The notes below the pieces were generated by a model, which was not told the DNA's origin, ran no database searches, and was given only the letters and a program-made list of their open reading frames with translations. A stretch of 64,000 nt of DNA from positions 2,170,001-2,234,000 of the forward strand of contig NZ_JAUSVA010000002.1 in assembly GCF_030813695.1 (NCBI RefSeq). The letters run 5' to 3'. This DNA is from Kitasatospora herbaricolor (GTDB taxonomy: Bacteria; Actinomycetota; Actinomycetes; Streptomycetales; Streptomycetaceae). Positions 1-64,000 of the stretch are shown one piece after another. How positions within the stretch are numbered: the first letter of the stretch is position 1; every line of letters begins with the position of its first letter. The translations under genes were made by a program, and so were the position numbers.

Positions 1-75
1 CTACTCACCCTGACCGGTCCCGTGCCCCGGGCGGCGGCGCGGCGGCGTCCGCGCAGGGGGAAGCGGGCCGGACGG

Positions 76-543
76 TCAGGCGCGCTCGTCCGCCCGCAGG
101 CGCCGGCTGACCTCGCCGAGGCCGTCGGCGAGGACGGTCAGCTGTTCCCGGCTGAGGACGTCGATGAGCAGCTCGCGCACCATCGCGAGGTGGCCGGGCG
201 CCGCGTTGCGGACGGCCTCCCGGCCCTGCTCGGTGAGGTCGGCGAAGATGCCGCGTACGTCGCTGGGGCAGGAGCGGCGGCTCACCAGCCCGGCCTTCTC
301 CAGCTGGGTGACCTGGTAGGTGAGGCCGCTCTTGGAGGTGATCAGCCGGTCCGCCAGCTCGGTCATCCGCAGGGACCCCTCGGGGGCGGCGGAGAGGTGG
401 ACCAGGATCTCGTACTGGGTGTGGGAGAGCCCTGAGTCGTCCTTGAGCTGCCGCTCCAGGCGCCGGTTGAGGAGGTTGCTGGCGGCCACGAAGCCCCGCC
501 AAGCGGCCATCTCGTCCTGGTCCAGCCAGCGGGGTTCGTCCAT
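76..543 (-). CDS. MarR family transcriptional regulator
   Basis: A 155-residue winged-helix repressor of the MarR type. The recognition region reads LRMTELADRLITSKSGLTYQVTQLEKAGLV and is followed by the basic wing RRSCPSDVRG; the C-terminal helix provides dimerisation. An in-frame ATG lies 17 codons upstream at 594, but the start at 543 (MDEPRW) gives the usual family length and leaves the two palindromic operators outside the gene. It is divergent from the ring-opening dioxygenase at 672, so it most likely represses that gene and itself and is released by a phenolic ligand. The ligand is not predictable from sequence. Confidence 0.9.
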   Translation of the reverse strand: MDEPRWLDQDEMAAWRGFVAASNLLNRRLERQLKDDSGLSHTQYEILVHLSAAPEGSLRMTELADRLITSKSGLTYQVTQLEKAGLVSRRSCPSDVRGIFADLTEQGREAVRNAAPGHLAMVRELLIDVLSREQLTVLADGLGEVSRRLRADERA

Positions 544-563
544 GGGGGAATCGTACTCCCGTT

Positions 564-577
564 GTTCGAATTCGAAC
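564..577. promoter_or_regulatory. MarR operator, perfect 14-bp palindrome
   Basis: GTTCGAATTCGAAC is a perfect palindrome 20 bp upstream of the MarR start. It belongs to the same half-site family (GTTCRAA) as the palindrome at 603-616. AT-rich palindromes are rare in this GC-rich DNA, so two in one divergent spacer point to a dimer-binding operator pair. Confidence 0.75.
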
Positions 578-602
578 CAAGGTGTACTCTTCACGTGTCG
601 AG

Positions 603-616
603 GTTCAAATTTGAAC
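603..616. promoter_or_regulatory. MarR operator, second perfect 14-bp palindrome
   Basis: GTTCAAATTTGAAC is perfectly palindromic. Its centre lies 39 bp from that of the 564-577 site and about 62 bp upstream of the dioxygenase ATG, where a repressor would cover the dioxygenase promoter. Confidence 0.75.
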
Positions 617-671
617 TACCCTGTGGCGAAGCACCCCGAACCACCGGCGGAACCACCCGAGGAAGGCCCCG

Positions 672-1454
672 ATGAGCACCGCAGCCCCCGAGCGCATGCC
701 CGCCCTCTACCTCTCGCACGGCGCGCCGCCGCTCGCCGACGACCCGATCTGGCCGGGGCAGCTCGCCGCCTGGTCCGCCGGGCTGCCGCGCCCCAAGGCC
801 ATCCTGATGATCTCCGCCCACTGGGAGGAGGCCCCGCTCGCCCTCGGCGCCACCACCACCGTGCCGCTGGTCTACGACTTCTGGGGCTTCCCCGAGCACT
901 ACTATCGGGTGCAGTACGGCGCCCCGGGAGCGCCCGAACTCGCCGAGAGCGTGCGCAAGCTGCTGCGCGCCCCCGGCACACCTGTGCAGGACATTCCCGA
1001 CCGCGGGCTCGACCACGGCGCGTACGTCCCGCTGGTGGAGATGTTCCCCGAGGCCGACATCCCCGTCCTGCAGGTCTCGATGCCGACGCTCGACCCGCAG
1101 CGGCTGCTGGAGATCGGCCGCCGGCTCGCCCCGCTGCGCGACGAGGGCGTGCTGATCGTCGGCAGCGGCTTCTTCACCCACAACCTGCGCGCCATCAGCC
1201 CCGACGGCACGGTGCCGTCCGTGATGGCCGAGTTCGACGACTGGGGCCGGCGCGCCCTGGAGGCCCGTGACCTCGACGCCCTGCTCGACTTCGAGCGCAA
1301 GGCCCCGGCCGGGCGCCTCGCACACCCCCGCACCGAGCACTTCGCGCCGCTCTTCGTGACGCTGGGCGCCGGGGAGGCCGACCTCGCCACCCAGCGCAGC
1401 GTGATCGACGGCTTCTGGATGGGCCTCGCCAAGCGCTCCGTCCAGCTCGGCTGA
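672..1454 (+). CDS. DODA-type extradiol aromatic ring-opening dioxygenase
   Basis: A 260-residue class III extradiol dioxygenase of the 4,5-DOPA dioxygenase / YgiD group, expected to cleave catecholic rings with a non-heme metal. The N-terminal LYLSHGAPPL supplies the first metal histidine, ISAHWEE the second, and GLDHGAYVPL plus GSGFFTHNLR supply conserved active-site histidines. Length matches the family. The ATG is preceded by GAGGAAGGCC, a plausible ribosome site. The neighbouring MarR repressor suggests induction by an aromatic compound. The physiological substrate is unknown, and YgiD-like members often act on several catechols. Confidence 0.9.
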   Translation: MSTAAPERMPALYLSHGAPPLADDPIWPGQLAAWSAGLPRPKAILMISAHWEEAPLALGATTTVPLVYDFWGFPEHYYRVQYGAPGAPELAESVRKLLRAPGTPVQDIPDRGLDHGAYVPLVEMFPEADIPVLQVSMPTLDPQRLLEIGRRLAPLRDEGVLIVGSGFFTHNLRAISPDGTVPSVMAEFDDWGRRALEARDLDALLDFERKAPAGRLAHPRTEHFAPLFVTLGAGEADLATQRSVIDGFWMGLAKRSVQLG

Positions 1455-1493
1455 AGACCCCGGGCGCGCCTCACCCGCCGCTCCCCGCCCAGT

Positions 1494-1519
1494 CCCCCGC
1501 CGCACTGTTGCGGCGGGGG
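1494..1519 (+). terminator. Hairpin terminator after the dioxygenase
   Basis: Arms of 11 bp (CCCCCGCCGCA / TGCGGCGGGGG) with loop CTGT, about 40 bp beyond the dioxygenase stop. There is no U-tract, as is usual in high-GC actinomycetes. Confidence 0.7.
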
Positions 1520-1706
1520 CCGGCGGGCGACCCGGTCCAGGTCCTGCTCCGGTCGACCGGGCGGGCCGAACTCGACGGCCGCCCCCGGCTCACTTCGTGG
1601 AGCCGGCAGGCGGCCGTCGGCCGGACGGATTCCCCGACCGAGGATCAACACCGGGCCCGACGAGTCCGGCCGACGCTCCGCCGGGGCCGGCCGGGATCAG
1701 CCGGGA

Positions 1707-2078
1707 TCAGCCCCGCTCGGCCGCGCTGCGCTCGACGCAGAACTCGTTGCCCTCCGGGTCGGCCAGGGTCGCCCAGCCCAGGCCGTCCTCCCGCCGGTGG
1801 TCCGAGACCAGGACGGCGCCGAGGGCCAGCAGCCGCTCGACCTCCTCGTCACGGGTGCGGTCCTGCGGCTGGATGTCCAGATGGACCCGGTTCTTGACCG
1901 TCTTGGTGTCGGGCACGGTGACGAAGAGCAGCACCGCGCCCTCGGAGGCCACCAGGGCCTCGGGATCGCCGGGCTTGTCGTCCTCGTGCACCGAGGCACC
2001 CAGCACCTCCGCCCAGAAACTGCCGAGCCGGTAGGCGTCGGCGCAGTCGAAGGTCACGTGTCGCACAAGGGAAGCCAT
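1707..2078 (-). CDS. VOC family protein (glyoxalase-like)
   Basis: A 123-residue single vicinal-oxygen-chelate module. It begins VRHVTFDCADAYRLGSFWAEVLG and ends WATLADPEGNEFCVE, the usual opening and closing signatures of the glyoxalase-like clade, with NRVHLDI in the middle. An ATG three codons upstream (2087) is possible; MASLVRH was chosen as the usual family start. Function is unassigned: members range from antibiotic-binding proteins to metal enzymes. An 11-bp direct repeat (GCCGGGATCAG, twice) abuts the stop codon at about 1689-1710. Confidence 0.8.
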   Translation of the reverse strand: MASLVRHVTFDCADAYRLGSFWAEVLGASVHEDDKPGDPEALVASEGAVLLFVTVPDTKTVKNRVHLDIQPQDRTRDEEVERLLALGAVLVSDHRREDGLGWATLADPEGNEFCVERSAAERG

Positions 2079-2159
2079 GATCCCCACTATCCCCCGGCCG
2101 GGCCCGGCTGCCCATCGATTTTCCGGACCTTCACCGACCCCGGCCGCTCCGTCCCGGGA

Positions 2160-2750
2160 TCACCACCGGACCGGTACGCCGGCGGCCCAGCGCAGGTGCA
2201 GGTGACCGTCCCTGGGGAACGGCGGCACCACGGGCAGCACCCGCTCGAAGCCGTAGCCGGCCTTCTCGGCAACCCGGCAGGACGCGGTGTTGTCCACCTG
2301 GTGCATCAGCTCCAGGTACGCCAGCCCCTGGCCGGCGAAGGTCTCGAAGGCCCAGTCGGTCAGCACCTGCAGGGCCCTCGGGGCGACGCCCCGGCCACGG
2401 GCGTGCGCGGCCGTCCAGTACCCGACCTCGCCGGCGGGGCCCGCCGGTTCGGGGCGCTTCAGGACCACGTTGCCGGCCACCCGCCCGCCGCCCGGCGCCT
2501 CCTCCTCCACGACGGCGAAGCTCAGCCGGTCGCCGCGCTCCCAGCCCGCCCGCTGGACCTCCATCCAGCGGGCGGCCGCCCCGGCGTCCGGCACCCCCAG
2601 CCTGGTCCAGGCGCGGAGCACCGGATCGCGGTACGCCTCCACCAGCGCGTCCGCGTCCGCACCCGTCCACCTGCGGAGCAGCAGCGGCGGCCCGGACCCG
2701 GCGGCCCCCGCCCGGAGCACGACCTGCCCGGCGATCCCCCCTGTGGTCAT
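2160..2750 (-). CDS. GNAT family N-acetyltransferase (RimJ/RimL-like)
   Basis: A 196-residue GNAT fold. The acetyl-CoA pyrophosphate loop is visible as AHARGRGVAPRALQVLTDWAF, and the following strand LAYLELMHQVDNTASCRVAEKAGY is the typical motif B of the RimJ/RimL subgroup. It starts 6 bp after the truncated hemoglobin stop, so the two genes are almost certainly co-transcribed. The substrate is probably an amine on a small molecule or protein N-terminus and is not predictable. Confidence 0.85.
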   Translation of the reverse strand: MTTGGIAGQVVLRAGAAGSGPPLLLRRWTGADADALVEAYRDPVLRAWTRLGVPDAGAAARWMEVQRAGWERGDRLSFAVVEEEAPGGGRVAGNVVLKRPEPAGPAGEVGYWTAAHARGRGVAPRALQVLTDWAFETFAGQGLAYLELMHQVDNTASCRVAEKAGYGFERVLPVVPPFPRDGHLHLRWAAGVPVRW

Positions 2751-2756
2751 CGCCGT

Positions 2757-3230
2757 TCAGCTCCCGCCCTGCAGACCGTCCCAGCCCCAGCGCGGCGTGG
2801 GCCCGGGGTCGCCCAGGTCCTCGCCGACCGGTGCGGCCGAGACGTCGCGGGCGATCCTGGTGCCCCAGTCGAAGTACTCCAGCACCCGGCGGCGCAGCAG
2901 TTCGTCGTCCGGGAGCTCCTTGCGCACCGCGACGGTCATCAGCTCCATCCAGCGGACCCGCTGCTCCTCGGTGATGGCCAGGCCCAGGTGGGATCTCAAC
3001 AGCGCCTGATGGCCGCCGAGCCGGTCGGTGAAGTCGGCCGGTCCGCCGAAGATCTCGGCCAGCCAGACGGCGACGTGCTCGATGTGCGTGCGGGTGAAGT
3101 CGGCGAAGACGGGGGCGAGCAGCGGGTCGGCCAGCACGCCGTCGTAGAAGGTGTTGCTCAGGCGCCGGAGCGCCTCCAGCCCGCCGACGGCGTCGTACAG
3201 GCTCTCGCTCGGGTTCTGCTCCCCGGTCAT
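2757..3230 (-). CDS. glbO: Group II truncated hemoglobin
   Basis: A 157-residue truncated 2/2 globin. It begins SLYDAVGGLEALRRLSNTFYDGV (helix B with the B10 Tyr), continues FADFTRTHIEHVAVWLAEIFGGP, and has GGHQALLRSHLGLAIT, where the His beside LGLAIT is the expected proximal F8 ligand. The trailing WGWDGLQGG is common in actinobacterial GlbO. The family binds O2 and NO and can support peroxide chemistry. It is the first gene of a two-gene unit with the GNAT. Confidence 0.9.
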   Translation of the reverse strand: MTGEQNPSESLYDAVGGLEALRRLSNTFYDGVLADPLLAPVFADFTRTHIEHVAVWLAEIFGGPADFTDRLGGHQALLRSHLGLAITEEQRVRWMELMTVAVRKELPDDELLRRRVLEYFDWGTRIARDVSAAPVGEDLGDPGPTPRWGWDGLQGGS

Positions 3231-3351
3231 CGGACCCTCCCAAGGTCGGTGTCACCCCAGGATGCCCGGCCGCCGGCTTCGCGCCGGGCATGTTCGCGGT
3301 CGGCTCACCGAGTGGAAGGCGGTGATCCTCTTCGGGCGCTCCGGCCCTCCC

Positions 3352-3494
3352 GCGCCGCCGTGGCCGGGCGGCCGCCGTCGCACCGGCCTGGGCGGGCGGC
3401 TTGACCTTGTCACCGGCGGCAGGCGCCGCCGTGGCCGGGCGGCCGCCGTCGCACCGGCCTGGGCGGGCGGCTTGACCTTGTCACCGGCGGCAGG
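3352..3494. repeat. Perfect tandem duplication, 71-bp unit, two copies
   Basis: Positions 3352-3423 and 3423-3494 are identical with a period of 71 bp. The unit contains GGCGGCTTGACCTTGTCACC, which in the downstream copy forms the putative -35 and left operator half of the SDR-merR promoter. Sequence diverges right after the unit (GGCGCC versus GGGTTCC), so the upstream copy lacks the downstream promoter half. Confidence 0.95.
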
Positions 3495-3504
3495 GTTCCA
3501 AGCT
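3472..3504 (+). promoter_or_regulatory. Candidate MerR-type promoter of the SDR-merR operon
   Basis: TTGACC at 3472 resembles a -35 box. An imperfect dyad ACCTTGTC / GGCAGGGT (3475-3482 and 3489-3496) lies in the spacer region, where MerR dimers bind. The -10 is weak (around TCCAAG/CAAGCT, 19-21 bp downstream), so the start point is uncertain; it would give a very short leader before the ATG at 3511. Confidence 0.4.
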
Positions 3505-3510
3505 GCTGCC

Positions 3511-4344
3511 ATGACTACCGGCAACCGGCCCCCGGCCCCTTCCGCACCGCCCGTCGACACCTCCGCCCCCCTTGAGGAGCCAGGCTCCCCGCCCGCCGCG
3601 ACCGCGTCGCGCGTCGCCGTGGTCACCGGCGCCGGCAGCGGGATCGGCCGGGCCACCGCACAGGCCTTCGCCGCCCAGGGCGTACGCGTCCTCGCGGTCG
3701 GGCGCCGGCCCGGCCCGCTGGCGGGGACCGCGGCGGCGGCGCCGGACCGCATCCACCCCTTCGCGGCGGACGTCACCGGCGCCGGCGCACCCGAGGAGAT
3801 CGTCCGGGCCGCCCTGGACCGGTTCGGGCGCCTGGACGTCCTGGTGAACAACGCCGGCATCGTCCGCGGCGGCGGACTGGGCTCCTACACAAAGGAGTTG
3901 ATCGACGAGCAGGTGGCCACCAACCTCACCGCCCCCGTCCTGCTGACCCAGGCCGCGCTGCCCGCGCTGGTGTCGGCGGGCGGGGTGGTGGTGAACGTCA
4001 CCACCTCGGTCGGCCAGCGCGGCTGGCCGGGCAACGCGGTGTACCCGGCCACCAAGTCGGCCCTCGAACTGCTCACCCGCAGCTGGGCGGTGGAGCTGGC
4101 GCCGCGCGGCGTCCGGGTGGTCGCGGTGGCGCCGGGGGCGATCGCCACGCCCATCGCGGACCACTCCGGGTTCGGCCCGGAGCAGCAGGCGGCGCTCCGG
4201 CGCCGGCAGCTGGCCCACACCCCGCTCGGCCGGATCGGCCGGCCCGTCGAGGTGGCCTGGGCGATCACCCGACTCTCCTCCCCCCAGGCGTCGTTCGTCA
4301 CCGGAGTAGTCTTGCCGGTGGACGGCGGAGCCGTCGTGTCCTGA
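3511..4344 (+). CDS. SDR family NAD(P)-dependent oxidoreductase
   Basis: A 277-residue classical short-chain dehydrogenase. The Rossmann motif is VVTGAGSGIGRATAQ, followed by LVNNAGIV, catalytic Ser in NVTTSVGQRG, the YPATK motif (Tyr and Lys) and a C-terminal VTGVVLPVDGGAVVS. An unusually long proline/alanine-rich N-terminus (about 30 residues) precedes the fold, so translation could begin later than the ATG chosen. It is followed after 20 bp by a MerR regulator, a common pairing in Streptomyces in which the regulator controls the operon. Substrate unknown. Confidence 0.85.
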   Translation: MTTGNRPPAPSAPPVDTSAPLEEPGSPPAATASRVAVVTGAGSGIGRATAQAFAAQGVRVLAVGRRPGPLAGTAAAAPDRIHPFAADVTGAGAPEEIVRAALDRFGRLDVLVNNAGIVRGGGLGSYTKELIDEQVATNLTAPVLLTQAALPALVSAGGVVVNVTTSVGQRGWPGNAVYPATKSALELLTRSWAVELAPRGVRVVAVAPGAIATPIADHSGFGPEQQAALRRRQLAHTPLGRIGRPVEVAWAITRLSSPQASFVTGVVLPVDGGAVVS

Positions 4345-4364
4345 CGGGAAAGGAGTGCGGGCGC

Positions 4365-4805
4365 GTGCTGATCGGCGAACTCGCGCTGGCCACCGGCGCC
4401 TCGCCCCGCGCCCTGCGGCACTACGAGCAGGCCGGGCTGATCAGCTCGGAGCGGGCCCACAACGGCTACCGGGTGTACGGGGAGCGGACCGCCGTCCGGG
4501 TCGGCAACATCCGGCGCCTGCTCGCCGCCGGGCTCACCCTGGACGACGTCCGGGCCTTCCTGCCCTGCCTGGACGGTGACGTGACGGCCGGGCCACCGTC
4601 CGCCGGGGCCCTGCGGATCGCCCGGGAGCGGCTGGCCGTTCTCGAACGGCGGATCGCCGCCCGGAGCGAGGTCCGCGACCGGCTGGCGGCCGCCCTGGAC
4701 GAGGTCGGTGCGGGCCTCGCGCCCGCAGCGGCGCCCTCCGCGCCGGAGCGGAACAGGCCGGCACCGGCGGCCGGCACGGCGGCGACGGCGCGACCGTCCG
4801 GGTGA
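4365..4805 (+). CDS. MerR family transcriptional regulator
   Basis: 146 residues starting at GTG, 9 bp after AGGAG. The N-terminal winged helix reads MLIGELALATGASPRALRHYEQAGLI and then NGYRVYGERTAVRVGNIRRLLAAGLTLDDVRAF, the standard MerR signature; a coiled-coil helix follows (LAVLERRIAARSEVRDRLAAAL). The C-terminal 35 residues are low-complexity Ala/Pro with no ligand domain or metal cysteine pair. It probably autoregulates the upstream SDR operon. The inducer is unknown. Confidence 0.88.
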   Translation: MLIGELALATGASPRALRHYEQAGLISSERAHNGYRVYGERTAVRVGNIRRLLAAGLTLDDVRAFLPCLDGDVTAGPPSAGALRIARERLAVLERRIAARSEVRDRLAAALDEVGAGLAPAAAPSAPERNRPAPAAGTAATARPSG

Positions 4806-4807
4806 CG

Positions 4808-4827
4808 ACACCCCCGTTCGGGGGTGT
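4808..4827 (+). terminator. Hairpin terminator after merR
   Basis: Nine-bp arms (ACACCCCCG / CGGGGGTGT) around TT, directly behind the merR stop and before the acyl-CoA ligase, separating the two transcription units. Confidence 0.7.
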
Positions 4828-4860
4828 GCAGCGGGCAGGGCCGGTAGCAGAGTGAAGGGT

Positions 4861-6393
4861 ATGCAGACTCCACTCACCGTGATGGACTTCCTCGACCGGG
4901 CCGAGCTGGTCTACGGCGACCGGGTCGGGATCGTCGACGAGCCGCTGCAGCCGGCCCCGTCCTGGGGCGAGCTCAGCTACCGCAGAGTCGCCGAACTCGC
5001 CCGCGCACAGGCCGCCGGACTCGACCGCCTGGGCGTCGGCCCGGGCGAGCGGGTCGCGATCGTCTCGCACAACTCGGCGCGCCTGATGACCTCGATGTTC
5101 GGTGTCAGCGGCCACGGCCGGGTGCTGGTACCGGTCAACTTCCGGCTCCGCGCGGACGAGGTCTCCTACATCGTCGAGCAGAGCGGCGCCTCCGTCCTGC
5201 TGGTCGACCCCGAACTCGCCGAACCGCTGGCGGGCGTGAAGGCCCGGCACACCTTCGTGATCGGGGCGGAGAGCGACGCCCTGCTGTACGACTTCGACAA
5301 CGCGCCGAACCGGTACGAGATCGCCGAGTCCGACACCGCCACCATCAACTACACCAGCGGAACCACCGCCCGGCCCAAGGGCGTCCAGCTCACCCATCGC
5401 AACATCTGGCTCAACTCCGTGCTGATGGGCCTGCATTTCGGCGCCGGCGACCGCGACGTCTACCTGCACACGCTGCCGATGTTCCACGCCAACGGCTGGG
5501 GCCTGCCGTTCGCGCTGACCGGGCTGGGCGCGCAGCACATCGTGCTCCGCAAGGTGGACGGCGCGGAGATCCTGCGCCGGGTGGAGCGGCACGGGGTGAC
5601 CTTCCTGTGCGGCGCTCCCGCCGTGATCGCCATGGTGCTGGAGGCCGCCGCCGCATGGGACGGCCCGGTGCCCGGCCGTGACCGGGTGCGGATCATCGTG
5701 GCGGGGGCGCCGCCGCCCACCTCGGTGGTGCAGCGCATCGAGTCCGAACTCGGCTGGGAGTTCATGCAGATCTACGGACTCACCGAGACCTCCCCGCTGG
5801 CCACGGTCAACCGGGGCCGCGCCGAGTGGGACGGACTGCCCGCCGTCGAACGGGCCGAGAAGCTGGTCCAGGCCGGCGCCCCGGCGCTCGGCGGCCAGGT
5901 GCGGGTGGACGCCCAGGGCGAGGTGCTGATCCGCTCGAACACCGTGCTGGAGGGCTACTGGGAGCAGCCGGCCGAGACCGCCGAGGCGCTGAAGGACGGC
6001 TGGTTCCACACCGGCGACGGCGGCACCATGGCGGACGGCTACCTCACCATCTCCGACCGCAAGAAGGACGTCATCATCACCGGCGGGGAGAACGTCTCCT
6101 CGATCGAGGTCGAGGACTGCCTCTACGACCACCCGGCCGTCGCCGAGGTCGCGGTGATCGGCGTGCCGGACGAGAAGTGGGGCGAGACGGTCAAGGCCCT
6201 GGTGGTGCTCAAGCCGGGCGGGGCCACCGACGAGGCGGAGCTCATCGCGCACTGCAAGCAGCGGCTGGCCGGCTACAAGTCGCCCACCTCGGTGGAGTTC
6301 CGGGAGGCGCTGGCCCGGACCACCACCGGCAAGCTGCAGAAGTTCCGCCTGCGCGAGCCCTACTGGGAGGGGCGCGAGCGGGGGGTCAACTGA
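4861..6393 (+). CDS. Acyl-CoA synthetase (FadD-like AMP-forming ligase)
   Basis: A 510-residue ANL-superfamily enzyme that activates a carboxylic acid to its acyl-CoA via an acyl-adenylate. The P-loop is INYTSGTTARPKG, the adenine motif is YGLTETSP, the hinge/ATP motif is GWFHTGD followed by SDRKKDVIITGGENVSSIEVE, and the C-terminal catalytic lysine is in TTTGKLQKF. Size fits the medium/long-chain ligase group. The ATG at 4861 (MQTPLTVMDFLDRA) is the natural start. Its 3' end overlaps the convergent LuxR gene by 8 bp. It may feed acyl-CoAs to the beta-oxidation block 25 kb away, but there is no direct link. Confidence 0.9.
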   Translation: MQTPLTVMDFLDRAELVYGDRVGIVDEPLQPAPSWGELSYRRVAELARAQAAGLDRLGVGPGERVAIVSHNSARLMTSMFGVSGHGRVLVPVNFRLRADEVSYIVEQSGASVLLVDPELAEPLAGVKARHTFVIGAESDALLYDFDNAPNRYEIAESDTATINYTSGTTARPKGVQLTHRNIWLNSVLMGLHFGAGDRDVYLHTLPMFHANGWGLPFALTGLGAQHIVLRKVDGAEILRRVERHGVTFLCGAPAVIAMVLEAAAAWDGPVPGRDRVRIIVAGAPPPTSVVQRIESELGWEFMQIYGLTETSPLATVNRGRAEWDGLPAVERAEKLVQAGAPALGGQVRVDAQGEVLIRSNTVLEGYWEQPAETAEALKDGWFHTGDGGTMADGYLTISDRKKDVIITGGENVSSIEVEDCLYDHPAVAEVAVIGVPDEKWGETVKALVVLKPGGATDEAELIAHCKQRLAGYKSPTSVEFREALARTTTGKLQKFRLREPYWEGRERGVN

Positions 6394-6397
6394 CCCC
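6382..6397. terminator. Inverted repeat across the two convergent stop codons
   Basis: GGGGTCA-AC-TGACCCC spans the stop codons of both the acyl-CoA ligase (TGA, 6391-6393) and the LuxR regulator (6386-6388). It is short, so termination here is only possible, not assured. Confidence 0.35.
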
Positions 6398-7315
6398 GCC
6401 CGTCGGGCCGCTCCCACCGGGCGGCGCGGCGTCTCGGCCCAGCAGGCCGGACTCCCGCGCCGCCAGGGCGAGTTCCACCCGGTTGCGGACGCCCAGCTTG
6501 TGCATCGCGCCCTTCAGGTAACCCGTGACGGTGTTGCAGGTCAGCCCCAGCTCGGCGGCGATCTCCGGATTGGTCCGGCCGGTCGCCGCCCAGCGGAGCA
6601 CCTCGTGCTCGCGCCGGGTCAGCCCGGTGGGCGGCCGCCGGTCGGCCGCCGGGTGCCCGGCCGGCGGCCGGTGCGGCGCCGGGCCGCCCGGCCCGCCGGA
6701 CCGCGGACGTGGCCGGGCGGCGGACTGCCGGGCTGCCGGCCCGGTCCAGGCGGCGGCCCCGGCCAGCGCGCGGGTGGCGGTGGCGGCGAGTTCGGCGACC
6801 GCCCCGATCCGCACGTCGCCGAACGGGACGACGGCGCGCAACGCCGCGTACACCACGCAGTGCACCGCGCCGTCGTGGAGCAGCGGCACGGTCAGCATGG
6901 CGTACAGGTCCTCGGCGTCGACGGCGGCGTCGTGCTCGTGGGAGATGGTGGTGGCGGCCCGGTAGTCGGGCACCCAGGTGGGCGCGCGTTCGGCCAGAGC
7001 CCGGCCGCCGAGGCCGGTCCCGCTGGGGACGACCAGGTCGTGCAGCAGGCCGGCCCGGGTGCCGGACCAATGCCGCAGCACCATCCCGGCCGGGCCGCCG
7101 GCGGGCTCCGGAGCCGTCGCGGTGGCCGCGGTCGCCGCCCCCGGCGCCGGGCCGCCCCGGGGCCGGTCGGGGACCCCGACGAGGCCGACGTCCACACCGC
7201 AGTCCGCCACCACCCGCCGGGCGAGATCGGCCAGCACCGCCGATCTGACCAGCTCCGCGGCCCGGGCGTCGAGGCCGTCGGCCGCCCGGGCGGGGGTGTC
7301 CGCAGCCCTTGTCAT
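6386..7315 (-). CDS. LuxR family regulator with GAF domain
   Basis: 309 residues. An N-terminal GAF-like sensory domain (about 30-190; HDLVVPSGTGLGGRALAERAPTWVPDY, then YAMLTVPLLHDGAVHCVVYAALR) is followed by a Pro/Arg-rich linker and a C-terminal LuxR helix-turn-helix (LTRREHEVLRWAATGRTNPEIAAELGL ... VTGYLKGAMHKLGVRNRVEL). This architecture is common for actinobacterial regulators of aromatic or acyl-compound metabolism. There is no receiver phospho-acceptor domain, so control is probably by a ligand. It converges on the acyl-CoA ligase with overlapping 3' ends. Confidence 0.85.
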   Translation of the reverse strand: MTRAADTPARAADGLDARAAELVRSAVLADLARRVVADCGVDVGLVGVPDRPRGGPAPGAATAATATAPEPAGGPAGMVLRHWSGTRAGLLHDLVVPSGTGLGGRALAERAPTWVPDYRAATTISHEHDAAVDAEDLYAMLTVPLLHDGAVHCVVYAALRAVVPFGDVRIGAVAELAATATRALAGAAAWTGPAARQSAARPRPRSGGPGGPAPHRPPAGHPAADRRPPTGLTRREHEVLRWAATGRTNPEIAAELGLTCNTVTGYLKGAMHKLGVRNRVELALAARESGLLGRDAAPPGGSGPTGGVS

Positions 7316-7597
7316 CGCGCGATTCTCACACGCGCCGGGACGGCTGGCGAGACCTGTGCAGGGCCTGTTCCAGGCTGCCGGGCGCGGCGCCGGACAGGCC
7401 CGGCCGTGGCGGTCGGCCCCGGTCGGCCCCGGTCGGTCCTGTTCATCGCCGGTCGTCCCCCGCCGTCCCTGGTCCCCGTCGGCCTCCCGCCGTAGTCTGC
7501 GGCCGTAGCCTGTGCCACAGACCCGCGGCCCCCGGCCCGCGGACGCCGCCGGGCCGGCGGGTCGACCGCCCCGGCCCGAGACCAAGGGGAGACGATC

Positions 7598-8410
7598 ATG
7601 ACGAGCCCGGAGGGCCTGCTGGCCGATCTGCGCGCGGAGAACGCCGAGCTGGACGCCCTGGTGGCCGCGCTCGACCCGGCCGACTGGGCCCGCCCGACCC
7701 CGGCCGAGGGGTGGACGATCGCCCATCAGATCGCCCACCTGGCCTGGACCGACGACTGGACGGTGCTCTCGGCCTGCGACCCGGAGGGCTTCTTCGGCGC
7801 GGTGGAACGGGCCTTCGTCCCCGGTACCGACCCGGTCGGCGAAGGCGCGGCGATCGGGGCGGCCGGGCCGCCCTCCGGGCTCCTCTCCCGCTGGCGGGCC
7901 GGCCGGGAGGAGGTGCTGGCGGTGCTGGCCTCGGCGCCGGGCGACGTCCGGCTGCCCTGGTTCGGGCCGCCGATGAAGCCCGCCTCGATGGCCACCGCCC
8001 GGCTGATGGAGACCTGGGCGCACGGACAGGACGTGGCCGACGCGCTCGGCGTGACCCGGGCGCCGACCGCCCGGCTGCGCCAGGTGGCCCATCTCGGCGT
8101 CCGGACCATGGGCTTCGCCTTCGTGCAGAACGGCCTGCCCGTGCCGCAGGAGCCGGTTCGGGTGGAGCTGACCGGCCCGGACGGGGAGGTGTGGACGTGG
8201 GGGCCCGAGGAGGCGGCGGACCGGATCACCGGGCCGGCCCTGGACTTCTGCCTGCTGGTCACCCAGCGGCGGCACCGGGACGATCTCGCCCTGACGGCCT
8301 CGGGCCCGACCGCGCGGGCCTGGCTGCCGATCGCCCAGGCCTTCGCCGGCCCGCCCGGAAAGGGCCGGAAGGCGGGCACCGCGGGCACCGCGGGCCCGTC
8401 CGCAAACTGA
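7598..8410 (+). CDS. TIGR03084-like metal-binding protein (mycothiol-dependent isomerase/DinB fold)
   Basis: 270 residues. The N-terminal four-helix bundle has EGWTIAHQIAHLAWTDDW and METWAHGQDVADALG, giving the His-Glu-His metal triad of the DinB/maleylpyruvate-isomerase fold. A C-terminal domain (PVRVELTGPDGEVWTWGPEEAADRITGPALDFCLLVTQRRH) is typical of the TIGR03084 group. Such proteins are thought to be mycothiol-dependent transferases, but most are uncharacterised. An AAGGGGAGA ribosome site precedes the ATG. It seems to be a single-gene unit. Confidence 0.85.
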   Translation: MTSPEGLLADLRAENAELDALVAALDPADWARPTPAEGWTIAHQIAHLAWTDDWTVLSACDPEGFFGAVERAFVPGTDPVGEGAAIGAAGPPSGLLSRWRAGREEVLAVLASAPGDVRLPWFGPPMKPASMATARLMETWAHGQDVADALGVTRAPTARLRQVAHLGVRTMGFAFVQNGLPVPQEPVRVELTGPDGEVWTWGPEEAADRITGPALDFCLLVTQRRHRDDLALTASGPTARAWLPIAQAFAGPPGKGRKAGTAGTAGPSAN

Positions 8411-8495
8411 CGGTACGTCCATATGACCGCCACAAAGCCAAACCACACCTTTCGGGGATGGCGGAGGTTCGCCGACGAATGATGTGATCCCTCCC

Positions 8496-8978
8496 ATGCT
8501 CCCCACTCCGAGGTTCCGCACCGCCGTCGTCGGCGCCACCGCCCTGCTGGCCGCCGGCGGCGGCCTCGCCGCCGCCCCGGCCGGCGCCGCCACCCGCTCC
8601 CCCAGCGACACTCCGCCGATCAGCCAGGCCGTCCGGGCCGGTCCGGCCGAGACGCAGGTCAACACCTTCTTCGAGGAGTACCGGCTGGCGGTGCTCGGGG
8701 AGATCGACGACTCGCCCCGGGCGGTCCGGCAGAAGTACCTCGGCCCGGCCCTCAACCTGGCCCTGGACACCTGGGCGGCACGCAGCGGCGCGGATCCGGT
8801 GTTCCGCACCCGGAGCATCCCGACCGCCTGGTCGGTGCGGGAGGTCGGGGCCGTACCCGGTTACGCCTCGGTGCGCCTCGGCGAGAGCTGGGGCGACGGC
8901 ACCACCCGTGAGGTGAGGTACACCGTCCGGATCGCCGACCGCCGGATCACCGGACTCGACGACGAACCCGCGCGCTGA
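8496..8978 (+). CDS. Secreted protein of unknown function
   Basis: About 160 residues with a clear Sec signal peptide (basic PRFRT, hydrophobic AVVGATALLAAGGGLAAA, Ala-X-Ala cleavage near PAGAAT). The mature part has FFEEYRLAVLG and ends with a strand-rich segment YASVRLGESWGDGTTREVRYTVRIADRRITGLDDE, suggesting a small alpha+beta (NTF2-like) fold, though I do not recognise the family. A GTG four codons upstream (8484) is an alternative start. Distribution among streptomycetes and partner genes are not evident. Confidence 0.65.
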   Translation: MLPTPRFRTAVVGATALLAAGGGLAAAPAGAATRSPSDTPPISQAVRAGPAETQVNTFFEEYRLAVLGEIDDSPRAVRQKYLGPALNLALDTWAARSGADPVFRTRSIPTAWSVREVGAVPGYASVRLGESWGDGTTREVRYTVRIADRRITGLDDEPAR

Positions 8979-9042
8979 CGCGAGCCGCACCTGCGGCGCC
9001 TGTCCGGGAGCGCCCGCCCGGGAGCGCCGGAAGGCCGCGGCG

Positions 9043-9490
9043 TCACCGGGACGCGTCGAGGACTTCGCGCAGGCGGGCCGCGAACGCCCGGGGGTGGGTG
9101 GTGTTGCCGTTGTGGCCGCCGGGGAACTCCGCGACGCCCGTGCCCAGCAGTGCGGCCAGCTCCTCGGCGCACCGGTGGTTCCAGGCCTGGCCCGAGGTCC
9201 GCCCGGCGGCGGGCACGATCCGGACCCGGCGGGTGGCCGGGGCCGCGAGGTCGGCCGGGCACAGGGTGCTGTCGCGCAGCTCGGGGAGGTCGTTGGACAG
9301 GAAGAACTCGATGTTGGCGATCCGCTGCGCGGTGGCCGGCGGCGTCGTGGAACCGGGCTCGGCGTCCATCCCCGAGGGGTCGAGCGCGACGGCGGCGGCG
9401 ATCTTCCGCATGGCGGGGGCCCAGCCCTCGGCGCGGTGGGTACGGACGATCCCGTCCAGGGTCCGGCGGATACCGGCCCGGGTCGCCGAG
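9043..9490 (-). pseudogene. 3' remnant of an alpha/beta hydrolase gene
   Basis: The reading frame ends in the C-terminal half of a small alpha/beta hydrolase: cap region (HRAEGWAPAMRKIAAAVALD, ANIEFFLSNDLPEL), strand VRIVPAAGRTSGQAWNHR and the catalytic-His segment FPGGHNGNTTHPRAFAARLREVL. The N-terminal half with the oxyanion loop and GxSxG nucleophile is absent; upstream of about 9490 the frame no longer looks like the family. Without the serine it cannot work as a hydrolase. The exact break point is approximate. An internal ATG at 9411 exists but would give only the C-terminal part. Confidence 0.6.
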
Positions 9491-9665
9491 ATCCGTACCG
9501 GGACGTCGACGCGGCGCTCGCGGCCGCCCTGGGCACCGACGACCGCGCGGACATCGAGGAGGTCACCACCGCCCTGGAGACGCTGGCTCGGCACCTGACC
9601 CCGGCCACGCTGTCCCGGCTGCGCGCCCAGCGGCCGCCCGGACGGCCGACCCGCCCCCGGCCCCG
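9490..9665 (+). pseudogene. Possible 3' remnant of a MarR-like regulator
   Basis: On the plus strand the segment reading DVDAALAAALGTDDRADIEEV then TTALETLARHL resembles the last dimerisation helices of a MarR-type regulator. No winged helix precedes it and no in-frame stop follows at the expected place. It begins where the minus-strand hydrolase remnant breaks off, so the two could be the surviving 3' ends of a divergent regulator-hydrolase pair. The similarity is short and this call is tentative. Confidence 0.35.
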
Positions 9666-9672
9666 TCCGCCC

Positions 9673-10278
9673 TCAGATCCCGGGCCGCAGCCAGGGGGCG
9701 AGTGCGGCGTCGGTGGCCGCCCGGACGGCGGCATGCAGGTCGCCGGGGGCGGCGAGGTGCTCCGGGTCGTCGAGGAGGACCTGCAGGGCGCCGGTGACGG
9801 CGCCGACGAACGCGCCGGTGAGCGCCGCCGCCCGGACCAGGTCGATCCGGTCCGCGAAGGCCTCGGCCAGCCGGCGTGCGATCTCCTGCTGGGCGTCGAG
9901 CTGGATCTGCAGGGCCCGGCCGCGCACCGCCGGAACGGTGCGGATGAGGTCGAGGCGCAGGGCCGCCAGCGGGCCGACCAGGTCGTCACCGGTGTCCGGC
10001 ACCGCGCTCAGAGCTCGGAGCAGCACCTCGGCCGGCCCCTCCCCGGGGGCGCGGGAGTCGATGGCCGCGATCACGGCCTGCACCCGGGTGTCGGACTCGG
10101 GGAAGAGCAGCTCCTCCTTGCTGGCGAAGTAGCTGAAGAACGTGCGGGTGCCGATCTCCGCCGCCGCCGCGATGTCCGCCACCGTGGTCCGGTCGTAGCC
10201 CTGTCGCCGGAAGAGCTCGGTCGCGGCGTCGACGAGGGCCTGACGGGTGCGGGCGCGCTTGCGGTCACGGAGGGACAT
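9673..10278 (-). CDS. TetR family transcriptional regulator
   Basis: 201 residues. The N-terminal helix-turn-helix reads TRQALVDAATELFRRQGYDRTTVADIAAAAEIGTRTFFSYFASKEELLF, a textbook TetR DNA-binding domain; the C-terminal all-helical half (residues 60-200) is the ligand and dimer domain. It is divergent from the FAD monooxygenase at 10369, with a three-site TGCA operator in the 90-bp spacer, so it is expected to repress both and respond to a substrate or product of the oxygenase. Confidence 0.9.
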   Translation of the reverse strand: MSLRDRKRARTRQALVDAATELFRRQGYDRTTVADIAAAAEIGTRTFFSYFASKEELLFPESDTRVQAVIAAIDSRAPGEGPAEVLLRALSAVPDTGDDLVGPLAALRLDLIRTVPAVRGRALQIQLDAQQEIARRLAEAFADRIDLVRAAALTGAFVGAVTGALQVLLDDPEHLAAPGDLHAAVRAATDAALAPWLRPGI

Positions 10279-10306
10279 CCGGACACCTTAGCGTGCGATG
10301 CAGGTT

Positions 10307-10353
10307 TGCACTCGCTGCATTTCTGCACTCATTGCAGAAATGCAGCGAGTGCA
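10307..10353. promoter_or_regulatory. Triple TetR operator inside a 47-bp perfect inverted repeat
   Basis: Two 21-bp arms (10307-10327 and 10333-10353) are exactly complementary around spacer CTCAT. Inside are three 13-bp sites of form TGCA-N5-TGCA: TGCACTCGCTGCA (10307), TGCACTCATTGCA (10324) and TGCAGCGAGTGCA (10341), each 17 bp from the next. The outer two are exact reverse complements. The array fills the TetR/monooxygenase divergent spacer and ends 16 bp before the monooxygenase start. Confidence 0.85.
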
Positions 10354-10368
10354 CCTATGCTGGCGGGC

Positions 10369-11493
10369 ATGACACCTCGGAGCGTCCTCGTCTCCGGGGC
10401 CGGCGTGGCCGGCCCCGCCCTCGCCTACTGGCTGGCCCGGCACGGGTTCCGTCCGACCGTCGTGGAGAAGGCCGCGAACCCGCGTTCCAGCGGGAACCCG
10501 GTCGACGTCCGCGGCGAGGCGCTGCCCGTGGTCGAGGCCATGGGCGTCCTGCCGCAGCTGCACGCCGCCGCCACCTCGGCCACCGCGATGCGCCTGCTGG
10601 ACGCCTCCGGGCGTTCGATCGCCAGGCTGCCCCTGCCGGGGCACCGGGCGGGCGCCGAGCGGCGGGAGGTCGAGGTCCCGCGCGGCGACCTGGCCGCCGT
10701 CCTGCACGGAGCGGCCCGGAGCGAGGCCGAGTTCCTCTTCGGCGACAGCATCGCCGCGCTCCGGCAGGACGATCACGGGGTGGACGTCACCTTCGACCGG
10801 GCCGCGCCGCGCCGCTTCGACCTGGTGGTGGGCGCGGACGGACTGCACTCCCACGTGCGGCGCCTCGCATTCGGCCCCGAGCGCGAATTCGTGCGTCCCA
10901 CCGGGATCCTGGTCGCCACCCTGCCGCTCGGGGAACCCGCGGACCATCCGCACGAGGTGCACATCCACAACGCCCCGGGCCGGCTGGTCTCCGTCCACCC
11001 CTCGCGGGGCTCCGCCCTGGCCGCCTTCATCTTCCGGCGGCCGGACATCACCACCTTCGACCACCACGACACCGGGCTGCACCGGCGGATCGTGACCGAG
11101 TCCCACGCCGGGCTCGGCTGGCGGGTGCCCGCGCTGCTCGACCGGGTGGCGAGCAGCGACGAGTTCTACTTCGACTCGGTCAGCACCGTCGACCTGCCCT
11201 CCTGGTCGCGGGGTCGCGTCACCCTGCTGGGCGACGCCGCCTCCTGCGTCTCCCTGCTCGGGGACGGCTCAAGCCTCGCCGTCGCGGGCGCCCACGCCCT
11301 GGCCGCGGCCCTCGCCGAGCACCCGGCCGACCCGGCCGCCGCGCTGGCCCGCTACGAGGCCGCCCACCGTGCCCGGGTGATCCCCAAACAGCGCGGCATC
11401 AAGCGCTCGGCCGCTCTGCTCGTCCCCGCCACCCGGCTCGGCCTCGGTGCCCGCAACCTCGCCGCCCGCCTCGGGCCGGCGGGCCGGTCCTGA
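10369..11493 (+). CDS. FAD-dependent monooxygenase (PHBH/TetX-like)
   Basis: 374 residues of the aromatic-hydroxylase flavoprotein fold. The FAD dinucleotide motif is VLVSGAGVAGPALAYWLARHG, the DG motif is LVVGADGLHSHVRR, and the GD motif is VTLLGDAASCVSLLGDGSSLA. An N-terminal KAANPRSSGNPVDVRGEAL and the conserved EVPRGDLAAVL arginine are as in TetX and related single-component hydroxylases. An in-frame ATG lies four codons upstream (10357). Divergence from a TetR gene suggests a drug or phenol-inducible detoxification oxygenase. The substrate is unknown; it is not close enough by eye to claim tetracycline inactivation. Confidence 0.87.
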   Translation: MTPRSVLVSGAGVAGPALAYWLARHGFRPTVVEKAANPRSSGNPVDVRGEALPVVEAMGVLPQLHAAATSATAMRLLDASGRSIARLPLPGHRAGAERREVEVPRGDLAAVLHGAARSEAEFLFGDSIAALRQDDHGVDVTFDRAAPRRFDLVVGADGLHSHVRRLAFGPEREFVRPTGILVATLPLGEPADHPHEVHIHNAPGRLVSVHPSRGSALAAFIFRRPDITTFDHHDTGLHRRIVTESHAGLGWRVPALLDRVASSDEFYFDSVSTVDLPSWSRGRVTLLGDAASCVSLLGDGSSLAVAGAHALAAALAEHPADPAAALARYEAAHRARVIPKQRGIKRSAALLVPATRLGLGARNLAARLGPAGRS

Positions 11494-11576
11494 CGCCCCG
11501 TACACCCAGACGCGCCCCCGCAGTCACGGGCGCGGCGCGCCTGCAAGGATCACCCGGGTGCTAGGACCACCCGGGC

Positions 11577-11882
11577 TCAGCGCCACTGCGCCATCCGCTC
11601 GACGGCCTCCTTGGCCTCGCGGAGCTCGGCGCCGGTGATCTCCCGGTAGGCCTTGATCGCGTGGATCTTCTTGCCGTCCCGCAGCAGGGCCGCCACCTGC
11701 TGGAGGGCGGGCTCCGGGCCGGCGTCGGCGGGGTGGGCGCCCAGGTGATCGATGATCAGGCCGAGCCTGCGGTCCATGGCGGTGAGCCGGCGGTCCATCC
11801 GGCGGAGCCGGCTCTCCATGCCGGAGACCAGCAGCCCGAGGGCGACGACCAGGATGAGTACGACGATCAGGGCAGTGTCCAC
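11577..11882 (-). CDS. Membrane-anchored L7/L12 C-terminal-domain-like protein
   Basis: 101 residues from a GTG start. One N-terminal transmembrane helix (LIVVLILVVALGLLVSG) is followed by a short coiled coil (ESRLRRMDRRLTAMDRRLGLII) and a C-terminal segment LLRDGKKIHAIKAYREITGA/ELREAKEAVE that matches the ribosomal L7/L12 C-terminal domain consensus (GKKIxAIKxxREITGLGLKEAKExVE). The domain is stripped of the ribosome-binding N-terminus, so a ribosomal-stalk role is unlikely. Function unknown; conserved in streptomycetes as far as I recall. Confidence 0.75.
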   Translation of the reverse strand: MDTALIVVLILVVALGLLVSGMESRLRRMDRRLTAMDRRLGLIIDHLGAHPADAGPEPALQQVAALLRDGKKIHAIKAYREITGAELREAKEAVERMAQWR

Positions 11883-12032
11883 GGTCGGCGATTCTAGCCA
11901 GCGCGCCCGGGTGCCTCTCCGGCCGGGCCGTCCCGGGGCCGGACGGCGGTGCCCTGGCCCGCAGGGTTGGGGCACGGAGCTACCGGGTTCGGAACAACCG
12001 GGTCCAGGGCGACCGCGTCCGGAGATCCGGGC

Positions 12033-12725
12033 TCAGAGCGACCGGGCGAGCCTGAACCCGAGGTCGTCGATCCGCAGCGTGGGGTGGCTCTTGCGGCGGC
12101 ACGACGCCCGGCAGGAGCGGGGCTTGTCGTAGGCGCCGCCGCCGCGGAACACCCGGTACGCGCCGTAGACCCGGGGGTCGTAGAGGTCCCAGCACCACTC
12201 CCAGACGTTGCCGATCATGTCGTGCAGGCCCCAGGCGTTCGGCTCCCGGGTGGCGACCTCGTGCACCGCGCCGCCGGAGTTCCCGTCGTACCAGGCGGTG
12301 GCGTCCAGTTCGCCGGGCCGGACGCCGGTACTCCCGGCCCGGCAGGCGTACTCCCACTCCGCCTCGGACGGCAGGCGGTAGCCGTCGGCCCGCCGATCGC
12401 AGCGCACGTCCTGCGCGTCGGGGTCCTCGCCCTCCGTGTAGCAGGGCCGGAGTCCGGCCTGCCGGGAGAGCAGGTTGCAGAAGCGGACGGCATCCTGCCA
12501 GGAGACCTCCGTCACCGGCGTCCGCGGGCCCGCCGCGCTCCCGGGCGCCCGGCCCAGCACGGACGCGTACAGCTCGCGGGTCACCGGGTACGGGGCCAGC
12601 CGGAAGGCGTCGACCGGGGCCGTCCATTCGGTCAGCGTGCCCTCGTCCCGCAGGACGATCTCGCCGGCGGGCAGCGCGATCATGGTCTCGGCGTCGACCG
12701 GGTGGGTCGTCGGACCGGGGCTCAT
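12033..12725 (-). CDS. SUMF1/formylglycine-generating-enzyme-like protein
   Basis: 230 residues of the C-type-lectin-like sulfatase-modifying-factor fold: FRLAPYPVTRELYASVLG, PVTEVSWQDAVRFCNLLSR, YRLPSEAEWEYACRAG, NAWGLHDMIGNVWEWCWDLY and RVFRGGGAYDKP. The end region RSCRASCRRKSHP does not show the copper-binding Cys pair arrangement of true formylglycine-generating enzymes, so oxidation of sulfatase cysteines is doubtful; related proteins serve in ergothioneine-type or unknown pathways. It lies 91 bp after the DUF4180 gene on the same strand and may form an operon with it. Confidence 0.85.
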   Translation of the reverse strand: MSPGPTTHPVDAETMIALPAGEIVLRDEGTLTEWTAPVDAFRLAPYPVTRELYASVLGRAPGSAAGPRTPVTEVSWQDAVRFCNLLSRQAGLRPCYTEGEDPDAQDVRCDRRADGYRLPSEAEWEYACRAGSTGVRPGELDATAWYDGNSGGAVHEVATREPNAWGLHDMIGNVWEWCWDLYDPRVYGAYRVFRGGGAYDKPRSCRASCRRKSHPTLRIDDLGFRLARSL

Positions 12726-12816
12726 CGCGGCCTCCTCCTGGGGTCGTCGTGCGATGGACGCGGGCCTGCCGGGAAGGCCGGGCAGGCGCCCCGGGGCCTC
12801 CCCGCCGGCCCTGCCG

Positions 12817-13191
12817 TCAGCGTGCGGGCGCCAGCTTCTCGTCGAGTTCGGCGTGGTCCGCCACGAACCACACCTGGTTCCCCCGGTTGGCCTCGCGCAC
12901 GAAGTCGCGCATCGCGTCGCTCCGGGCGACGTGGGCGGAGATGTCCCCGACGACGACCAGCCGGAGCCGGTAGTTGACGAACTTCTGCACGACCTCCCCG
13001 GCCAGCCCGGAGCGCAGCGAGAAGAACTCCTCCGCGAGCCGCTCCACCGGGAGGGCCACCACCTCGGCCTGACATCCCATGGCCTCGCCGATCAGGTCGA
13101 GGGCCGAGCTGCCGTCGTCGAGCGTCGGGCCGTCCTGGCCGAGGCGGAGGACGGAAACCCCGTGCGTTTCCACGAGTTCCTGGGATGTCAT
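12817..13191 (-). CDS. DUF4180 domain-containing protein
   Basis: 124 residues that match the DUF4180 layout: ALDLIGEAMGCQAEVVALPV, then RLAEEFFSLRSGLAGEVVQKF and VNYRLRLVVVGDISAHVARS, ending VWFVADHAELDEKL. No catalytic residues are known for the family, and the fold is likely STAS-like alpha/beta. It sits upstream of the SUMF1-like gene. Function unknown. Confidence 0.8.
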   Translation of the reverse strand: MTSQELVETHGVSVLRLGQDGPTLDDGSSALDLIGEAMGCQAEVVALPVERLAEEFFSLRSGLAGEVVQKFVNYRLRLVVVGDISAHVARSDAMRDFVREANRGNQVWFVADHAELDEKLAPAR

Positions 13192-13442
13192 GGGCCGATC
13201 CTACAGACCCGGCCGGTGGTCTCCCCGGTCTGCCCGGGGCATCCGGGCAGGAGTGGAGAACGGCTGACAGTCCCTCACCTTCCTTGCGGCGAGCAGCGGG
13301 TGCCCAGGTGCGGCCGGACTCCCCGGTGACGCGTCGCCGGGGGCCCGGCGGCCGGGCCGGCGGACGGTTGGGGATCATGGTCCGGTGCCGGTGCACCCGG
13401 AAGCCGGCCGAAGGACCCGGACCAAGGGGATTGGAGCTGTCG

Positions 13443-14234
13443 ATGGACGAGTCTCAGGTTGAGGCCTACCTGGCCAGGATCGGGGCGGAGCGGCCGGCGC
13501 GGGTGGACGTGGAATCGCTGCGGGTGCTGCAGCGGGCCCATCTGGGGGCGGTCCCGTTCGAGAATCTCAGCATCCATCTCGGCGAGCCGGTGAAGCTGAC
13601 CGAGGAGGCGCTGCTGGCCAAGGTGGTCGACCGGCGCCGGGGCGGCTTCTGCTACGAACTGAACGGCGCCTTCGCCGCGTTGCTCACCGCCCTCGGCCAC
13701 CGGGTGACCCTGCTCGGGGCCCGGGTGTTCTTCGCCGAGCGGCTGGGGCCGCCGATGGACCACCTGGCCCTGCGGGTCGACCTGGACGAGCCGTGGCTGG
13801 TGGACGTCGGGTTCGGCCGCTTCAGTCAGGCCCCGCTGCGGCTGGACGAGCGCGGCGACCAGCAGGACACCGCGGGCGTGTTCCGCCTGTCGGAGCACGG
13901 GGAGGACCTCGATGTCCTGCAGGACGGATCCTTGCAGTACCGGCTGGAGCCGCGCGGGTACGCGCTGGCGGACTTCGGGCCGACCTGCTGGTGGCAGACC
14001 ACCTCGCCCGAGTCGCCCTTCACCAAGGGGTTGACCTGCTCGCTGCCGACCGGGGACGGCCGGATCACGCTCAGCGGCACCCGGCTGATCCGGACGGCCG
14101 GCGAGGAGCGCACGGAGACCGACCTCGACGAGCGCGAGGCGCTGGAGGCGTACCGGACGTGGTTCGGCATCACACTGGACCGGCTGCCCGTGGCGCCGGT
14201 CGCCCCGGCGGCCCCGGCGGCCCCGGCGGGCTGA
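13443..14234 (+). CDS. nat: Arylamine N-acetyltransferase
   Basis: 263 residues; transfers acetyl from acetyl-CoA to arylamines and hydrazines. The catalytic triad is visible: Cys in RRGGFCYELNGAFAALL, His in GPPMDHLALRV and Asp in WLVDVGFGRF. The conserved LQRAHLGAVPFENLSIHLG opens the fold. The length is typical. The ATG (MDESQVEAYLARIG) is preceded by GGGGATTGGAGC, a reasonable ribosome site. The C-terminus carries a short Ala/Pro repeat (APAAPAAPAG). It is convergent with the GH3 gene. Confidence 0.92.
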   Translation: MDESQVEAYLARIGAERPARVDVESLRVLQRAHLGAVPFENLSIHLGEPVKLTEEALLAKVVDRRRGGFCYELNGAFAALLTALGHRVTLLGARVFFAERLGPPMDHLALRVDLDEPWLVDVGFGRFSQAPLRLDERGDQQDTAGVFRLSEHGEDLDVLQDGSLQYRLEPRGYALADFGPTCWWQTTSPESPFTKGLTCSLPTGDGRITLSGTRLIRTAGEERTETDLDEREALEAYRTWFGITLDRLPVAPVAPAAPAAPAG

Positions 14235-14285
14235 CTCCCGCACCGGCGCCCCCGGGGGACGGCTCCCCCGGGCGCGCCGGTCCGG

Positions 14286-14308
14286 CCGGGCCCCGAGCCG
14301 GGGCCCGG
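14286..14308. terminator. Bidirectional hairpin between nat and the GH3 gene
   Basis: Ten-bp arms (CCGGGCCCCG / CGGGGCCCGG) around AGC, in the 83-bp gap between the convergent nat and beta-glucosidase genes. Confidence 0.65.
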
Positions 14309-14317
14309 TCCGGGTCG

Positions 14318-16255
14318 TCAGCGCCGGGTGGTCAGGCCGAACCCGTAGGCGAACAGCGGGTCGTACTGCTTGTCGCCGACGTTGATCGGCTCCTGGGCCT
14401 CGCTGCGCGGCCAGCTGACCGGGAGCTTCCCGGTGAACGGCCGCTTGCCGAAGAGCACGTCGGAGACCCCCGCGCCCTCGCTGCCGGGCAGCCAGGACAT
14501 CACGAAGGCGTCGGTCCTGGGCAGTTCGTCGGTGACGATCTGCGGGCGGCCCGCCACGTCGAGGACGACGCAGGTCCGGATCGCGCCGCAGACCCGGTCG
14601 ATGACGGCCCGGTCGGCGGCCGAGATCTCCAGCGTGTGGCCGTTGCCGACGTCGCCGACCCCCTCGGCGTACGGGGTCTCGCCGATCACCACCACGCCGA
14701 CGTCGTAGCCGTCGGTCGGCGCCGAGGCGTCCGCGCTGTAGGTGGTCCGCGCCGCGTTCTGCCGGATGCCCTGGAGGATCGTGGTGCCGGGGATGGTGGC
14801 GCCGGACCGCCCCTGCCAGGTCACCGTCCAGCCGCCGGCCTGGTTGCCGATGTCGTCCGCGTTGGCGCCGGCGACGTAGATCCGCTGGGAGGGCCTCAGC
14901 GGCAGCGCGTGGCCGTCGTTCTTCAGCAGCACCTGCGACTCGGCGACGGCCCGGCGGGCCACCGCCCGGTGGGCGGGCGAGCCGATCGCGGCCGCGCCCG
15001 AGCGGTCGGTGTACGGGTGCTCGAAGAGCCCCAGCCGGAACTTGGCGCGCAGGATCCGGCGGACGGCGTCGTCGATCCGGGCGGTGGTGACCCGCCCGGC
15101 CCGCACCTCGGCCAGCAGGGTCCGCTCGAAGGTGTCGGCGCTGTACGGCTCCATGAACATGTCGAGCCCGGCGTTGACGGCGGTCCGCACCTGGGTGGGG
15201 TAGTCGCCGGGCAGCTGGTGGACGGCGTCCCAGTCGCTGATCAGGAAGCCGTCGAAGCCGATCTTCTCCTTGAGGACGTCGGTCAGCAGCTCCTTGTCGG
15301 CGCTCATCTTGACCGGGTTGCCGATGCCGTCCTCGGTCCAGTCCACGCTGGAGTACGAGGGCATGATGCTGCCCACGCCGTGCTCCCGGACGGCCGCGAC
15401 GTAGGGGGCGAGGTCGATCGTCCGGAAGTGCTCGCGGTCGGTGATCGTCACGCCCTGGTCGAGCTTGTACCCGCCGTTGGTGGAGCTGCCGTAGGCGGTG
15501 TCGCCGTCCCCGGCGAAGTGCTTGGCGGTGGCCAGCACCCGGTCGGGGCGGGCGAGGTCCCGGGGGTTGTCGCCCTGGAGGCCGTCGATCGCGGTCTCCA
15601 TCCGGGTGACCAAGGCCGGGTCCTCGCCGTAGCTCTCGTAGGTACGGCCCCAGCGGTCGTCGCGGGCGACGCAGACGCAGGGCGCGAAGACCCACTGCGG
15701 GCCGGTCGCCCGGGTCTCGGCGGCCGTGATCCGGGCGGCCTCCCGGACGAGGTCCGGGTCACGGGTCGCGCCGAGGCCGATGTTGTGCGGGAAGACGGTG
15801 GCGCCGACCAGGTTGTTGTCGCCGTGCACCGAGTCGATGCCGTAGAGCAGCGGGATGTGCAGCCGGGTGTCGAGGGCGCGCTTCTGGTAGCCGTCGATCA
15901 TGTCCGCCCAGGCCTGCGGCGTGTTCGGGGTGGGGGTCGAGCCGCCTCCGGAGAGCAGCGAGCCGAGCGCCAGGCTGGTGATCCGGCTCTGGTCCGACTC
16001 GACGGAGTTGCGTTCGGCCTGGGTCATCTGGCCGATCTTCTCCTCGACGGTCATCCGGCCGAGGAGGTCCCTGACCCGCTGCTCCACCGGCAGTCGCGGG
16101 TTGAGGTAGCTGGTGGCTTCCTGGCCGGCCGGTGCGGCCTGGGCCGCGGTGACGGGCGTCGCGCCGACGGCCAGAGCCGTGGCGGCGAGCAGCGCGCCGC
16201 CCAGCAGGGTCCGGCGGCGGGCGCGGCCGGTCGTGCCGTTGGGGTGGGGTTTCAC
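14318..16255 (-). CDS. Secreted glycoside hydrolase family 3 (beta-glucosidase)
   Basis: 645 residues from a GTG preceded by GGAGAG at 6 bp. The N-terminus has a Tat-like signal (RARRRTLLGGALLAATALAVGA) with cleavage near AQA. The GH3 N-terminal barrel contains RDDRWGRTYESYGEDP, VLATAKHFAGDGDT and the nucleophile motif GFDGFLISDWDAVHQ (Asp after Ser); the GH3 C-terminal domain follows (SQVLLKNDGHALPL ... GYDVGVVVIGETPYAEG ... WLPGSEGAGVSDVLFG). It probably removes terminal glucose from beta-glucans or cello-oligosaccharides outside the cell. A TetR gene is divergent, with an operator in between. Confidence 0.93.
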   Translation of the reverse strand: MKPHPNGTTGRARRRTLLGGALLAATALAVGATPVTAAQAAPAGQEATSYLNPRLPVEQRVRDLLGRMTVEEKIGQMTQAERNSVESDQSRITSLALGSLLSGGGSTPTPNTPQAWADMIDGYQKRALDTRLHIPLLYGIDSVHGDNNLVGATVFPHNIGLGATRDPDLVREAARITAAETRATGPQWVFAPCVCVARDDRWGRTYESYGEDPALVTRMETAIDGLQGDNPRDLARPDRVLATAKHFAGDGDTAYGSSTNGGYKLDQGVTITDREHFRTIDLAPYVAAVREHGVGSIMPSYSSVDWTEDGIGNPVKMSADKELLTDVLKEKIGFDGFLISDWDAVHQLPGDYPTQVRTAVNAGLDMFMEPYSADTFERTLLAEVRAGRVTTARIDDAVRRILRAKFRLGLFEHPYTDRSGAAAIGSPAHRAVARRAVAESQVLLKNDGHALPLRPSQRIYVAGANADDIGNQAGGWTVTWQGRSGATIPGTTILQGIRQNAARTTYSADASAPTDGYDVGVVVIGETPYAEGVGDVGNGHTLEISAADRAVIDRVCGAIRTCVVLDVAGRPQIVTDELPRTDAFVMSWLPGSEGAGVSDVLFGKRPFTGKLPVSWPRSEAQEPINVGDKQYDPLFAYGFGLTTRR

Positions 16256-16469
16256 CGGTGTCTCTCCGTCTCGAAGGGGTGCCACGAACGGGGTGGGACC
16301 GCGTGCCGCGAGCTGGGTGCGGCGAACGGGGTGCGGGCTGCGAGCAGCGGACCGGAGCCCGAGGGAGCTGACCTGACGGCATGCCAGGAACGGGTGCGGC
16401 GGCCCGCACGCCGACCGGACGGGCCCTGACGCCGTGTCCGGCCGGGTGCGACGGCTGACATGAAATCAG
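16256..16469. other. Upstream region of the GH3 gene
   Basis: Together with the operator and the TetR promoter this makes a 334-bp gene-free stretch. Nearest the GH3 gene I see only repeated GC-rich GCCACGAACGGGGTG / GCGAACGGGGTGCGG segments and no open frame with coding character; it is probably a long 5' leader of the hydrolase. Confidence 0.4.
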
Positions 16470-16491
16470 ACCTACCGACCACTTGGTAAGT
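16470..16491. promoter_or_regulatory. TetR operator between GH3 and tetR
   Basis: A 22-bp imperfect palindrome, ACCTACCGACC followed by ACTTGGTAAGT (7 of 11 positions symmetric), with core TACC-N8-GGTA. It is AT-richer than its surroundings and lies 99 bp upstream of tetR, at the place expected for the divergent promoters. Confidence 0.55.
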
Positions 16492-16589
16492 ATCGTGCGC
16501 GGGCTTTTTTCAGGACATGACATATCCGGCCGCCGGAGGCTCAGGATCGGCCCCCGGGCCGGTGCGGCCGGGCCCGTAGACTTCGCCCG

Positions 16590-17321
16590 GTGACACCCAG
16601 AAGCACGAACGAGGCCACCGGCGGCGGCCCGGCGCCCGCGACCGCCGCCCGCCGGGCCGCCGGGGCGCAGCGGCGCGAGGAGATCCTGCGGATCGCCGTC
16701 GAGACCTTCGCCACCCGCGGCTACCACAACGCCTCGCTGGCCGAGATCGCCGAGCGGGCCGGCCTGACCCAGGCCGGGCTGCTGCACCACTTCCGCTCCA
16801 AGACGGCGCTGCTGAGCGGTGTCCTGGAGCTCCGGGACACCTCGGAGATCGAGCAGCTGGGCCCGGAGCGTCCGCGCGGCACGGCCTTCCTGGACCACCT
16901 GGTGGAGACCGTCCGGCTGAACTCCACCCGGGAGGGCATCGTGCGGCTGTACGCGGTGCTGTCCGCCGAGAGCGTCACCGAGGGGCACCCGGCGCAGCAG
17001 TTCTTCCGGGACCGCTACGACGGCCTGCGGGCGCTGGTCGCCGAGGCGCTGCGCGAGGCCTGCGAGCTGGGCGAGGCGGACCCGGCGCTCGACGTCGAGG
17101 GCGTGGCCAGCGCCGTCGTCGCCGTGATGGACGGCCTCCAGGTGCAGTGGCTGCTCGCACCCCGGTCCGTCGACATGGCGGCGGTGACCCGGAGGGTGCT
17201 CTCGGCGCTGCTGGCCGACCTGCGGCTGCCGGCCGCCGGACCGGCCGGGGACGCCTCCGCCGGACCGGACGGGAACGGGCCCACCGGGAACGGACCGGAC
17301 GACACGTCCGGGACGGGCTGA
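16590..17321 (+). CDS. TetR family transcriptional regulator
   Basis: 243 residues from GTG; a TAGACT box 7 bp upstream suggests a leaderless transcript. The HTH domain (about 27-75) reads REEILRIAVETFATRGYHNA and SLAEIAERAGLTQAGLLHHFRSK. The ligand domain contains NSTREGIVRLYAVLSAESVTEGHPAQQFF, typical of TetR proteins that flank glycosidase genes in actinomycetes. The last 25 residues are Gly/Asp/Pro-rich and disordered. It probably represses the divergent beta-glucosidase, responding to a sugar. Confidence 0.87.
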   Translation: MTPRSTNEATGGGPAPATAARRAAGAQRREEILRIAVETFATRGYHNASLAEIAERAGLTQAGLLHHFRSKTALLSGVLELRDTSEIEQLGPERPRGTAFLDHLVETVRLNSTREGIVRLYAVLSAESVTEGHPAQQFFRDRYDGLRALVAEALREACELGEADPALDVEGVASAVVAVMDGLQVQWLLAPRSVDMAAVTRRVLSALLADLRLPAAGPAGDASAGPDGNGPTGNGPDDTSGTG

Positions 17322-17427
17322 TCCGGCGCCGGGCGGGCGCGGGCCGGCCGGCACCGGCCGCCGGCGGGCGCCCCCGCCTGCGGTGATGACCGGGCCCGCT
17401 CAGCGCCTCGGATAGCCTGGGTCGACC

Positions 17428-18720
17428 ATGAACCGTCTGACCACATCGTGGGGCGAGTACGACCTCACCCGCTTCCCCGAGGACCCGCGCGACCAGCTCC
17501 GTGCCTGGGACGCCGCCGACGAGTACCTGCTGCGGCACCTCGACGGCACCGCCGTCACCGCCGCCGCTCCGAGCGCCGGCGCGGCGCCGGTCACCGGGGC
17601 GGCCCCGGGCCCGGGGGCCCCGGCCGAGCAGCCCGCGGCCCGCCCGGTCGACCTGCGCGGCACCGTCGTGGTGCTGGGCGACCGCTGGGGTGCCCTGGTC
17701 ACCGCGCTCGCCGGGCGGGTGGAGCCCGGGGCGACCCGGCTCGTCCAGATCAGCGACTCCTACCTCGGCCAGCAGGCCACCCTCGCCAACCTGGCCCGCA
17801 ACGGCTCCGGCGACGCGGACCGGCCCGGCGGGACCGGCGGGACCGGCGCCGTCGAGCTGCTCTCCACCCGGGACGCGCCGCCGGAGCGGATCGACGTCCT
17901 GCTGGTCCGGGTCCCCAAGAGCCTGGCGCTCCTGGAGGACCAGCTGCACCGGCTGGCCCCCGGCGTGCATGCCGGCACCGTGGTGGTCGGTACCGGCATG
18001 GTCACCGAGATCCACACCTCCACGCTGAAGCTGTTCGAACGGATCCTCGGCCACACCCGCACCTCGCTGGCGGCGAAGAAGGCCCGGCTGATCTTCTGCG
18101 TGCCCGACCCGGCGATCCCCCGCACGCCCGGCCCCTGGCCGCACAGCTACCAGCTGCCCGAGGACATCGGTGTGGCGGGCGGGCGCACGGTGGTCAACCA
18201 CGCCGGCATCTTCTGCGCCGAGCGGCTCGACATCGGCACCCGGTTCCTGCTGCGCCACCTGCCGGAGCGGCGCGGCCCCGAGCGGGTCGTCGACCTGGGC
18301 TGCGGCAACGGCGTGGTCGGCACGGCGGCGGCGCTGGCCAACCCCGAGGCCGAGGTGCTCTTCGTGGACGAGTCGCACCAGGCGGTGGCCTCGGCGCGGG
18401 CCACCTACCGGGCGAACACCGACCCGGCCACGCACGCCGGCGCCGAGTTCCTCACCGGCGACGGCCTGGCGGGCGTGCCGGCCGGCTCGGTGGACCTGGT
18501 GCTGAACAACCCGCCGTTCCACACCCATCAGGCCACCACCGAGGCGACCTCCCGGCGGATGTTCACCGGCGCCCGGGACGCCCTGCGGCCCGGCGGTGAA
18601 CTCTGGGTGATCGGCAACCGGCACCTGGGCTACCACGTGAAGCTGCGCCGGCTGTTCGGCAACTGCGAGGTCGTCAGCAGCGATCCGAAGTTCGTCATCC
18701 TACGGGCCGTCAGGAACTGA
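17428..18720 (+). CDS. rlmG: RlmG/RsmC-like rRNA guanine-N2 methyltransferase
   Basis: 430 residues with the tandem layout of RlmG/RsmC: a degenerate N-terminal methyltransferase-like domain interrupted by an Ala/Pro/Gly insertion (about residues 45-75), then a catalytic C-terminal MTS domain with VVDLGCGNGVVGTAAAL (SAM loop), VLFVDESHQAVASARATY and the substrate motif DLVLNNPPFH (NPPF). The end, PGGELWVIGNRHLGYHVKLRRLFG, is highly typical. Expected to methylate a guanine of 23S rRNA (RlmG) or 16S rRNA (RsmC); RlmG is the more likely assignment. A TAGCCT box 9 bp before the ATG suggests a near-leaderless transcript. Confidence 0.85.
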   Translation: MNRLTTSWGEYDLTRFPEDPRDQLRAWDAADEYLLRHLDGTAVTAAAPSAGAAPVTGAAPGPGAPAEQPAARPVDLRGTVVVLGDRWGALVTALAGRVEPGATRLVQISDSYLGQQATLANLARNGSGDADRPGGTGGTGAVELLSTRDAPPERIDVLLVRVPKSLALLEDQLHRLAPGVHAGTVVVGTGMVTEIHTSTLKLFERILGHTRTSLAAKKARLIFCVPDPAIPRTPGPWPHSYQLPEDIGVAGGRTVVNHAGIFCAERLDIGTRFLLRHLPERRGPERVVDLGCGNGVVGTAAALANPEAEVLFVDESHQAVASARATYRANTDPATHAGAEFLTGDGLAGVPAGSVDLVLNNPPFHTHQATTEATSRRMFTGARDALRPGGELWVIGNRHLGYHVKLRRLFGNCEVVSSDPKFVILRAVRN

Positions 18721-18721
18721 A

Positions 18722-18865
18722 CTCCCGGAGCCCGCGCGGCCGGACGTGCACGCCCGGCAGGCGCTGGGCGCGGGGGTGCTGGCCGACCTGCCGGGCGAAG
18801 ACCCGGCCGTGCTGGAGGAGGTCTTCGGCCCGCTGCTCACGGTGCAGCGGGCCGAAGACCGTCAC
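18722..18865 (+). pseudogene. Fragment of an aldehyde dehydrogenase gene
   Basis: Beginning within two bases of the rlmG stop, one plus-strand frame reads GAGVLADLPGEDPAVLEEVF then GPLLTVQRAED, the aldehyde dehydrogenase signature around EEVFGP. GC at third positions is coding-like. No other part of an ALDH (nucleotide-binding site, catalytic Cys) exists nearby, and beyond about 18865 the frame loses similarity. It is most simply a remnant left after deletion of the rest of the gene. Confidence 0.5.
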
Positions 18866-18947
18866 CGCCCGGCTGGGGCGGCCTCTCTGACGCACCGTCA
18901 GCCCCGCCGCCGGACGGAACGGTGCCGGGGCCGGTGACGCTGCCGAC

Positions 18948-18968
18948 CCGGGGCCGGTCAGGCCCCGG
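18948..18968 (-). terminator. Hairpin at the fprA stop codon
   Basis: Eight-bp arms (CCGGGGCC / GGCCCCGG) around GGTCA; the loop contains the complement of the fprA TGA stop. Confidence 0.45.
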
Positions 18969-20340
18969 CCGGGCCGTCCTGCGGCTCGCTCGCGCGGAGC
19001 ATCTCCTCGCGCTCGACGACCTTGATCCGCTCGCGGCCCTCGCGCTCGCCGAGCGCGCGCTCGTGGGCGTCCAGGCGGTGCCAGCCCTCCCAGGTGGTGT
19101 ACCGGACGCCGCGGCCCTCCAGGAAGGCCGTGACGGCGTCCTCGGCGGGGGTCTCGGGGGCGCGCAGCCGGCCGTTCTTGAAGTCGTCGACCAGGCAGGC
19201 GACCGTCTCGTTGGCGTCGCCCTTGGTGTGGCCGATCAGGCCGACCGGGCCGCGCTTGATCCAGCCGGTGACGTAGGTGGACGGCAGGTGGGTGCCGTTC
19301 TCGACCACCCGGCCGGCCTCGTGCGGGACCGTTCCCGAGAGGGTGTCGAAGGGCAGCTTGGGCAGTTCGGCGGAGCGGTAGCCGACGGCGCGGTAGGCGG
19401 CCTGGACGTCCCAGTCGCGGAACCGGCCGGTGCCCTTCACGTTGCCGGTGCCGTCCAGCTCGGTGCGCTCGGTGCGCAGCCCGACGACCCTGCCGTCCTC
19501 GCCGAGCACCTCGACCGGCGACTCGAAGAAGTGCAGGAACAGCTTGTGCGGCCGGTCGCCGATGTCGCGGATGGCCCAGTTCTCCAGGGTGGAGGCGACC
19601 ATGTCGGCCTGCTTGTTGCCCCGGCGGGTGGCGATGCTGCCGTCGTCGTAGTCGATGTCCTCGGGGTCGACGATGACCTCGATGTTCGGGGAGTGGTCGA
19701 GTTCGCGCAGCTCCATCGGGCTGAACTTGGCCTGGGCGGGGCCGCGGCGGCCGAAGACGTGCACCTCGACGGCCTTGTTGGCGGCCAGCCCCCGGTGGAC
19801 GTTGGCGGGGATCTCGGTGGGGAGCAGCTCGTCGGCGGTCTTGGCCAGGATCCGGGCCACGTCCAGGGCGACGTTGCCGACACCGAGCACGGCGACCTTC
19901 TCGGCGTCCAGCGGCCAGTCACGCGGCACGTCGGGGTGGCCGTCGTACCAGGAGACGAAGTCGGCGGCGCCGTAGGAGCCGTCCAGCTCGATGCCGGGGA
20001 CGGTGAGGTCGCGGTCGGCGTCGGCGCCGGTGGAGAAGATCAGCGCGTCGTAGAACTGGTGCAGCTCGTCCAGGCCGATGTCGCCGGGGTAGTCGACGTT
20101 GCCGAAGAGGCGGATCTGCGGCTTGTCCAGCACCTGGTGCAGCGCGGTGATGATGCCCTTGATCCGCGGGTGGTCCGGGGCGACGCCGTACCGGATCAGG
20201 CCGAAGGGCGCGGGCATCCGCTCGTAGAGGTCGATCGACACACCCGGGTCCTGGGCCACGTCGGACTTCATCAGCGCGTCCGCGGCGTAGATCCCGGCGG
20301 GGCCGGCTCCGACGATGGCCACACGTATGGGACGGGGCAT
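18958..20340 (-). CDS. fprA: FprA-type ferredoxin/adrenodoxin-NADP+ reductase
   Basis: 460 residues. FAD motif VAIVGAGPAGIYAADALM at the N-terminus, then ERMPAPFGLIRYGVAPDHPRIKG, NADP-binding VLGVGNVALDVARIL, VHVFGRRGPAQAKFSP and the C-terminal GWIKRGPVGLIGHTKGDANETV, all as in mitochondrial adrenodoxin reductase and mycobacterial FprA. It passes electrons from NADPH to ferredoxins for cytochromes P450 or other oxygenases; no ferredoxin or P450 lies in this window. The last 50 residues are charged and variable. It appears monocistronic. Confidence 0.95.
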   Translation of the reverse strand: MPRPIRVAIVGAGPAGIYAADALMKSDVAQDPGVSIDLYERMPAPFGLIRYGVAPDHPRIKGIITALHQVLDKPQIRLFGNVDYPGDIGLDELHQFYDALIFSTGADADRDLTVPGIELDGSYGAADFVSWYDGHPDVPRDWPLDAEKVAVLGVGNVALDVARILAKTADELLPTEIPANVHRGLAANKAVEVHVFGRRGPAQAKFSPMELRELDHSPNIEVIVDPEDIDYDDGSIATRRGNKQADMVASTLENWAIRDIGDRPHKLFLHFFESPVEVLGEDGRVVGLRTERTELDGTGNVKGTGRFRDWDVQAAYRAVGYRSAELPKLPFDTLSGTVPHEAGRVVENGTHLPSTYVTGWIKRGPVGLIGHTKGDANETVACLVDDFKNGRLRAPETPAEDAVTAFLEGRGVRYTTWEGWHRLDAHERALGEREGRERIKVVEREEMLRASEPQDGPAGA

Positions 20341-20588
20341 GGGGGTGTTCCTCCGACTGGCAGGGCGGGCGAGCGGGCGGGCGACGGATCCGGGCGGGCC
20401 GGGCGGCCCGGTGCTGCAGGGACCACGATTTCCCGGACGGCGCCCGTCCGGTAGACGTGCTGAACCTATGGACCCATAGTCCGGGCCTATGCCCGGACCC
20501 GCGCTCTTGTTAGGACACCCTTACACAATCCGCGGCCGAATGGTGAGCCGCCCCCGCCCGAACGGCCCGCCCGACCGCCCCGCCACGA
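20341..20588. other. Spacer upstream of fprA
   Basis: Part of a 353-bp gap. It holds the fprA promoter region, including AT-richer DNA (CTATGGACCCATAG near 20467-20480 and GTTAGGACACCCTTACACAA near 20514) from which the minus-strand promoter probably fires. No coding frame was seen. Confidence 0.4.
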
Positions 20589-20630
20589 ACGGCCGGACGG
20601 CGCCCGGGTACCCGGGCGCCGTCCGGCCGT
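20589..20630 (-). terminator. 42-bp perfect palindrome behind the AhpD-like gene
   Basis: Positions 20589-20609 are exactly complementary to 20610-20630 (begins ACGGCCGGACGGCGCCCGGG, centre TA). In RNA this gives a stem of about 19 bp with a GUAC loop, 64 bp past the stop of the minus-strand gene at 20694, a strong intrinsic terminator for it. Confidence 0.75.
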
Positions 20631-20693
20631 CCTCGCCATCGGCCCCTACCACCGGCGGCCCGGTGCTCGACCGGCCCGCCGAGCGGTGCGCGG

Positions 20694-21236
20694 TCAGCGG
20701 GCCGCCGGGGCGTAGCCGCGTGTGACGATCCGCTCCGCGCCCTCCTCGTAGTAGCCCGGGTCGGCCGGCAGCTCGGTGTCCAGGCAGGTCACGTAGCGGT
20801 TGTACAGGCAGAACGCCGCGGCGATCAGCACCGTGTCGTGGATCTGGTCGTCGTCGGCGCCGGCCGCCCGGGCCTGCGCCACCAGCTCCGGCGGCAGCGC
20901 CCGGACCGGCCCCCGGACGGCGCCGGCGATCCGCAGCAGCGCCCGCAGCCGCGGCGTCACGGGTGCCTCGTCGAGCCCGTGCAGCACCGCCTTCACCAGC
21001 TCCGGGCCGCCGTCGAGCTGCGCGGCGGCGAAGGCGCTGTGGGATCCCGAGCAGAACTCCGTCTCGTTGAGTTCCGAGGTGTACGCGGCGATCAGCTCCC
21101 GCTCGCCGCGGCTCAGCGACGACGGGCTGCGCAGCAGCGTCTCGGCGAGCTGGTTCAGCGGGGCGGCGGTGTCGGGGCGCTGGGCCATCAGGCCGCTGAT
21201 GCCCGGGAGACCGTTGGTGATGCTGATGTGGGGCAT
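20694..21236 (-). CDS. Carboxymuconolactone decarboxylase family (AhpD-like) protein
   Basis: 180 residues, all-helical. LSRGERELIAAYTSELNETEFCSGSHSAFAA is the AhpD/peroxidase-related motif, with Cys-X3-His replacing the CxxC pair of AhpD; DDDQIHDTVLIAAAFCLYNRYV closes the domain. Members of this peroxidase-related subgroup are often linked to oxidative stress. An ordinary single-gene unit bounded by a strong terminator. Confidence 0.88.
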   Translation of the reverse strand: MPHISITNGLPGISGLMAQRPDTAAPLNQLAETLLRSPSSLSRGERELIAAYTSELNETEFCSGSHSAFAAAQLDGGPELVKAVLHGLDEAPVTPRLRALLRIAGAVRGPVRALPPELVAQARAAGADDDQIHDTVLIAAAFCLYNRYVTCLDTELPADPGYYEEGAERIVTRGYAPAAR

Positions 21237-21540
21237 GACTGTTCTCTCCGCGGGGTCGACCGGACGGACGGACGGTCCATGCTGGGGTCACCTGCGGGCG
21301 CCCCCCTACTCCCAGGTTGCCCTCTTCGCCCCTCCGTGGCCCTCCTCGCCCCCCGCCGGCCGCGCGCCCGGCTTCTTGACGAACCGTCCGGGCTCGCGGA
21401 GCCTGGCGTTGAGAATCCACCCGGTGCGGGGAGGATCGGCGATGGACGGACTCGGGGCGGGCCATTCCCGTCCGGTGGCGTGGCGTACCCCACAACAGGC
21501 TGCTCGCCCGCCGCCGATCGGGTGATCTAGGCTGGACGAC
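21237..21540. other. Spacer before the leader peptide
   Basis: About 300 bp between the divergent AhpD-like gene and the leader-peptide transcript. Contains promoter regions for both; the leader's -10-like TAGGCT is at 21528-21533. No coding frame was recognised. Confidence 0.4.
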
Positions 21541-21615
21541 GTGCTCATACTCGTCAGCCGTCGCCACGTGGACCTGCTCCGCGTCACGAGCATGTCCTGT
21601 CGACGCTCCGGCTGA
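21541..21615 (+). CDS. Cysteine-containing putative leader peptide
   Basis: A 24-residue frame from GTG to TGA reads VLILVSRRHVDLLRVTSMSC followed by RRSG. The core SRRHVDLxRVxSxxCR matches the short actinomycete leader peptides found before sulfur-assimilation and transporter genes, which are thought to sense cysteine or translation speed. TAGGCT lies 7 bp upstream of the GTG, consistent with a leaderless mRNA whose first codon is the leader start. The next gene, 134 bp downstream, is an isopenicillin-N-synthase-like oxygenase. Confidence 0.75.
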   Translation: MLILVSRRHVDLLRVTSMSCRRSG

Positions 21616-21749
21616 CCCTCCCCCCACCCTCACCGCGCGGCCCCCCGGGGGCCCGCATCCCCCCTTCCGGCCCCGCGGCCCCCGCCCTACCCGGCGCGGC
21701 TTCGGCGTCCCCGGTCACCACCGGGCCCGGCCGGGACGAGACACAGCGG

Positions 21750-22820
21750 ATGTCACCCATGACGCAGCAGGCACCCACCCCTCCCACCGGCTCCACCCCC
21801 GACGGCCGTCCCGCCGCGGGACTGCCGGTGATCGACCTCTCGCTCGCCGCCGGCGACGCGGACGACCGCACCCGGCTGCACGACGACCTGCGGGCCGCCG
21901 CCACCGAGGTCGGCTTCTTCCAGCTCACCGGCCACGGGATCACCGCCGAGGAGACCGCGGCGCTGACCGACGCGATGCGGGCCTTCTTCGCCCTCCCCGA
22001 GGCCGACCGGCTGGCCGTGAGCAACCTGAACTCCCCGCACTTCCGCGGCTACACCCGCACCGGGGACGAGCGCACCGGCGGCAGCCAGGACTGGCGCGAC
22101 CAGCTGGACATCGGCGCCGAGCTGCCGCCGCACGTCCCCGCCCCCGGCGAGCCGCCGTACTGGTGGCTGGAGGGCCCGAACCAGTGGCCGCAGGCCCTGC
22201 CCGGGCTGCGCACCGCCGCCCTGAACTGGATCGACCGGCTCAGCGCGGTCGCCGAGCGGCTGCTGCACGAGCTGCTGGCCTCGATCGGCGCGCCGGCCGA
22301 CTTCTACGACTACGCCTTCGCCGGCCACCCGCACCTGCGGCTGAAGCTGGTGCGCTACCCCGGCACCGCCCCCGACGGCGCCGGCCAGGGCGTCGGCGCG
22401 CACAAGGACTACGGCTTCATCACCCTGCTGCTGCAGGACAGCGTCGGCGGCCTCCAGGTGGAGCGTGCCGACGGGTCCTTCCTGGAGGTGCCGCCCATGG
22501 AGGGGGCCTTCGTGGTCAACCTCGGTGAGCTGCTGGAGGTCGCCACCGACGGGTACCTCAAGGCCACCAACCACCGGGTGGTGAGCCCGTCCGGCGCCCG
22601 CGAACGGTTCTCCGTCCCGTTCTTCTACAACCCGCGCCTGGACGCCCACATCGAACCGCTGGACTTCCCGCTCGCCCACCACGCGCCGGGCGCCACCCAG
22701 GACCCGGGCAACCCGCTCTTCGCCGACTTCGGCCGTAACGAGCTGAAGGGCTACCTGCGGGCGCACCCGGAGGTGACCCGCCGGCACCACGCCGACCTGC
22801 TGGAGAGCGGCTCGCGGTAG
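21750..22820 (+). CDS. Isopenicillin N synthase family 2OG-Fe(II) dioxygenase-like protein
   Basis: 356 residues. The N-terminal DIOX_N part reads LPVIDLSLAAGDADDRTRLHDDLRAAATEVGFFQLTGHGI. The jelly roll carries the iron triad HxD...H: GVGAHKDYGFITLLLQD and LKATNHRVVSPSG, and the RFSVPFFYNP segment supplies the Arg-x-Ser that binds the co-substrate carboxylate. A second ATG three codons on (21759) is possible. No other beta-lactam genes are present, so antibiotic synthesis is unlikely; such proteins are common stand-alone oxygenases. The upstream leader peptide suggests attenuation-type control. Confidence 0.88.
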   Translation: MSPMTQQAPTPPTGSTPDGRPAAGLPVIDLSLAAGDADDRTRLHDDLRAAATEVGFFQLTGHGITAEETAALTDAMRAFFALPEADRLAVSNLNSPHFRGYTRTGDERTGGSQDWRDQLDIGAELPPHVPAPGEPPYWWLEGPNQWPQALPGLRTAALNWIDRLSAVAERLLHELLASIGAPADFYDYAFAGHPHLRLKLVRYPGTAPDGAGQGVGAHKDYGFITLLLQDSVGGLQVERADGSFLEVPPMEGAFVVNLGELLEVATDGYLKATNHRVVSPSGARERFSVPFFYNPRLDAHIEPLDFPLAHHAPGATQDPGNPLFADFGRNELKGYLRAHPEVTRRHHADLLESGSR

Positions 22821-22854
22821 ATCCCGGGCGGGTGGGCGGCCCTAGGCTGGCCCC

Positions 22855-23274
22855 ATGTCACGACGAAAGCCGCCGCCCGCCCTCTCCCCCGCCGCCGCCT
22901 GCCCGTGCGGCCTGTCCGCCACCTACGGTGACTGCTGCGGCCGGTTCCACCGGGGCGAGGCCGCCGCGCCCACCGCCGAGCGGCTGATGCGCTCGCGGTA
23001 CAGCGCCTTCGTCGTCCGGGACGAGGCGTACCTGCTGCGCTCCTGGCACCCGCAGACCCGGCCGGCCGCGGTGGACTTCGACCCCGGGCTGCGCTGGCAG
23101 CGGCTGGAGGTCCACGCCACCACCGAGGGCGGGCCGTTCCACCGTGAGGGCACGGTCGACTTCAGTGCCCACTTCACCGACGACGGGACCCCGGACGTGC
23201 TGCGCGAGCACAGCCGCTTCGTCCGGGTGGACGGCGCCTGGGTGTACCTCGACGCCCTGCCGACGGGCCCCTGA
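22855..23274 (+). CDS. YchJ family protein (UPF0225, SEC-C motif)
   Basis: 139 residues. The N-terminal zinc-binding SEC-C motif is CPCGLSATYGDCCGRFH, followed by the conserved AERLMRSRYSAFVVRDEAYLLRSWHPQTRP and GTVDFSAHF. Family function unknown. TAGGCT ends 6 bp before the ATG, so the mRNA is probably leaderless despite the gene lying 34 bp after the oxygenase. Confidence 0.92.
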   Translation: MSRRKPPPALSPAAACPCGLSATYGDCCGRFHRGEAAAPTAERLMRSRYSAFVVRDEAYLLRSWHPQTRPAAVDFDPGLRWQRLEVHATTEGGPFHREGTVDFSAHFTDDGTPDVLREHSRFVRVDGAWVYLDALPTGP

Positions 23275-23299
23275 TCCCGCCGGCCTCGGCCCCGCCCGG

Positions 23300-23331
23300 C
23301 CGCCGGACCCGGGACGCCCCCGGTCCGGCGG
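23300..23331 (+). terminator. Hairpin terminator after ychJ-like gene
   Basis: Ten-bp arms (CCGCCGGACC / GGTCCGGCGG) with a 12-nt loop, 26 bp past the stop. Confidence 0.55.
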
Positions 23332-23404
23332 GCGGGTGCCGGTGCGCCCCCGCCCGCCCGAGTTCCAGGGGCGCTAAATTCTTTTCGCGGCATCCCGCCG
23401 GGGA

Positions 23405-23430
23405 CGTCGAAAGCGCGGGGCCGGCTTCGA
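23405..23430 (+). promoter_or_regulatory. Candidate ECF42-dependent promoter
   Basis: CGTCGA (23405-23410), 17 bp, then CGA (23428-23430), about 50 bp before the DGPF gene. This resembles the TGTCGA / CGA pattern I recall for ECF42 sigma factors and their DGPF targets. GTCGAA and TTCGAC also form an inverted repeat at its ends. Not verified. Confidence 0.4.
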
Positions 23431-23479
23431 CCTGTCCGTGAAAGCGCCCCACCGGGCGCACCGATCAGAGGAGCAGGCC

Positions 23480-23881
23480 GTGAAGTACATGCTGTTGATG
23501 CAGTTCAGCCGGGAGAGCGCCGATTTCGCGCCGATCGACAGCTGGACCCAGGAGGAGCTCCGGGCGCACATCGGCTTCATGCGGGACACCAACGTGAAGC
23601 TGGCCGGGTCCGGCGAGCTGGTGGACGCCCAGGGCCTGGCCATGCCGGACACCGCCAAGATCGTCCGCTCGCGGGCGGACGGCGCCCCGGTGGTGACCGA
23701 GGGGCCGTTCGCCGAGACCAAGGAGTTCCTGGCCGGCTGGTGGATCGTGGACTGCGAGGAGCCTGGACGGGCGGTGGAGATCGCCACGGCCATCTCGGCG
23801 GCCCCCGGTCCGAAGGGCGAGCCGCTGAACATGCCGATCGAGGTCCGCCAGGTGATGTCCGGCCCGCCGTCGGACCTGTGA
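23480..23881 (+). CDS. YCII-related DGPF domain protein
   Basis: 133 residues from a GTG placed 6 bp after AGAGGAG. YMLLMQFSRESADF opens a YCII-like ferredoxin fold; VVTEGPFAETKEFLAGWWIVDC is the DGPF-type signature (here EGPF), followed by AVEIATAISAAP. DGPF proteins are the conserved genomic partners and targets of ECF42 sigma factors, and one such sigma gene lies directly downstream. Biochemical role unknown. Confidence 0.9.
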   Translation: MKYMLLMQFSRESADFAPIDSWTQEELRAHIGFMRDTNVKLAGSGELVDAQGLAMPDTAKIVRSRADGAPVVTEGPFAETKEFLAGWWIVDCEEPGRAVEIATAISAAPGPKGEPLNMPIEVRQVMSGPPSDL

Positions 23882-24010
23882 CGGGAGCGCACCTGTGACG
23901 GCGACCGTGGACGCCGCCGGGGACCGGGCCGTGGGCGGAGCCGTCCGCTGACCCGCTCCGGGGACACCGTCAACGACCTGCTGCGCGAACTCGCGCCGCA
24001 GGTCGTCGGC

Positions 24011-25234
24011 GTGCTCACCCGCCGCCACGGCGACTTCTACGCCGCCGAGGACGCCGTCCAGGAGGCGATGCTGGCGGCCGCCGCCCAGTGGCCCGCGGAG
24101 GGCGTGCCGGGCAGCCCGCGGGGCTGGCTGATCCAGGTCGCCTCCCGCCGGATGGTCGACCAGGTGCGCAACGAGCAGGCGCGCCGCCGCCGCGAGGACC
24201 TCTCCGCCCGGCAGGTCCCGGCCGACCGGTTGGCGGCCCCGCCCGCCGACGAGGAGGACCCGGCCGGCCACGACGACACGCTGACCCTGCTCTTCCTCTG
24301 CTGCCACCCCTCGCTCTCGCCGGCCTCGGCGATCGCCCTCACCCTGCGGTCGGTGGGCGGGCTGAGCACCGCCGAGATCGCGGACGCCTTCCTGGTGCCG
24401 GAGTCGACCATGGGGCAGCGGATCAGCCGGGCCAAGCAGCGGATCCGGGCCTCCGGACTGCCGTTCCGGATGCCGGACCGGCAGGACCGCCCGGGCCGGC
24501 TGGACACCGTGCTGCACGTGCTCTACCTGATCTTCAACGAGGGCTACAGCAGCAGCGCCGGCCCCGACCTGCAGCGGGTGGAGCTGTCCCGCGAGGCGAT
24601 CCGGCTGGCCCGGGCGCTGCACGCCCTGCTCCCCGAGGACGGCGAGGTGGCGGGGCTGCTCGCGCTGATGCTGCTCACCCACGCCCGCAGCGCCGCCCGG
24701 ACCGGCCCGGACGGCGAACTCGTCCCGCTCGCCGAGCAGGACCGCACCCGCTGGGACGCGGCCCTGGTCGCCGAGGGCGTCGCGCTGATCACCGCCGCCC
24801 TGCCGCGCGGCCCGGTCGGCCCGTACCGGTTGCAGGCGGCGATCGCCGCCGTGCACGACGAGGCACCGACCGCCGACGCGACCGACTGGCCGCAGATCCT
24901 CGCCCTGTACGGGGTGCTGGAGAGCGTCTCGGCCAACCCCGTGGTCACCCTCAACCGCGCGGTCGCCGCGTCGATGGTGCACGGCCCGGCCGCCGCGCTC
25001 GGCATCCTGGCGGAGCTGGAGGCGGACGGGCGGCTGGCGGGCCACCACCGCCTGTACGTGGTCCGCGCGCACCTGCTGGAGCAGGCCGGCGACCCGGCCG
25101 GCGCCGTCGAGAACCTCCGGACGGCGGCCGACCGCACGGCCAGCCTGGCGGAGCGGCACCACCTCACCCTGCGGGCCGCCCGGCTCGCGGCCGAGGCTCC
25201 TCCCCCGCCGGCGGACGGCCCGCCCGGGCCCTGA
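24011..25234 (+). CDS. ECF sigma factor of the ECF42 type
   Basis: At least 407 residues. Sigma-2: GDFYAAEDAVQEAMLAAAAQWPAEGVPGSPRGWL; sigma-4: LLFLCCHPSLSPASAIALTL then AEIADAFLVPESTMGQRISRAKQRI. A long C-terminal all-helical TPR-like extension follows (VLHVLYLIFNEGYSSSAGPDLQRVELSREAIRLAR ... NPVVTLNRAVAASM), characteristic of ECF42. The GTG at 24011 cuts off the first helix: in the same frame coding similarity (TVNDLLRELAPQVVGVL) continues back to about 23951, where only CTG is available. It is paired with the DGPF gene. Confidence 0.85.
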   Translation: MLTRRHGDFYAAEDAVQEAMLAAAAQWPAEGVPGSPRGWLIQVASRRMVDQVRNEQARRRREDLSARQVPADRLAAPPADEEDPAGHDDTLTLLFLCCHPSLSPASAIALTLRSVGGLSTAEIADAFLVPESTMGQRISRAKQRIRASGLPFRMPDRQDRPGRLDTVLHVLYLIFNEGYSSSAGPDLQRVELSREAIRLARALHALLPEDGEVAGLLALMLLTHARSAARTGPDGELVPLAEQDRTRWDAALVAEGVALITAALPRGPVGPYRLQAAIAAVHDEAPTADATDWPQILALYGVLESVSANPVVTLNRAVAASMVHGPAAALGILAELEADGRLAGHHRLYVVRAHLLEQAGDPAGAVENLRTAADRTASLAERHHLTLRAARLAAEAPPPPADGPPGP

Positions 25235-25315
25235 CCGCCGGCTCCGCCCGGGCCACCCGGGCCCGCCGCCGAAATTCCGTTGCCCGGCGTACCCGCACAC
25301 CCCGACAATTCGGAT

Positions 25316-26077
25316 ATGTCACATTCCTTCGAAGAGCTGGTCGGGGAGGCCGAGGCCGTCCCGGTGGACGGCTGGGACTTCTCCTGGCTGGACGGCCGCG
25401 CCAGCGAACAGCGCCCCTCCTGGGGGTACCAGCGGACGATCGGCGAGCGGCTGGCCCGGGTGCACGCCGCGCTGGACCTGCAGACCGGCGGCGGCGAGGT
25501 GCTGGCCGGCGTCCCCGAGCTGCCACCCGTGATGGTGGCGACCGAGGGCTGGCCGCCGAACGTCGCCCTGGCGACGCGGCTGCTGCACCCGCTCGGCGCG
25601 GTGGTGGTCGCCGACGCGGAGGAGGGCCCGCTGCCGTTCGCCGCGGAGGCCTTCGACCTGGTCACCAGCCGGCACCCGGTGACCGTCCGGTGGGCGGAGA
25701 TCGCCCGGGTGCTCCGCCCCGGCGGCAGCTACCTCGCCCAGCACGTCGGCCCGGCCAGCGTCTTCGAACTCGTCGAGTACTTCCTCGGCCCGCAGCCCGA
25801 GGCGGTCCGCCGGGGCCGCCACCCCGACGACGCCCGCCGGGAGGCCGCGGCGGCCGGGCTGGAGGTCGTCGACCTGCGCCTCGAATCGCTGCACACCGAG
25901 TTCCGGGACATCGGGGCGGTGGTCTACTTCCTGCGCAAGGTGATCTGGATGGTGCCCGGCTTCACCGTCGAGCGCCACCGGGACCGCCTGCTGGAGCTGC
26001 ACCGGCGGATCGAGGCCGAGGGGCCCTTCACGGCGAGCACCACCCGGTACCTGATCGAGGCCCGCAAGCCCGCCTGA
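25316..26077 (+). CDS. Class I SAM-dependent methyltransferase-like protein
   Basis: 253 residues. EVLAGVPELPPVMVATEGWPP replaces the usual glycine-rich SAM loop by a degenerate one (LQTGGGEVLAGVP), then PLGAVVVADAEEGPLPFAAEAFDLVTSRHPV and RVLRPGGSYLAQHVG match motifs of the Methyltransf_11 fold. The C-terminus has DIGAVVYFLRKVIWMVPGF. Similar proteins are annotated in many actinobacteria without known substrate. ATG at 25316; convergent with the aminotransferase. Confidence 0.8.
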   Translation: MSHSFEELVGEAEAVPVDGWDFSWLDGRASEQRPSWGYQRTIGERLARVHAALDLQTGGGEVLAGVPELPPVMVATEGWPPNVALATRLLHPLGAVVVADAEEGPLPFAAEAFDLVTSRHPVTVRWAEIARVLRPGGSYLAQHVGPASVFELVEYFLGPQPEAVRRGRHPDDARREAAAAGLEVVDLRLESLHTEFRDIGAVVYFLRKVIWMVPGFTVERHRDRLLELHRRIEAEGPFTASTTRYLIEARKPA

Positions 26078-26148
26078 GCCGCGGCCCTGCGGGAGCCCGT
26101 CCGGTGCGGGCCGCCGGCCGCAGGCGCGCGGCCCGGCGCGCGGCGCCG

Positions 26149-26922
26149 CTACAGCCGGTCGCCCGGGAGGTCCAGGTACGTGCGCCGCAGCAGGTCGATC
26201 ACCGGGTGGCTGCCCGGCAGCGCCAGCCCGTCGACGGCGGAGATCGCCTGGACCCCGATCGCGACGTTGGTGGCGAAGGCCGCCTCGAAACCCGCCAGGT
26301 CACCGAGCCGGACCGGCTCCGTCACGCTGCCGTGCACCTGCTTCAGCAGCTCCATCGTGGTGCCCACCAGGCACCGGGCGGCCGGCCAGAGGACCTGCCC
26401 GTCCCGGACGAAACCGACGTTCCAGGTGCCGCCCTCGGAGACGGCCGACTCGGCGTCGGCGAACAGGGCGTCGTCGAAACCGGCCAGCTGGGCCGCCCTG
26501 CGCTGCCGGAGCGAGGCGAAGAGGCCGACGCTCTTGATCTCCGGCGCGTCCCGGACGAACTCCACCGACCGGACCCGCAGCGGCGGCAGCGGCAGCACGC
26601 CGGCCGGCCGGGTGGTCACCAGCACCTGCGGGCGGCCGCCCGCACCCAGCCGGCCGATGTCCAGCGCCGGGTCGAAGACGGTGACCCGCACCACCCCGGC
26701 GCCGGCGGCGGGCGCCGCGCGCCGGGCCAGCTCGCGGACCCGCCCGGTGTCCAGCTCGACGCCGAAGACCGCCCGGCAGTCCCGGGCCAGCCGCTCCAGG
26801 TGCAGCGCCAGCCCACGGACCCGGCCGTCCTCCACCCGCATCGAGGTGAAGTGGCCGTAGTTGGTCAGGGCCAGCGCCTGCAGTTCGTCCGCCCCGACGG
26901 GCCTGCCGTTGAGTTCCGCCAT
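26149..26922 (-). CDS. Aminotransferase class IV (aminodeoxychorismate lyase-like)
   Basis: 257 residues of the fold-type IV PLP family. MAELNGRPVGADELQALALTNYGHFTSMRVEDG starts the domain; the PLP lysine is expected in APEIKSVGLFASLRQRRAAQ, followed by DALFADAESAVSEGGTWNVGFVRDGQVLWP, where the SEGGTWN segment holds the cofactor phosphate. Could serve as 4-amino-4-deoxychorismate lyase or a D-amino/branched-chain transaminase; the lyase group is closest by eye. It starts 67 bp beyond the end of the DUF3533 gene on the same strand. Confidence 0.85.
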   Translation of the reverse strand: MAELNGRPVGADELQALALTNYGHFTSMRVEDGRVRGLALHLERLARDCRAVFGVELDTGRVRELARRAAPAAGAGVVRVTVFDPALDIGRLGAGGRPQVLVTTRPAGVLPLPPLRVRSVEFVRDAPEIKSVGLFASLRQRRAAQLAGFDDALFADAESAVSEGGTWNVGFVRDGQVLWPAARCLVGTTMELLKQVHGSVTEPVRLGDLAGFEAAFATNVAIGVQAISAVDGLALPGSHPVIDLLRRTYLDLPGDRL

Positions 26923-26989
26923 GCGCCCAGCATGCCAGCCGCCGCCCGGCGCCCCGGAGGGGTACCCGGGGGACGGCCCGCCCGGCCGC

Positions 26990-28279
26990 TCAACTCGACT
27001 CGGGGTGCACCCGGTGCAGGCCACGGCGGTCGTAGTAGGTGGTCATCGCGAAGCCGAAGACGAGCGCGGCGACCGTCGCGATCGCGATCATCACCCAGGC
27101 CCGGGCCAGCCCGGCGTCGGCCTGCGCCCCGAAGTACAGGATCGACCGGACGCCGTCGCTCAGCTGGCGCATCGGCTCGAAGACCGCCAGCCCGCGGTAG
27201 AAGGTCGGCAGCGCCTGCAGCGGGATGGTGGCCCCGGAGGAGGGCAGCGAGAGCGCGATGAAGATGAACATGGCGATCAGCTGCCCGATCCCGCCGAACG
27301 CCGCGAGCAGCGCCTGGACCCCGAGCCCCACCGCGGCACTGGCACAGACCGAGAACACCCAGAGCAGCGGCAGGTGCGAGGCGTCCATGTCCAGGATCAC
27401 CACCGTCGCGAGCATCACCAGGCTGGACGTCACCATCGCCAGTACGGCGGACATCACGCTGGTGACCGCCAGGGTCCCGGTGCGGCTGATCCGGACCAGC
27501 GGCAGCTGGGTGCGCAGCGGCCCCAGCTCGCTGGCCGCGTACCCCAGCGAGACGTCCACGCCGTTGCTGATGATGTTGGCCCCGAGGAACCCGCAGAGCA
27601 CCAGCAGCAGGGTGTAGTAGAACGCGGTCAGCCCCAGCCCGCTGTGCGGGCCGATCGGGTGGCCCACCTCGACCACCACCGCCAGCGGGTCGGACACCAG
27701 CAGCCGGGCCGCGTTGGTCGCCGTGCCGCCCTGGGCCGCCGGCAGCGCGCTCAGGCTCGCGCCCAGTTGCAGGGAGGCCCGGTGCGCGGCCTCCTGGGAG
27801 ATGGACGAGGCCAGCGAGGACGCCAGGCTGCCCACCCCGGGATTGGTGAGGACGAGCATGCTCGGCCGGGCCGGCTCCGGCTGGGCCGCGGCGCCGAGCG
27901 CCGCCACCGCGGCGGTGAGGCCGGCCGGCGCCTCCAGGACGCCGTACAGCTTGCCCGAGGCCAGTTGGTCCGTCGCGGCGGCCTTGTCGAGCGGCCGCCA
28001 GGAGACCTGCTGGTTCGGGTCCGGCGCGGCGAGGACGCCGGCGGTGATCCGCGCGCCGAGGTTCTCCTGCTGCCCGCCCAGCTGGGCCCCCTGGTCGGAG
28101 TTGACCAGGCCGATCGGCAGCCGGTGCAGATCCGCGCGCGGATTGACGATGCCGCCCATGTAGAGCAGGGAGAGCAGCAGTGCGACCGCCCCGACGATGA
28201 TCGTCGGCAGCGCCCAGACCTTGGGGTTGCGCAGCACCTGCCAGGCGCTCACCCCGGCCCCGGACTGGTTCGAAGTCAT
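26990..28279 (-). CDS. DUF3533/YhgE-like ABC-2 type membrane protein
   Basis: 429 residues. One N-terminal transmembrane helix (WALPTIIVGAVALLLSLLYMG), an extracellular domain of about 170 residues (LPIGLVNSDQGAQLGGQQENLG ... LYGVLEAPAGL) and a C-terminal block of about five helices (TAFYYTLLLVLCGFLGANII, AVTSVMSAVLAMVTSSLVML, LWVFSVCASAAVGLGVQALL, LIAMFIFIALSLPSSG, WVMIAIATVAALVFGFAM). The VNSD segment is the hallmark of YhgE/Pip and DUF3533 proteins. Probably a membrane exporter or phage-infection-type protein of unknown substrate. Confidence 0.88.
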   Translation of the reverse strand: MTSNQSGAGVSAWQVLRNPKVWALPTIIVGAVALLLSLLYMGGIVNPRADLHRLPIGLVNSDQGAQLGGQQENLGARITAGVLAAPDPNQQVSWRPLDKAAATDQLASGKLYGVLEAPAGLTAAVAALGAAAQPEPARPSMLVLTNPGVGSLASSLASSISQEAAHRASLQLGASLSALPAAQGGTATNAARLLVSDPLAVVVEVGHPIGPHSGLGLTAFYYTLLLVLCGFLGANIISNGVDVSLGYAASELGPLRTQLPLVRISRTGTLAVTSVMSAVLAMVTSSLVMLATVVILDMDASHLPLLWVFSVCASAAVGLGVQALLAAFGGIGQLIAMFIFIALSLPSSGATIPLQALPTFYRGLAVFEPMRQLSDGVRSILYFGAQADAGLARAWVMIAIATVAALVFGFAMTTYYDRRGLHRVHPESS

Positions 28280-28480
28280 GGCTCTCCCGCGAGCGTCGGT
28301 CGGGCGGCCCCCGCAGCAAGTTAGCCGCTCACGGCCGTGCGACCCCGGCGCCTCGCCCGTGTGCGCCCCCGGTGGGACCCGGTCGGCGGTGCCGCGGCGG
28401 CGGGGCGCGCGCCGGGGGCGGGCCCGGGCCGGGGGCAGGCCCGGGCCGGCGTACCGGACCGGGCCCGCCGGGCGGGAGCC

Positions 28481-29245
28481 TCAGGCCTTGCCCTTGAGCC
28501 CCGTCGCCAGCTGGCCGGCCAGCTTGGTCGCGGTGGCCGTCCCCTTGTCGGTGCCGCTGCTCGCCAGCACCGTCACCACGGCGGTGCCCACCCGGGCCGC
28601 CACCAGGGTGGTGCCGCCCTTCCAGGCGGGGCTGGTCAGGGTGATCACGTAGGCCTCGTCGCCGACGGCGGGCAGCGCCTTCTCGGCGACCGTCACCTTG
28701 CCGTTGGTCTGCGGGTCGGTGTAGCCGGGGCAGGCCAGCGAGAGCTTGCCGAGCGCCCCGACGACCGTCTGGGCGGTCTTGTCGCGGTACACGTCGATCT
28801 CCTGGGCCGACTCGGCCGAGGCGTTCTTGTCGATGTAGGCGTTCTCGGCGAAGGAGACCCCGGCGATGCCGGTGATCTCCGTCCAGGACGTCCCGCCGAG
28901 CCGGGTGCAGTCCGGCGTGGGCACCTCGGTGACGGCCGGGAGCTGGTAGGTGTCGCCGGTGTCGCGGGTGCTGGCGGCGTCGATCGCGAAACCGGTGGCG
29001 AAGGCGGTGGCGGGGGCCAGCAGGGCCTTGAGCTGCGTACCGGTCAGCAGGCCGGCGTTGGGGTCGGCGGCGGCCGGGGCCGCGGACGGCGTGGCGGACG
29101 GCGCCGCGGCCGGGGTCGCCGGGGCGGCCGCGGTGGTGGCCGGCGCGGGGGCGGCGGCCTGCGGGGTGCTGGAGGAGCAGGCGGTCAGCGCCAGCGGGAG
29201 CACCGCGACGGCAAGGAGTCCGGCGGCAGGGGTGTGGAGACGCAC
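28481..29245 (-). CDS. Putative secreted lipoprotein
   Basis: 254 residues from GTG. A lipoprotein signal (LLAVAVLPLALTACSSS, lipobox LTAC) is followed by a 45-residue Ala/Pro/Thr linker and a globular domain with GLLTGTQLKALLAPATAFATGF, PDCTRLGGTSW and a second cysteine in LSLACPGYTD, probably a disulfide pair. The domain plan resembles PknH-sensor/DUF3558-type extracytoplasmic lipoproteins, but I cannot assign it firmly. Single-gene unit on the minus strand. Confidence 0.75.
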   Translation of the reverse strand: MRLHTPAAGLLAVAVLPLALTACSSSTPQAAAPAPATTAAAPATPAAAPSATPSAAPAAADPNAGLLTGTQLKALLAPATAFATGFAIDAASTRDTGDTYQLPAVTEVPTPDCTRLGGTSWTEITGIAGVSFAENAYIDKNASAESAQEIDVYRDKTAQTVVGALGKLSLACPGYTDPQTNGKVTVAEKALPAVGDEAYVITLTSPAWKGGTTLVAARVGTAVVTVLASSGTDKGTATATKLAGQLATGLKGKA

Positions 29246-29764
29246 GATGGGGCCCGACCTCGATGTTCGAATTTCACGCGCACCGGATCGTCCGGGCGCT
29301 CTGGGGGGTGTCCGCCGTCCGATCGGGGACGCCGGCGCTGCCGGACGCGTCACCTGCCGGCCCGGCCGCCGGCCGCTCGTAGCCGGGAGCAGCGTGGTGG
29401 CGCTGGCGGCGGGCGGAGCGGGGAGGCGGTGAGGGCAGGCCGGGGGTACGGGCCGGAGCGGGCGGGGCGGCGGGCGTCGGGGGACGCCGGCCAAGATCGG
29501 CGGAAGGACTCGCGCATCCCATCGGGTAACCACGGGTAGGGCAAGGCCCGGGCGGAAGTCTTTGCCGGGACATGTGAAATGTTTGCCGAAACCCCTGCGG
29601 ACGGAGCGTTTCAGGCGTATAAGCAAGGACGCCCCGCCGTTCGGCGCCCCCCGGCAGCGGCCCGGCGCCGGCCGTCCGGCAGAACCGCCGGCCGGCCTCC
29701 GGACCGGGGCCGGGCGGGGACCGCGGCAGGACCGGACCGGACGCGGACAGACCGGCTACGGGCG
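29246..29764. other. Long spacer between lipoprotein and merR genes
   Basis: A divergent spacer of 600 bp including the motif below. The left part has the lipoprotein promoter (TCGAATTTCACG near 29270); 29560-29625 is AT-richer (CATGTGAAATGTTTGCCGAA, then GTATAAGC). No convincing small gene or RNA was seen, though the length would allow one. Confidence 0.35.
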
Positions 29765-29784
29765 GTGTCACACTGCTACTGTCA
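29765..29784 (+). promoter_or_regulatory. Promoter/operator motif shared with the beta-oxidation operon
   Basis: GTGTCACACTGCTACTGTCA lies about 60 bp before merR. It matches 15 of 20 positions of the motif upstream of the racemase gene (36532-36551, minus strand): GTGTYACA-N4-TACTGTCA. TACTGT could act as the -10; TGTCACA is also directly repeated at 29766 and 29780. Confidence 0.55.
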
Positions 29785-29846
29785 CAGCGAGAGTGTTCCG
29801 ACCGGTTCCCGCCGACAGGTTCCCCGAGCAGCAAAGGCGCCGAGCC

Positions 29847-30668
29847 ATGACAGCCACGCCCGCCACGCCCGGCCTGTCCGGAAGCCCGACCGGGGCCGTG
29901 TCCGCACCGGCCGCCCCCGGCACCCCGGGCACGCCCCCGCTGCGGCTCACCGTCGACGAGCTGGCCGCGCGGGCCGGGGTCACCGTCCGGACCCTGCGCT
30001 TCTACAGCACCAAGGGGCTGCTGCCGCCGCCGGAACTGGGCCCGCGCCGGGTCGGTCTGTACGGGGTCGCGCACCTGGACCGGCTGGAGCTGATCGAGGA
30101 GCTGCAGCGACAGGGCCTCACCCTCGCCGCGATCGAGCGCTACCTGGCCCGGCTGCCCGAGGACATCAGCTCGCTCGACCTCGCGATCCACCGCGCGCTG
30201 GTGGCGTCCTGGATGCCGGAGACCGCCGAGGAGACCGGGCGGGCCCGGCTGGAGCGCCGGGCCGGGCGGGCGCTGTCGGACACCGACATCGCCCGGCTGG
30301 CCGCGATGGGGGCGCTGGAGCGGACGGCCCACCCCGACGTGTTCCGGGTCGACCCCGGTCTGCTCCCGCTGGGCGTGCGGGTGCTGGACGTGCCGATCCC
30401 GCTGGAGACCCTGGTGGCGGCCCGGGCCGTGGTGCTCGGCCACAGCCGGGCGACGGCGCACGAGCTGCACCGGCTGTTCCGCGAGACGGTCTGGAAGCCG
30501 TACCGGGAGAGCGGCCCGGCGCCGGCCGAGCTGGAGCGGATGAAGGGGCTCACCGACCACATCCAGCCGATGATCGCGCAGGCGCTGGTGACGGCGTTCC
30601 AGCGTTCGCTGCGCGAGGAGCTCGGCGAGGACCTGGGCGACCGGACCGACGGGCCCGCCGAAGGCTGA
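29847..30668 (+). CDS. MerR family regulator, likely of acyl-CoA catabolism
   Basis: 273 residues. After a 30-residue Pro/Ala tail comes the winged helix LTVDELAARAGVTVRTLRFYSTKGLLPPPELGPRRVGLYGVAHLDRLELIEELQRQGLTLAAIERYL. The C-terminal 180 residues form a helical effector domain (DTDIARLAAMGALERTAHPDVFRVDPGLLPLGVRVLDVPIPL), unlike metal-sensing MerR proteins. It converges on fadB and shares an upstream motif with the racemase-led operon, so it probably controls that operon and itself in response to an acyl-CoA. Confidence 0.87.
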   Translation: MTATPATPGLSGSPTGAVSAPAAPGTPGTPPLRLTVDELAARAGVTVRTLRFYSTKGLLPPPELGPRRVGLYGVAHLDRLELIEELQRQGLTLAAIERYLARLPEDISSLDLAIHRALVASWMPETAEETGRARLERRAGRALSDTDIARLAAMGALERTAHPDVFRVDPGLLPLGVRVLDVPIPLETLVAARAVVLGHSRATAHELHRLFRETVWKPYRESGPAPAELERMKGLTDHIQPMIAQALVTAFQRSLREELGEDLGDRTDGPAEG

Positions 30669-30720
30669 CCCGGCCACTCGGCCACCGCGTCACCAACCAC
30701 CAGCCCCCGGCCCGTCGACG

Positions 30721-30766
30721 CCGGACGGCGCCGCGGGCGGGTCTCCCCGCGCGCGGCGCCGTCCGG
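30721..30766. terminator. Bidirectional terminator between merR and fadB
   Basis: Fifteen-bp perfect arms (CCGGACGGCGCCGCG / CGCGGCGCCGTCCGG) around a 16-nt loop, in the 109-bp convergent gap. Confidence 0.75.
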
Positions 30767-30777
30767 ACGGATCGGGC

Positions 30778-32946
30778 TCAGTCCGCGAAACGGCCGCCCT
30801 CGGCCGCCAGCCGCTCCAGCAGCGCCGGCGGCTCGAACCGCTCGCCGTACGCCGCCGCCAGCTCCCTGGCCCGGGCGGTGAATCCGGGCAGGCCGCCCCG
30901 GTAGCCGTTGATGTACTGGAGCACACCGCCGGTCCACGCGGGGAACCCGATCCCGAGGATCGAGCCGACGTTGGCGTCCGCGACCGAGGTCAGCACGTTC
31001 TCCTCCAGGCAGCGGACGGAGTCCAGTGCCTCGGCGAAGAGCATCCGCTCCTTCATGTCCTCGAACGGGATCTGCGCCTCGGCGCCCCCGGTGAAGTGCT
31101 CGCGCAGGCCGGGCCAGAGCCGGACCCGGCGGCCGTCCTCGTACCCGTAGAAGCCGGCGCCGCCGCTGCGGCCGGGGCGGCCGAACTCGTCGAGCATCCG
31201 GTCCATCACCACGTCGCCGGGGTGCTCGGTCCAGGTGCCGCCGGCCTCCTCGACGGCCCGCCGGGCCTCGCCGCGGATCTTGCGCGGCAGGGTGAGGGTG
31301 AGCTCGTCCAGCAGCGAGAGCACCTTGGCCGGGTAGCCGGCCTGGGCGGCGGCCTGCTCCACCGAGACCGGGTCGACGCCCTCGCCCACCATGGCGACGC
31401 CCTCGTTGATGAACTGCCCGATCACCCGCGAGGTGAAGAAGCCGCGCGAGTCGTTGACCACGATCGGCGTCTTGCCGATCAGGCGGACCAGGTCGAAGGC
31501 GCGGGCCAGCGCCTCGGCGCCGGTCTCCGGGCCGCTGATGATCTCCACCAGCGGCATCTTGTCGACCGGCGAGAAGAAGTGCAGGCCGATGAAGTCCGCC
31601 CGGCGCTCCACGCCCTCGGCGAGCAGGCCGATCGGCAGGGTGGAGGTGTTGGAGCAGAGCAGCGCGTCCGGCGCCACGACCTGCTGGACCTCCTGGAAGA
31701 CCTTGTGCTTCAGCTCCGGGTTCTCGAACACCGCCTCGATCACCACGTCGCAACCCGCCAGGTCGGCGGCGTCGGCGGTCGGCGTGATCCGGGCCAGCAG
31801 CTCCGCCCGCTGCGCCTCGGTGGAGCGGCCGCGCGCCACGGCCTTGTCCAGCAGCCCGGCGGAGTAGGCCTTCCCGCGTTCGGCCGCCTCCGGGGTGACG
31901 TCCTTGAGCAGCACCTCGACGCCGGCCTTGGCGCAGGAGTACGCGATGCCCGCGCCCATCATGCCCGCGCCCAGCACCGCCACCTTGCGGACCTCGCGCG
32001 GCGCCACGCCCTTGGGGCGGCCCGCACCGGAGTTGACGGCCTGCATGTCGAAGAAGAAGGCCTGGATCATGTTCTTCGAGATCTGGCCGCAGGCCAGCTC
32101 GGTGAAGTACCGGGCCTCGATCACCATCGCGGTGTCGACGTCGACCTGGGCGCCCTCGACCGCGGCGGCCAGGATGTTGCGCGGGGCCGGGTAGTCCGCG
32201 CCGGCCAGCTGCTTGCGCAGGTTGGCCGGGAAGGCCGGCAGGTTGGCGGCGAAGGCGGGGGTGCTCGGGGTGCCGCCGGGGATCCGGTGACCCTTGACGT
32301 CCCAAGGCTGGACGGCCTCCGGGTTGGCGGCCACGAAGGCGTGCGCCTTCTCCAGCATCTCCTCGCGGGTGGAGGCCAGTTCGTGCACCAGGCCGTTCTC
32401 CAGGGCCTGCGCCGGGCGGTACTGCCTGCCCTGCAGCAGGACCTTGAGCAGCGCGTCGGTGATGCCCATCATCCGCACCGTGCGCACCACGCCGCCACCG
32501 CCGGGCAGCAGCCCCAGGGTGACCTCGGGCAGCCCGATCCTGCTGCCGGGCGCGTCCAGCGCGATCCGGTGGTGGCAGGCCAGCGCGATCTCCAGCCCGC
32601 CGCCGAGCGCCGCGCCGTTGATGGCGGCGACCACCGGCCGACCGAGGGTCTCCAGGGTGCGCAGGGCGCGTTTGATCCGCATCGAGTTGGCGAAGACCTG
32701 GTCGGCGCTCTCCGGCGTCGCCGCGGAGATCAGCCGCAGGTCGCCGCCGGCGAAGAAGGTCTTCTTCGCGGAGGTGACGATCACCCCGCGCAGGCCCTCG
32801 GTGGCCTTCAGCCGCTCGACCGTCGCCTCCAGGGCGTCGGTGAAGCCGGCGTTCATGGTGTTGGCGGACTGGGCGGGGTCGTCGAGGACGAGGGTGACCA
32901 CACCGTCCTGGTCCTGCTCCCAGCGGATGGCAGTCGTGTTGCTCAT
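30778..32946 (-). CDS. fadB: FadB-type 3-hydroxyacyl-CoA dehydrogenase/enoyl-CoA hydratase
   Basis: 722 residues. Residues 1-190 form a crotonase domain (GVIVTSAKKTFFAGGDL oxyanion loop; NGAALGGGLEIALACHHRIA and IGLPEVTLGLLPGGGG carry the two catalytic Glu positions). From about 320 an NAD-binding 3-hydroxyacyl-CoA dehydrogenase begins (KVAVLGAGMMGAGIAYSCAKAG), with the catalytic His in GLHFFSPVDKMPLVEII and NDSRGFFTSRV, then two C-terminal dehydrogenase domains. It catalyses steps 2 and 3 of beta-oxidation. It is the last gene of the operon, 19 bp after the thiolase. Confidence 0.95.
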   Translation of the reverse strand: MSNTTAIRWEQDQDGVVTLVLDDPAQSANTMNAGFTDALEATVERLKATEGLRGVIVTSAKKTFFAGGDLRLISAATPESADQVFANSMRIKRALRTLETLGRPVVAAINGAALGGGLEIALACHHRIALDAPGSRIGLPEVTLGLLPGGGGVVRTVRMMGITDALLKVLLQGRQYRPAQALENGLVHELASTREEMLEKAHAFVAANPEAVQPWDVKGHRIPGGTPSTPAFAANLPAFPANLRKQLAGADYPAPRNILAAAVEGAQVDVDTAMVIEARYFTELACGQISKNMIQAFFFDMQAVNSGAGRPKGVAPREVRKVAVLGAGMMGAGIAYSCAKAGVEVLLKDVTPEAAERGKAYSAGLLDKAVARGRSTEAQRAELLARITPTADAADLAGCDVVIEAVFENPELKHKVFQEVQQVVAPDALLCSNTSTLPIGLLAEGVERRADFIGLHFFSPVDKMPLVEIISGPETGAEALARAFDLVRLIGKTPIVVNDSRGFFTSRVIGQFINEGVAMVGEGVDPVSVEQAAAQAGYPAKVLSLLDELTLTLPRKIRGEARRAVEEAGGTWTEHPGDVVMDRMLDEFGRPGRSGGAGFYGYEDGRRVRLWPGLREHFTGGAEAQIPFEDMKERMLFAEALDSVRCLEENVLTSVADANVGSILGIGFPAWTGGVLQYINGYRGGLPGFTARARELAAAYGERFEPPALLERLAAEGGRFAD

Positions 32947-32965
32947 GAGGTGGAGGTCTCCCGTT

Positions 32966-34180
32966 TCAGATGCGCTCGATGACGGTGGCGACGCCCATAC
33001 CGCCGCCGACGCAGAGGGTGGCCAGGCCGTAGCGCAGGTCGCGGCGCTCCAGCTCGTCGATCAGGGTGCCGATCAGCATCGCGCCGGTCGCGCCCAGCGG
33101 GTGCCCGAGGGCGATCGCGCCGCCGTTGACGTTCACCTGGTCGTGCCGGAAGCCGAGTTCGCGGATGAAGCGGAGCGCCACGGCGGCGAAGGCCTCGTTG
33201 ATCTCGACCAGGTCGATGTCGTCGGCGGTCAGGCCGGCCTTCGCGAGGGCCTTGCGGGTGGCGGGGGCCGGCCCGGTCAGCATGATGGTCGGCTCGGAGC
33301 CGGACACCGCGGCGGACACGATCCGGGCCCGCGGGCGCAGCCCGTACCGCTCGCCGATCTCGCGGGAGCCGATCGCGACCAGGGCCGCGCCGTCCACGAT
33401 GCCGGAGGAGTTGCCGGCGTGGTGGACGTGGTCGATGGACTCGACCCAGTGGTACTTCTGCAGGGCGACGGCGTCGAAACCGCCGGCCTCGCCGATGCCG
33501 GCGAAGGAGGGCTTGAGGCCCGCCAGGGTCTCCACCGTGGTGCCGGGGCGGATGAACTCGTCGCGGTCCAGCACGACCAGGCCGTTGACGTCCTTGACCG
33601 GGACGACCGAGCGGTCGAAGTACCCGTCCGCCTGGGCCTTGGCGGCGCGGGCCTGGGACTCGGCGGCGAAGGCGTCCACGTCGGTGCGGGACAGGCCCTC
33701 GATGGTCGCGATCAGATCGGCGCCGATGCCCTGCGGGACGAAGCCGGTCCGGTAGCTCGTCATCGGGTCCATCGCCCAGGCGCCGCCGTCGGAGCCCATC
33801 TTGACCCGGGACATCGACTCGACGCCGCCGGCCAGGATGAGGTCCTCCCAGCCGGAACGGACCTTGGCCGCCGCCAGGTTGACGGCCTCCAGGCCGGAGG
33901 CGCAGAAGCGGTTCTCCTGGACGCCCGCGACGGTGTCCGGCAGTCCGGCCGCGATGGCGGCGATCCGGGCGATGTCGGAGCCCTGGTCGCCGATCGGGCT
34001 GACCACGCCGAGCACGATGTCGTCGATCGCGGCCGGGTCCAGCCCGGGGAACCGGGCCTGCAGTTCGTGGATCAGGCCGACCACGAGGTCGATCGGCTTG
34101 GTGCCGTGCAGCGAGCCGTTCGCCTTGCCCCGGCCTCGCGGGGTGCGGACAGCGTCGTAGACGTACGCTTCGGTGGTCAC
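32966..34180 (-). CDS. fadA: Acetyl-CoA C-acyltransferase (thiolase)
   Basis: 404 residues from GTG with GGAAAGG upstream. Thiolase active site: nucleophilic Cys in [26 protein letters not shown], His in [16 protein letters not shown] and the second Cys in [11 protein letters not shown]. It cleaves 3-ketoacyl-CoA to acetyl-CoA (or propionyl-CoA for methyl-branched substrates) in the last step of beta-oxidation. It lies between the dehydrogenase (23 bp) and FadB (19 bp), so it is clearly in the operon. A reading frame through this locus continues far upstream without a stop, but coding similarity starts here. Confidence 0.95.
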
Positions 34181-34203
34181 GGTGGGTGCCTTTCCGGGAG
34201 GGT

Positions 34204-35346
34204 CTAGCCGAGGAGGGAGCGGCCGACGATCTCTTTCATGATCTCGGTGGTGCCGCCGTAGATGGTCTGGATCCGGCCGTCGGTGAACGCCTTCGCCACC
34301 GGGTACTCGGCCATGTAGCCGTATCCGCCGTGCAGTTGGAGGCAGCGGTCGGCGGTGCGCTTCTGCAGTTCGGTGGCCCACCACTTGGCCATCGAGGCGT
34401 CCACCGGGGTGAGCGCCCAGCGGTTGTGCTCGGTGATGCAGCGGTCCACGAAGGCGCGGGTGACCGCGCACTCGGTGGCCAGCTCGGCGATCTCGAAGCG
34501 GACGTGCTGCAGCTTGGCGAGCGGCCGGCCGAAGGCCTCGCGCTGCTTGACGTACTCGGTGGTGATCTCGACCAGGTGCTCGGCCCCGGCGATCGCCGAC
34601 ACCGCGATGGCCAGCCGCTCCTGGGCGAGGTTGCGCATCAGCGAGACGAAGGCGCCGTTCTCCTCCCCCAGCAGGTTGGCCTTCGGCACCCGGACGTCGT
34701 TGAAGAACAACTCGGCGGTGTCCTGGGCCTTCTGGCCGATCTTGTCGAGGTTGCGGCCGCGCTCGAAGCCGGGCATCCCGCGCTCGACCACCAGCAGGCT
34801 CAGCCCGTGCGCGCCGCCCTCCGGGGTGGTGCGGGCGACCACCACGACCAGGTCGGCGATGATGCCGTTGGAGATGAAGGTCTTGGACCCGTTGAGCAGG
34901 TAGTGGTCGCCCTGGTCGACGGCGTGCGTCCGGATGCCCTGGAGGTCCGACCCGGCGCCGGGTTCGGTCATCGCCACGGCGGTGACGAGCTCGCCGCTGC
35001 AGAAGCCGGGCAGCCAGCGGCGCTTCTGCTCCTCGTTCCCCAGCGAGGTGAGGTACGGGCCGATGATGTCGTTGTGCAGGCCGAGCGCCAGGCCGGAGGC
35101 GCCGGCCCGGGTGAACTCCTCGGCCAGGACGGCGCTGTAGCGGAAGTCGGCGCTGCCCCCGCCGCCGTACTCCTCGGGGACGGCCAGGCCCAGCAGGCCC
35201 TGCGCGCCGGCGGCCGTCCACGCGGAGCGGTCGACGATGCCGGCCCGCTCCCAGCGGTCGTGGTGCGGGAGCACCTCCTTGGCGAGGAAGGCCCGGACGG
35301 TCTCCCGGAAGGCCTCGTGCTCCTCGGTGTAGATGTCTCGCTGCAC
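34204..35346 (-). CDS. Acyl-CoA dehydrogenase
   Basis: 380 residues. [20 protein letters not shown] and [13 protein letters not shown] are the FAD/substrate signatures, [13 protein letters not shown] precedes them, and [43 protein letters not shown] is the C-terminal FAD-binding and catalytic region, the catalytic Glu expected in GGTTEIM. It introduces the alpha-beta double bond in acyl-CoA and passes electrons to ETF. Second gene in the operon, 39 bp after the racemase. Confidence 0.94.
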
Positions 35347-35385
35347 TGCGGTGTCCTCTCGGGGCGGTCGGAGCCGTGGCGGCGG

Positions 35386-36510
35386 TCAGCGGGGGGCGAG
35401 CGCGGGCACGCCCCAGTCGCGGGCGACCTCGGCGGTGTCGGCGCCCGGTCGGGCCGGGGGCCGGCGCAGCGTGCCGGGGGTGGCGGAGAAGCGCGGGGCC
35501 GGGGCCGGCTGGGTGACGCCGTCGACCCGGGTGTAGGTGCCGCGCGCCACCAGGTGCGGATGGCCGGCCGCCTGCCGCATGGTCAGCACCGGCTCGACGC
35601 AGGCGTCGGTGCCGTCGAAGACGGCGGTCCATTCGGCCAGCGTGCGGGTGGCGAACCGGGCGGCGATGCGGGCCCGCAGCTCCGGCCAGCGCGGGATGTC
35701 GAACTGTCCCGGCGCGTCCGCCTCCAGGCCCAGCAGTTTGCCGAACTCGGCGTAGAACTGGGGCTCCAGCGCGCCCACCGCGAGGTGGCCGCCGTCGGAG
35801 GCCGCGTACACGGCGTAGCAGGGCGCGCCGCCGTCGAGCAGGTTGACGCCGCGCCGGTCCTGCCAGCTGCCGGCGGCGAGCAGGCCCCAGAGCATCGAGG
35901 TGAGGTGGGCGGCGCCGTCCACCACGGCGGCGTCGACGACCTGGCCGGCGCCGCTCTCGCGGGCGTGGTGCAGGGCGGCCAGCAGGCCGACGACCAGGTA
36001 CAGCGAGCCGCCCGCGTAGTCGCCGAGCAGGTTGGCGGGGATCGCCGGCGGGCCGTCCGGGTCGCCGATCATGCCGAGGGTGCCGGCCAGCGCCGTGTAG
36101 CCGATGTCGTGGCCGGCCCGGGCGGCGAGCGGGCCGTCCTGGCCCCAGCCGGTCATCCGGCCGTAGACCAGGGCGGGGTTGCGGGCGAGGCAGGCGCCCG
36201 GGCCGACCCCGAGGCGTTCGGCGACGCCGGGGCGGTAGCCCTCGATCAGCAGCTGGGCGCGCTCGACCAGGCCGAGCACCTGGCCCGGCCCCTCGGGGGA
36301 CTTGAGGTCGACCAGGACGGACCGCTTGTTGCGGTTGGTGAGGTCGTACGCCGGGTCGATGCTCAGCGGCCCGGCGCCGGGGCGGTCGACCCGCACCACG
36401 TCGGCGCCCAGGTCGGCCAGCAGCATGGCGGCGAAGGGGCCCGGGCCGATGCCCGCGAGCTCCACCACCCGCACGCCGGCCAGCGGGCCGGGGTTGGTCG
36501 CGCCGTCCAC
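35386..36510 (-). CDS. Alpha-methylacyl-CoA racemase (CaiB/BaiF family)
   Basis: 374 residues from GTG after GGGGGCAG. The class III CoA-transferase fold opens [33 protein letters not shown]. Unlike true CoA transferases it has the racemase residues: His in [12 protein letters not shown], Asp in [12 protein letters not shown] and Glu in [13 protein letters not shown], matching the His-Asp-Glu set known from mycobacterial MCR. It would interconvert 2R- and 2S-methylacyl-CoAs so that methyl-branched chains can enter beta-oxidation. First gene of the operon. Confidence 0.9.
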
Positions 36511-36531
36511 CTGCTGCCCCCTTCGTCGGTT

Positions 36532-36551
36532 TGACAGTAAAGCTGTAACAC
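36532..36551 (-). promoter_or_regulatory. Promoter/operator motif of the racemase-fad operon
   Basis: On the minus strand GTGTTACAGCTTTACTGTCA, 22 bp upstream of the racemase GTG. Contains the half-palindrome ACAG-N5-CTGT and shares GTGTYACA-N4-TACTGTCA with the motif before merR (29765-29784). Confidence 0.55.
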
Positions 36552-36757
36552 TGGCGATGATAGATAAGCGACCCGCCGGTAACAAGGGCGGCGCGCACCC
36601 GGTCCCGGGGCACTCGCCGACCGCGGACCGGGCCACCGGCCGGCGCGCCCCGCTCCCCCGTGCCCCGCCCCGCCCGCGCCCCGCACCCGGGCTGCCGACG
36701 CCGGCGCCGCCCGGTGCGCCGGGTCGGCCGACCAGCACCTGACGTACAGTCGGTCCG

Positions 36758-38042
36758 GTGAACGCGGGGGTACGGGGGATCGGCAGCGCGCTGCTCGGAC
36801 GGCGGCCGCGCCGGCGGTGGGTGCATCTGGTGCTGGGCGGCGCCCTGTTGATGCCGTACTGGCTGCTGTCCTCGGTGGTGCTGGGCGCGCTCCTCCCGGG
36901 CAGCGACCCGCTGCGGCGGGTCGCCCTGCAGTTCGTCGCCTTCGGCACCGCGCTGCCGCTGGCCGCGGTCACCGCGCTGCTGCCGATGGTCCGGGTGCTG
37001 GAGGCCACGGCCGCCCGGGTGCTCTGCGCCGGGGCGGCCGGGGAACTGTCCACCGGCCCCGCCCGGACCTGGGCGGCCCGGCGCCGGACGGCCGCCTGGT
37101 ACGTGCTGCACCTCTTCCTCGGCGGGGTGGTGAGCGGGCTGTCGCTCGCCGTCCCGCCCGCCGCCGTCACGCTGCTGCTGCCGTTGGGCGCCCTGGACCA
37201 CGCCCCCGCCTGGTGGCGGGAGCACCAGTGGATCGGCGGCCCGGCGCTGGGCCTGGCGCTCCTCCTCCTGCTGCTGGCCGCCAACGCCGGGGCCGGCGCC
37301 CTGCTCGCACGGTCGGCGCCGGCGCTGCTCGGGCCGACCCCGGACGAGCGGCTCGCGGCGGCCGAGCGGCGGGCCACCGTGCTGGCCCAGCGCAACCGGC
37401 TGGCCCGGGAACTGCACGACTCGGTCGGGCACGCGCTGAGCGCCGTCGGCCTGCAGGCCGCGGCCGCCTCCCGGGTGCTGGTCACCGACCCGGCCTTCGC
37501 CGCCGAGGCACTGCGGGCGATCGAGCGGACGGCCCGCGAGGCGGTGAGCGAACTGGACACCGTCCTGGGCCTGTTGCGCGAGGAGGAGCCGGCGGACCCG
37601 GCCCCGGCCGGGCCGACCCTGGCCGTCCTCGACGACCTGCTGCGCCAGCTGGAGCGGACCGGCGTCACGGTCCGGGCCGCGCTCCCGCCGGGCCTGCCCG
37701 GGCTGCCGCCGGCCGTCTCCCGCGAGGCGTACCGGATCGTCCAGGAGGGGCTGACCAATGTGCTGCGGCACGCGGGGGCGGCGCCGGCCGTGCTGCGCAT
37801 CGACCTGCGGGTGGACCGGCTGGAGCTGGAGCTGACCAATCCGCTGGCCGCCGGGCGGGGGCCGGGGGCTGCGCGGGATCGGCGAACGGGCCGCCGCCCT
37901 GCGCGGCGGCTGCGAGGCCGGCCCCACCCCGGACGGCGGGCACTGGCGGCTGGCCGTCCGGCTGCCGCTGCGCACGGAGGCGGACCAGGCACCGGCGGGG
38001 AGCCCGGCACCGGGCGGCCGTACGACGGGAGCAACGCCATGA
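36758..38042 (+). pseudogene. NarL-type sensor histidine kinase with a frameshift in the ATPase domain
   Basis: From GTG at 36758: about four transmembrane helices, the HisKA_3 motif [22 protein letters not shown] and the N box [16 protein letters not shown]. In the G-rich stretch at 37857-37868 the reading frame jumps: upstream frame gives [11 protein letters not shown], while the expected G box [19 protein letters not shown] continues in the frame one base later and ends at 38042. Removing one G from a five-G run restores a normal kinase of about 427 residues. It is either a real null allele or an assembly error in a homopolymer. Partner of the response regulator at 38142. Confidence 0.8.
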
Positions 38043-38141
38043 CGGGGACAACGCCATGACGGGCGTCACCGGGGCGGCCGGACGCCGCCGGGCCGCGAAC
38101 CCGCGGAACGACGGGAGGGGCACGATGACGGGGGCTACGAC

Positions 38142-38888
38142 ATGACGACGACGGACGGTCCGACGGCGGACGTTCCGGCAGCGGACGGCCCACGGGCGGA
38201 CGGCGCAACGGCCGGGCGCGCGTCGCGCGAGGCCCCGGGGCCGGTCCGGGTGCTGGTCGCGGACGACGAGCGGCTGGTGCGGCTGGGACTGCGGGTGGTG
38301 ATCGACGCCGAGCCGGACCTCACCGTGGTCGGCGAGGCCGCCTCGGGCGCGGAGGCGGTACCGCTGGTGCGCGAGCTGCGGCCGGACGTGGTGCTGATGG
38401 ACGTCCGGATGCCCGGCATCGACGGCATCCGGGCCACCGAGCAGCTGATGGCGACCATGGCCGAGCCGCCGAAGATCCTGGTGGTGACCACCTTCGAGCA
38501 CGACGACCATGTCTACGACGCGCTGCGGGCCGGCGCCGCCGGGTTCCTGTTGAAGCGGGCCAGGGCCGAGGAGATGGTGCAGGCCGTCCGGCTGGTGGCC
38601 CGCGGCGACTCCCTGCTGTTCCCGGCCGCCGTCCGGGAGCTGGCCCGGCGGCAGGCCCCCGCGCGGCGCCCGGACCCGGGCCCGGTCGGCCGGCTCACCG
38701 GGCGGGAGGGCGAGGTGCTGCGGCTGATGGCGGCAGGGCTGAGCAACGCGGAGATCGCCGGCCGGCTGGCGGTCAGCACCGAGACGGTCAAGACCCACGT
38801 CGGCGCCGTGCTGGCGAAGCTCGGCGCGCGTGACCGCACCCAGGCGGTGATCGCGGCCTACGAGTCGGGCTTCGTCCTGCCCGGCTGA
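38142..38888 (+). CDS. NarL/FixJ-family response regulator
   Basis: 248 residues. After a 35-residue low-complexity N-terminus comes the receiver (VRVLVADDERLVRLGL acidic pocket, phospho-Asp in VVLMDVRMPGIDG, Lys in GAAGFLLKRARAEE), then a LuxR HTH (LTGREGEVLRLMAAGLSNAEIAGRL ... VKTHVGAVLAKLGARDRTQAV). The first 11 residues could be dropped if translation starts later. It pairs with the frameshifted kinase upstream. Between them, ATGACGGGG recurs three times at 38039-38127, showing small local duplications. Confidence 0.92.
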   Translation: MTTTDGPTADVPAADGPRADGATAGRASREAPGPVRVLVADDERLVRLGLRVVIDAEPDLTVVGEAASGAEAVPLVRELRPDVVLMDVRMPGIDGIRATEQLMATMAEPPKILVVTTFEHDDHVYDALRAGAAGFLLKRARAEEMVQAVRLVARGDSLLFPAAVRELARRQAPARRPDPGPVGRLTGREGEVLRLMAAGLSNAEIAGRLAVSTETVKTHVGAVLAKLGARDRTQAVIAAYESGFVLPG

Positions 38889-38891
38889 CCC

Positions 38892-38913
38892 GGCCCTCGC
38901 CGCGGCGAGGGCC
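38892..38913 (+). terminator. Perfect 22-bp hairpin after the response regulator
   Basis: GGCCCTCGCCGCGGCGAGGGCC is fully palindromic; it starts 3 bp after the stop codon. Confidence 0.65.
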
Positions 38914-39063
38914 CCGCCCGGACCTCCGGCGGGGCCGGCCGCCCCGCACACCGCCGGCCCGGCGGCTCCGACCCGGGACGATCTCCTTCACGCCCGCCCC
39001 TACCAGCCAGTAGAGTGCGACGACCTTCCCGTCCGATACCTCCCGAAAAGATCAGGTGACAGT

Positions 39064-39720
39064 ATGACCGTCTGGACCCGGCCCGCGCTCTGGTGGCGCC
39101 TGGCCATCGTGATATCGGCGGCCACGGGCCTGACCCTCGGCACCGGCTCCCTGGTCTACTTCACCATCCAGAGCAACGTCTTCGTGCTGGCCTACTTCGC
39201 CGGCGCGGTCTACTGGATGAAGCAGCGCGGCACCGTCGACGCCCCCGCGCCCCGGCTGCGCGGCGCCGTCACCCTCTACATCCTGATCACCGGGCTGGTC
39301 TCGCACATCCTGCTGGAGCACGGCGCCAATCCGTTGCCCGGCCTGTTCGACGGACCGGACAAGCTCCAGCACTGGTCCTCGTTCTTCCTGCACTACGTCA
39401 CCCCGGTGCTGGTGATCCTCGACTGGCTGACCCTGCGCCCGCGCAACGCCTCGCACTGGCGCGACATCCCGCTCTGGCTGGCCTTCCCGCTCGGTTACGC
39501 CGGCATCGTGATGGCCCGCGCGGCGCTGTTCTCCAACTACCCGACCCCGTACCCGTACTTCTTCTTCGACCCGACCGAGAAGGGCTACGGCTACGTCTGG
39601 GGCCAGATCGTGCTGCTGACGGTCGAGTTCGTGGTGCTCGCGGCCGTCGTGGTCGGCCTGGACCGGCTCGGCACCCTGGTCGCCGGCAAGCTGCGGCGGA
39701 CCGTCCCGGCCGAGGCCTGA
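39064..39720 (+). CDS. Pr6Pr family membrane protein
   Basis: 218 residues with six predicted transmembrane helices (WWRLAIVISAATGLTLGTGS, FVLAYFAGAVYWM, AVTLYILITGLVSHILL, HYVTPVLVILDWLTL, IPLWLAFPLGYAGIVMARAA, IVLLTVEFVVLAAVVVGL). TIQSNVFVLAYF, QHWSSFFLHYVTPVLVILDWL and YPYFFFDPTEKGYGYVWGQI are conserved in this FAR-17a/AIG1-related family. Function unknown. Convergent with the peptidase and separated by a strong terminator. Confidence 0.88.
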   Translation: MTVWTRPALWWRLAIVISAATGLTLGTGSLVYFTIQSNVFVLAYFAGAVYWMKQRGTVDAPAPRLRGAVTLYILITGLVSHILLEHGANPLPGLFDGPDKLQHWSSFFLHYVTPVLVILDWLTLRPRNASHWRDIPLWLAFPLGYAGIVMARAALFSNYPTPYPYFFFDPTEKGYGYVWGQIVLLTVEFVVLAAVVVGLDRLGTLVAGKLRRTVPAEA

Positions 39721-39734
39721 GCGCGGCCCCGCGT

Positions 39735-39773
39735 AGGGCGGTGCGGTGTCCGGCCCGGACACCGCACCGCCCT
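39735..39773. terminator. Bidirectional terminator, 19-bp perfect arms
   Basis: AGGGCGGTGCGGTGTCCGG and its exact complement flank a single C, between the convergent membrane-protein and M1 peptidase genes. Confidence 0.8.
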
Positions 39774-39835
39774 TCGTCCTGTCCGCCCCGCCGATCGCGC
39801 GAGCGGCCCGGGCGCCGGGTCCGCGACCGCCCGGG

Positions 39836-41242
39836 TCAGGCCGTCGGCCCCGGCTTCGCCGCCGTGTAGAGCCAGGCGTCGAACAGCGGGCCGAGGTCCC
39901 GGTGCGAGATCTTCTCGGCCAGCCGGAGCAGGTCGCAGGTGGCGGCGTTTCCGTGCCGGTAGGTCGCGGCCCACTCCCGCAGCAGCGCGAAGAAGTCCTG
40001 GTCGCCGATGGCGTCGCGGATCGCCTGCAGGGTCATCGCGCCCCGGGTGTAGACCACGTCCCCGTTGAAGATGTCGTCGTGCCCGGGGTCGCCGGTCTTC
40101 AGCAGCCAGAACGGGTCCTCGGCCGGCGTCGCGTAGTAGCCCTCGAAGGTCTCCCGGGCGCTCGGACCGCCGTGTCCCTCCTGCCAGAGCCACTCCACGT
40201 ACGTGGCGAAGCCCTCGTTGAGCCAGATGTCCTGCCAGGTCCCGGGGGTGACGCTGTCGCCGAACCACTGGTGGGCCACCTCGTGGACGACGGTCAGCTC
40301 GTCCGGGGCGCCGTCGTACACCGGCCGGCTCTGGGTCTCCAGGGCGTAGCCGGCCCCGACCCGGTCGATGATGCCGCCGGTCGAGTCGAACGGGTAGCGG
40401 CCGAAGCGCTCGGCCTCCCAGGCCACCGCCTCGGCCGTGCTGCGCTGCAGGAAGGAGCCGTCGCCGCCGGCCGGGTCGTACGCCGTGATGTTCGTGATGC
40501 CGTCCGCGTCCCCGCGCGTCACCGTGAAGTTCCCGATCGCCACCGTGGACAGGTAGCCGGCCATCGGCTCGCGCATCTCCCAGACGGTCGTGGTCCGGTC
40601 GCCGTGGATCCGCGGCTCGCCCCGGGGTTCGCCGTTGGCCAGCGCCCGCACGCCGTTCGGCGTGGTCAGACGGAAGGTGTAGGTGGCCTTGTCCCGCAGG
40701 TCGTCGTTGACGGGGTACCAGGTGCGCGCGCCGTCCGGCTCGTTCAGCGCCACGGCGCCGTCGTCGGTGTTGAACCAGCCGTAGTCGCCCAGGACGCTGT
40801 CGCTGATCCGCTCCGGGACGCCCCGGTAGCGGACCTCGACGGTGAACTCCGCGCCGGCGCGGATCGCGCGCGCCGGGCGGATCACCAGCTTCTGGCCGCT
40901 GCGCAGGTGCTCCGCGGGCCGCCCGTCCACCAGGACGCTCTCGATCCGCGGCCCCGAGTAGTCCAGCCGGAAGCGCTCCAGGCGCTCCCCCGCCGTCGCG
41001 GTGACGGTCGCCTCGGCCACCAACTCGTGGGAGGCGGGCGTGAAGTCGAGGTCGAGGTCGTAGTGCCGGACGTCGTACCCCCGGTTGCCGGACAGCGGGA
41101 AGTACGGATCGCCCGCGCCGGGGGCGTCGGCCGCGCCGGGCTCGGCCCCGCCCGCCGAGGCGGGCACGGCGGCCAGCAGGACCAGGGCGCAGGCGGCGGA
41201 CACGACCGCGGTCACACGTGTGCTTCTCGTCATGGGCGTCAT
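39836..41242 (-). CDS. Secreted M1 family metallopeptidase
   Basis: 468 residues from ATG at 41242 (an ATG three codons on is possible). Signal peptide RVTAVVSAACALVLLAAVPASAGG. The N-terminal beta domain (YDVRHYDLDLDFTPASHEL) precedes the catalytic domain with ELTVVHEVAHQWFGDSV (HExxH) and the third zinc ligand in WLNEGFATYVEWL; GAGYALETQSRP corresponds to the substrate-binding GAMEN-type loop but has GYALETQ. Shorter than cytosolic PepN because the C-terminal helical domain is lacking, as in other secreted actinobacterial M1 enzymes. Probably an extracellular aminopeptidase. Confidence 0.93.
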   Translation of the reverse strand: MTPMTRSTRVTAVVSAACALVLLAAVPASAGGAEPGAADAPGAGDPYFPLSGNRGYDVRHYDLDLDFTPASHELVAEATVTATAGERLERFRLDYSGPRIESVLVDGRPAEHLRSGQKLVIRPARAIRAGAEFTVEVRYRGVPERISDSVLGDYGWFNTDDGAVALNEPDGARTWYPVNDDLRDKATYTFRLTTPNGVRALANGEPRGEPRIHGDRTTTVWEMREPMAGYLSTVAIGNFTVTRGDADGITNITAYDPAGGDGSFLQRSTAEAVAWEAERFGRYPFDSTGGIIDRVGAGYALETQSRPVYDGAPDELTVVHEVAHQWFGDSVTPGTWQDIWLNEGFATYVEWLWQEGHGGPSARETFEGYYATPAEDPFWLLKTGDPGHDDIFNGDVVYTRGAMTLQAIRDAIGDQDFFALLREWAATYRHGNAATCDLLRLAEKISHRDLGPLFDAWLYTAAKPGPTA

Positions 41243-41348
41243 GCTCGGACACGGCCGCTCCCGGCCGGACCTGACGCGCCGCAGGGCGGCGCGCGATGCC
41301 TCGCATGGCGTCACCGGGCCCCGGCGGCCAGGCGGGTTCCCGCCGCGC

Positions 41349-41723
41349 TCAGATCCGCCAGGCGCGGATCCGGCCGGCCGCCGCGAACACGTCGGCCGTG
41401 CCCGCCGCCACGTCCCGGGCCAGCTCCACCAGGGCGCCGTACGGCGGGTCGATGCCCTCCTCGGCCGCGTGCATGTACGCGGCGGTCGCCATGCAGGCGT
41501 ACAGGTTGTTGCGCACCGGAAGCGGCCGCAGCAGCACGATGGTGTGCATCAGCGTCGCCGCGCACCAGGCCGGGTCGGCGGTGTGGCCGAGCTGGGCGGT
41601 GTTGACCCGGTGCCGGGCCACCGCCGCCTGCAGCGCCGAGTAGTCCCGCACGCTGAGATCCTCGGGCGAGGCCTGCTCCTGGACGTCGAGCAGCCAGCGG
41701 ATGTCGACGTGCAGGATCATCAC
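41349..41723 (-). CDS. Fic/Doc-family toxin-like protein, degenerate motif
   Basis: 124 residues (GTG, with an ATG as second codon). The all-helical Doc-like fold opens ILHVDIRWLLDVQEQASPEDLSVRDYSAL, as in streptomycete Fic-family toxin components. The place of the Fic core HPFx[D/E]GNGR holds LRPLPVRNNLYACMATAAYM: the catalytic His is Arg and the Gly and Arg that bind phosphate are missing, while one Asn is kept. Classical AMP- or phosphate-transfer is therefore doubtful. The start overlaps the antitoxin stop (GTGA), implying translational coupling. Confidence 0.75.
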   Translation of the reverse strand: MMILHVDIRWLLDVQEQASPEDLSVRDYSALQAAVARHRVNTAQLGHTADPAWCAATLMHTIVLLRPLPVRNNLYACMATAAYMHAAEEGIDPPYGALVELARDVAAGTADVFAAAGRIRAWRI

Positions 41724-41947
41724 GCCGCGGCGGGCCTCGCCGGGGGCGCGTCCTCGGGGAAGGCCGCGTCGAACTCCTCGACGTGCTCGTTCCAGAAGGC
41801 CACCGCGTGGTCGACGAAGGTCCGCCGCTGCTGCTCGCGCACGCTCAGGTCGTGGACGTACGCCTTCACGCTCTTGCCGTCGGCGGCCGCCGCCTCGCGG
41901 ATGGCCGCGAGTTCGTGCTCCGTGTACTCGATGTTCAGGGCCGGCAT
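41720..41947 (-). CDS. Antitoxin of the Fic-like pair
   Basis: 75 residues. The N-terminus PALNIEYTEHELAAIREAAAADGKSVKAYVHDLSVREQ is a ribbon-helix-helix DNA-binding domain, followed by a helical, acidic tail (FVDHAVAFWNEHVEEFDAAFPED) able to wrap the toxin. As in most such pairs it precedes and overlaps the toxin gene and probably represses the operon. ATG at 41947; a short AT-containing spacer lies upstream before the ABC-F gene's 3' end. Confidence 0.75.
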   Translation of the reverse strand: MPALNIEYTEHELAAIREAAAADGKSVKAYVHDLSVREQQRRTFVDHAVAFWNEHVEEFDAAFPEDAPPARPAAA

Positions 41948-42029
41948 GGCGCCGATGGTACCGGCGGGGTACCGGCCGCGGTACCCCGCCGGAGCGGGAA
42001 CCGGGCCGGCCCCTGGCCGGGGCGGCCGG

Positions 42030-43640
42030 TCACATCGGCGCGGCCGGCCGCAGCGCACCGTCCAGTTCCAGCCAGCGGGTGACGCCGATCTCGCGCAGGA
42101 ACGGCAGGTCGTGACTGGCCACGACCAGCGCACCCCGGTAGGCCGCCAGCGCCTGGGTGAGCTGGCGGACGCTCGCGAGGTCCAGGTTGTTGGTCGGCTC
42201 GTCCAGCAGCAGCAGTTGCGGGGCCGGGTCGGCGAGCAGCAGGGCGGCCAGCGTCGCCCGGAACCGCTCGCCGCCGGACAGCGTGCCCGCGAGCTGCTCG
42301 GCGCGCCCGCCGCGGAACAGGAACCGGGCCAGCCTGGCCCTGATCGCGTTGTCGCCGGCGGCCGGGGCGAAGGCCTTGACGTTGTCGGCGACGCTCAGCG
42401 AGTCGTCCAGCAGGTCGAGGCGCTGCGGCAGGTGGCGCAGCGGCACCGGGGTGATGATCTCTCCTTCCAGCGGGGCGAGTTCGCCCGCGATCGTGCGCAG
42501 CAGGGTGGTCTTGCCGGAGCCGTTGCGCCCGACCAGGGCGATCCGTTCGGCGCCGCGCACCTCCAGGTCGGCCGTCACGCCGTACGGCAGCCGGACCTTG
42601 GCGAGGCCGAGCACCGTCCGGCCGGCCGGCACCGAGGTGCGCGGCAGGTCGACCCGGATCTCGGCGTCGTCGCGGACGGCCTCCTCGGCGGCGGTGAGCC
42701 GCTGCCTGGCCTCGTCGAGCCGGTCGGTGTGCATGCCCTGGAGGCGGCCGGCCGTCTCCTGGGCCCGGCGTTGGAAGGTGCCGGCGAAGATCTTCGGATC
42801 GTTGCGGGTGACCGAGCGCTTCCTGCCGTAACTGGCGCTGCGCTCCAGCCTGATCCTGGCCTCGGCCAGGTCCCGCTTCTGCCGCTGGACGTCGGCCTCG
42901 GCCGTCCGGACGAGGCGCTCGGCGGTCTCCTGCTGGGCGGCGACGGTCCGCTCGTGGTCGGCGAGGTTGCCGCCGTACCAGGTGACCGTGCCGTCCCGCA
43001 GGTCGGCGATCTGGTCGACCTGCTGGAGCAGTTCGCGGTCGTGGCTGACGATCACCATCACCCCGTGCCAGCTCGCGACGGCCTGGTACAGCCGCTCCCG
43101 GGCGGCCAGGTCGAGGTTGTTGGTCGGTTCGTCCAGCAGCAGGACGTCGGGGCGACGCAGCAGCAGGGCGGCCAGCCGTAGCAGCACCGCCTCGCCGCCG
43201 GAGAGTTCGCCGGTGGTGCGGTCCAGGCCGAGCCGTTCGAGGCCGAGCCGGTCCAGGGTGGCGCGGGCGCGCTCCTCGACGTCCCAGTCCTGGCCGACGG
43301 CGTCGTAGTGCCGCTCGTCGGTGTCGCCCGACTCGATGGCGTGCAGGGCCTCGCGGGCGGCCCTGATGCCGAGCGCCTCGTCCACCCTGAGGGTGGTGTC
43401 CAAGGTCAATCCCTGTGGGAGGTAGCCGAGTTCGCCGTCGACCCGGACGGTGCCGGCGCTCGGGGCGAGCTCGCCGGCGATCAGCCGCAGCAGGGTGGAC
43501 TTGCCGGCTCCGTTGAGGCCGATCAGGCCGGTGCGCCCGGGGCCGACGGCCAGTTGGAGGCCGTCGAAGGCGGTGGTGCCGTCCGGCCACTCGAAGCCGA
43601 GGGCGGTGCAGCGGACGGAGGTGGTGGTCGGTTGAGCCAT
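42030..43640 (-). CDS. ABC-F family ATPase
   Basis: 536 residues with two ABC domains and no transmembrane part. Walker A: GLNGAGKSTLL and GRNGSGKTTLL; signatures ELSGGEAVLLRLA and TLSGGERFRATLA; Walker B: LLLDEPTNNLDL twice. The linker (about 210-300) is charged and helical (AEADVQRQKRDLAEARIRLERSASYGRKRSV). ABC-F proteins act on the ribosome, and many protect it from antibiotics; this linker resembles the resistance-type subgroup. A ribosome site GGGAGG precedes the ATG. A possible uORF attenuator lies upstream. Confidence 0.92.
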   Translation of the reverse strand: MAQPTTTSVRCTALGFEWPDGTTAFDGLQLAVGPGRTGLIGLNGAGKSTLLRLIAGELAPSAGTVRVDGELGYLPQGLTLDTTLRVDEALGIRAAREALHAIESGDTDERHYDAVGQDWDVEERARATLDRLGLERLGLDRTTGELSGGEAVLLRLAALLLRRPDVLLLDEPTNNLDLAARERLYQAVASWHGVMVIVSHDRELLQQVDQIADLRDGTVTWYGGNLADHERTVAAQQETAERLVRTAEADVQRQKRDLAEARIRLERSASYGRKRSVTRNDPKIFAGTFQRRAQETAGRLQGMHTDRLDEARQRLTAAEEAVRDDAEIRVDLPRTSVPAGRTVLGLAKVRLPYGVTADLEVRGAERIALVGRNGSGKTTLLRTIAGELAPLEGEIITPVPLRHLPQRLDLLDDSLSVADNVKAFAPAAGDNAIRARLARFLFRGGRAEQLAGTLSGGERFRATLAALLLADPAPQLLLLDEPTNNLDLASVRQLTQALAAYRGALVVASHDLPFLREIGVTRWLELDGALRPAAPM

Positions 43641-43700
43641 GGTCGGCCTCCCGGTCGGTTGCTGGGGGTGGTGGAGGTAGCAACACGGGGAGACACCGCG

Positions 43701-43732
43701 GGCACGACGGGGTGCGGCGGGGCACGACGGGG
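43701..43732. repeat. Direct repeat GGCACGACGGGG, two copies, 20-bp period
   Basis: Identical 12-mers at 43701-43712 and 43721-43732 in the 5' leader of the ABC-F gene. Confidence 0.8.
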
Positions 43733-43766
43733 ATGCCGCGACGGCCGGCCGGGCCGGGTCGACGGA

Positions 43767-43802
43767 GCTGCCTGGGCCTACGGGGCTGCCTGGGCCTACG
43801 GG
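43767..43802. repeat. Perfect 18-bp tandem repeat, two copies
   Basis: GCTGCCTGGGCCTACGGG occurs at 43767-43784 and 43785-43802, in the transcribed leader expected for the ABC-F gene. Confidence 0.9.
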
Positions 43803-43874
43803 GCCGGCTCACCACTGGGGTCGCACGCTCGCGCGCCGCGCTCTTCGAGGGCGCGGGGGCGGTGTCTCAGGACC

Positions 43875-43898
43875 TCAGTAGAGCAACGGCCTTCTCCT
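43875..43898 (-). promoter_or_regulatory. Candidate three-codon uORF (attenuator) for the ABC-F gene
   Basis: On the minus strand AGGAG (43898-43894), a 7-nt gap, then TTG CTC TAC TGA (43886-43875). Tiny uORFs followed by GC-rich stems are known to control antibiotic-resistance ABC-F genes by ribosome stalling. Here the position, 235 bp upstream, and the following hairpin-prone DNA fit, but TTG is a weak start and no experiment supports it. Confidence 0.3.
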
Positions 43899-44153
43899 GT
43901 TCCGGCGGGGGCGACGGGTTCCACGGTACGAGGGGCTCGCGCCGACCCGCAAACGGATTTCGGGCCGGCGGCCCGGCGCAGGCCGTCCCCGCACGGCGCC
44001 GCGGCGGCACGGATCGTATCCGTCACCGGCCACCGGCCCGGCCGGACCGACCGGGGGGTGCCTGTCGGTGGCCGGAACCCGACGTGGGAGACTCCCTGCT
44101 GCGTTACCGGCGGCCTGAGGCCGTTCGGGGGAGTCCAAGGGGGAAATGATCTC

Positions 44154-45386
44154 GTGTCACCTGTATTTCGTGCTGCCCGCGACCAGCACGCGAAGAGTGC
44201 CCGCACCGGCCGAGGCGCCCGCACCGCCCGCGCCGCGCTCACCACGTCCGTCGCCGCGCTGACCCTGCTGGCGGCCACCGCCTGCGGCCCGGAGAACAGC
44301 GAGCCCGTCCCGGACGGGCCGCCGCCCGCGTCCGCCGCCGGCACCCCGGGCGGGGGCGGGGCCGCCGCCGCGCTGCACCTGCCGACCCTCGACGAGCTGA
44401 AGAGCTGGAAGTTCGAGGACTGGGACAAGTGGGCCCAGCAGAACGTGGTCAAGCCGGCCGTCGCGGGCTACTGGAACATCCAGCGGATGCTCGACGCCAA
44501 GCCGCCGGCGCAGGCACCGGACGCGCCGGCACCGAGCGCCAAGCCGACCGGGCAGCCGAGCGGCCAGCCCAGCGCCAAGCCCGCCGACGGCGGCAACGAC
44601 CCGCGGCCCGCCCGGATCGAGGCGAAGCCCGTCGCGCACCCGTTCGCCAAGCAGTTCCACGTCAACGGCAAGGTCTTCTTCCAGTCCGGCGGCAAGGACT
44701 ACGTCTGCTCCGGCACGGTGATCTCCGACCCGGCGCACCCGGGCAAGAGCAACCTGGTGTGGACCGCCGGCCACTGCACCCACGAGGGCAAGGGCGCCGG
44801 CTACCACGAGAACATCATGTTCGCCCCGGCCTTCAACAGCGCCGCCACCCTCAGCGGCGGCAAGAAGGGCGCCATCGAGCAGGCCGAGCCGTACGGCGAG
44901 TGGGGCACCGTCGGTGCCGTCGTCTCCCCGCAATGGGCGGGCGAGGCGGAGCCCGAGGGCGCGCTCAACGGGTCGATCCACTACGACTTCTCGATCATCA
45001 AGGTGGCCAACCCCAAGGCCGGCGGCAAGTCGCTGGAGGAGACCGTCGGCGGTTCCGTCCCGGTCTGGTTCAACGCCCCGCGCGACCAGCTGAGCATCAA
45101 CACCTTCGGCTACCCCGCCGCCGAGCCGTACGACGGCTTCGAGCTGGAGACCTGCGCGGGCGGCAAGCCGGTGCGGCTCTCCAAGGACGCGAGCCGTCCG
45201 CCGCTGCTGACCGTCGGCTGCAGCAACACCGGCGGCAGCAGCGGTGGCGGCTGGTTCAGTACCAGGGACGGCAAGCCCGCCCTGGTCAGCGACACCTCGA
45301 TCGGCAACGACGAGGGCGGCTGGCAGGCCGGCCCGTACCTGGACGACGTGGCCGCGCACGCGCTCGACTTCATGTCGAAGAAGTGA
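44154..45386 (+). CDS. Secreted trypsin-like serine peptidase
   Basis: 410 residues from GTG. Signal peptide ARAALTTSVAALTLLAATACGPEN, possibly lipidated at the Cys (non-ideal lipobox). A Pro/Gln/Ser linker (about 118-150) precedes the protease domain: catalytic His in LVWTAGHCTHEGK, Asp in SIHYDFSIIKVAN and Ser in SNTGGSSGGGWFS (GSSGGG instead of GDSGGP). The V8/trypsin-type fold is clear. RxxL repeats of KPTGQPSGQPSAKPADGG suggest a wall-spanning spacer. Released or anchored outside the cell. Confidence 0.92.
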   Translation: MSPVFRAARDQHAKSARTGRGARTARAALTTSVAALTLLAATACGPENSEPVPDGPPPASAAGTPGGGGAAAALHLPTLDELKSWKFEDWDKWAQQNVVKPAVAGYWNIQRMLDAKPPAQAPDAPAPSAKPTGQPSGQPSAKPADGGNDPRPARIEAKPVAHPFAKQFHVNGKVFFQSGGKDYVCSGTVISDPAHPGKSNLVWTAGHCTHEGKGAGYHENIMFAPAFNSAATLSGGKKGAIEQAEPYGEWGTVGAVVSPQWAGEAEPEGALNGSIHYDFSIIKVANPKAGGKSLEETVGGSVPVWFNAPRDQLSINTFGYPAAEPYDGFELETCAGGKPVRLSKDASRPPLLTVGCSNTGGSSGGGWFSTRDGKPALVSDTSIGNDEGGWQAGPYLDDVAAHALDFMSKK

Positions 45387-45414
45387 CGCCACCGGCGTAG
45401 CACCGCACCACCCA

Positions 45415-45452
45415 CGACGGCCCCGGCCCCGCGCAGCGGCCCGGGGCCGTCG
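45415..45452 (+). terminator. Hairpin terminator after the peptidase
   Basis: Twelve-bp arms (CGACGGCCCCGG / CCGGGGCCGTCG) with a 14-nt loop, 28 bp past the stop. Confidence 0.7.
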
Positions 45453-45458
45453 CACTGC

Positions 45459-45506
45459 GTCACCGGTGGTGTCACCGCCCGTGTCACCGCCGGCGTCACC
45501 ACCGCC
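45459..45506. repeat. Four tandem 12-bp degenerate repeats
   Basis: GTCACC recurs at 45459, 45471, 45483 and 45495, each unit 12 bp (GTCACCGGTGGT, GTCACCGCCCGT, GTCACCGCCGGC, GTCACCACCGCC), between the terminator and the ABC-F promoter. Confidence 0.75.
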
Positions 45507-45562
45507 CACCGCCCGCTCGCGGCCGGGGAGCACGGCGGCGCCCCCGATAGGATCGGGGCATC

Positions 45563-47200
45563 ATGAGCGCCACTCTCGTAGTCAAAGACCTCAGCGCCGG
45601 CCACGGCGACCGCACCCTCTTCTCCGGCCTGGACCTGGTCGTCGCCCCGGGCGACGTGGTCGGCCTGGTCGGGGCCAACGGCGCCGGCAAGTCGACCCTG
45701 CTGCGGTTGATGGCCGGGCTGGACACGCCGGAGGGCGGCTCGCTCAGGCTCAGCCCGCCGACCGCCAACGTCGGGCACCTCCCGCAGGAGCCCGAGCGGC
45801 GCGCGGGCGAGTCGGTCCGGGACTTCCTGGCCCGCCGGACGGGCGTGGCCGCCGCGCAGGCGGCGCTGGACGCGGCCACCGAGGGTCTGGTGGAGGGCCG
45901 CGCCGGGGCCGACGACGCGTACGCGGTGAGCCTGGACCGCTGGCTGGACCTCGGCGGCGCGGACCTGGAGGAGCGGGCCGAGGAGGTCGCCGACTCGCTC
46001 GGGCTGAAGGTCGGCCTGGACCTGCCGATGACGGCGCTCTCCGGCGGCCAGGCCGCCCGCGCCGGGCTGGCCTCGCTGCTGCTCTCCCGCTACGACCTGT
46101 TCCTGCTGGACGAGCCCACCAACGACCTGGACCTGGACGGCCTGGACCGGCTGGAGGCCTTCGTCAAGGGCCTGCGTGCGGGCACCGTGCTGATCAGCCA
46201 CGACCGCGAGTTCCTGGCCCGCACCGTCACCCGGGTGCTGGAGCTGGACCTCGCCCAGCAGCAGGTCAACCTCTACGGCGGCGGCTACGACGCCTACCTG
46301 GAGGAGCGGGCGGTGGCCCGCCGGCACGCCCGCGAGGACTACGAGGAGTACGCCGACACCAAGGCCGGCCTGGAGTCACGGGCCCGGATGCAGCGCGGCT
46401 GGATGGAGAACGGCGTGCGCAACGCGCGCCGCAAGTCGAGCGACAACGACAAGATCGGCCGCAACATGCGGTCCGAGTCCACCGAGAAGCAGGCCGCCAA
46501 GGCCCGGCAGACCCAGCGGATGATCGAGCGCCTGGACGTGGTGGAGGAGCCCCGCAAGGAGTGGGAGCTGAGGATGGAGATCGCCGCCGCGCCACGCTCC
46601 GGCTCGGTGGTCGCCACCCTGCGCGGGGCCGCCGTGCGGCGCGGGGACTTCGCCTTCGGCCCGGTGGACCTGCAGATCGACTGGGCCGACCGGGTCGCCA
46701 TCACCGGCGCGAACGGCGCCGGCAAGTCGACCCTGCTGGCCGCCCTGCTCGGCCGGCTCGAACTGGACGGCGGCAGCGCCTCGCTGGGCTCCGGCGTGGT
46801 GGTCGGCGAGGTCGACCAGGCCCGCGGGCTGTTCCTCGGCGGCGAGCCGCTCTCGGCGGCCTTCGAGGCCGCGGTGCCGGAGCTCACCCCGGAGGAGGTC
46901 CGCACCCTGCTCGCCAAGTTCGGGCTGAAGGCCTTCCACGTGACCCGCCCGGCGGCGACCCTCTCCCCCGGCGAGCGGACCAGGGCCGCGCTGGCCCTGC
47001 TGCAGGCCCGCGGCGTGAACCTGCTGGTGCTGGACGAGCCGACCAACCACCTGGACCTGCCCGCCATCGAGCAGCTGGAGTCGGCGCTCTCCTCCTACAC
47101 CGGGACGCTGCTGCTGGTCACCCACGACCGGCGGATGCTGGAGGCGGTGACCGTCAACCGGCGGCTCGAAGTCCGCGGTGGTCTGGTCCACGAGAGCTGA
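45563..47200 (+). CDS. ABC-F family ATPase (EttA/Uup-like)
   Basis: 545 residues, two ABC domains: Walker A GANGAGKSTLLRL and GANGAGKSTLLAA; signatures ALSGGQAARAGLA and TLSPGERTRAALA; Walker B LFLLDEPTNDLDL and LLVLDEPTNHLDL. The linker carries a basic coiled segment (RRHAREDYEEYADTKAG and RNARRKSSDNDKIGRNMRSE). It likely binds the ribosomal E site as a translation factor. The second signature has Pro instead of the first Gly (SPGE), a known variation. TAGGAT 9 bp before ATG suggests a leaderless mRNA. Confidence 0.92.
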   Translation: MSATLVVKDLSAGHGDRTLFSGLDLVVAPGDVVGLVGANGAGKSTLLRLMAGLDTPEGGSLRLSPPTANVGHLPQEPERRAGESVRDFLARRTGVAAAQAALDAATEGLVEGRAGADDAYAVSLDRWLDLGGADLEERAEEVADSLGLKVGLDLPMTALSGGQAARAGLASLLLSRYDLFLLDEPTNDLDLDGLDRLEAFVKGLRAGTVLISHDREFLARTVTRVLELDLAQQQVNLYGGGYDAYLEERAVARRHAREDYEEYADTKAGLESRARMQRGWMENGVRNARRKSSDNDKIGRNMRSESTEKQAAKARQTQRMIERLDVVEEPRKEWELRMEIAAAPRSGSVVATLRGAAVRRGDFAFGPVDLQIDWADRVAITGANGAGKSTLLAALLGRLELDGGSASLGSGVVVGEVDQARGLFLGGEPLSAAFEAAVPELTPEEVRTLLAKFGLKAFHVTRPAATLSPGERTRAALALLQARGVNLLVLDEPTNHLDLPAIEQLESALSSYTGTLLLVTHDRRMLEAVTVNRRLEVRGGLVHES

Positions 47201-47259
47201 CCGGCCGGCCCCGGCCGCGCCCTTCCGCCGACGGGCCGTCATGTGCTGTGCTGACCACC

Positions 47260-47934
47260 ATGGTTGACATCGAAGCGGCCGGGACCTCCTACCCGAGCGT
47301 CCCGCACCGCCCCATGACCGTGCCCGCCCACGAGGCCGAGGCACGCAGCAGGTCCTTCCACGACGTGATGGCCCGGCGCCGGACCGTCCGCGACTACTCG
47401 ACCCGCCCGATCCCGGACGGCGTGCTGGAGTGGGCGGTCCGGACGGCGTCCACCGCGCCCAGCGGCGCGCACGTGCAGCCCTGGCGGTTCGTGGTGATCA
47501 CCGAGCCGGAGCGCAAGCGGCGGCTGCGGGAGGCCGCCGAGGCGGAGGAACGCGAGTTCTACGACCACCGGGCCTCGGCCGAGTGGCTGGCCGCGCTGGC
47601 GCCGATCGGCACCGACTGGCGGAAGCCGTTCCTGGAGGACGCCCCCGCCGTGATCGTGGTCTTCGAGGTGCACAAGGGGCCGCGGAGCCCCCGCCCCTAC
47701 TACACCAAGGAGTCGGTGGGCATCTCGGTCGGCCTGCTGCTGGCCTGCCTGCACCAGGCCGGGCTGGCGACGCTGACCCACACCCCGAGCCCGATGAAGT
47801 TCCTGAACGAGGTCTGCGAGCGCCCCGCCGAGGAGCGGGCCGCGTACGTGATCCCGGTCGGCTACCCGGCGGCGGACGCGCGCGTCCCCGACCTGCGGCG
47901 CAAGGAGCTGGACGAGATCCTGGTCCGCCTCTGA
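47260..47934 (+). CDS. Nitroreductase family protein
   Basis: 224 residues. FMN-binding RRRTVRDYSTRPIPDGVLEWAVRTASTAPSGAHVQPWRFVVI is the nitroreductase signature, and VGISVGLLLACLHQAGLATLTHTPSPMKFL plus VIPVGYPAADA complete the dimeric fold. Could reduce nitro groups, quinones or iodotyrosine-type substrates. ATG at 47260; an internal ATG (MTVPAHEAEA) is possible. It stands 59 bp after the ABC-F gene, perhaps co-transcribed. Confidence 0.9.
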   Translation: MVDIEAAGTSYPSVPHRPMTVPAHEAEARSRSFHDVMARRRTVRDYSTRPIPDGVLEWAVRTASTAPSGAHVQPWRFVVITEPERKRRLREAAEAEEREFYDHRASAEWLAALAPIGTDWRKPFLEDAPAVIVVFEVHKGPRSPRPYYTKESVGISVGLLLACLHQAGLATLTHTPSPMKFLNEVCERPAEERAAYVIPVGYPAADARVPDLRRKELDEILVRL

Positions 47935-47986
47935 CGGCCGGAAATCCGCTGGTCGGCGGCCCGGGCGGGGCGGGATACTCGCGGCC

Positions 47987-48589
47987 ATGAGCCGAACGCC
48001 CCACACAGTGGTCCAGACCTTGGTTCAGACCACTACCGCCCGACCGCCCGAGCTGCTGACCGTCGCCGACGGGTACTCCCTGCACCGTCGCGCGGCCGTC
48101 CACGCGCCGGCGCTCAACGCGCTGGTGCGGGCCAACCTCGACCACCTGCGCCCGTGGATGCCCTGGGCCGGCCACGCACCCGACCCGGAGGCCACCTTGG
48201 CGATGGTCCGGGCCGGCGACAGCGCCTGGCAGGCCGGCACCGACTTCCTGTACGTGCTCGTCCCCGACGCCGAACCCACCGCCGTGGTCGGCGCGTTCGG
48301 CCTGCACGGCCGGGTCGGCCCGGGCACCCTGGAGATCGGCTACTGGACGGACGCCGGCCACGGCGGCCGGGGTCTGGCCACCGCCGCCGCGCGGGCGCTG
48401 ACCGCCGCCGTGCTCGCCCTGCCGGGCATCACCCGCGCGGAGATCCACTGCGACGAGGCCAACACCCGCAGCGCCGCCGTCCCGCGCAGGCTCGGCTACC
48501 GGCTGGACCGGACCGACGCCGCACCGGTCGGCGCACCCGGCGAGACCGGCCGCAAGATGATCTGGGTCCAGGACCGCGCCCCGTCCTGA
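47987..48589 (+). CDS. GNAT family N-acetyltransferase
   Basis: 200 residues. RRAAVHAPALNALVRANLDHLRPWMPWA is the RimJ/RimL-like N-terminal part, GTLEIGYWTDAGHGGRGLATAAARALTAAVL the acetyl-CoA loop and ITRAEIHCDEANTRSAAVPRRLGY motif B. Substrate unknown. GATACT 7 bp before the ATG suggests a short or absent leader. Confidence 0.88.
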   Translation: MSRTPHTVVQTLVQTTTARPPELLTVADGYSLHRRAAVHAPALNALVRANLDHLRPWMPWAGHAPDPEATLAMVRAGDSAWQAGTDFLYVLVPDAEPTAVVGAFGLHGRVGPGTLEIGYWTDAGHGGRGLATAAARALTAAVLALPGITRAEIHCDEANTRSAAVPRRLGYRLDRTDAAPVGAPGETGRKMIWVQDRAPS

Positions 48590-48703
48590 GCGGCCGGCGC
48601 CCCGTCCTGACCCGACCGCGCCCCGACCACCGGCCGCGGCCGGGCGCCGACGCGGAGCCGCCCCCACCACCCCGTCGAGAAACCACCGGGAGACCGAGGA
48701 ACC

Positions 48704-49444
48704 ATGGCAGGAATCGCCTACGACAGACAGACCGCCGAGGACTACCGGATCGCCCGGGAGGTGCCCCGGAGCGGGCTGGACGCCTGGCGCGCGGCCATCG
48801 CCGCCGAGACCGCCCTCGCCCCCGGCAGCACCGTCCTGGACGTCGGGGCCGGGACGGGCGCGTTCGCCACCGCCTTCCACGACTGGTTCGGCGTCCGGGT
48901 GCTCGCCGTCGACCCGGCGGAGGCCATGCGCGCGATGATCCCCCGCACGGAGGGCATCGAGGTCCTCGACGGCCGGGCCGACGCCCTGCCCGTCCCGGAC
49001 GGCTGCGCGGACGCCGCCTGGCTGGGCTCCGTCGTCCACCACCTGCCCGACCTGCCGGGCGCCGCCGCGGAACTGCGACGGGCGCTGAAGCCGGGGGCCC
49101 CGGTGCTGATCCGCAACATCTTCCCCGGCCGCGCCGACCGGGACCTGCGGGTGCGGTTCTTCCCCGGGACCGAGCGCCTGATCGAGGGGTACCCGACCGT
49201 CGAGCAGGTCTGCGCGGCCTTCGCCACCGCCGGGTTCACCCGGACCGCCCTGCGCGCCGTGCCCCAGGAGAGCGCCGCCGACCTGGGCACCTTCGCCGCC
49301 CGGATCCGCCGGGACGCCGACTCCAAGCTGCGCGGCCTCACCGACGAGGAGTTCGAGCGCGGCATGGCCCGGCTGCGGGCCACCGCGGCGGCCGAGCCGG
49401 GGCACCCCGCCACCAGCTGGATGGACCTGCTGGTGCTCTCCTGA
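48704..49444 (+). CDS. Class I SAM-dependent methyltransferase
   Basis: 246 residues. SAM motif I is STVLDVGAGTGAFATAF, acidic loop VLAVDPAEAMRAMI, motif post-I VLDGRADALPVPDGCADAAWLGSVVHHL, then LRRALKPGAPVLIRN. Fits the ubiE/Methyltransf_11 group. A GAGGAACC precedes the ATG. Substrate unknown. Ends convergent with the aldo/keto reductase across a strong terminator. Confidence 0.9.
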   Translation: MAGIAYDRQTAEDYRIAREVPRSGLDAWRAAIAAETALAPGSTVLDVGAGTGAFATAFHDWFGVRVLAVDPAEAMRAMIPRTEGIEVLDGRADALPVPDGCADAAWLGSVVHHLPDLPGAAAELRRALKPGAPVLIRNIFPGRADRDLRVRFFPGTERLIEGYPTVEQVCAAFATAGFTRTALRAVPQESAADLGTFAARIRRDADSKLRGLTDEEFERGMARLRATAAAEPGHPATSWMDLLVLS

Positions 49445-49455
49445 GCCGCGAGCCG

Positions 49456-49485
49456 CCCGGGCCCGGCGCGGTCGCCGGGCCCGGG
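49456..49485. terminator. Bidirectional terminator, 13-bp perfect arms
   Basis: CCCGGGCCCGGCG / CGCCGGGCCCGGG with loop CGGT lies between the convergent methyltransferase and aldo/keto reductase. Confidence 0.8.
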
Positions 49486-49492
49486 TCCGGGC

Positions 49493-50449
49493 TCAGTACC
49501 GGGTACCGGTGGGCGCGGGCAGCGCGTCCAGTTCGGCGAGGTCCTCCGCGGTGAGCAGCAGATCGGCCGAAGCCGCGTTGTCCTCCAGGTACTTGGGCGT
49601 CTTGGTGCCCGGGATCGGAAGCACCAGGCGGCCCTGTGCCAGCACCCAGGCGAGCGCGACCTGGGCCGGCGTGGCGCCGCGCCGGTCGGCGATCCTCCCG
49701 ACGCCGGCCACGATCGCCTGGTTGGCCGCCAGCGCCTCCTGCTGGAAGCGCGGCAGCCGCCGGCGGAAGTCGTCGTCCGGCAGGTCGTCCGCCGAGCTGA
49801 ACCGGCCGGCCAGGAACCCCCGGCCGAGCGGCGAGAAGGGCAGGAAGGCGATGCCCTGCTCCTCGGTGTACGGCAGCACCTCGGCGAGCGCGTCCCTGGT
49901 CCAGAGCGAGAGCTCGGACTGCACGGAGGCGACCGGGTGGACGGCCTGGGCCCGCCGGATCTGCTCGACGCTCACCTCGGAGAGGCCGATCCGCCGGGCC
50001 TTGCCGGCCGCCACCACCTCCGCCAGGGCGCCCCAGCTCTCCTCGATCGGCACCTGCGGGTCGACCCGGTGCAGCTGGTACAGGTCGACGTGGTCGGTGC
50101 CCAGCCGGCGCAGGCTCTCGTCGATCGAGCGGTGGATGTGGTCGGGCCGGCCGTTGTTGACCACCGGCCGCTCGCCGTCGCTCACCACCAGGCCGACCTT
50201 GGTGGCCAGCACGGCCCGCTCGCGGTGGCCGCCGCCGAGCGCGGCGCCGACCAGCTCCTCGTTGCTGTAGGGGCCGTAGACGTCGGCGGTGTCGATCAGG
50301 GTGACCCCGAGGTCGAGGGCGCCGCGGATCACCGCGGTGGAGGTGGCGTCGTCCCGTCCACGGGGGTCGTAGGCCCAGGTCATGCCCATGCAGCCGAGAC
50401 CCACCACGCCGACCTCGGGACCGCCGACTCCGAGTGTGCTGCTACGCAT
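49493..50449 (-). CDS. Aldo/keto reductase
   Basis: 318 residues, TIM barrel. Catalytic tetrad Asp and Tyr in LIDTADVYGPYSNEELVG, Lys in AVLATKVGLV, His in DLYQLHRVDP; the NADPH phosphate site is LVLPIPGTKTPKYLEDN. Closest in layout to the YajO/YakC-type reductases. AAGGAG lies 8 bp before the ATG. The promoter is of MerR type although no merR gene adjoins, see the promoter entry. Confidence 0.93.
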   Translation of the reverse strand: MRSSTLGVGGPEVGVVGLGCMGMTWAYDPRGRDDATSTAVIRGALDLGVTLIDTADVYGPYSNEELVGAALGGGHRERAVLATKVGLVVSDGERPVVNNGRPDHIHRSIDESLRRLGTDHVDLYQLHRVDPQVPIEESWGALAEVVAAGKARRIGLSEVSVEQIRRAQAVHPVASVQSELSLWTRDALAEVLPYTEEQGIAFLPFSPLGRGFLAGRFSSADDLPDDDFRRRLPRFQQEALAANQAIVAGVGRIADRRGATPAQVALAWVLAQGRLVLPIPGTKTPKYLEDNAASADLLLTAEDLAELDALPAPTGTRY

Positions 50450-50489
50450 GACTGATGCTCCTTCAGGTACGGGACCGGTGTACGGGGAC

Positions 50490-50520
50490 AGCCTGCACCT
50501 TCGAGTGCGCTCGAAGGCAA
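50490..50520 (-). promoter_or_regulatory. MerR-type promoter of the aldo/keto reductase
   Basis: On the minus strand TTGCCT (-35, 50520-50515) and CAGGCT (-10, 50495-50490) are 19 bp apart, the long spacer typical of MerR-activated promoters. The spacer holds the perfect inverted repeat CCTTCGAG-N4-CTCGAAGG (50498-50517), a classic MerR dyad. Confidence 0.7.
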
Positions 50521-50594
50521 GCATGATCGGCTCGGCGCGGCGCACTGCGGCGTCGACCCGCGCCCGGGGGCCGACGGGCCTTCGGGCTCCCCGC

Positions 50595-51446
50595 TCAGTC
50601 CACCCCGGCGAACTGCTCGGTGCCCACCACCCGGAGCAGGGCCAGGCGGTCCGCCGTGTCGCTCCCCGGCGGCGGGGTGAGCAGGACCAGCCGCTGGTCC
50701 CCCTCGGGGGCGAGCAGGATCTGGCAGTCCAGGTCGACCGGCCCGATCACCGGGTGCAGCACCCGCATCCGGCTGTGCCGGCGGACCGCCACCTCGTGCA
50801 GCTCCCAGAGGCCGGCGAACTCCTCGCTGGCCCCCCGGAGCCGCTCCACCAGGCGGGTTGCGGCCGGGTCGCCCGCCCGGCGGCCCACGGCCGCGCGCAG
50901 GTCGGCGACATGGACCCGACTGTAGTGCTCGTGCTCCTCCGCCGGGTAGGCAGCCCGCGCGGCCGGGTCCGCGAACCATCGCCAGACCACGTTCCGCCCG
51001 TGCTCGGAGACCGTGCACACCCCGCCGAGCAGCGCGCGGGCCGTCGCGTTCTGGGCCAGCACGTCGCCCAGCTCGCCGAGCACCTGCGCCGGTGTGCCCG
51101 GGAGTTGGTCGAGCAGGTGCAGCAGGCCGGGGGCGACGTGGTCGCCGGCCACCCGCCCGGCCGGCGGCCGGTGACCGGCCAGCAGGTGCAGGTGGTCCCG
51201 CTCGTCCGTGCTCAGACGCAGGGCGCGGGCCAGCGCGGCGAGCATCTGGGGCGAGGGCTGCGGGCCCCGGGCCTGTTCCAGGCGGATGTAGTAGTCCGCC
51301 GACATCCCGGCCAGCTGGGCCACCTCCTCGCGCCGCAGGCCCGGGATGCGCCGCCGGGGGCCGGCGGGCAGGCCGGCGTCCTGCGGGCGGACCCGGTCCC
51401 GGGAACGGCGCAGGAAGTCGGCGAGCTCTCGTCGGTCGATCGTCAT
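50595..51446 (-). CDS. XRE-family regulator with MmyB-like ligand domain
   Basis: 283 residues. The N-terminal HTH reads ELADFLRRSRDRVRPQDAGL, then RRIPGLRREEVAQLAGMSADYYIRLEQARGPQPSPQMLAALARAL (about residues 35-85), and the C-terminal half HLLDQLPGTPAQVLGELGDVLAQNATARALLG is the MmyB-like ligand-binding domain that typically binds fatty acids. It sits downstream of nothing and reads toward the aldo/keto reductase, and is divergent from the hydrolase at 51712, its probable target. Confidence 0.9.
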   Translation of the reverse strand: MTIDRRELADFLRRSRDRVRPQDAGLPAGPRRRIPGLRREEVAQLAGMSADYYIRLEQARGPQPSPQMLAALARALRLSTDERDHLHLLAGHRPPAGRVAGDHVAPGLLHLLDQLPGTPAQVLGELGDVLAQNATARALLGGVCTVSEHGRNVVWRWFADPAARAAYPAEEHEHYSRVHVADLRAAVGRRAGDPAATRLVERLRGASEEFAGLWELHEVAVRRHSRMRVLHPVIGPVDLDCQILLAPEGDQRLVLLTPPPGSDTADRLALLRVVGTEQFAGVD

Positions 51447-51553
51447 ACCGCCCATCCTGCCGGATCCTCCGGGGCCGTGACCAGCGCCTTCTCCCCTGGA
51501 CAGAAAGGCAGCTGACAGGGCGGCAGGCTCCGGTCGGGGGCCGCCGCGCCCAG

Positions 51554-51574
51554 CCTGGGACTGCCGGTCCCAGG
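51554..51574. promoter_or_regulatory. Operator between XRE regulator and hydrolase
   Basis: Perfect eight-bp arms CCTGGGAC / GTCCCAGG with spacer TGCCG, in the middle of the 265-bp divergent spacer, a good candidate for MmyB-type regulator binding. Confidence 0.6.
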
Positions 51575-51656
51575 GTCGGCGGGGCTCTCCCGGCCGCGAC
51601 CCGGCCGCGGCAGTGTTCTCGGTGCCGGAGCGAACGACCGGCGACCACCCCGCCGG

Positions 51657-51700
51657 CGCCGCAGGCGCCGGGCACCGACGCCGCAGGCGCCGGGCACCGA
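51657..51700. repeat. Perfect 22-bp tandem repeat before the hydrolase RBS
   Basis: The 22-mer (starts CGCCGCAGGCGCCGGGCACC) occurs at 51657-51678 and 51679-51700 and ends directly at the AAGGAG ribosome site of the hydrolase. Confidence 0.92.
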
Positions 51701-51711
51701 AGGAGCAGCAC

Positions 51712-52497
51712 ATGGCCACCGTCACCGTCGCCGACGCCCAGGTCCACTACCGGAGCACCGGCTCGGGCCCCGTCCTCGTCCTCGTGCACGGCACGGGTTC
51801 GGCCGGCGCCGAACTCACCTGGGGCCGGACGGCCCCCCGCTTCACCGGGCGCACGGTGGTCACCCCGGACCTCTCCGGCACCGACCGGACCACCGACGGC
51901 GGCGGGCCGCTGACCGTGGAGGGCCTCGCCGCCCAGGTCATCGCCGTCGTCGAGGAGGTGGCGGACGGCCCGGTGGACCTGCTCGGCTTCTCGATGGGCT
52001 CCCCGGTGGCCGCCGCCGTCGCGGCCCTGCGTCCCGACCTGGTCCGGCGCCTGGTCCTGGTGGCCGGCTGGGCCCACACCGACGGCGACGAGTACCTGCG
52101 GAACCTCTTCACCCTGTGGAGCAACCTCGGCGTGAGCGACCCCGCCTCCTTCGGCCGGAGCGTGGCCATGACCGGGTTCAGCCGCGGCTTCCTCAACGCG
52201 ATCGGCCGCGCGGAGGTGGAGGCCCTGATCCCCAACATGCCGCCCACGCCGGGCACCCTGCGGCACGTGGACCTCGACCTCCGGATCGACATCCGCGCGC
52301 TGCTGCCCCGGATCGAGGCCGAGACCCTGGTGATCGGCTGCACCCTGGACGCCACCGTGCCGGTGGAGAACAGCCGGGCGCTGCACGCCTCGATCGCCCG
52401 CAGCAGCTACGCCGAGATCGACGCCGGGCATGTCGCCTTCTTCGAGAAGGAGGACGAGTTCGTGAAGCTGGTCGCCGAGTTCGTCGACCCGGCGTGA
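51712..52497 (+). CDS. Alpha/beta hydrolase
   Basis: 261 residues. Oxyanion loop VLVHGTGSAGAE, nucleophile elbow DLLGFSMGSPVAAAVA (GFSMG), acid in GCTLDATVPVENS and His in DAGHVAFFEKEDEF. RBS AAGGAG 6-10 bp upstream of ATG. Divergent from the MmyB-like XRE gene, whose ligand could be its substrate or product. Substrate not predictable. Confidence 0.92.
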   Translation: MATVTVADAQVHYRSTGSGPVLVLVHGTGSAGAELTWGRTAPRFTGRTVVTPDLSGTDRTTDGGGPLTVEGLAAQVIAVVEEVADGPVDLLGFSMGSPVAAAVAALRPDLVRRLVLVAGWAHTDGDEYLRNLFTLWSNLGVSDPASFGRSVAMTGFSRGFLNAIGRAEVEALIPNMPPTPGTLRHVDLDLRIDIRALLPRIEAETLVIGCTLDATVPVENSRALHASIARSSYAEIDAGHVAFFEKEDEFVKLVAEFVDPA

Positions 52498-52534
52498 GCC
52501 GCACCGGCCCGCCCGGCGTCCGGGGCCGGCCGCC

Positions 52535-52564
52535 GGCAGCACCCCCGGCGCCGGGGGTGCTGCC
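52535..52564. terminator. Bidirectional terminator, 14-bp perfect arms
   Basis: GGCAGCACCCCCGG / CCGGGGGTGCTGCC separated by CG, in the convergent hydrolase-chitinase gap. Confidence 0.8.
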
Positions 52565-52580
52565 AGGGATGCCGCCGGGA

Positions 52581-54938
<2,358 letters not shown>

Positions 54939-55083
54939 GGACAGTCCTCCGGACAGTGGGGTTTCCGGCGGTGCAGCGACCCGGGATGGATCGGCGGGGA
55001 GCCCGGGCATGGAGGTGCGACGGGCTCCCGGTGAGGCGGGGCCCGCGGAGCGACGTCGCGGTGGGGCGGCGCCGCACCCAAAG

Positions 55084-55110
55084 ATTGGACTGGACCAATC
55101 ATCGCGTCAA
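55084..55110 (-). promoter_or_regulatory. Chitinase promoter with DasR-type operator
   Basis: On the minus strand TTGACG (55110-55105), 17 bp, then CAATCT. The spacer and -10 overlap ATTGGTCCAGTCCAAT (55099-55084), close to the DasR responsive element ACTGGTCTAGACCACT. DasR represses chitin genes until glucosamine-6-phosphate accumulates. The same layout precedes the second chitinase. Confidence 0.7.
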
Positions 55111-55404
55111 GGGCGGTTCCGAGGACGGGGCCGCACGCCGCCGGGCCTCTGCTGACACTGGGTCAACAGCCTGCCCGGGATTGCGGCGGTTCGACCGGCG
55201 GACCGGAGCCGGGCGGGCCGCCCGGGTGACGCTCGGTCATCGAGAATTTCGCTCCACCCCGTAGCGCCCCGCCCCGAACCCCGGGCCCCGGCCCCGGCTG
55301 CGGCCACAAGGCAGGCCCGGCCGTCCGGGCAGGCCGGGCCACACCGACCTCGGCCTGCCGCTGGATCCGATGCACCGTCCTGCTGACATCAGCAAACCCA
55401 CAGG
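55111..55404. other. Spacer upstream of the chitinase promoter
   Basis: About 290 bp downstream of the NAD(P)-binding gene on the same strand. GC-rich inverted segments near 55290-55365 may terminate transcription from the sigma-factor operon. No coding sequence was seen. Confidence 0.4.
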
Positions 55405-56070
55405 TCAGTTGGCGATGCCGACGGTGTGCCCGACGCTCTCCGGCTCGCCGAGGACGCGCAGCATCAGGTGGGCGACGTCCGCCCGGGACGCGAAGGCCCC
55501 GCCGCGGATGTTCCGGTCGTAGGCCGTCCGGTAGTCGGCGGTCAGCGGCTTGTCGGTCAGCCGGGGCGGGCGCACCACCGTCCAGTCCAGGGTGCCGGCG
55601 CGCAGCACGTCCTCCATCCGGGCCAGGTCGGCGTAGTGCTTGCGCAGCGCCGCCCGGACGATCGGGGTGCCGAGCCGGCTCATCAGGAAGCCGTCGCCCG
55701 GGTCGCGGCGCGGCGGGTTCGGCCGGCCCGGCGAGGCCACGGTGCCGATCGGCGCGGCGCTGACCACGACGATCCGGCGGACGCCGGTCGCGGTCATCGC
55801 CGCGGTGATCGCCCGGGTGCCGCGCCAGGCCACGCCGGCCTCGGCGCTCGACCGTGCGCCGAGGCCGGACAGGACGGCGTCCGCCCCGGCCACCGCGCCC
55901 TCCAGCGCGCCGGGGTCGGCGGCTGCCAGGTCGGCCCGCACGGCGCGCACCGGCCGGGACAGCCGGTCGGGGTTGCGGACCACCACGGTGACTTCGTGGC
56001 CCGCGGCGAGGGCCTGGTCGAGGAGTTCGCGGCCGATGCCGCCGGTGGCCGCGAGAATGACGATCTTCAT
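55405..56070 (-). CDS. NAD(P)H-binding oxidoreductase (SDR-like)
   Basis: 221 residues of the atypical short-chain dehydrogenase / NmrA fold. MKIVILAATGGIGRELLDQALAAGHEVTVVVRNPDRL gives the nucleotide-binding GxxGxxG and the basic residue for NADP. DAVLSGLGARSSAEAGVAW and LDWTVVRPPRLTDKPLT are typical for flavin-reductase/YwnB-like proteins. It follows the 285-residue NmrA-like gene by 103 bp and may belong to the sigma-factor operon as its second ECF41 partner. Confidence 0.87.
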   Translation of the reverse strand: MKIVILAATGGIGRELLDQALAAGHEVTVVVRNPDRLSRPVRAVRADLAAADPGALEGAVAGADAVLSGLGARSSAEAGVAWRGTRAITAAMTATGVRRIVVVSAAPIGTVASPGRPNPPRRDPGDGFLMSRLGTPIVRAALRKHYADLARMEDVLRAGTLDWTVVRPPRLTDKPLTADYRTAYDRNIRGGAFASRADVAHLMLRVLGEPESVGHTVGIAN

Positions 56071-56173
56071 GTCGGTCTGCCTCTCTTCAGGGCGGGGATC
56101 GGGGGGCAGTCGGATCTGCCCGGTCCGGCGGGCCTGCGGTCACGCTCGCGCGCCCGTCGGGGCGCGGGTGCGC

Positions 56174-57031
56174 TCAGACCCGGAAGGCGTCCGCGTGGTC
56201 GGCGGCCCAGTCGGCGAAGGTGCGGGCCGGGCGGCCGAGGACGGCGCGCAGCTGGTCCGTCCCGGGGTGCTGGGGCCGCTCCAGGTGGGCGGCGTACCTG
56301 GCCATCAGCGCCCGGACGAACGGCTCGGCCAGGCCCTGGCGGAGCATGCCCTGTACGGCGTCCTCGGGCGGGACCTCCACCAGCCGCAGCGGCCGGCCGA
56401 GCACCTCGCCGAGGACGGCCACCATCTGCCGGTGGGAGAGCGACCGCGGTCCCGGCAGTTCCAGCCGCCGGCCGGTGTACTCGTCGGTGAGCAGCGCGCG
56501 GGCCGCCACCTCGGCCAGGTCCCGCTCGTCCAGCGGTGACTCCTGGAAGCCCGGGTGGACGTAGCGGACCACGTCGCCGGCCCGGATCTGGGCGCCCCAG
56601 GCGGTCAGCGCGTTGCCGGCGAAGGAGCTCGCCCGCAGGCTGGTCCACGCCAGGCCGCCGGTGGCGGCGGCGTCCTCGGCCTCCTTGTTGCGGTCCCCGC
56701 GGAAGCGGGAGGGCTGCTGGTCCAGCGGGTCGTCGACGTTGAGCGCGGACAGCGCGACCACCCGCCGGACGCCGCGTTCGCGGGCCAGCGCGACGAGTTC
56801 GGCGGCGGCGTCCCCGACGGCGCGCGGGTGCAGGAAGAGGGCCGTGACGCCGTCCAGGGCGGGGGCGATCGAGGCCGGCCGGGACGGGTCGCCGCCGAAG
56901 GTCTCGACGCCGGCGGGCAGGCCGGCGGTCGCGGGGGCCCGGGTGACGGCGCGGACGGCGGCGCCGCGGGAGTGCAGGGCGGCGGTCAGCGGGCGGCCGA
57001 CCGGGCCGGTGGCGCCGGTTATCAGGATCAT
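56174..57031 (-). CDS. NmrA-like NAD(P)-binding protein, COE partner of ECF41
   Basis: 285 residues. ILITGATGPVGRPLTAALHSRG is the Rossmann motif; VRRVVALSALNVDD and LAWTSLRASSFAGNAL follow as in NmrA/azoreductase-like quinone or imine reductases. It starts 32 bp after the ECF41 sigma gene. ECF41 sigma factors are nearly always next to such a 'COE' gene (carboxymuconolactone decarboxylase, oxidoreductase or epimerase) which they transcribe, so this is its likely target. Confidence 0.88.
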   Translation of the reverse strand: MILITGATGPVGRPLTAALHSRGAAVRAVTRAPATAGLPAGVETFGGDPSRPASIAPALDGVTALFLHPRAVGDAAAELVALARERGVRRVVALSALNVDDPLDQQPSRFRGDRNKEAEDAAATGGLAWTSLRASSFAGNALTAWGAQIRAGDVVRYVHPGFQESPLDERDLAEVAARALLTDEYTGRRLELPGPRSLSHRQMVAVLGEVLGRPLRLVEVPPEDAVQGMLRQGLAEPFVRALMARYAAHLERPQHPGTDQLRAVLGRPARTFADWAADHADAFRV

Positions 57032-57063
57032 CGTCTTTCCTTTCGAGGTACCGGCCGTTGCGT

Positions 57064-58092
57064 TCAGGCCCGACCGGTGGCCGGGTCGAGCCGGGCGAGC
57101 TTGTCGGGGTTGGTCACGAAGTAGATGCCGCGGACCGTCTCGCCGTCCGGGTCGAGGTCCAGCACCAGCACGGCGAAGGGCGAGCCGGCGATCAGGAGGA
57201 CCGCCGAGGGGCCGCCGTTGACCTGCTGGAAGCGGATGTCCAGCCGGGGGGCCAGGCCCGGCCCCCGGCGCGTCAGCAGACGGGCGACCTTGTCCCGGCC
57301 GTGCAGCGGCCGCAGCCCGGCCGCGACGGCCTTGCCGCCGCCGTCCGCCCAGAGCGTGACGTCCGGGGCCAGCAGCCGCAGCAGCGCCGGGAGGTCCCCG
57401 TCGTACACCGCCGCCGCGAAGCGCTGGGTGACCTGCTGCCGCAGCCCGGGGTCGGCCTGGTAGCGGGGACGGCGGGCCCGGACGTGCTCGCGGGCGCGGT
57501 GGGCGAGCTGGCGGACCGCCGAGGGGCGGCGGCCGAGGATCTCGGCGGTCTCGGTGTGGGCGTAGCCGAAGACCTCGTGCAGGACGAAGACGGCGCGCTC
57601 CAGCGGGGTGAGGGTCTCCAGCACCACCAGCAGGGCCATCGACACCGATTCGGCCCGGTCCACGGCTTCGCCGCCCTCCTCGGGCGGCCGCCGGCCGTCG
57701 GCGAGGGTGGTGGGCAACGGCTCCGGCAGCCAGGGGCCGATGTAGGTCTCCCGGCGGCGGCTGATCACGGCCTGCCGGGCCAGGGCCTTGTTGACCGCGA
57801 TCCGGACCAGGTAGGCCCGGGGGTGCTCGATCCGGTCGGCCTCGGCCCTGCCGGCCGCCCGGGCCCGCGCCGCCCAGGCCAGCCAGGCCTCCTGGAGCAC
57901 GTCCTCGGTGTCGGCGACGCTGCCGAGCATGTTGTAGACGATCGAGAACAGCAGTTCACGGTGCCCGAGGAACACCTCGGTGGCGTCGGCCCCGGCGTCG
58001 GGCTCCTCCTCGGGCGCGCCCTCCCCCGGCACCGGCGGGATCTGCCGCCCGCTGTCCTCCCGGGGGCTGCCGGGCGGTGGGACGTCGGTCAT
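57064..58092 (-). CDS. sigJ: ECF41-type sigma factor with SnoaL-like C-terminal domain
   Basis: 342 residues. Sigma-2: LFSIVYNMLGSVADTEDVLQEAWLAW; sigma-4: LTPLERAVFVLHEVFGYAHTETAEILGRRPSAVRQLAHRAREHV. The linker has the ECF41-specific GPWLPEPLPT, and the C-terminal NTF2/SnoaL domain (about 210-342) carries the two further ECF41 motifs DGGGKAVAAG and the terminal NPDKLARLD. This domain acts in place of an anti-sigma factor to tune activity. First gene of a probable three-gene operon with two NAD(P)-binding proteins. Confidence 0.94.
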   Translation of the reverse strand: MTDVPPPGSPREDSGRQIPPVPGEGAPEEEPDAGADATEVFLGHRELLFSIVYNMLGSVADTEDVLQEAWLAWAARARAAGRAEADRIEHPRAYLVRIAVNKALARQAVISRRRETYIGPWLPEPLPTTLADGRRPPEEGGEAVDRAESVSMALLVVLETLTPLERAVFVLHEVFGYAHTETAEILGRRPSAVRQLAHRAREHVRARRPRYQADPGLRQQVTQRFAAAVYDGDLPALLRLLAPDVTLWADGGGKAVAAGLRPLHGRDKVARLLTRRGPGLAPRLDIRFQQVNGGPSAVLLIAGSPFAVLVLDLDPDGETVRGIYFVTNPDKLARLDPATGRA

Positions 58093-58142
58093 GGTGGGGC
58101 CTCCTTCGCGGTCGCCATCTGTGAGCCCCGCGGCCCCGCGAA

Positions 58143-58149
58143 TGTGACA
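58143..58149 (-). promoter_or_regulatory. Candidate ECF41 -35 element (TGTCACA)
   Basis: On the minus strand TGTCACA, the -35 box I recall for ECF41 promoters, lies about 50 bp before the sigma gene. A good CGTC -10 is not present at the expected 16-bp spacing (GCTC instead), so this is tentative. Confidence 0.4.
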
Positions 58150-58301
58150 TCCGGACCCGGGGCTGTGACGCAGGTCTCACCGGAGCGCCGACCCGGGCCG
58201 CGCCCCACCCGCCGGACGCGCCGAAGGCCCCGGCCGGCCCGGGGGCCGTACCGGGGCCGTGCGGGACCCGGGCCCGGGGTCCGCCCGGGCCGGTCCGGCC
58301 G

Positions 58302-59972
58302 TCAGCCGCCCGGGGTGCTGCCGGTGGCGGAGACGGACTGCTGGTGGTGGAAGACGTTCCCGCGGTCCCAGATGCCCTTCGCCAGCTGCAGCCGCGAGTA
58401 GTTCTGCTTGTAGTACAGCCGCGGGTAGAGCGGGGCCGGGTCGGCGGTGGTGCCGAGGTCGACGTCCGGGTAGTTGACGTACGCGCCGTCGGTGCCCAGG
58501 TCGTGGGCGGCGTCGCTGATCTCGGGCACGCCGCCGGTCTCGGCGTAGACCTCCCGGTAGAAGCCGCTGAGGAAGTCCAGGTGCGCCTGGTCCTGGGCGG
58601 GGCTGGTCCAGTACGTCTGGTACTGCAGCTTCATGAACGAGTCCCGCTGCGGGACGGCGGTCGCGCAAGGGTCGACGGCGTTCGTCCGGCAGCCGTAGGA
58701 GTCGATCTGGACCAGGGTCTGGGTCAGGTCGACGCCCGGGTCGTCCCGGGTCAGCCAGTTCCAGATGCCCGTCACGTTCCCGGCCGAGAAGGGCTTGCGG
58801 TGGTAGGCGGACTTGTACTTGCCCCGCTGGTTGGCGCCCGACCCGTTCAGCGTCATGGTCGCCTCCATCCACGGCATCTGCCGGCGCTTCTCCGGCAGCG
58901 GGAGGAACAGGCCGCCCGCGCCGGTCGTCTGGACGGTGGCACCGGTGGTCAGTCCGGCCTGCATCGCCCGCAGGAACTCGTCCAGCGGGCCGACGTCGTC
59001 GCGGACCCACTCGGTGAACAGCGCGATGTTGCCGTTGCTCTTGTGGGTGAGCTTCAGGATGCTGAAGAGGTCCTGGTAGACCTGCTCGTCCGGGCCGCTG
59101 TGGGCGGCGAAGAACTCGCCGTAGTTGGCGAGCAGCCGGGGGAAGTCGTCCGGGTTCTTCAGCAGGTCGACCCACGGCCAGGCGATGCTGCTGAGCCAGA
59201 CCCGCGGCGGCGGGGTCGGCAGCCTCTCGGTGAACCAGTACCGCAGCACCACACCGAAGTTCCCTCCCCCGCCGCCGGTGTGCGCCCAGAACAGGTGGGC
59301 GGTGTCCGAGCCCTCCGGGTCGTCGCGGTGGGCGCTGGTGATCTCGGCCCGGCCGTCCCTGACGGTCACCACGTCGACCTGGACGAGGTGGTCGACGGTG
59401 AGCCCGTCGCGCCGGTTGAGGACGCCGTAGCCGCCCCCGCAGATGTGGCCGCCGGCCCCGACCGAGTAGCAGGACCCGCCCGGAATCGTCACGTCGTACT
59501 TGCGGAACAGTTCGGTGTACACGTCCCAGAGGCTGGCCCCGGCCTCCACGCAGTAGGCGGTCCGGCCGTACTTGTCGCGGGCCCGGCCGACACCCTTCCG
59601 CAGGCTGAGGTCCAGGATGGCGCCGCCGGTGTTCTCGACGAAGTCCTCGTAGCAGTGGCCGCCGCTGCGCACGGTGGGCCGCAGGCCCTGGCGCAGGGCG
59701 CCGTTGAGGGCGGCGACCGCCTCCGCGTCGCTGGTGATCAGCTGGATGTAGCGCGGCTCGCTGGTCCAGCGCTGGTTGAAGCCCTGGCTGAGGGCCTGGT
59801 AGCGCCCGTCACCGGGGAGCACCCGCAGCTGCGCGCCGGAATCGGCCGGCCCGCCCGGCGCGGGGACGGCGGAGTCGGCCCGGGCGCCGGTGGCGAACAC
59901 TCCGAGCGAGGCTCCGGCGGCCACCGCCCCCGCCGTGCCCAGGAGTCCTCGTCGGGAAATGTCTTGGCTCAT
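58302..59972 (-). CDS. Tat-exported FAD-linked oxidase (BBE type, bicovalent FAD)
   Basis: 556 residues from ATG, AAGGAG 9 bp upstream. Twin-arginine signal SRRGLLGTAGAVAAGASLG. The FAD-binding PP-loop reads LRPTVRSGGHCYEDFVENT, in which the His after SGG can link FAD 8-alpha; VGAGGHICGGGYGVLNRRDGL supplies the second attachment Cys for a 6-S-cysteinyl bond. The substrate domain and the C-terminal BBE motif AYVNYPDVDLG complete a berberine-bridge-like oxidase. Likely a secreted sugar or alcohol oxidase that produces hydrogen peroxide. Exact substrate unknown. Confidence 0.92.
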   Translation of the reverse strand: MSQDISRRGLLGTAGAVAAGASLGVFATGARADSAVPAPGGPADSGAQLRVLPGDGRYQALSQGFNQRWTSEPRYIQLITSDAEAVAALNGALRQGLRPTVRSGGHCYEDFVENTGGAILDLSLRKGVGRARDKYGRTAYCVEAGASLWDVYTELFRKYDVTIPGGSCYSVGAGGHICGGGYGVLNRRDGLTVDHLVQVDVVTVRDGRAEITSAHRDDPEGSDTAHLFWAHTGGGGGNFGVVLRYWFTERLPTPPPRVWLSSIAWPWVDLLKNPDDFPRLLANYGEFFAAHSGPDEQVYQDLFSILKLTHKSNGNIALFTEWVRDDVGPLDEFLRAMQAGLTTGATVQTTGAGGLFLPLPEKRRQMPWMEATMTLNGSGANQRGKYKSAYHRKPFSAGNVTGIWNWLTRDDPGVDLTQTLVQIDSYGCRTNAVDPCATAVPQRDSFMKLQYQTYWTSPAQDQAHLDFLSGFYREVYAETGGVPEISDAAHDLGTDGAYVNYPDVDLGTTADPAPLYPRLYYKQNYSRLQLAKGIWDRGNVFHHQQSVSATGSTPGG

Positions 59973-60259
59973 GTGCCGGATCTCCTTCGCCCTGCAGTTC
60001 TGCGAAAACCACACGAAATGATCTGATTCGCCGAGGAAAAGCAGGCACGATTCGCTGACGAATCCTCAAAACTGTTCATGGGAAATCGAATGGAAGCTAG
60101 CACGGCACCCCCGCACCCCCGGCGGTCCGACACTCCGGGCGGCGGCGGACCCCGGGCGGCACCCGCGCGCGGGCCCGGCGGAAGGCGCCGTCCCGGACGG
60201 GTGGCGAGCGGTGCCCGGCCGCTGCTGCCCGGCCGGCGGCGGCTTCTAGGATCTTCGGT

Positions 60260-60997
60260 ATGGCAACGAGACTCGTGCAGATCAACATGAAGGCCCAGGA
60301 CGACTCGACCCTCGGCCGGTTCTGGGCGCAGGCACTGGGCTGGGGCGTCGACAGCGAGGGCCCGGGCGTGACCAACCTCGAACCCGTGGGCTTCGCCTAT
60401 CCCGACCCCGTGGCCGTCTGCATCGACATCGTCGCCCGCCCGGAACCCAAAACGGGGAAGAACCGGGTGCACCTCGATCTGGCCACCACCTCGACCGCCC
60501 ACCAGGCGGAGTTGGTCGCGCGCCTGAGGGACCTCGGCGCGACGCTCGCCGACGTGGGTCAGGGCGACGTCCCCTGGACGGTCATGGCCGACCCGGAGGG
60601 CAACGAGTTCTGCGTCCTGGAGCCCCGCCCGATCTACCGGGACACCGGGCCGATCGCCGCGGTGGTGGTCGACTGCACCGACCCTCGGGGGATGGCCCGG
60701 TTCTGGGACGAGGCGATGGACTGGACGCCGCACGAGGTCACCGACCACCACGCGTCCATGCGTTCCGCCCAAGGCGTCGGCCCCTACCTGGAGTTCGTCC
60801 GCACCCCGGACACCAAGAGCGGGTGGAACCGCGTCCACCTCGACGTCTGCCCCTACCCCGGTGACGACCCGGCGGTGGAGGAGGCCCGACTGCGGGCCCT
60901 GGGCGCCACCGACCCCGACCACGACCGGTCCGCGATCTCCTGGACGGTTCTGGCCGACCCGGAGGGCAACGAGTTCTGCCTGCTGAGCCCTCGCTGA
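60260..60997 (+). CDS. Two-domain VOC family protein
   Basis: 245 residues with two glyoxalase-like modules: LVQINMKAQDDSTLGRFWAQALGWG ... WTVMADPEGNEFCVLEP, then AAVVVDCTDPRGMARFWDEAMDW ... WTVLADPEGNEFCLLSP. Both have NRVHLDL/NRVHLDV. Internal duplication within one chain is common for this subgroup. It resembles the single-domain VOC at 1707-2078. TAGGAT lies 7 bp before the ATG, so it is probably leaderless. Function unassigned. Confidence 0.88.
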   Translation: MATRLVQINMKAQDDSTLGRFWAQALGWGVDSEGPGVTNLEPVGFAYPDPVAVCIDIVARPEPKTGKNRVHLDLATTSTAHQAELVARLRDLGATLADVGQGDVPWTVMADPEGNEFCVLEPRPIYRDTGPIAAVVVDCTDPRGMARFWDEAMDWTPHEVTDHHASMRSAQGVGPYLEFVRTPDTKSGWNRVHLDVCPYPGDDPAVEEARLRALGATDPDHDRSAISWTVLADPEGNEFCLLSPR

Positions 60998-61254
60998 CCC
61001 TGCCCAACGGCTCGGGCGTCGGGATCGGCGGCGCGGAGCACATGGCGTCAGCGCGCCGCGCCGGGGGGTGGGCTCCCCCGGCGATGCGGCGCGCGTCCTC
61101 GGACTTCCCGGTCCCGGACTGCCGGGTGGCGCCTGGTCGCCGAGGGCGATCATGACCCCGTCGCCGCACTGGGGGGGCTGGCGGAGGTCGTCGGTGAAGC
61201 CCCGCGGACGGGCCCGGCGGAACCTTAAACCGGGCCTAAGGGCCGCCGAGGTTC
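60998..61254. other. Spacer upstream of the second chitinase promoter
   Basis: First part of a 394-bp gap. It has a short GGCCTAAGGGCC inverted segment near 61235 and AACCTTAAAC just before the -35 box. No coding frame or hairpin terminator of note. Confidence 0.4.
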
Positions 61255-61284
61255 TTGACGTGCACAGTTGGTCTAGTCCACTTT
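61255..61284 (+). promoter_or_regulatory. Second chitinase promoter with DasR-type operator
   Basis: TTGACG (61255-61260), 6 bp, then GTTGGTCTAGTCCACT (61267-61282), 13 of 16 identical both to the DasR consensus and to the site before the first chitinase; the -10 (CCACTT/CACTTT, spacer 17-18) overlaps the operator. The leader to the ATG at 61392 is about 100 nt. Confidence 0.7.
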
Positions 61285-61391
61285 GATGGCTAGCACCGCG
61301 AACCCCCCGCTCGGAACAGCCCCCGACCCGCCGCCCGGCGCACCCCCACCAGCGCCCGGCAACGGCGAGCCCCGTCCCGGAAGGCTCCCCC

Positions 61392-62903
61392 ATGGCCCGC
61401 GCGCATCACCGCCGGACAACTCCCCGGCGCGCCAAGCTCCTTGCCCTCACCGCCGCCTCGGCGCTCGCCGCCGGCACCCTGGTCACCGTCGCCGTCAACG
61501 CCAGCGCCGCCGACACCAACCTGCTCGCCGACCCCGGCTTCGAGAGCGGCTCGCTGGGCGCCTGGAGCTGCTCGGGCGGCACCGGCTCGGTCGTCGGCAG
61601 CCCGGCCCGCACCGGCTCGTACGCCCTGAAGGGGGCGGCGAGCAACAGCGACACCGCCCAGTGCGGCCAGAGCGTCGCGGTGAAACCCAGCACCACGTAC
61701 ACGCTCAGCGCCTGGGTGCAGGGCGCCTACGTCTACCTCGGCGCCACCGGCAGCGGCGTCACCGACCCGGCCACCTGGACCCCGGGCGGCGGCAACTGGC
61801 AGCAGCTGTCGACCAGTTTCACCACCGGCGCGGCCACCACCAGCGTCACGGTCTACCTGCACGGCTGGTACGGGCAGGGTGCGTACAGCGCCGACGACGT
61901 GGTGCTCAGCGGCCCCGGCGGCAACCCCACCACTCCGCCGACCAGCCCCGCGCCGACCAGTGCCCCGCCGACCGCGACCGCCACGCCGACGGCCACCAGC
62001 ACGCCGACCGCGCCCGTCCCCAACGTCCCGGTGCCGGTCGCGCCGTACGTCGACATGGGTGCCTGGCCCACCCCCTCGCTGCCCGCGATGGCGACCGCCG
62101 GCAACCTCAAGTCCTTCACCATGGGATTCGTCACCGGCGTCGGCTGCAAGGCCAGCTGGTTCAACGCCTACGACCCGCGGACGGGCTGGGCCAAGGACCA
62201 GATCGACGCCCTGCGGGCGAAGGGCGGTGACGTCAAGGTGTCCTTCGGCGGCGCCAGCGGCACCGAACTCGCCGCCGCCTGCGGCTCGGTGGACGCGCTG
62301 TTCGCCGAGTACGACGCCGTCGTCAAGGCCTACGGCCTGAAGTACGTCGACTTCGACATCGAGGGCGCGGCGATCGCCGACACCGCCTCCAACGACCGGC
62401 GCTCGGCCGCCCTGGCCAAGCTGCAGAAGGCCAACCCGGGCCTGAAGGTCTCCTTCACGCTGCCCGTCCTGCCGGAGGGGCTGACCGCCGAGGGCGTCGC
62501 CATCGTCCGCTCGGCCCGTGACGCCGGGGTCGACGTCAACCTGGTCAACGTGATGGCGATGGACTACTACCGCGCCGGCTCCGACTACGGGGACGCCGCG
62601 GTGCAGGCCGCCCAGGGCACCTACAACCAGCTCAAGGCGCTCTACCCGGCCAAGAGCGACGCCCAGCTGTGGTCCGCCGTCGGGGTCACCCCGATGATCG
62701 GCGAGAACGACGACCACCAGATCTACAACCAGGCGGACGCCCAGCAGTTGGTCTCCTTCGCCAAGTCGCACCACCTGGGCGTGCTGGCCTTCTGGGACGC
62801 CACCCGGGACGCCAACGCCTGCACCGGCGCGCTCTACAAGTGCACCAACATCGCGCAGCAGCCGTACGAGTTCTCGAAGATCTTCGCGCAGTACACCGGC
62901 TGA
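61392..62903 (+). CDS. Secreted GH18 chitinase with N-terminal CBM
   Basis: 503 residues. Signal peptide RRAKLLALTAASALAAGTLVTVAVNASA; a carbohydrate-binding module about 42-175 (NLLADPGFESGSLGAWSCSG ... YTLSAWVQGAYVYLGATGSG) that is very similar to that of the other chitinase; a Thr/Pro linker about 178-215; then a GH18 barrel with DVKVSFGGASGTELAAACG, the catalytic KYVDFDIEGAAI (DFDIE; first Asp of DxxDxDxE not conserved) and NVMAMDYYRAG. Of the compact bacterial GH18 subfamily without the insertion domain. Lies under a DasR-type promoter. Confidence 0.93.
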   Translation: MARAHHRRTTPRRAKLLALTAASALAAGTLVTVAVNASAADTNLLADPGFESGSLGAWSCSGGTGSVVGSPARTGSYALKGAASNSDTAQCGQSVAVKPSTTYTLSAWVQGAYVYLGATGSGVTDPATWTPGGGNWQQLSTSFTTGAATTSVTVYLHGWYGQGAYSADDVVLSGPGGNPTTPPTSPAPTSAPPTATATPTATSTPTAPVPNVPVPVAPYVDMGAWPTPSLPAMATAGNLKSFTMGFVTGVGCKASWFNAYDPRTGWAKDQIDALRAKGGDVKVSFGGASGTELAAACGSVDALFAEYDAVVKAYGLKYVDFDIEGAAIADTASNDRRSAALAKLQKANPGLKVSFTLPVLPEGLTAEGVAIVRSARDAGVDVNLVNVMAMDYYRAGSDYGDAAVQAAQGTYNQLKALYPAKSDAQLWSAVGVTPMIGENDDHQIYNQADAQQLVSFAKSHHLGVLAFWDATRDANACTGALYKCTNIAQQPYEFSKIFAQYTG

Positions 62904-62921
62904 CCGGCCGCCCCGGACCGG

Positions 62922-62958
62922 GGGCCGGGCCGCGGGAGGGATCCCCGCGGCCCGGCCC
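62922..62958. terminator. Bidirectional terminator, 15-bp perfect arms
   Basis: GGGCCGGGCCGCGGG / CCCGCGGCCCGGCCC around a 7-nt loop, between the chitinase and the convergent LysE gene. Confidence 0.8.
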
Positions 62959-62978
62959 TCCGGGCGTCGGGCCGGCGG

Positions 62979-63635
62979 TCAGGGCGCGGCGACGACGGCC
63001 CGCGAGCGGTCGGCGGCGATCCGCACGGCGAAGGCCGCCAGCGCCGTGCCCATCAGGTAGCGGTGCACCCTGGTCCAGAGCGGGCGGCGGGCGAAGAAGG
63101 CCGACACCGAGCCGGCCGTCAGCACGAAGACACCGTTCATGGTGAGGCCGACCACGATCTGGGTGAGGCCCAGCAGCAGGCTCTGCACCCCGACGTGGCC
63201 GCGCTGCGGCTCCACGAACTGGGGCAGCAGCGACACGTACAGGATCGCGATCTTCGGGTTCAGCAGGCAGGTCAGCAGCCCCATGGCGAACAGCCGGGCG
63301 GGCGGGTCGGACTTCAGCTCGCGCGGGGCGAACGCCGAGTCCCCGCCGGGCCGGACGGCCTTCCAGGCGAGCCAGAGCAGGTAGCCGGCGCCGGCCAGCT
63401 TGATCGTCAGGTAGATCTCGGGGACGAGCGCGAACACCGCGGCGATGCCGGCGGTGGCCGCGAACAGGTAGGTCAGGAAGCCCAACCCGACACCGGCCAG
63501 CGAGATCAGCCCGGCCCGGCGGCCCTGCGCCACCGAGCGCGACACCAGGTAGATCATGTTCGGCCCCGGTGTGAGCACCATCCCGAAGGCCACCACCGCG
63601 ATCCCCGCCACCGCCCCGGCACCGATCACCGTCAC
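62979..63635 (-). CDS. LysE family translocator
   Basis: 218 residues from GTG. Six transmembrane helices; AVVAFGMVLTPGPNMIYLVSRSVAQGRRAGLISLAGVGLG is the LysE/RhtB signature (TPGPNM), and LFAMGLLTCLLNPKIAILYVSLLPQFVEP the conserved second half (NPK). Exports an amino acid or related small solute; the specific substrate is not predictable. Confidence 0.92.
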   Translation of the reverse strand: MTVIGAGAVAGIAVVAFGMVLTPGPNMIYLVSRSVAQGRRAGLISLAGVGLGFLTYLFAATAGIAAVFALVPEIYLTIKLAGAGYLLWLAWKAVRPGGDSAFAPRELKSDPPARLFAMGLLTCLLNPKIAILYVSLLPQFVEPQRGHVGVQSLLLGLTQIVVGLTMNGVFVLTAGSVSAFFARRPLWTRVHRYLMGTALAAFAVRIAADRSRAVVAAP

Positions 63636-63764
63636 GCCCGCCTCCCCCCGCCCCCGCCGCCGACCGCCGGGTTGTGCCGATCCTAGACGGACGGCCGCGC
63701 GGGTCCCCCGCCGGGCGGCGGCTCCCGGACCCGCCTCCGTGGGGTGCCGCCGTAGAGTGCTGCC

Positions 63765-64000
63765 ATGCACCTCGGGCTGCGGGACCTGCGCCGGGCCCAC
63801 GCCGCCCTCGCCGCCCGGGCCGGCGACCTGTCCCCTGAGCGCCTGCGACAGTACGTCGCGGTGCTGGGGGAGCTGGAGCGCGCGGCCGCCGCCGGCGACC
63901 TGCCCGCCGACCCGCGCGCGCCCCTCACCACGGCCCAGCTCGACACCTTCCTGGAGCACGCCGAGGCCGGCCGCTACCGCGCGGCGACGACGGCCGCCGG
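63765..64000 (+). CDS. Hypothetical protein, truncated by the window edge
   Basis: From ATG at 63765 the frame stays open for 78 codons to the end of the window. It begins HLGLRDLRRAHAALAARAGDL and has PLTTAQLDTFLEHAEAGRY, helical and charged, with strong third-position GC. TAGAGT lies 6 bp before the ATG, as for other likely leaderless genes here. I do not recognise the family. Confidence 0.6.
   Translation, partial: MHLGLRDLRRAHAALAARAGDLSPERLRQYVAVLGELERAAAAGDLPADPRAPLTTAQLDTFLEHAEAGRYRAATTAA

Follow-up and report, generated by a model that had tools for sequence, protein, structure and literature searches.

Why would a leader peptide of a family that usually precedes sulfur and cysteine genes stand directly upstream of a stand-alone oxygenase with no known sulfur role? 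The question is raised by a locus in the window, the 64,000-nt stretch of Kitasatospora herbaricolor DNA analyzed here (Table 1). The downstream gene encodes, as an earlier note on this DNA had proposed, an isopenicillin-N-synthase-like protein, with both Pfam domains over their gathering scores (DIOX_N, 113 bits; 2OG-FeII_Oxy, 82.7 bits). Its start is likely the second of two candidate codons, with the ATG at 21750 being a mechanical assignment. We present here the comparative analysis of the leader, its link to the oxygenase, and its predicted mode of action. Our main reading, to which we give a probability of about 0.7, is that a cis-acting, translated, cysteine-responsive leader of NCBIfam family NF042934 controls the oxygenase.

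Table 1. Features of the leader-oxygenase locus, with positions in the window
Feature	Position	Strand	Remarks
-10 promoter element TAGGCT	21528..21533	+	7 nt ahead of the leader GTG
Leader peptide ORF, VLILVSRRHVDLLRVTSMSCRRSG and stop	21541..21615	+	GTG start, TGA stop, 24 residues, probably leaderless
UGU Cys codon, nine residues after the invariant Asp	21598..21600	+	proposed sensor codon; TGT in 95/95 oxygenase leaders
Leader tail (GACG, UCC, GCUG), a possible pairing partner of the oxygenase ribosome-binding site	21602..21614	+	duplex -14.0 kcal/mol
Untranslated stretch between leader and oxygenase	21616..21758	+	no intrinsic terminator, no second TAnnnT found
Ribosome-binding-site region CAGCGGAUGUC, just before ATG 21759	21744..21754	+	complementary to the leader tail
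2-Oxoglutarate/Fe(II) oxygenase, DIOX_N (isopenicillin-N-synthase-like) superfamily	21759..22820	+	PF14226, PF03171

The leader had been placed at 21541-21749 and its peptide quoted as 20 residues. The ORF fills the first part of that interval, with the remainder (21616-21749) being intergenic, and reads four residues longer from GTG to TGA. The whole peptide matches NF042934 ("putative leader peptide"; 27.1 bits, cutoff 27, E 2.2e-6); in a six-frame scan of the genome with the same profile, the window leader alone gave 25.2 bits, below the cutoff. It carries an R-x-H-V-D-L core followed by a Cys nine residues after the Asp, a pattern derived from the members collected here, and this one Cys codon is not part of a run. 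A Pfam search of the peptide returned no match, and an Rfam scan of the window returned no family over threshold.

The likeness to the NF042934 type (cis_reg_atten) lies in the sequence match, in the short ORF of leaderless type, and in the Cys near the C terminus. The locus differs from it in its target, a stand-alone DIOX_N oxygenase without a known sulfur role, and in its leader tail, whose complementarity to the ribosome-binding site of the target had no counterpart in 33 pairs with other genes. The mycobacterial polycysteine attenuators (Ms4527A type, NF042936) are likewise short ORFs of leaderless type with Cys codons and a proposed downstream control, and the R-x-H-[VI]-D-[LF] core is common to both, but the window leader has one Cys codon where they have a run, and it scores 24.9 bits against NF042936, below the cutoff of 45. 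By these profile scores, the window leader belongs to NF042934, outside the polycysteine subgroup, although it would act in the manner of those attenuators. In the accessible parts of published work, cysteine-rich short ORFs before mycobacterial genes are described or cited as cysteine-responsive attenuators (PMC4633059, PMC9031893, PMC9094748, PMC13236596), those of M. smegmatis as attenuators of downstream translation (PMC9031893, a review, and PMC13236596, a paper of 2026; the primary work is that of Canestrari et al. 2020). The accessible text of an S. lividans reannotation gives eight leader peptides, with the HVD motif in none of the sequences printed there (PMC8079986).

The promoter of the leader is conserved in its spacing. 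In 94 of 95 leader loci, TAnnnT precedes an in-frame start codon (ATG or GTG) by 6 nt (74 loci) or 7 nt (20 loci), compared with 2.4% of shuffled upstream sequences with one start tested each; the sole locus without this spacing, L081, has a divergent leader. With the start set three codons before the leader core, none of the 95 loci shows GGAG, AGGA, or GAGG where a Shine-Dalgarno sequence would be expected. Because the -10 spacing is conserved, a leaderless mRNA, which the earlier note had thought probable, is strongly indicated, with its start probably at or beside the leader GTG. Upstream of the leader promoter, a palindrome, GTGA-N6-GNCAC, occurs in 16 loci of other genera (L046-L050, L053, L059-L061, L063, L065, L067, L068, and L071-L073), 12 of them with it exactly 48 nt before the start; it is perhaps an activator or repressor site. 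The palindrome was searched for with one expression, which gave 17 hits among 94 loci and did not match L051 and L052.

The earlier note made its case depend on a translated leader and on an mRNA shared by leader and oxygenase, and on both points the sequence, as far as it goes, agrees with it. Over 16 core codons, pN/pS among 50 genus loci is 0.147 in frame versus 3.0 and 9.5 out of frame; among 45 loci from other genera, it is 0.47 in frame versus 1.36 and 1.58. Substitutions are of the coding type, indicating that the leader is translated. Scans of 21300-21900 for intrinsic terminators and for sigma-70 promoters, the latter not modeling those of streptomycetes, found none. A TAnnnT string lies between leader and oxygenase in just 4 of 93 loci, and the window is not among them.

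Conservation of the leader-oxygenase linkage, which had been suggested as a check, extends across genera. Within the genus, 69 of 70 genomes carry the oxygenase (E at most 1e-60); in a sample of the family, 118 of 200 do. From these, 110 loci were compared: 103 orthologues (at least 64% identity) and, tallied separately, 7 paralogues (at most 54%). The comparison does not include G085 or 16 of the genus matches, of which 15 are main copies and the other a second copy. Leaders directly upstream on the same strand were detected using an HMM built from found leaders and a regular expression. They precede 95 of the 103 orthologues versus none of the 7 paralogues, the orthologues without one being L043, L070, L077, L078, L093 (a partial second copy), L113, L115, and L118. 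A set of 80 named loci, some of whose species also occur in the first set, has leaders in 72, found by the expression in 66 and by eye in 6 (L244, L248, L249, L252, L257, and L260). Its loci without a leader are five Catenulispora copies (80-85% identity), L207, L213, and L218.

Outside the family, 22 of 30 matches were examined (17 loci and 20 longer ones, overlapping), and 1 of the 22 has its own leader. This is L182 (again L277), a 49% homologue from another actinobacterial family, with an NF042934 leader, MSSVLVRRVHVDLLRTNSSLCRG, a -10 box, and the UGU. By eye, L277 (genome G234) is flanked by pdxS-like and pdxT-like genes. The conserved upstream position puts the leader peptide far from chance, with the leader, its mark of translation, and its linkage all standing on comparison between genomes. 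Among the papers listed by literature searches, with subscription papers mostly outside their reach, none deals with this leader-oxygenase pair; the motif and family names matched one paper, on an unrelated virus protein.

Other leaders of the same genome place this one in context. A scan with NF042934 gave 15 places at E of at most 1, nine of them over the cutoff, and NF042936 added three further leader-like places. With L014 left out as not leader-like, 17 leaders are counted, the window's included. At least 7 of the other 16 precede sulfur genes, encoding a nitrite/sulfite reductase, CysO-CysM (CysO and cysteine synthase), a rhodanese, an alkanesulfonate-monooxygenase homologue (below the equivalog cutoff), SsuE, an SsuA-like protein (well below its cutoff), and a cysteine-dioxygenase-family protein. 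The earlier description of a conserved family usually preceding sulfur and cysteine genes is thus right for at least 7 of the 16. Another leader precedes the gene for an acyl-CoA dehydrogenase that matches SfnB weakly. The genes behind L011, L016, and L009 encode a GST-like protein, a family-5 solute-binding protein, and, by eye, an ATP-binding regulator-like protein, respectively, and are possible further members of the regulon. The gene behind L006 has no NCBIfam match and may, on our reading alone, encode a carbonic anhydrase. At L287, L291, L297, and L302, leaders of the same family precede genes that, by eye, resemble those for transporters of the dicarboxylate/cystine-symporter type.

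The proposed sensor codon is not the one that the window's genes favor. Cys codons in 48 window genes are TGC in 95 cases and TGT in 6 (of 101). Because the oxygenase leaders all have TGT while window genes favor TGC, leaders before any gene were surveyed, in this genome and about 30 others. Removal of 12 duplicates and two skips (L014 and L310) from 94 leader loci left 80 distinct leaders, the window's included. The codon at Asp+9 is TGT in 74, TGC in 2 (L288 and L311), and not Cys in 4 (stops in L140 and L144, GCA in L011, and GGG in L306), so that TGT makes up 74 of 76 Cys codons there. Other Cys codons of the surveyed peptides, polycysteine leaders included, are TGC in 66 cases and TGT in 28 (Fisher p about 1e-21 for Asp+9 versus other Cys codons, a statistic that ignores relatedness). 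Within the K. herbaricolor genome itself, the counts of TGT are 16/16 at Asp+9 versus 3/14 at other Cys positions. L140 and L144, which are CysO-CysM leaders, have a stop in place of the expected sensor Cys codon (ending ASAM-stop). The fixed UGU, established by this comparison, is the most surprising part of the finding. We know of no report of it in such leaders, and a literature search for the motif and family names did not find it reported.

The mechanism that we propose would use this codon as follows. Transcription would start at or next to the leader GTG, and a ribosome would begin on the leaderless mRNA. With cysteinyl-tRNA scarce, it would pause at the UGU, where its footprint would cover the leader tail, leave the ribosome-binding site free, and allow the oxygenase to be translated. 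With cysteine plentiful, it would read four more codons, stop, and leave, and the freed tail would pair with the ribosome-binding site and keep oxygenase translation low. Attenuation of this kind would mean that the oxygenase is probably induced by cysteine or sulfur shortage.

The pause might instead be due to the peptide. If the leader is an arrest peptide, for which TnaC and SpeFL are parallels, its nascent chain (R-x-H-V-D-x-x-R plus the Cys nine residues after Asp) would stall the ribosome at the UGU, perhaps sensing cysteine or a sulfur metabolite. The His, Val, Asp, and Arg places and the UGU at Asp+9 are kept before unrelated genes, while sensing of codon supply alone would call for nothing beyond Cys codons; polycysteine members of the family exist, however, and fit codon-supply sensing. 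We consider an arrest peptide possible but would bet against it. A wider claim would make all NF042934 leaders sequence-specific arrest peptides, with a wobble-read UGU obligatory at Asp+9, and would make the oxygenase a new enzyme of sulfur starvation that frees sulfur from an organic compound; this is somewhat less likely again.

For the proposed attenuation, the pairing of leader tail and ribosome-binding site was compared in 93 loci with an assigned oxygenase ATG, reduced to 30 representatives. Native pairs average -11.3 versus -9.5 for permuted ones (z -4.5, 0/5000 permutations), and pairs with shuffled segments are weaker (0/500, twice). Against four control segments of the same loci, the tail shows no such excess (P 0.07, 0.54, 0.12, and 0.78). 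By eye, clades differ in sequence yet match, with CCGCAG/CUGCGG in L047 and GCUCG/CGAGC in L103. Complementarity beyond permutation and these clade-specific matches support translational attenuation.

Other results count against the pairing. The complementarity fails in loci with a short gap (leader stop 42-50 nt before the oxygenase), and the best duplex pairs the whole GGA core in just 53 of 93 loci. RNAalifold, run on 49 genus and 44 other loci, gave little conserved structure and no convincing fold. In the predicted fold of the window (z -0.92), the partner of the leader tail is the leader head instead of the ribosome-binding site; an 8-bp helix between head 21553-21560 and tail 21609-21616 (GUCAGCCG/CGGCUGAC) is possible and would compete with ribosome-binding-site pairing. 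The probability that the ribosome-binding site pairs with the leader is 0.01 in the window and ranges from 0 to 0.99 among loci. As a rule for the whole leader family, tail pairing was rejected on 33 leader/gene pairs of other genes (P 0.62). Sequestration of the oxygenase ribosome-binding site by the leader tail is supported but not shown, and we hold it tentatively, at a little under even odds.

Control could also fall on transcription, with pausing on the leader deciding whether the transcript ends at a terminator (intrinsic or Rho-dependent) or runs on into the oxygenase. The 143-nt gap of the window can form GC-rich hairpins, and the accessible text of PMC8079986 reports terminator-like hairpins for some streptomycete leader peptides. 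Against this, no intrinsic terminator was found in the window, the middle part of the gap is poorly conserved, and ten loci, with the leader ending merely 42-50 nt ahead of the oxygenase ATG, leave little room for one. A Rho-dependent terminator may escape such sequence tests, but overall we regard transcription attenuation as unlikely. It is more improbable still that translation of the leader merely delivers ribosomes to the oxygenase, or blocks them, with no cysteine response: the leader has just one Cys codon, as such a role would allow, but that codon is invariant (95/95) and the leader family lies largely before cysteine and sulfur genes. That the leader is a chance ORF or a decaying remnant of a sulfur-gene rearrangement, as the absence of any other conserved neighbor in the orthologue set might suggest, is contradicted by conservation across genera, purifying selection, and fixed promoter spacing and is scarcely credible.

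The oxygenase itself says less about its role. Residues H218, D220, H275, R286, and S288 are invariant among 12 aligned orthologues and are, we assume, the metal and co-substrate residues of the superfamily. The nearest solved chains (profile A1) are 9ovh (3.4e-68) and 6jyv (7.8e-61), labeled by their depositors as an ethylene/succinate-forming enzyme and a probable iron/ascorbate oxidoreductase, respectively; neither gives the substrate of this clade. The predicted structure is poor (mean pLDDT 56.6). Cys and Met were counted in oxygenase bodies of at least 290 residues only. The window oxygenase has no Cys, and all 94 leader-linked orthologues measured lack Cys after residue 24 and have 0.43% Met; in 32 window genes, the averages are 0.67% for Cys and 1.32% for Met. 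One Cys is present in leader-bearing L182, and among the 22 window proteins with 250 residues or more, 5 are Cys-free. Because 24 of 30 homologues without a leader are Cys-free too, low Cys content does not set the leader-linked copies apart, and sulfur-poor composition is weakened as proof of a sulfur role.

Gene neighborhoods were considered as a clue to substrate and set aside for want of a recurrent gene family. Any one neighboring gene family occurs in at most 25 of 81 orthologous loci (the 80 named loci plus the window) and, outside the family, in at most 4 of 20. The exception is metY-metX beside paralogues of one genus (G073, G098, and G088; loci L334, L335, and L336), found by searching both strands. 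At these three of the seven paralogue loci, the metY-metX pair lies behind a leader, divergent from an oxygenase paralogue of about 50% identity. The leader is of the same RVTSMAC subtype (MSCPMLVSRRHVDLVRVTSMACRMSH in two of the three), about 0.5 kb upstream of the paralogue in the opposite direction, with a -10 box and TGT at Asp+9 as read in one locus. O-acetylhomoserine/O-acetylserine sulfhydrylase is over its cutoff in both loci tested, and MetX is over its cutoff in the one tested. A fourth genome, G070, has a similar leader about 3.7 kb away. The earlier note called the oxygenase not otherwise tied to sulfur, which, as far as neighboring genes go, holds for the clade in the window; the oxygenase family as a whole is not wholly untied, because paralogues of about 50% identity adjoin metY-metX in three genomes.

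A second kind of oxygenase is found behind this kind of leader. At L326, from another actinobacterial family, a TauD-type 2OG dioxygenase has an NF042934-type leader about 418 nt upstream. It resembles the window gene in being a 2OG/Fe(II) oxygenase preceded by such a leader but belongs to the TauD/TfdA family, not DIOX_N, and its score with the NCBIfam taurine-dioxygenase profile is 201.5, below the cutoff of 313. TauD has a role in sulfur scavenging. For the oxygenase of the window, we infer both the cysteine response and the enzyme's role, which is most likely to help release sulfur from an organic compound.

The observation is real and better supported than it was at first reading from sequence alone. 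The novelty lies in the target, in how far the linkage reaches, in the fixed UGU, and in the pairing predicted here. The fixed UGU turns a vague family of putative leaders into an answerable question: why must this cysteine be wobble-read? Because the leader is the only conserved neighbor of this unassigned streptomycete oxygenase clade, the clade can be provisionally assigned to the cysteine regulon. The oxygenase would probably be a so far unrecognized part of the response to cysteine shortage.
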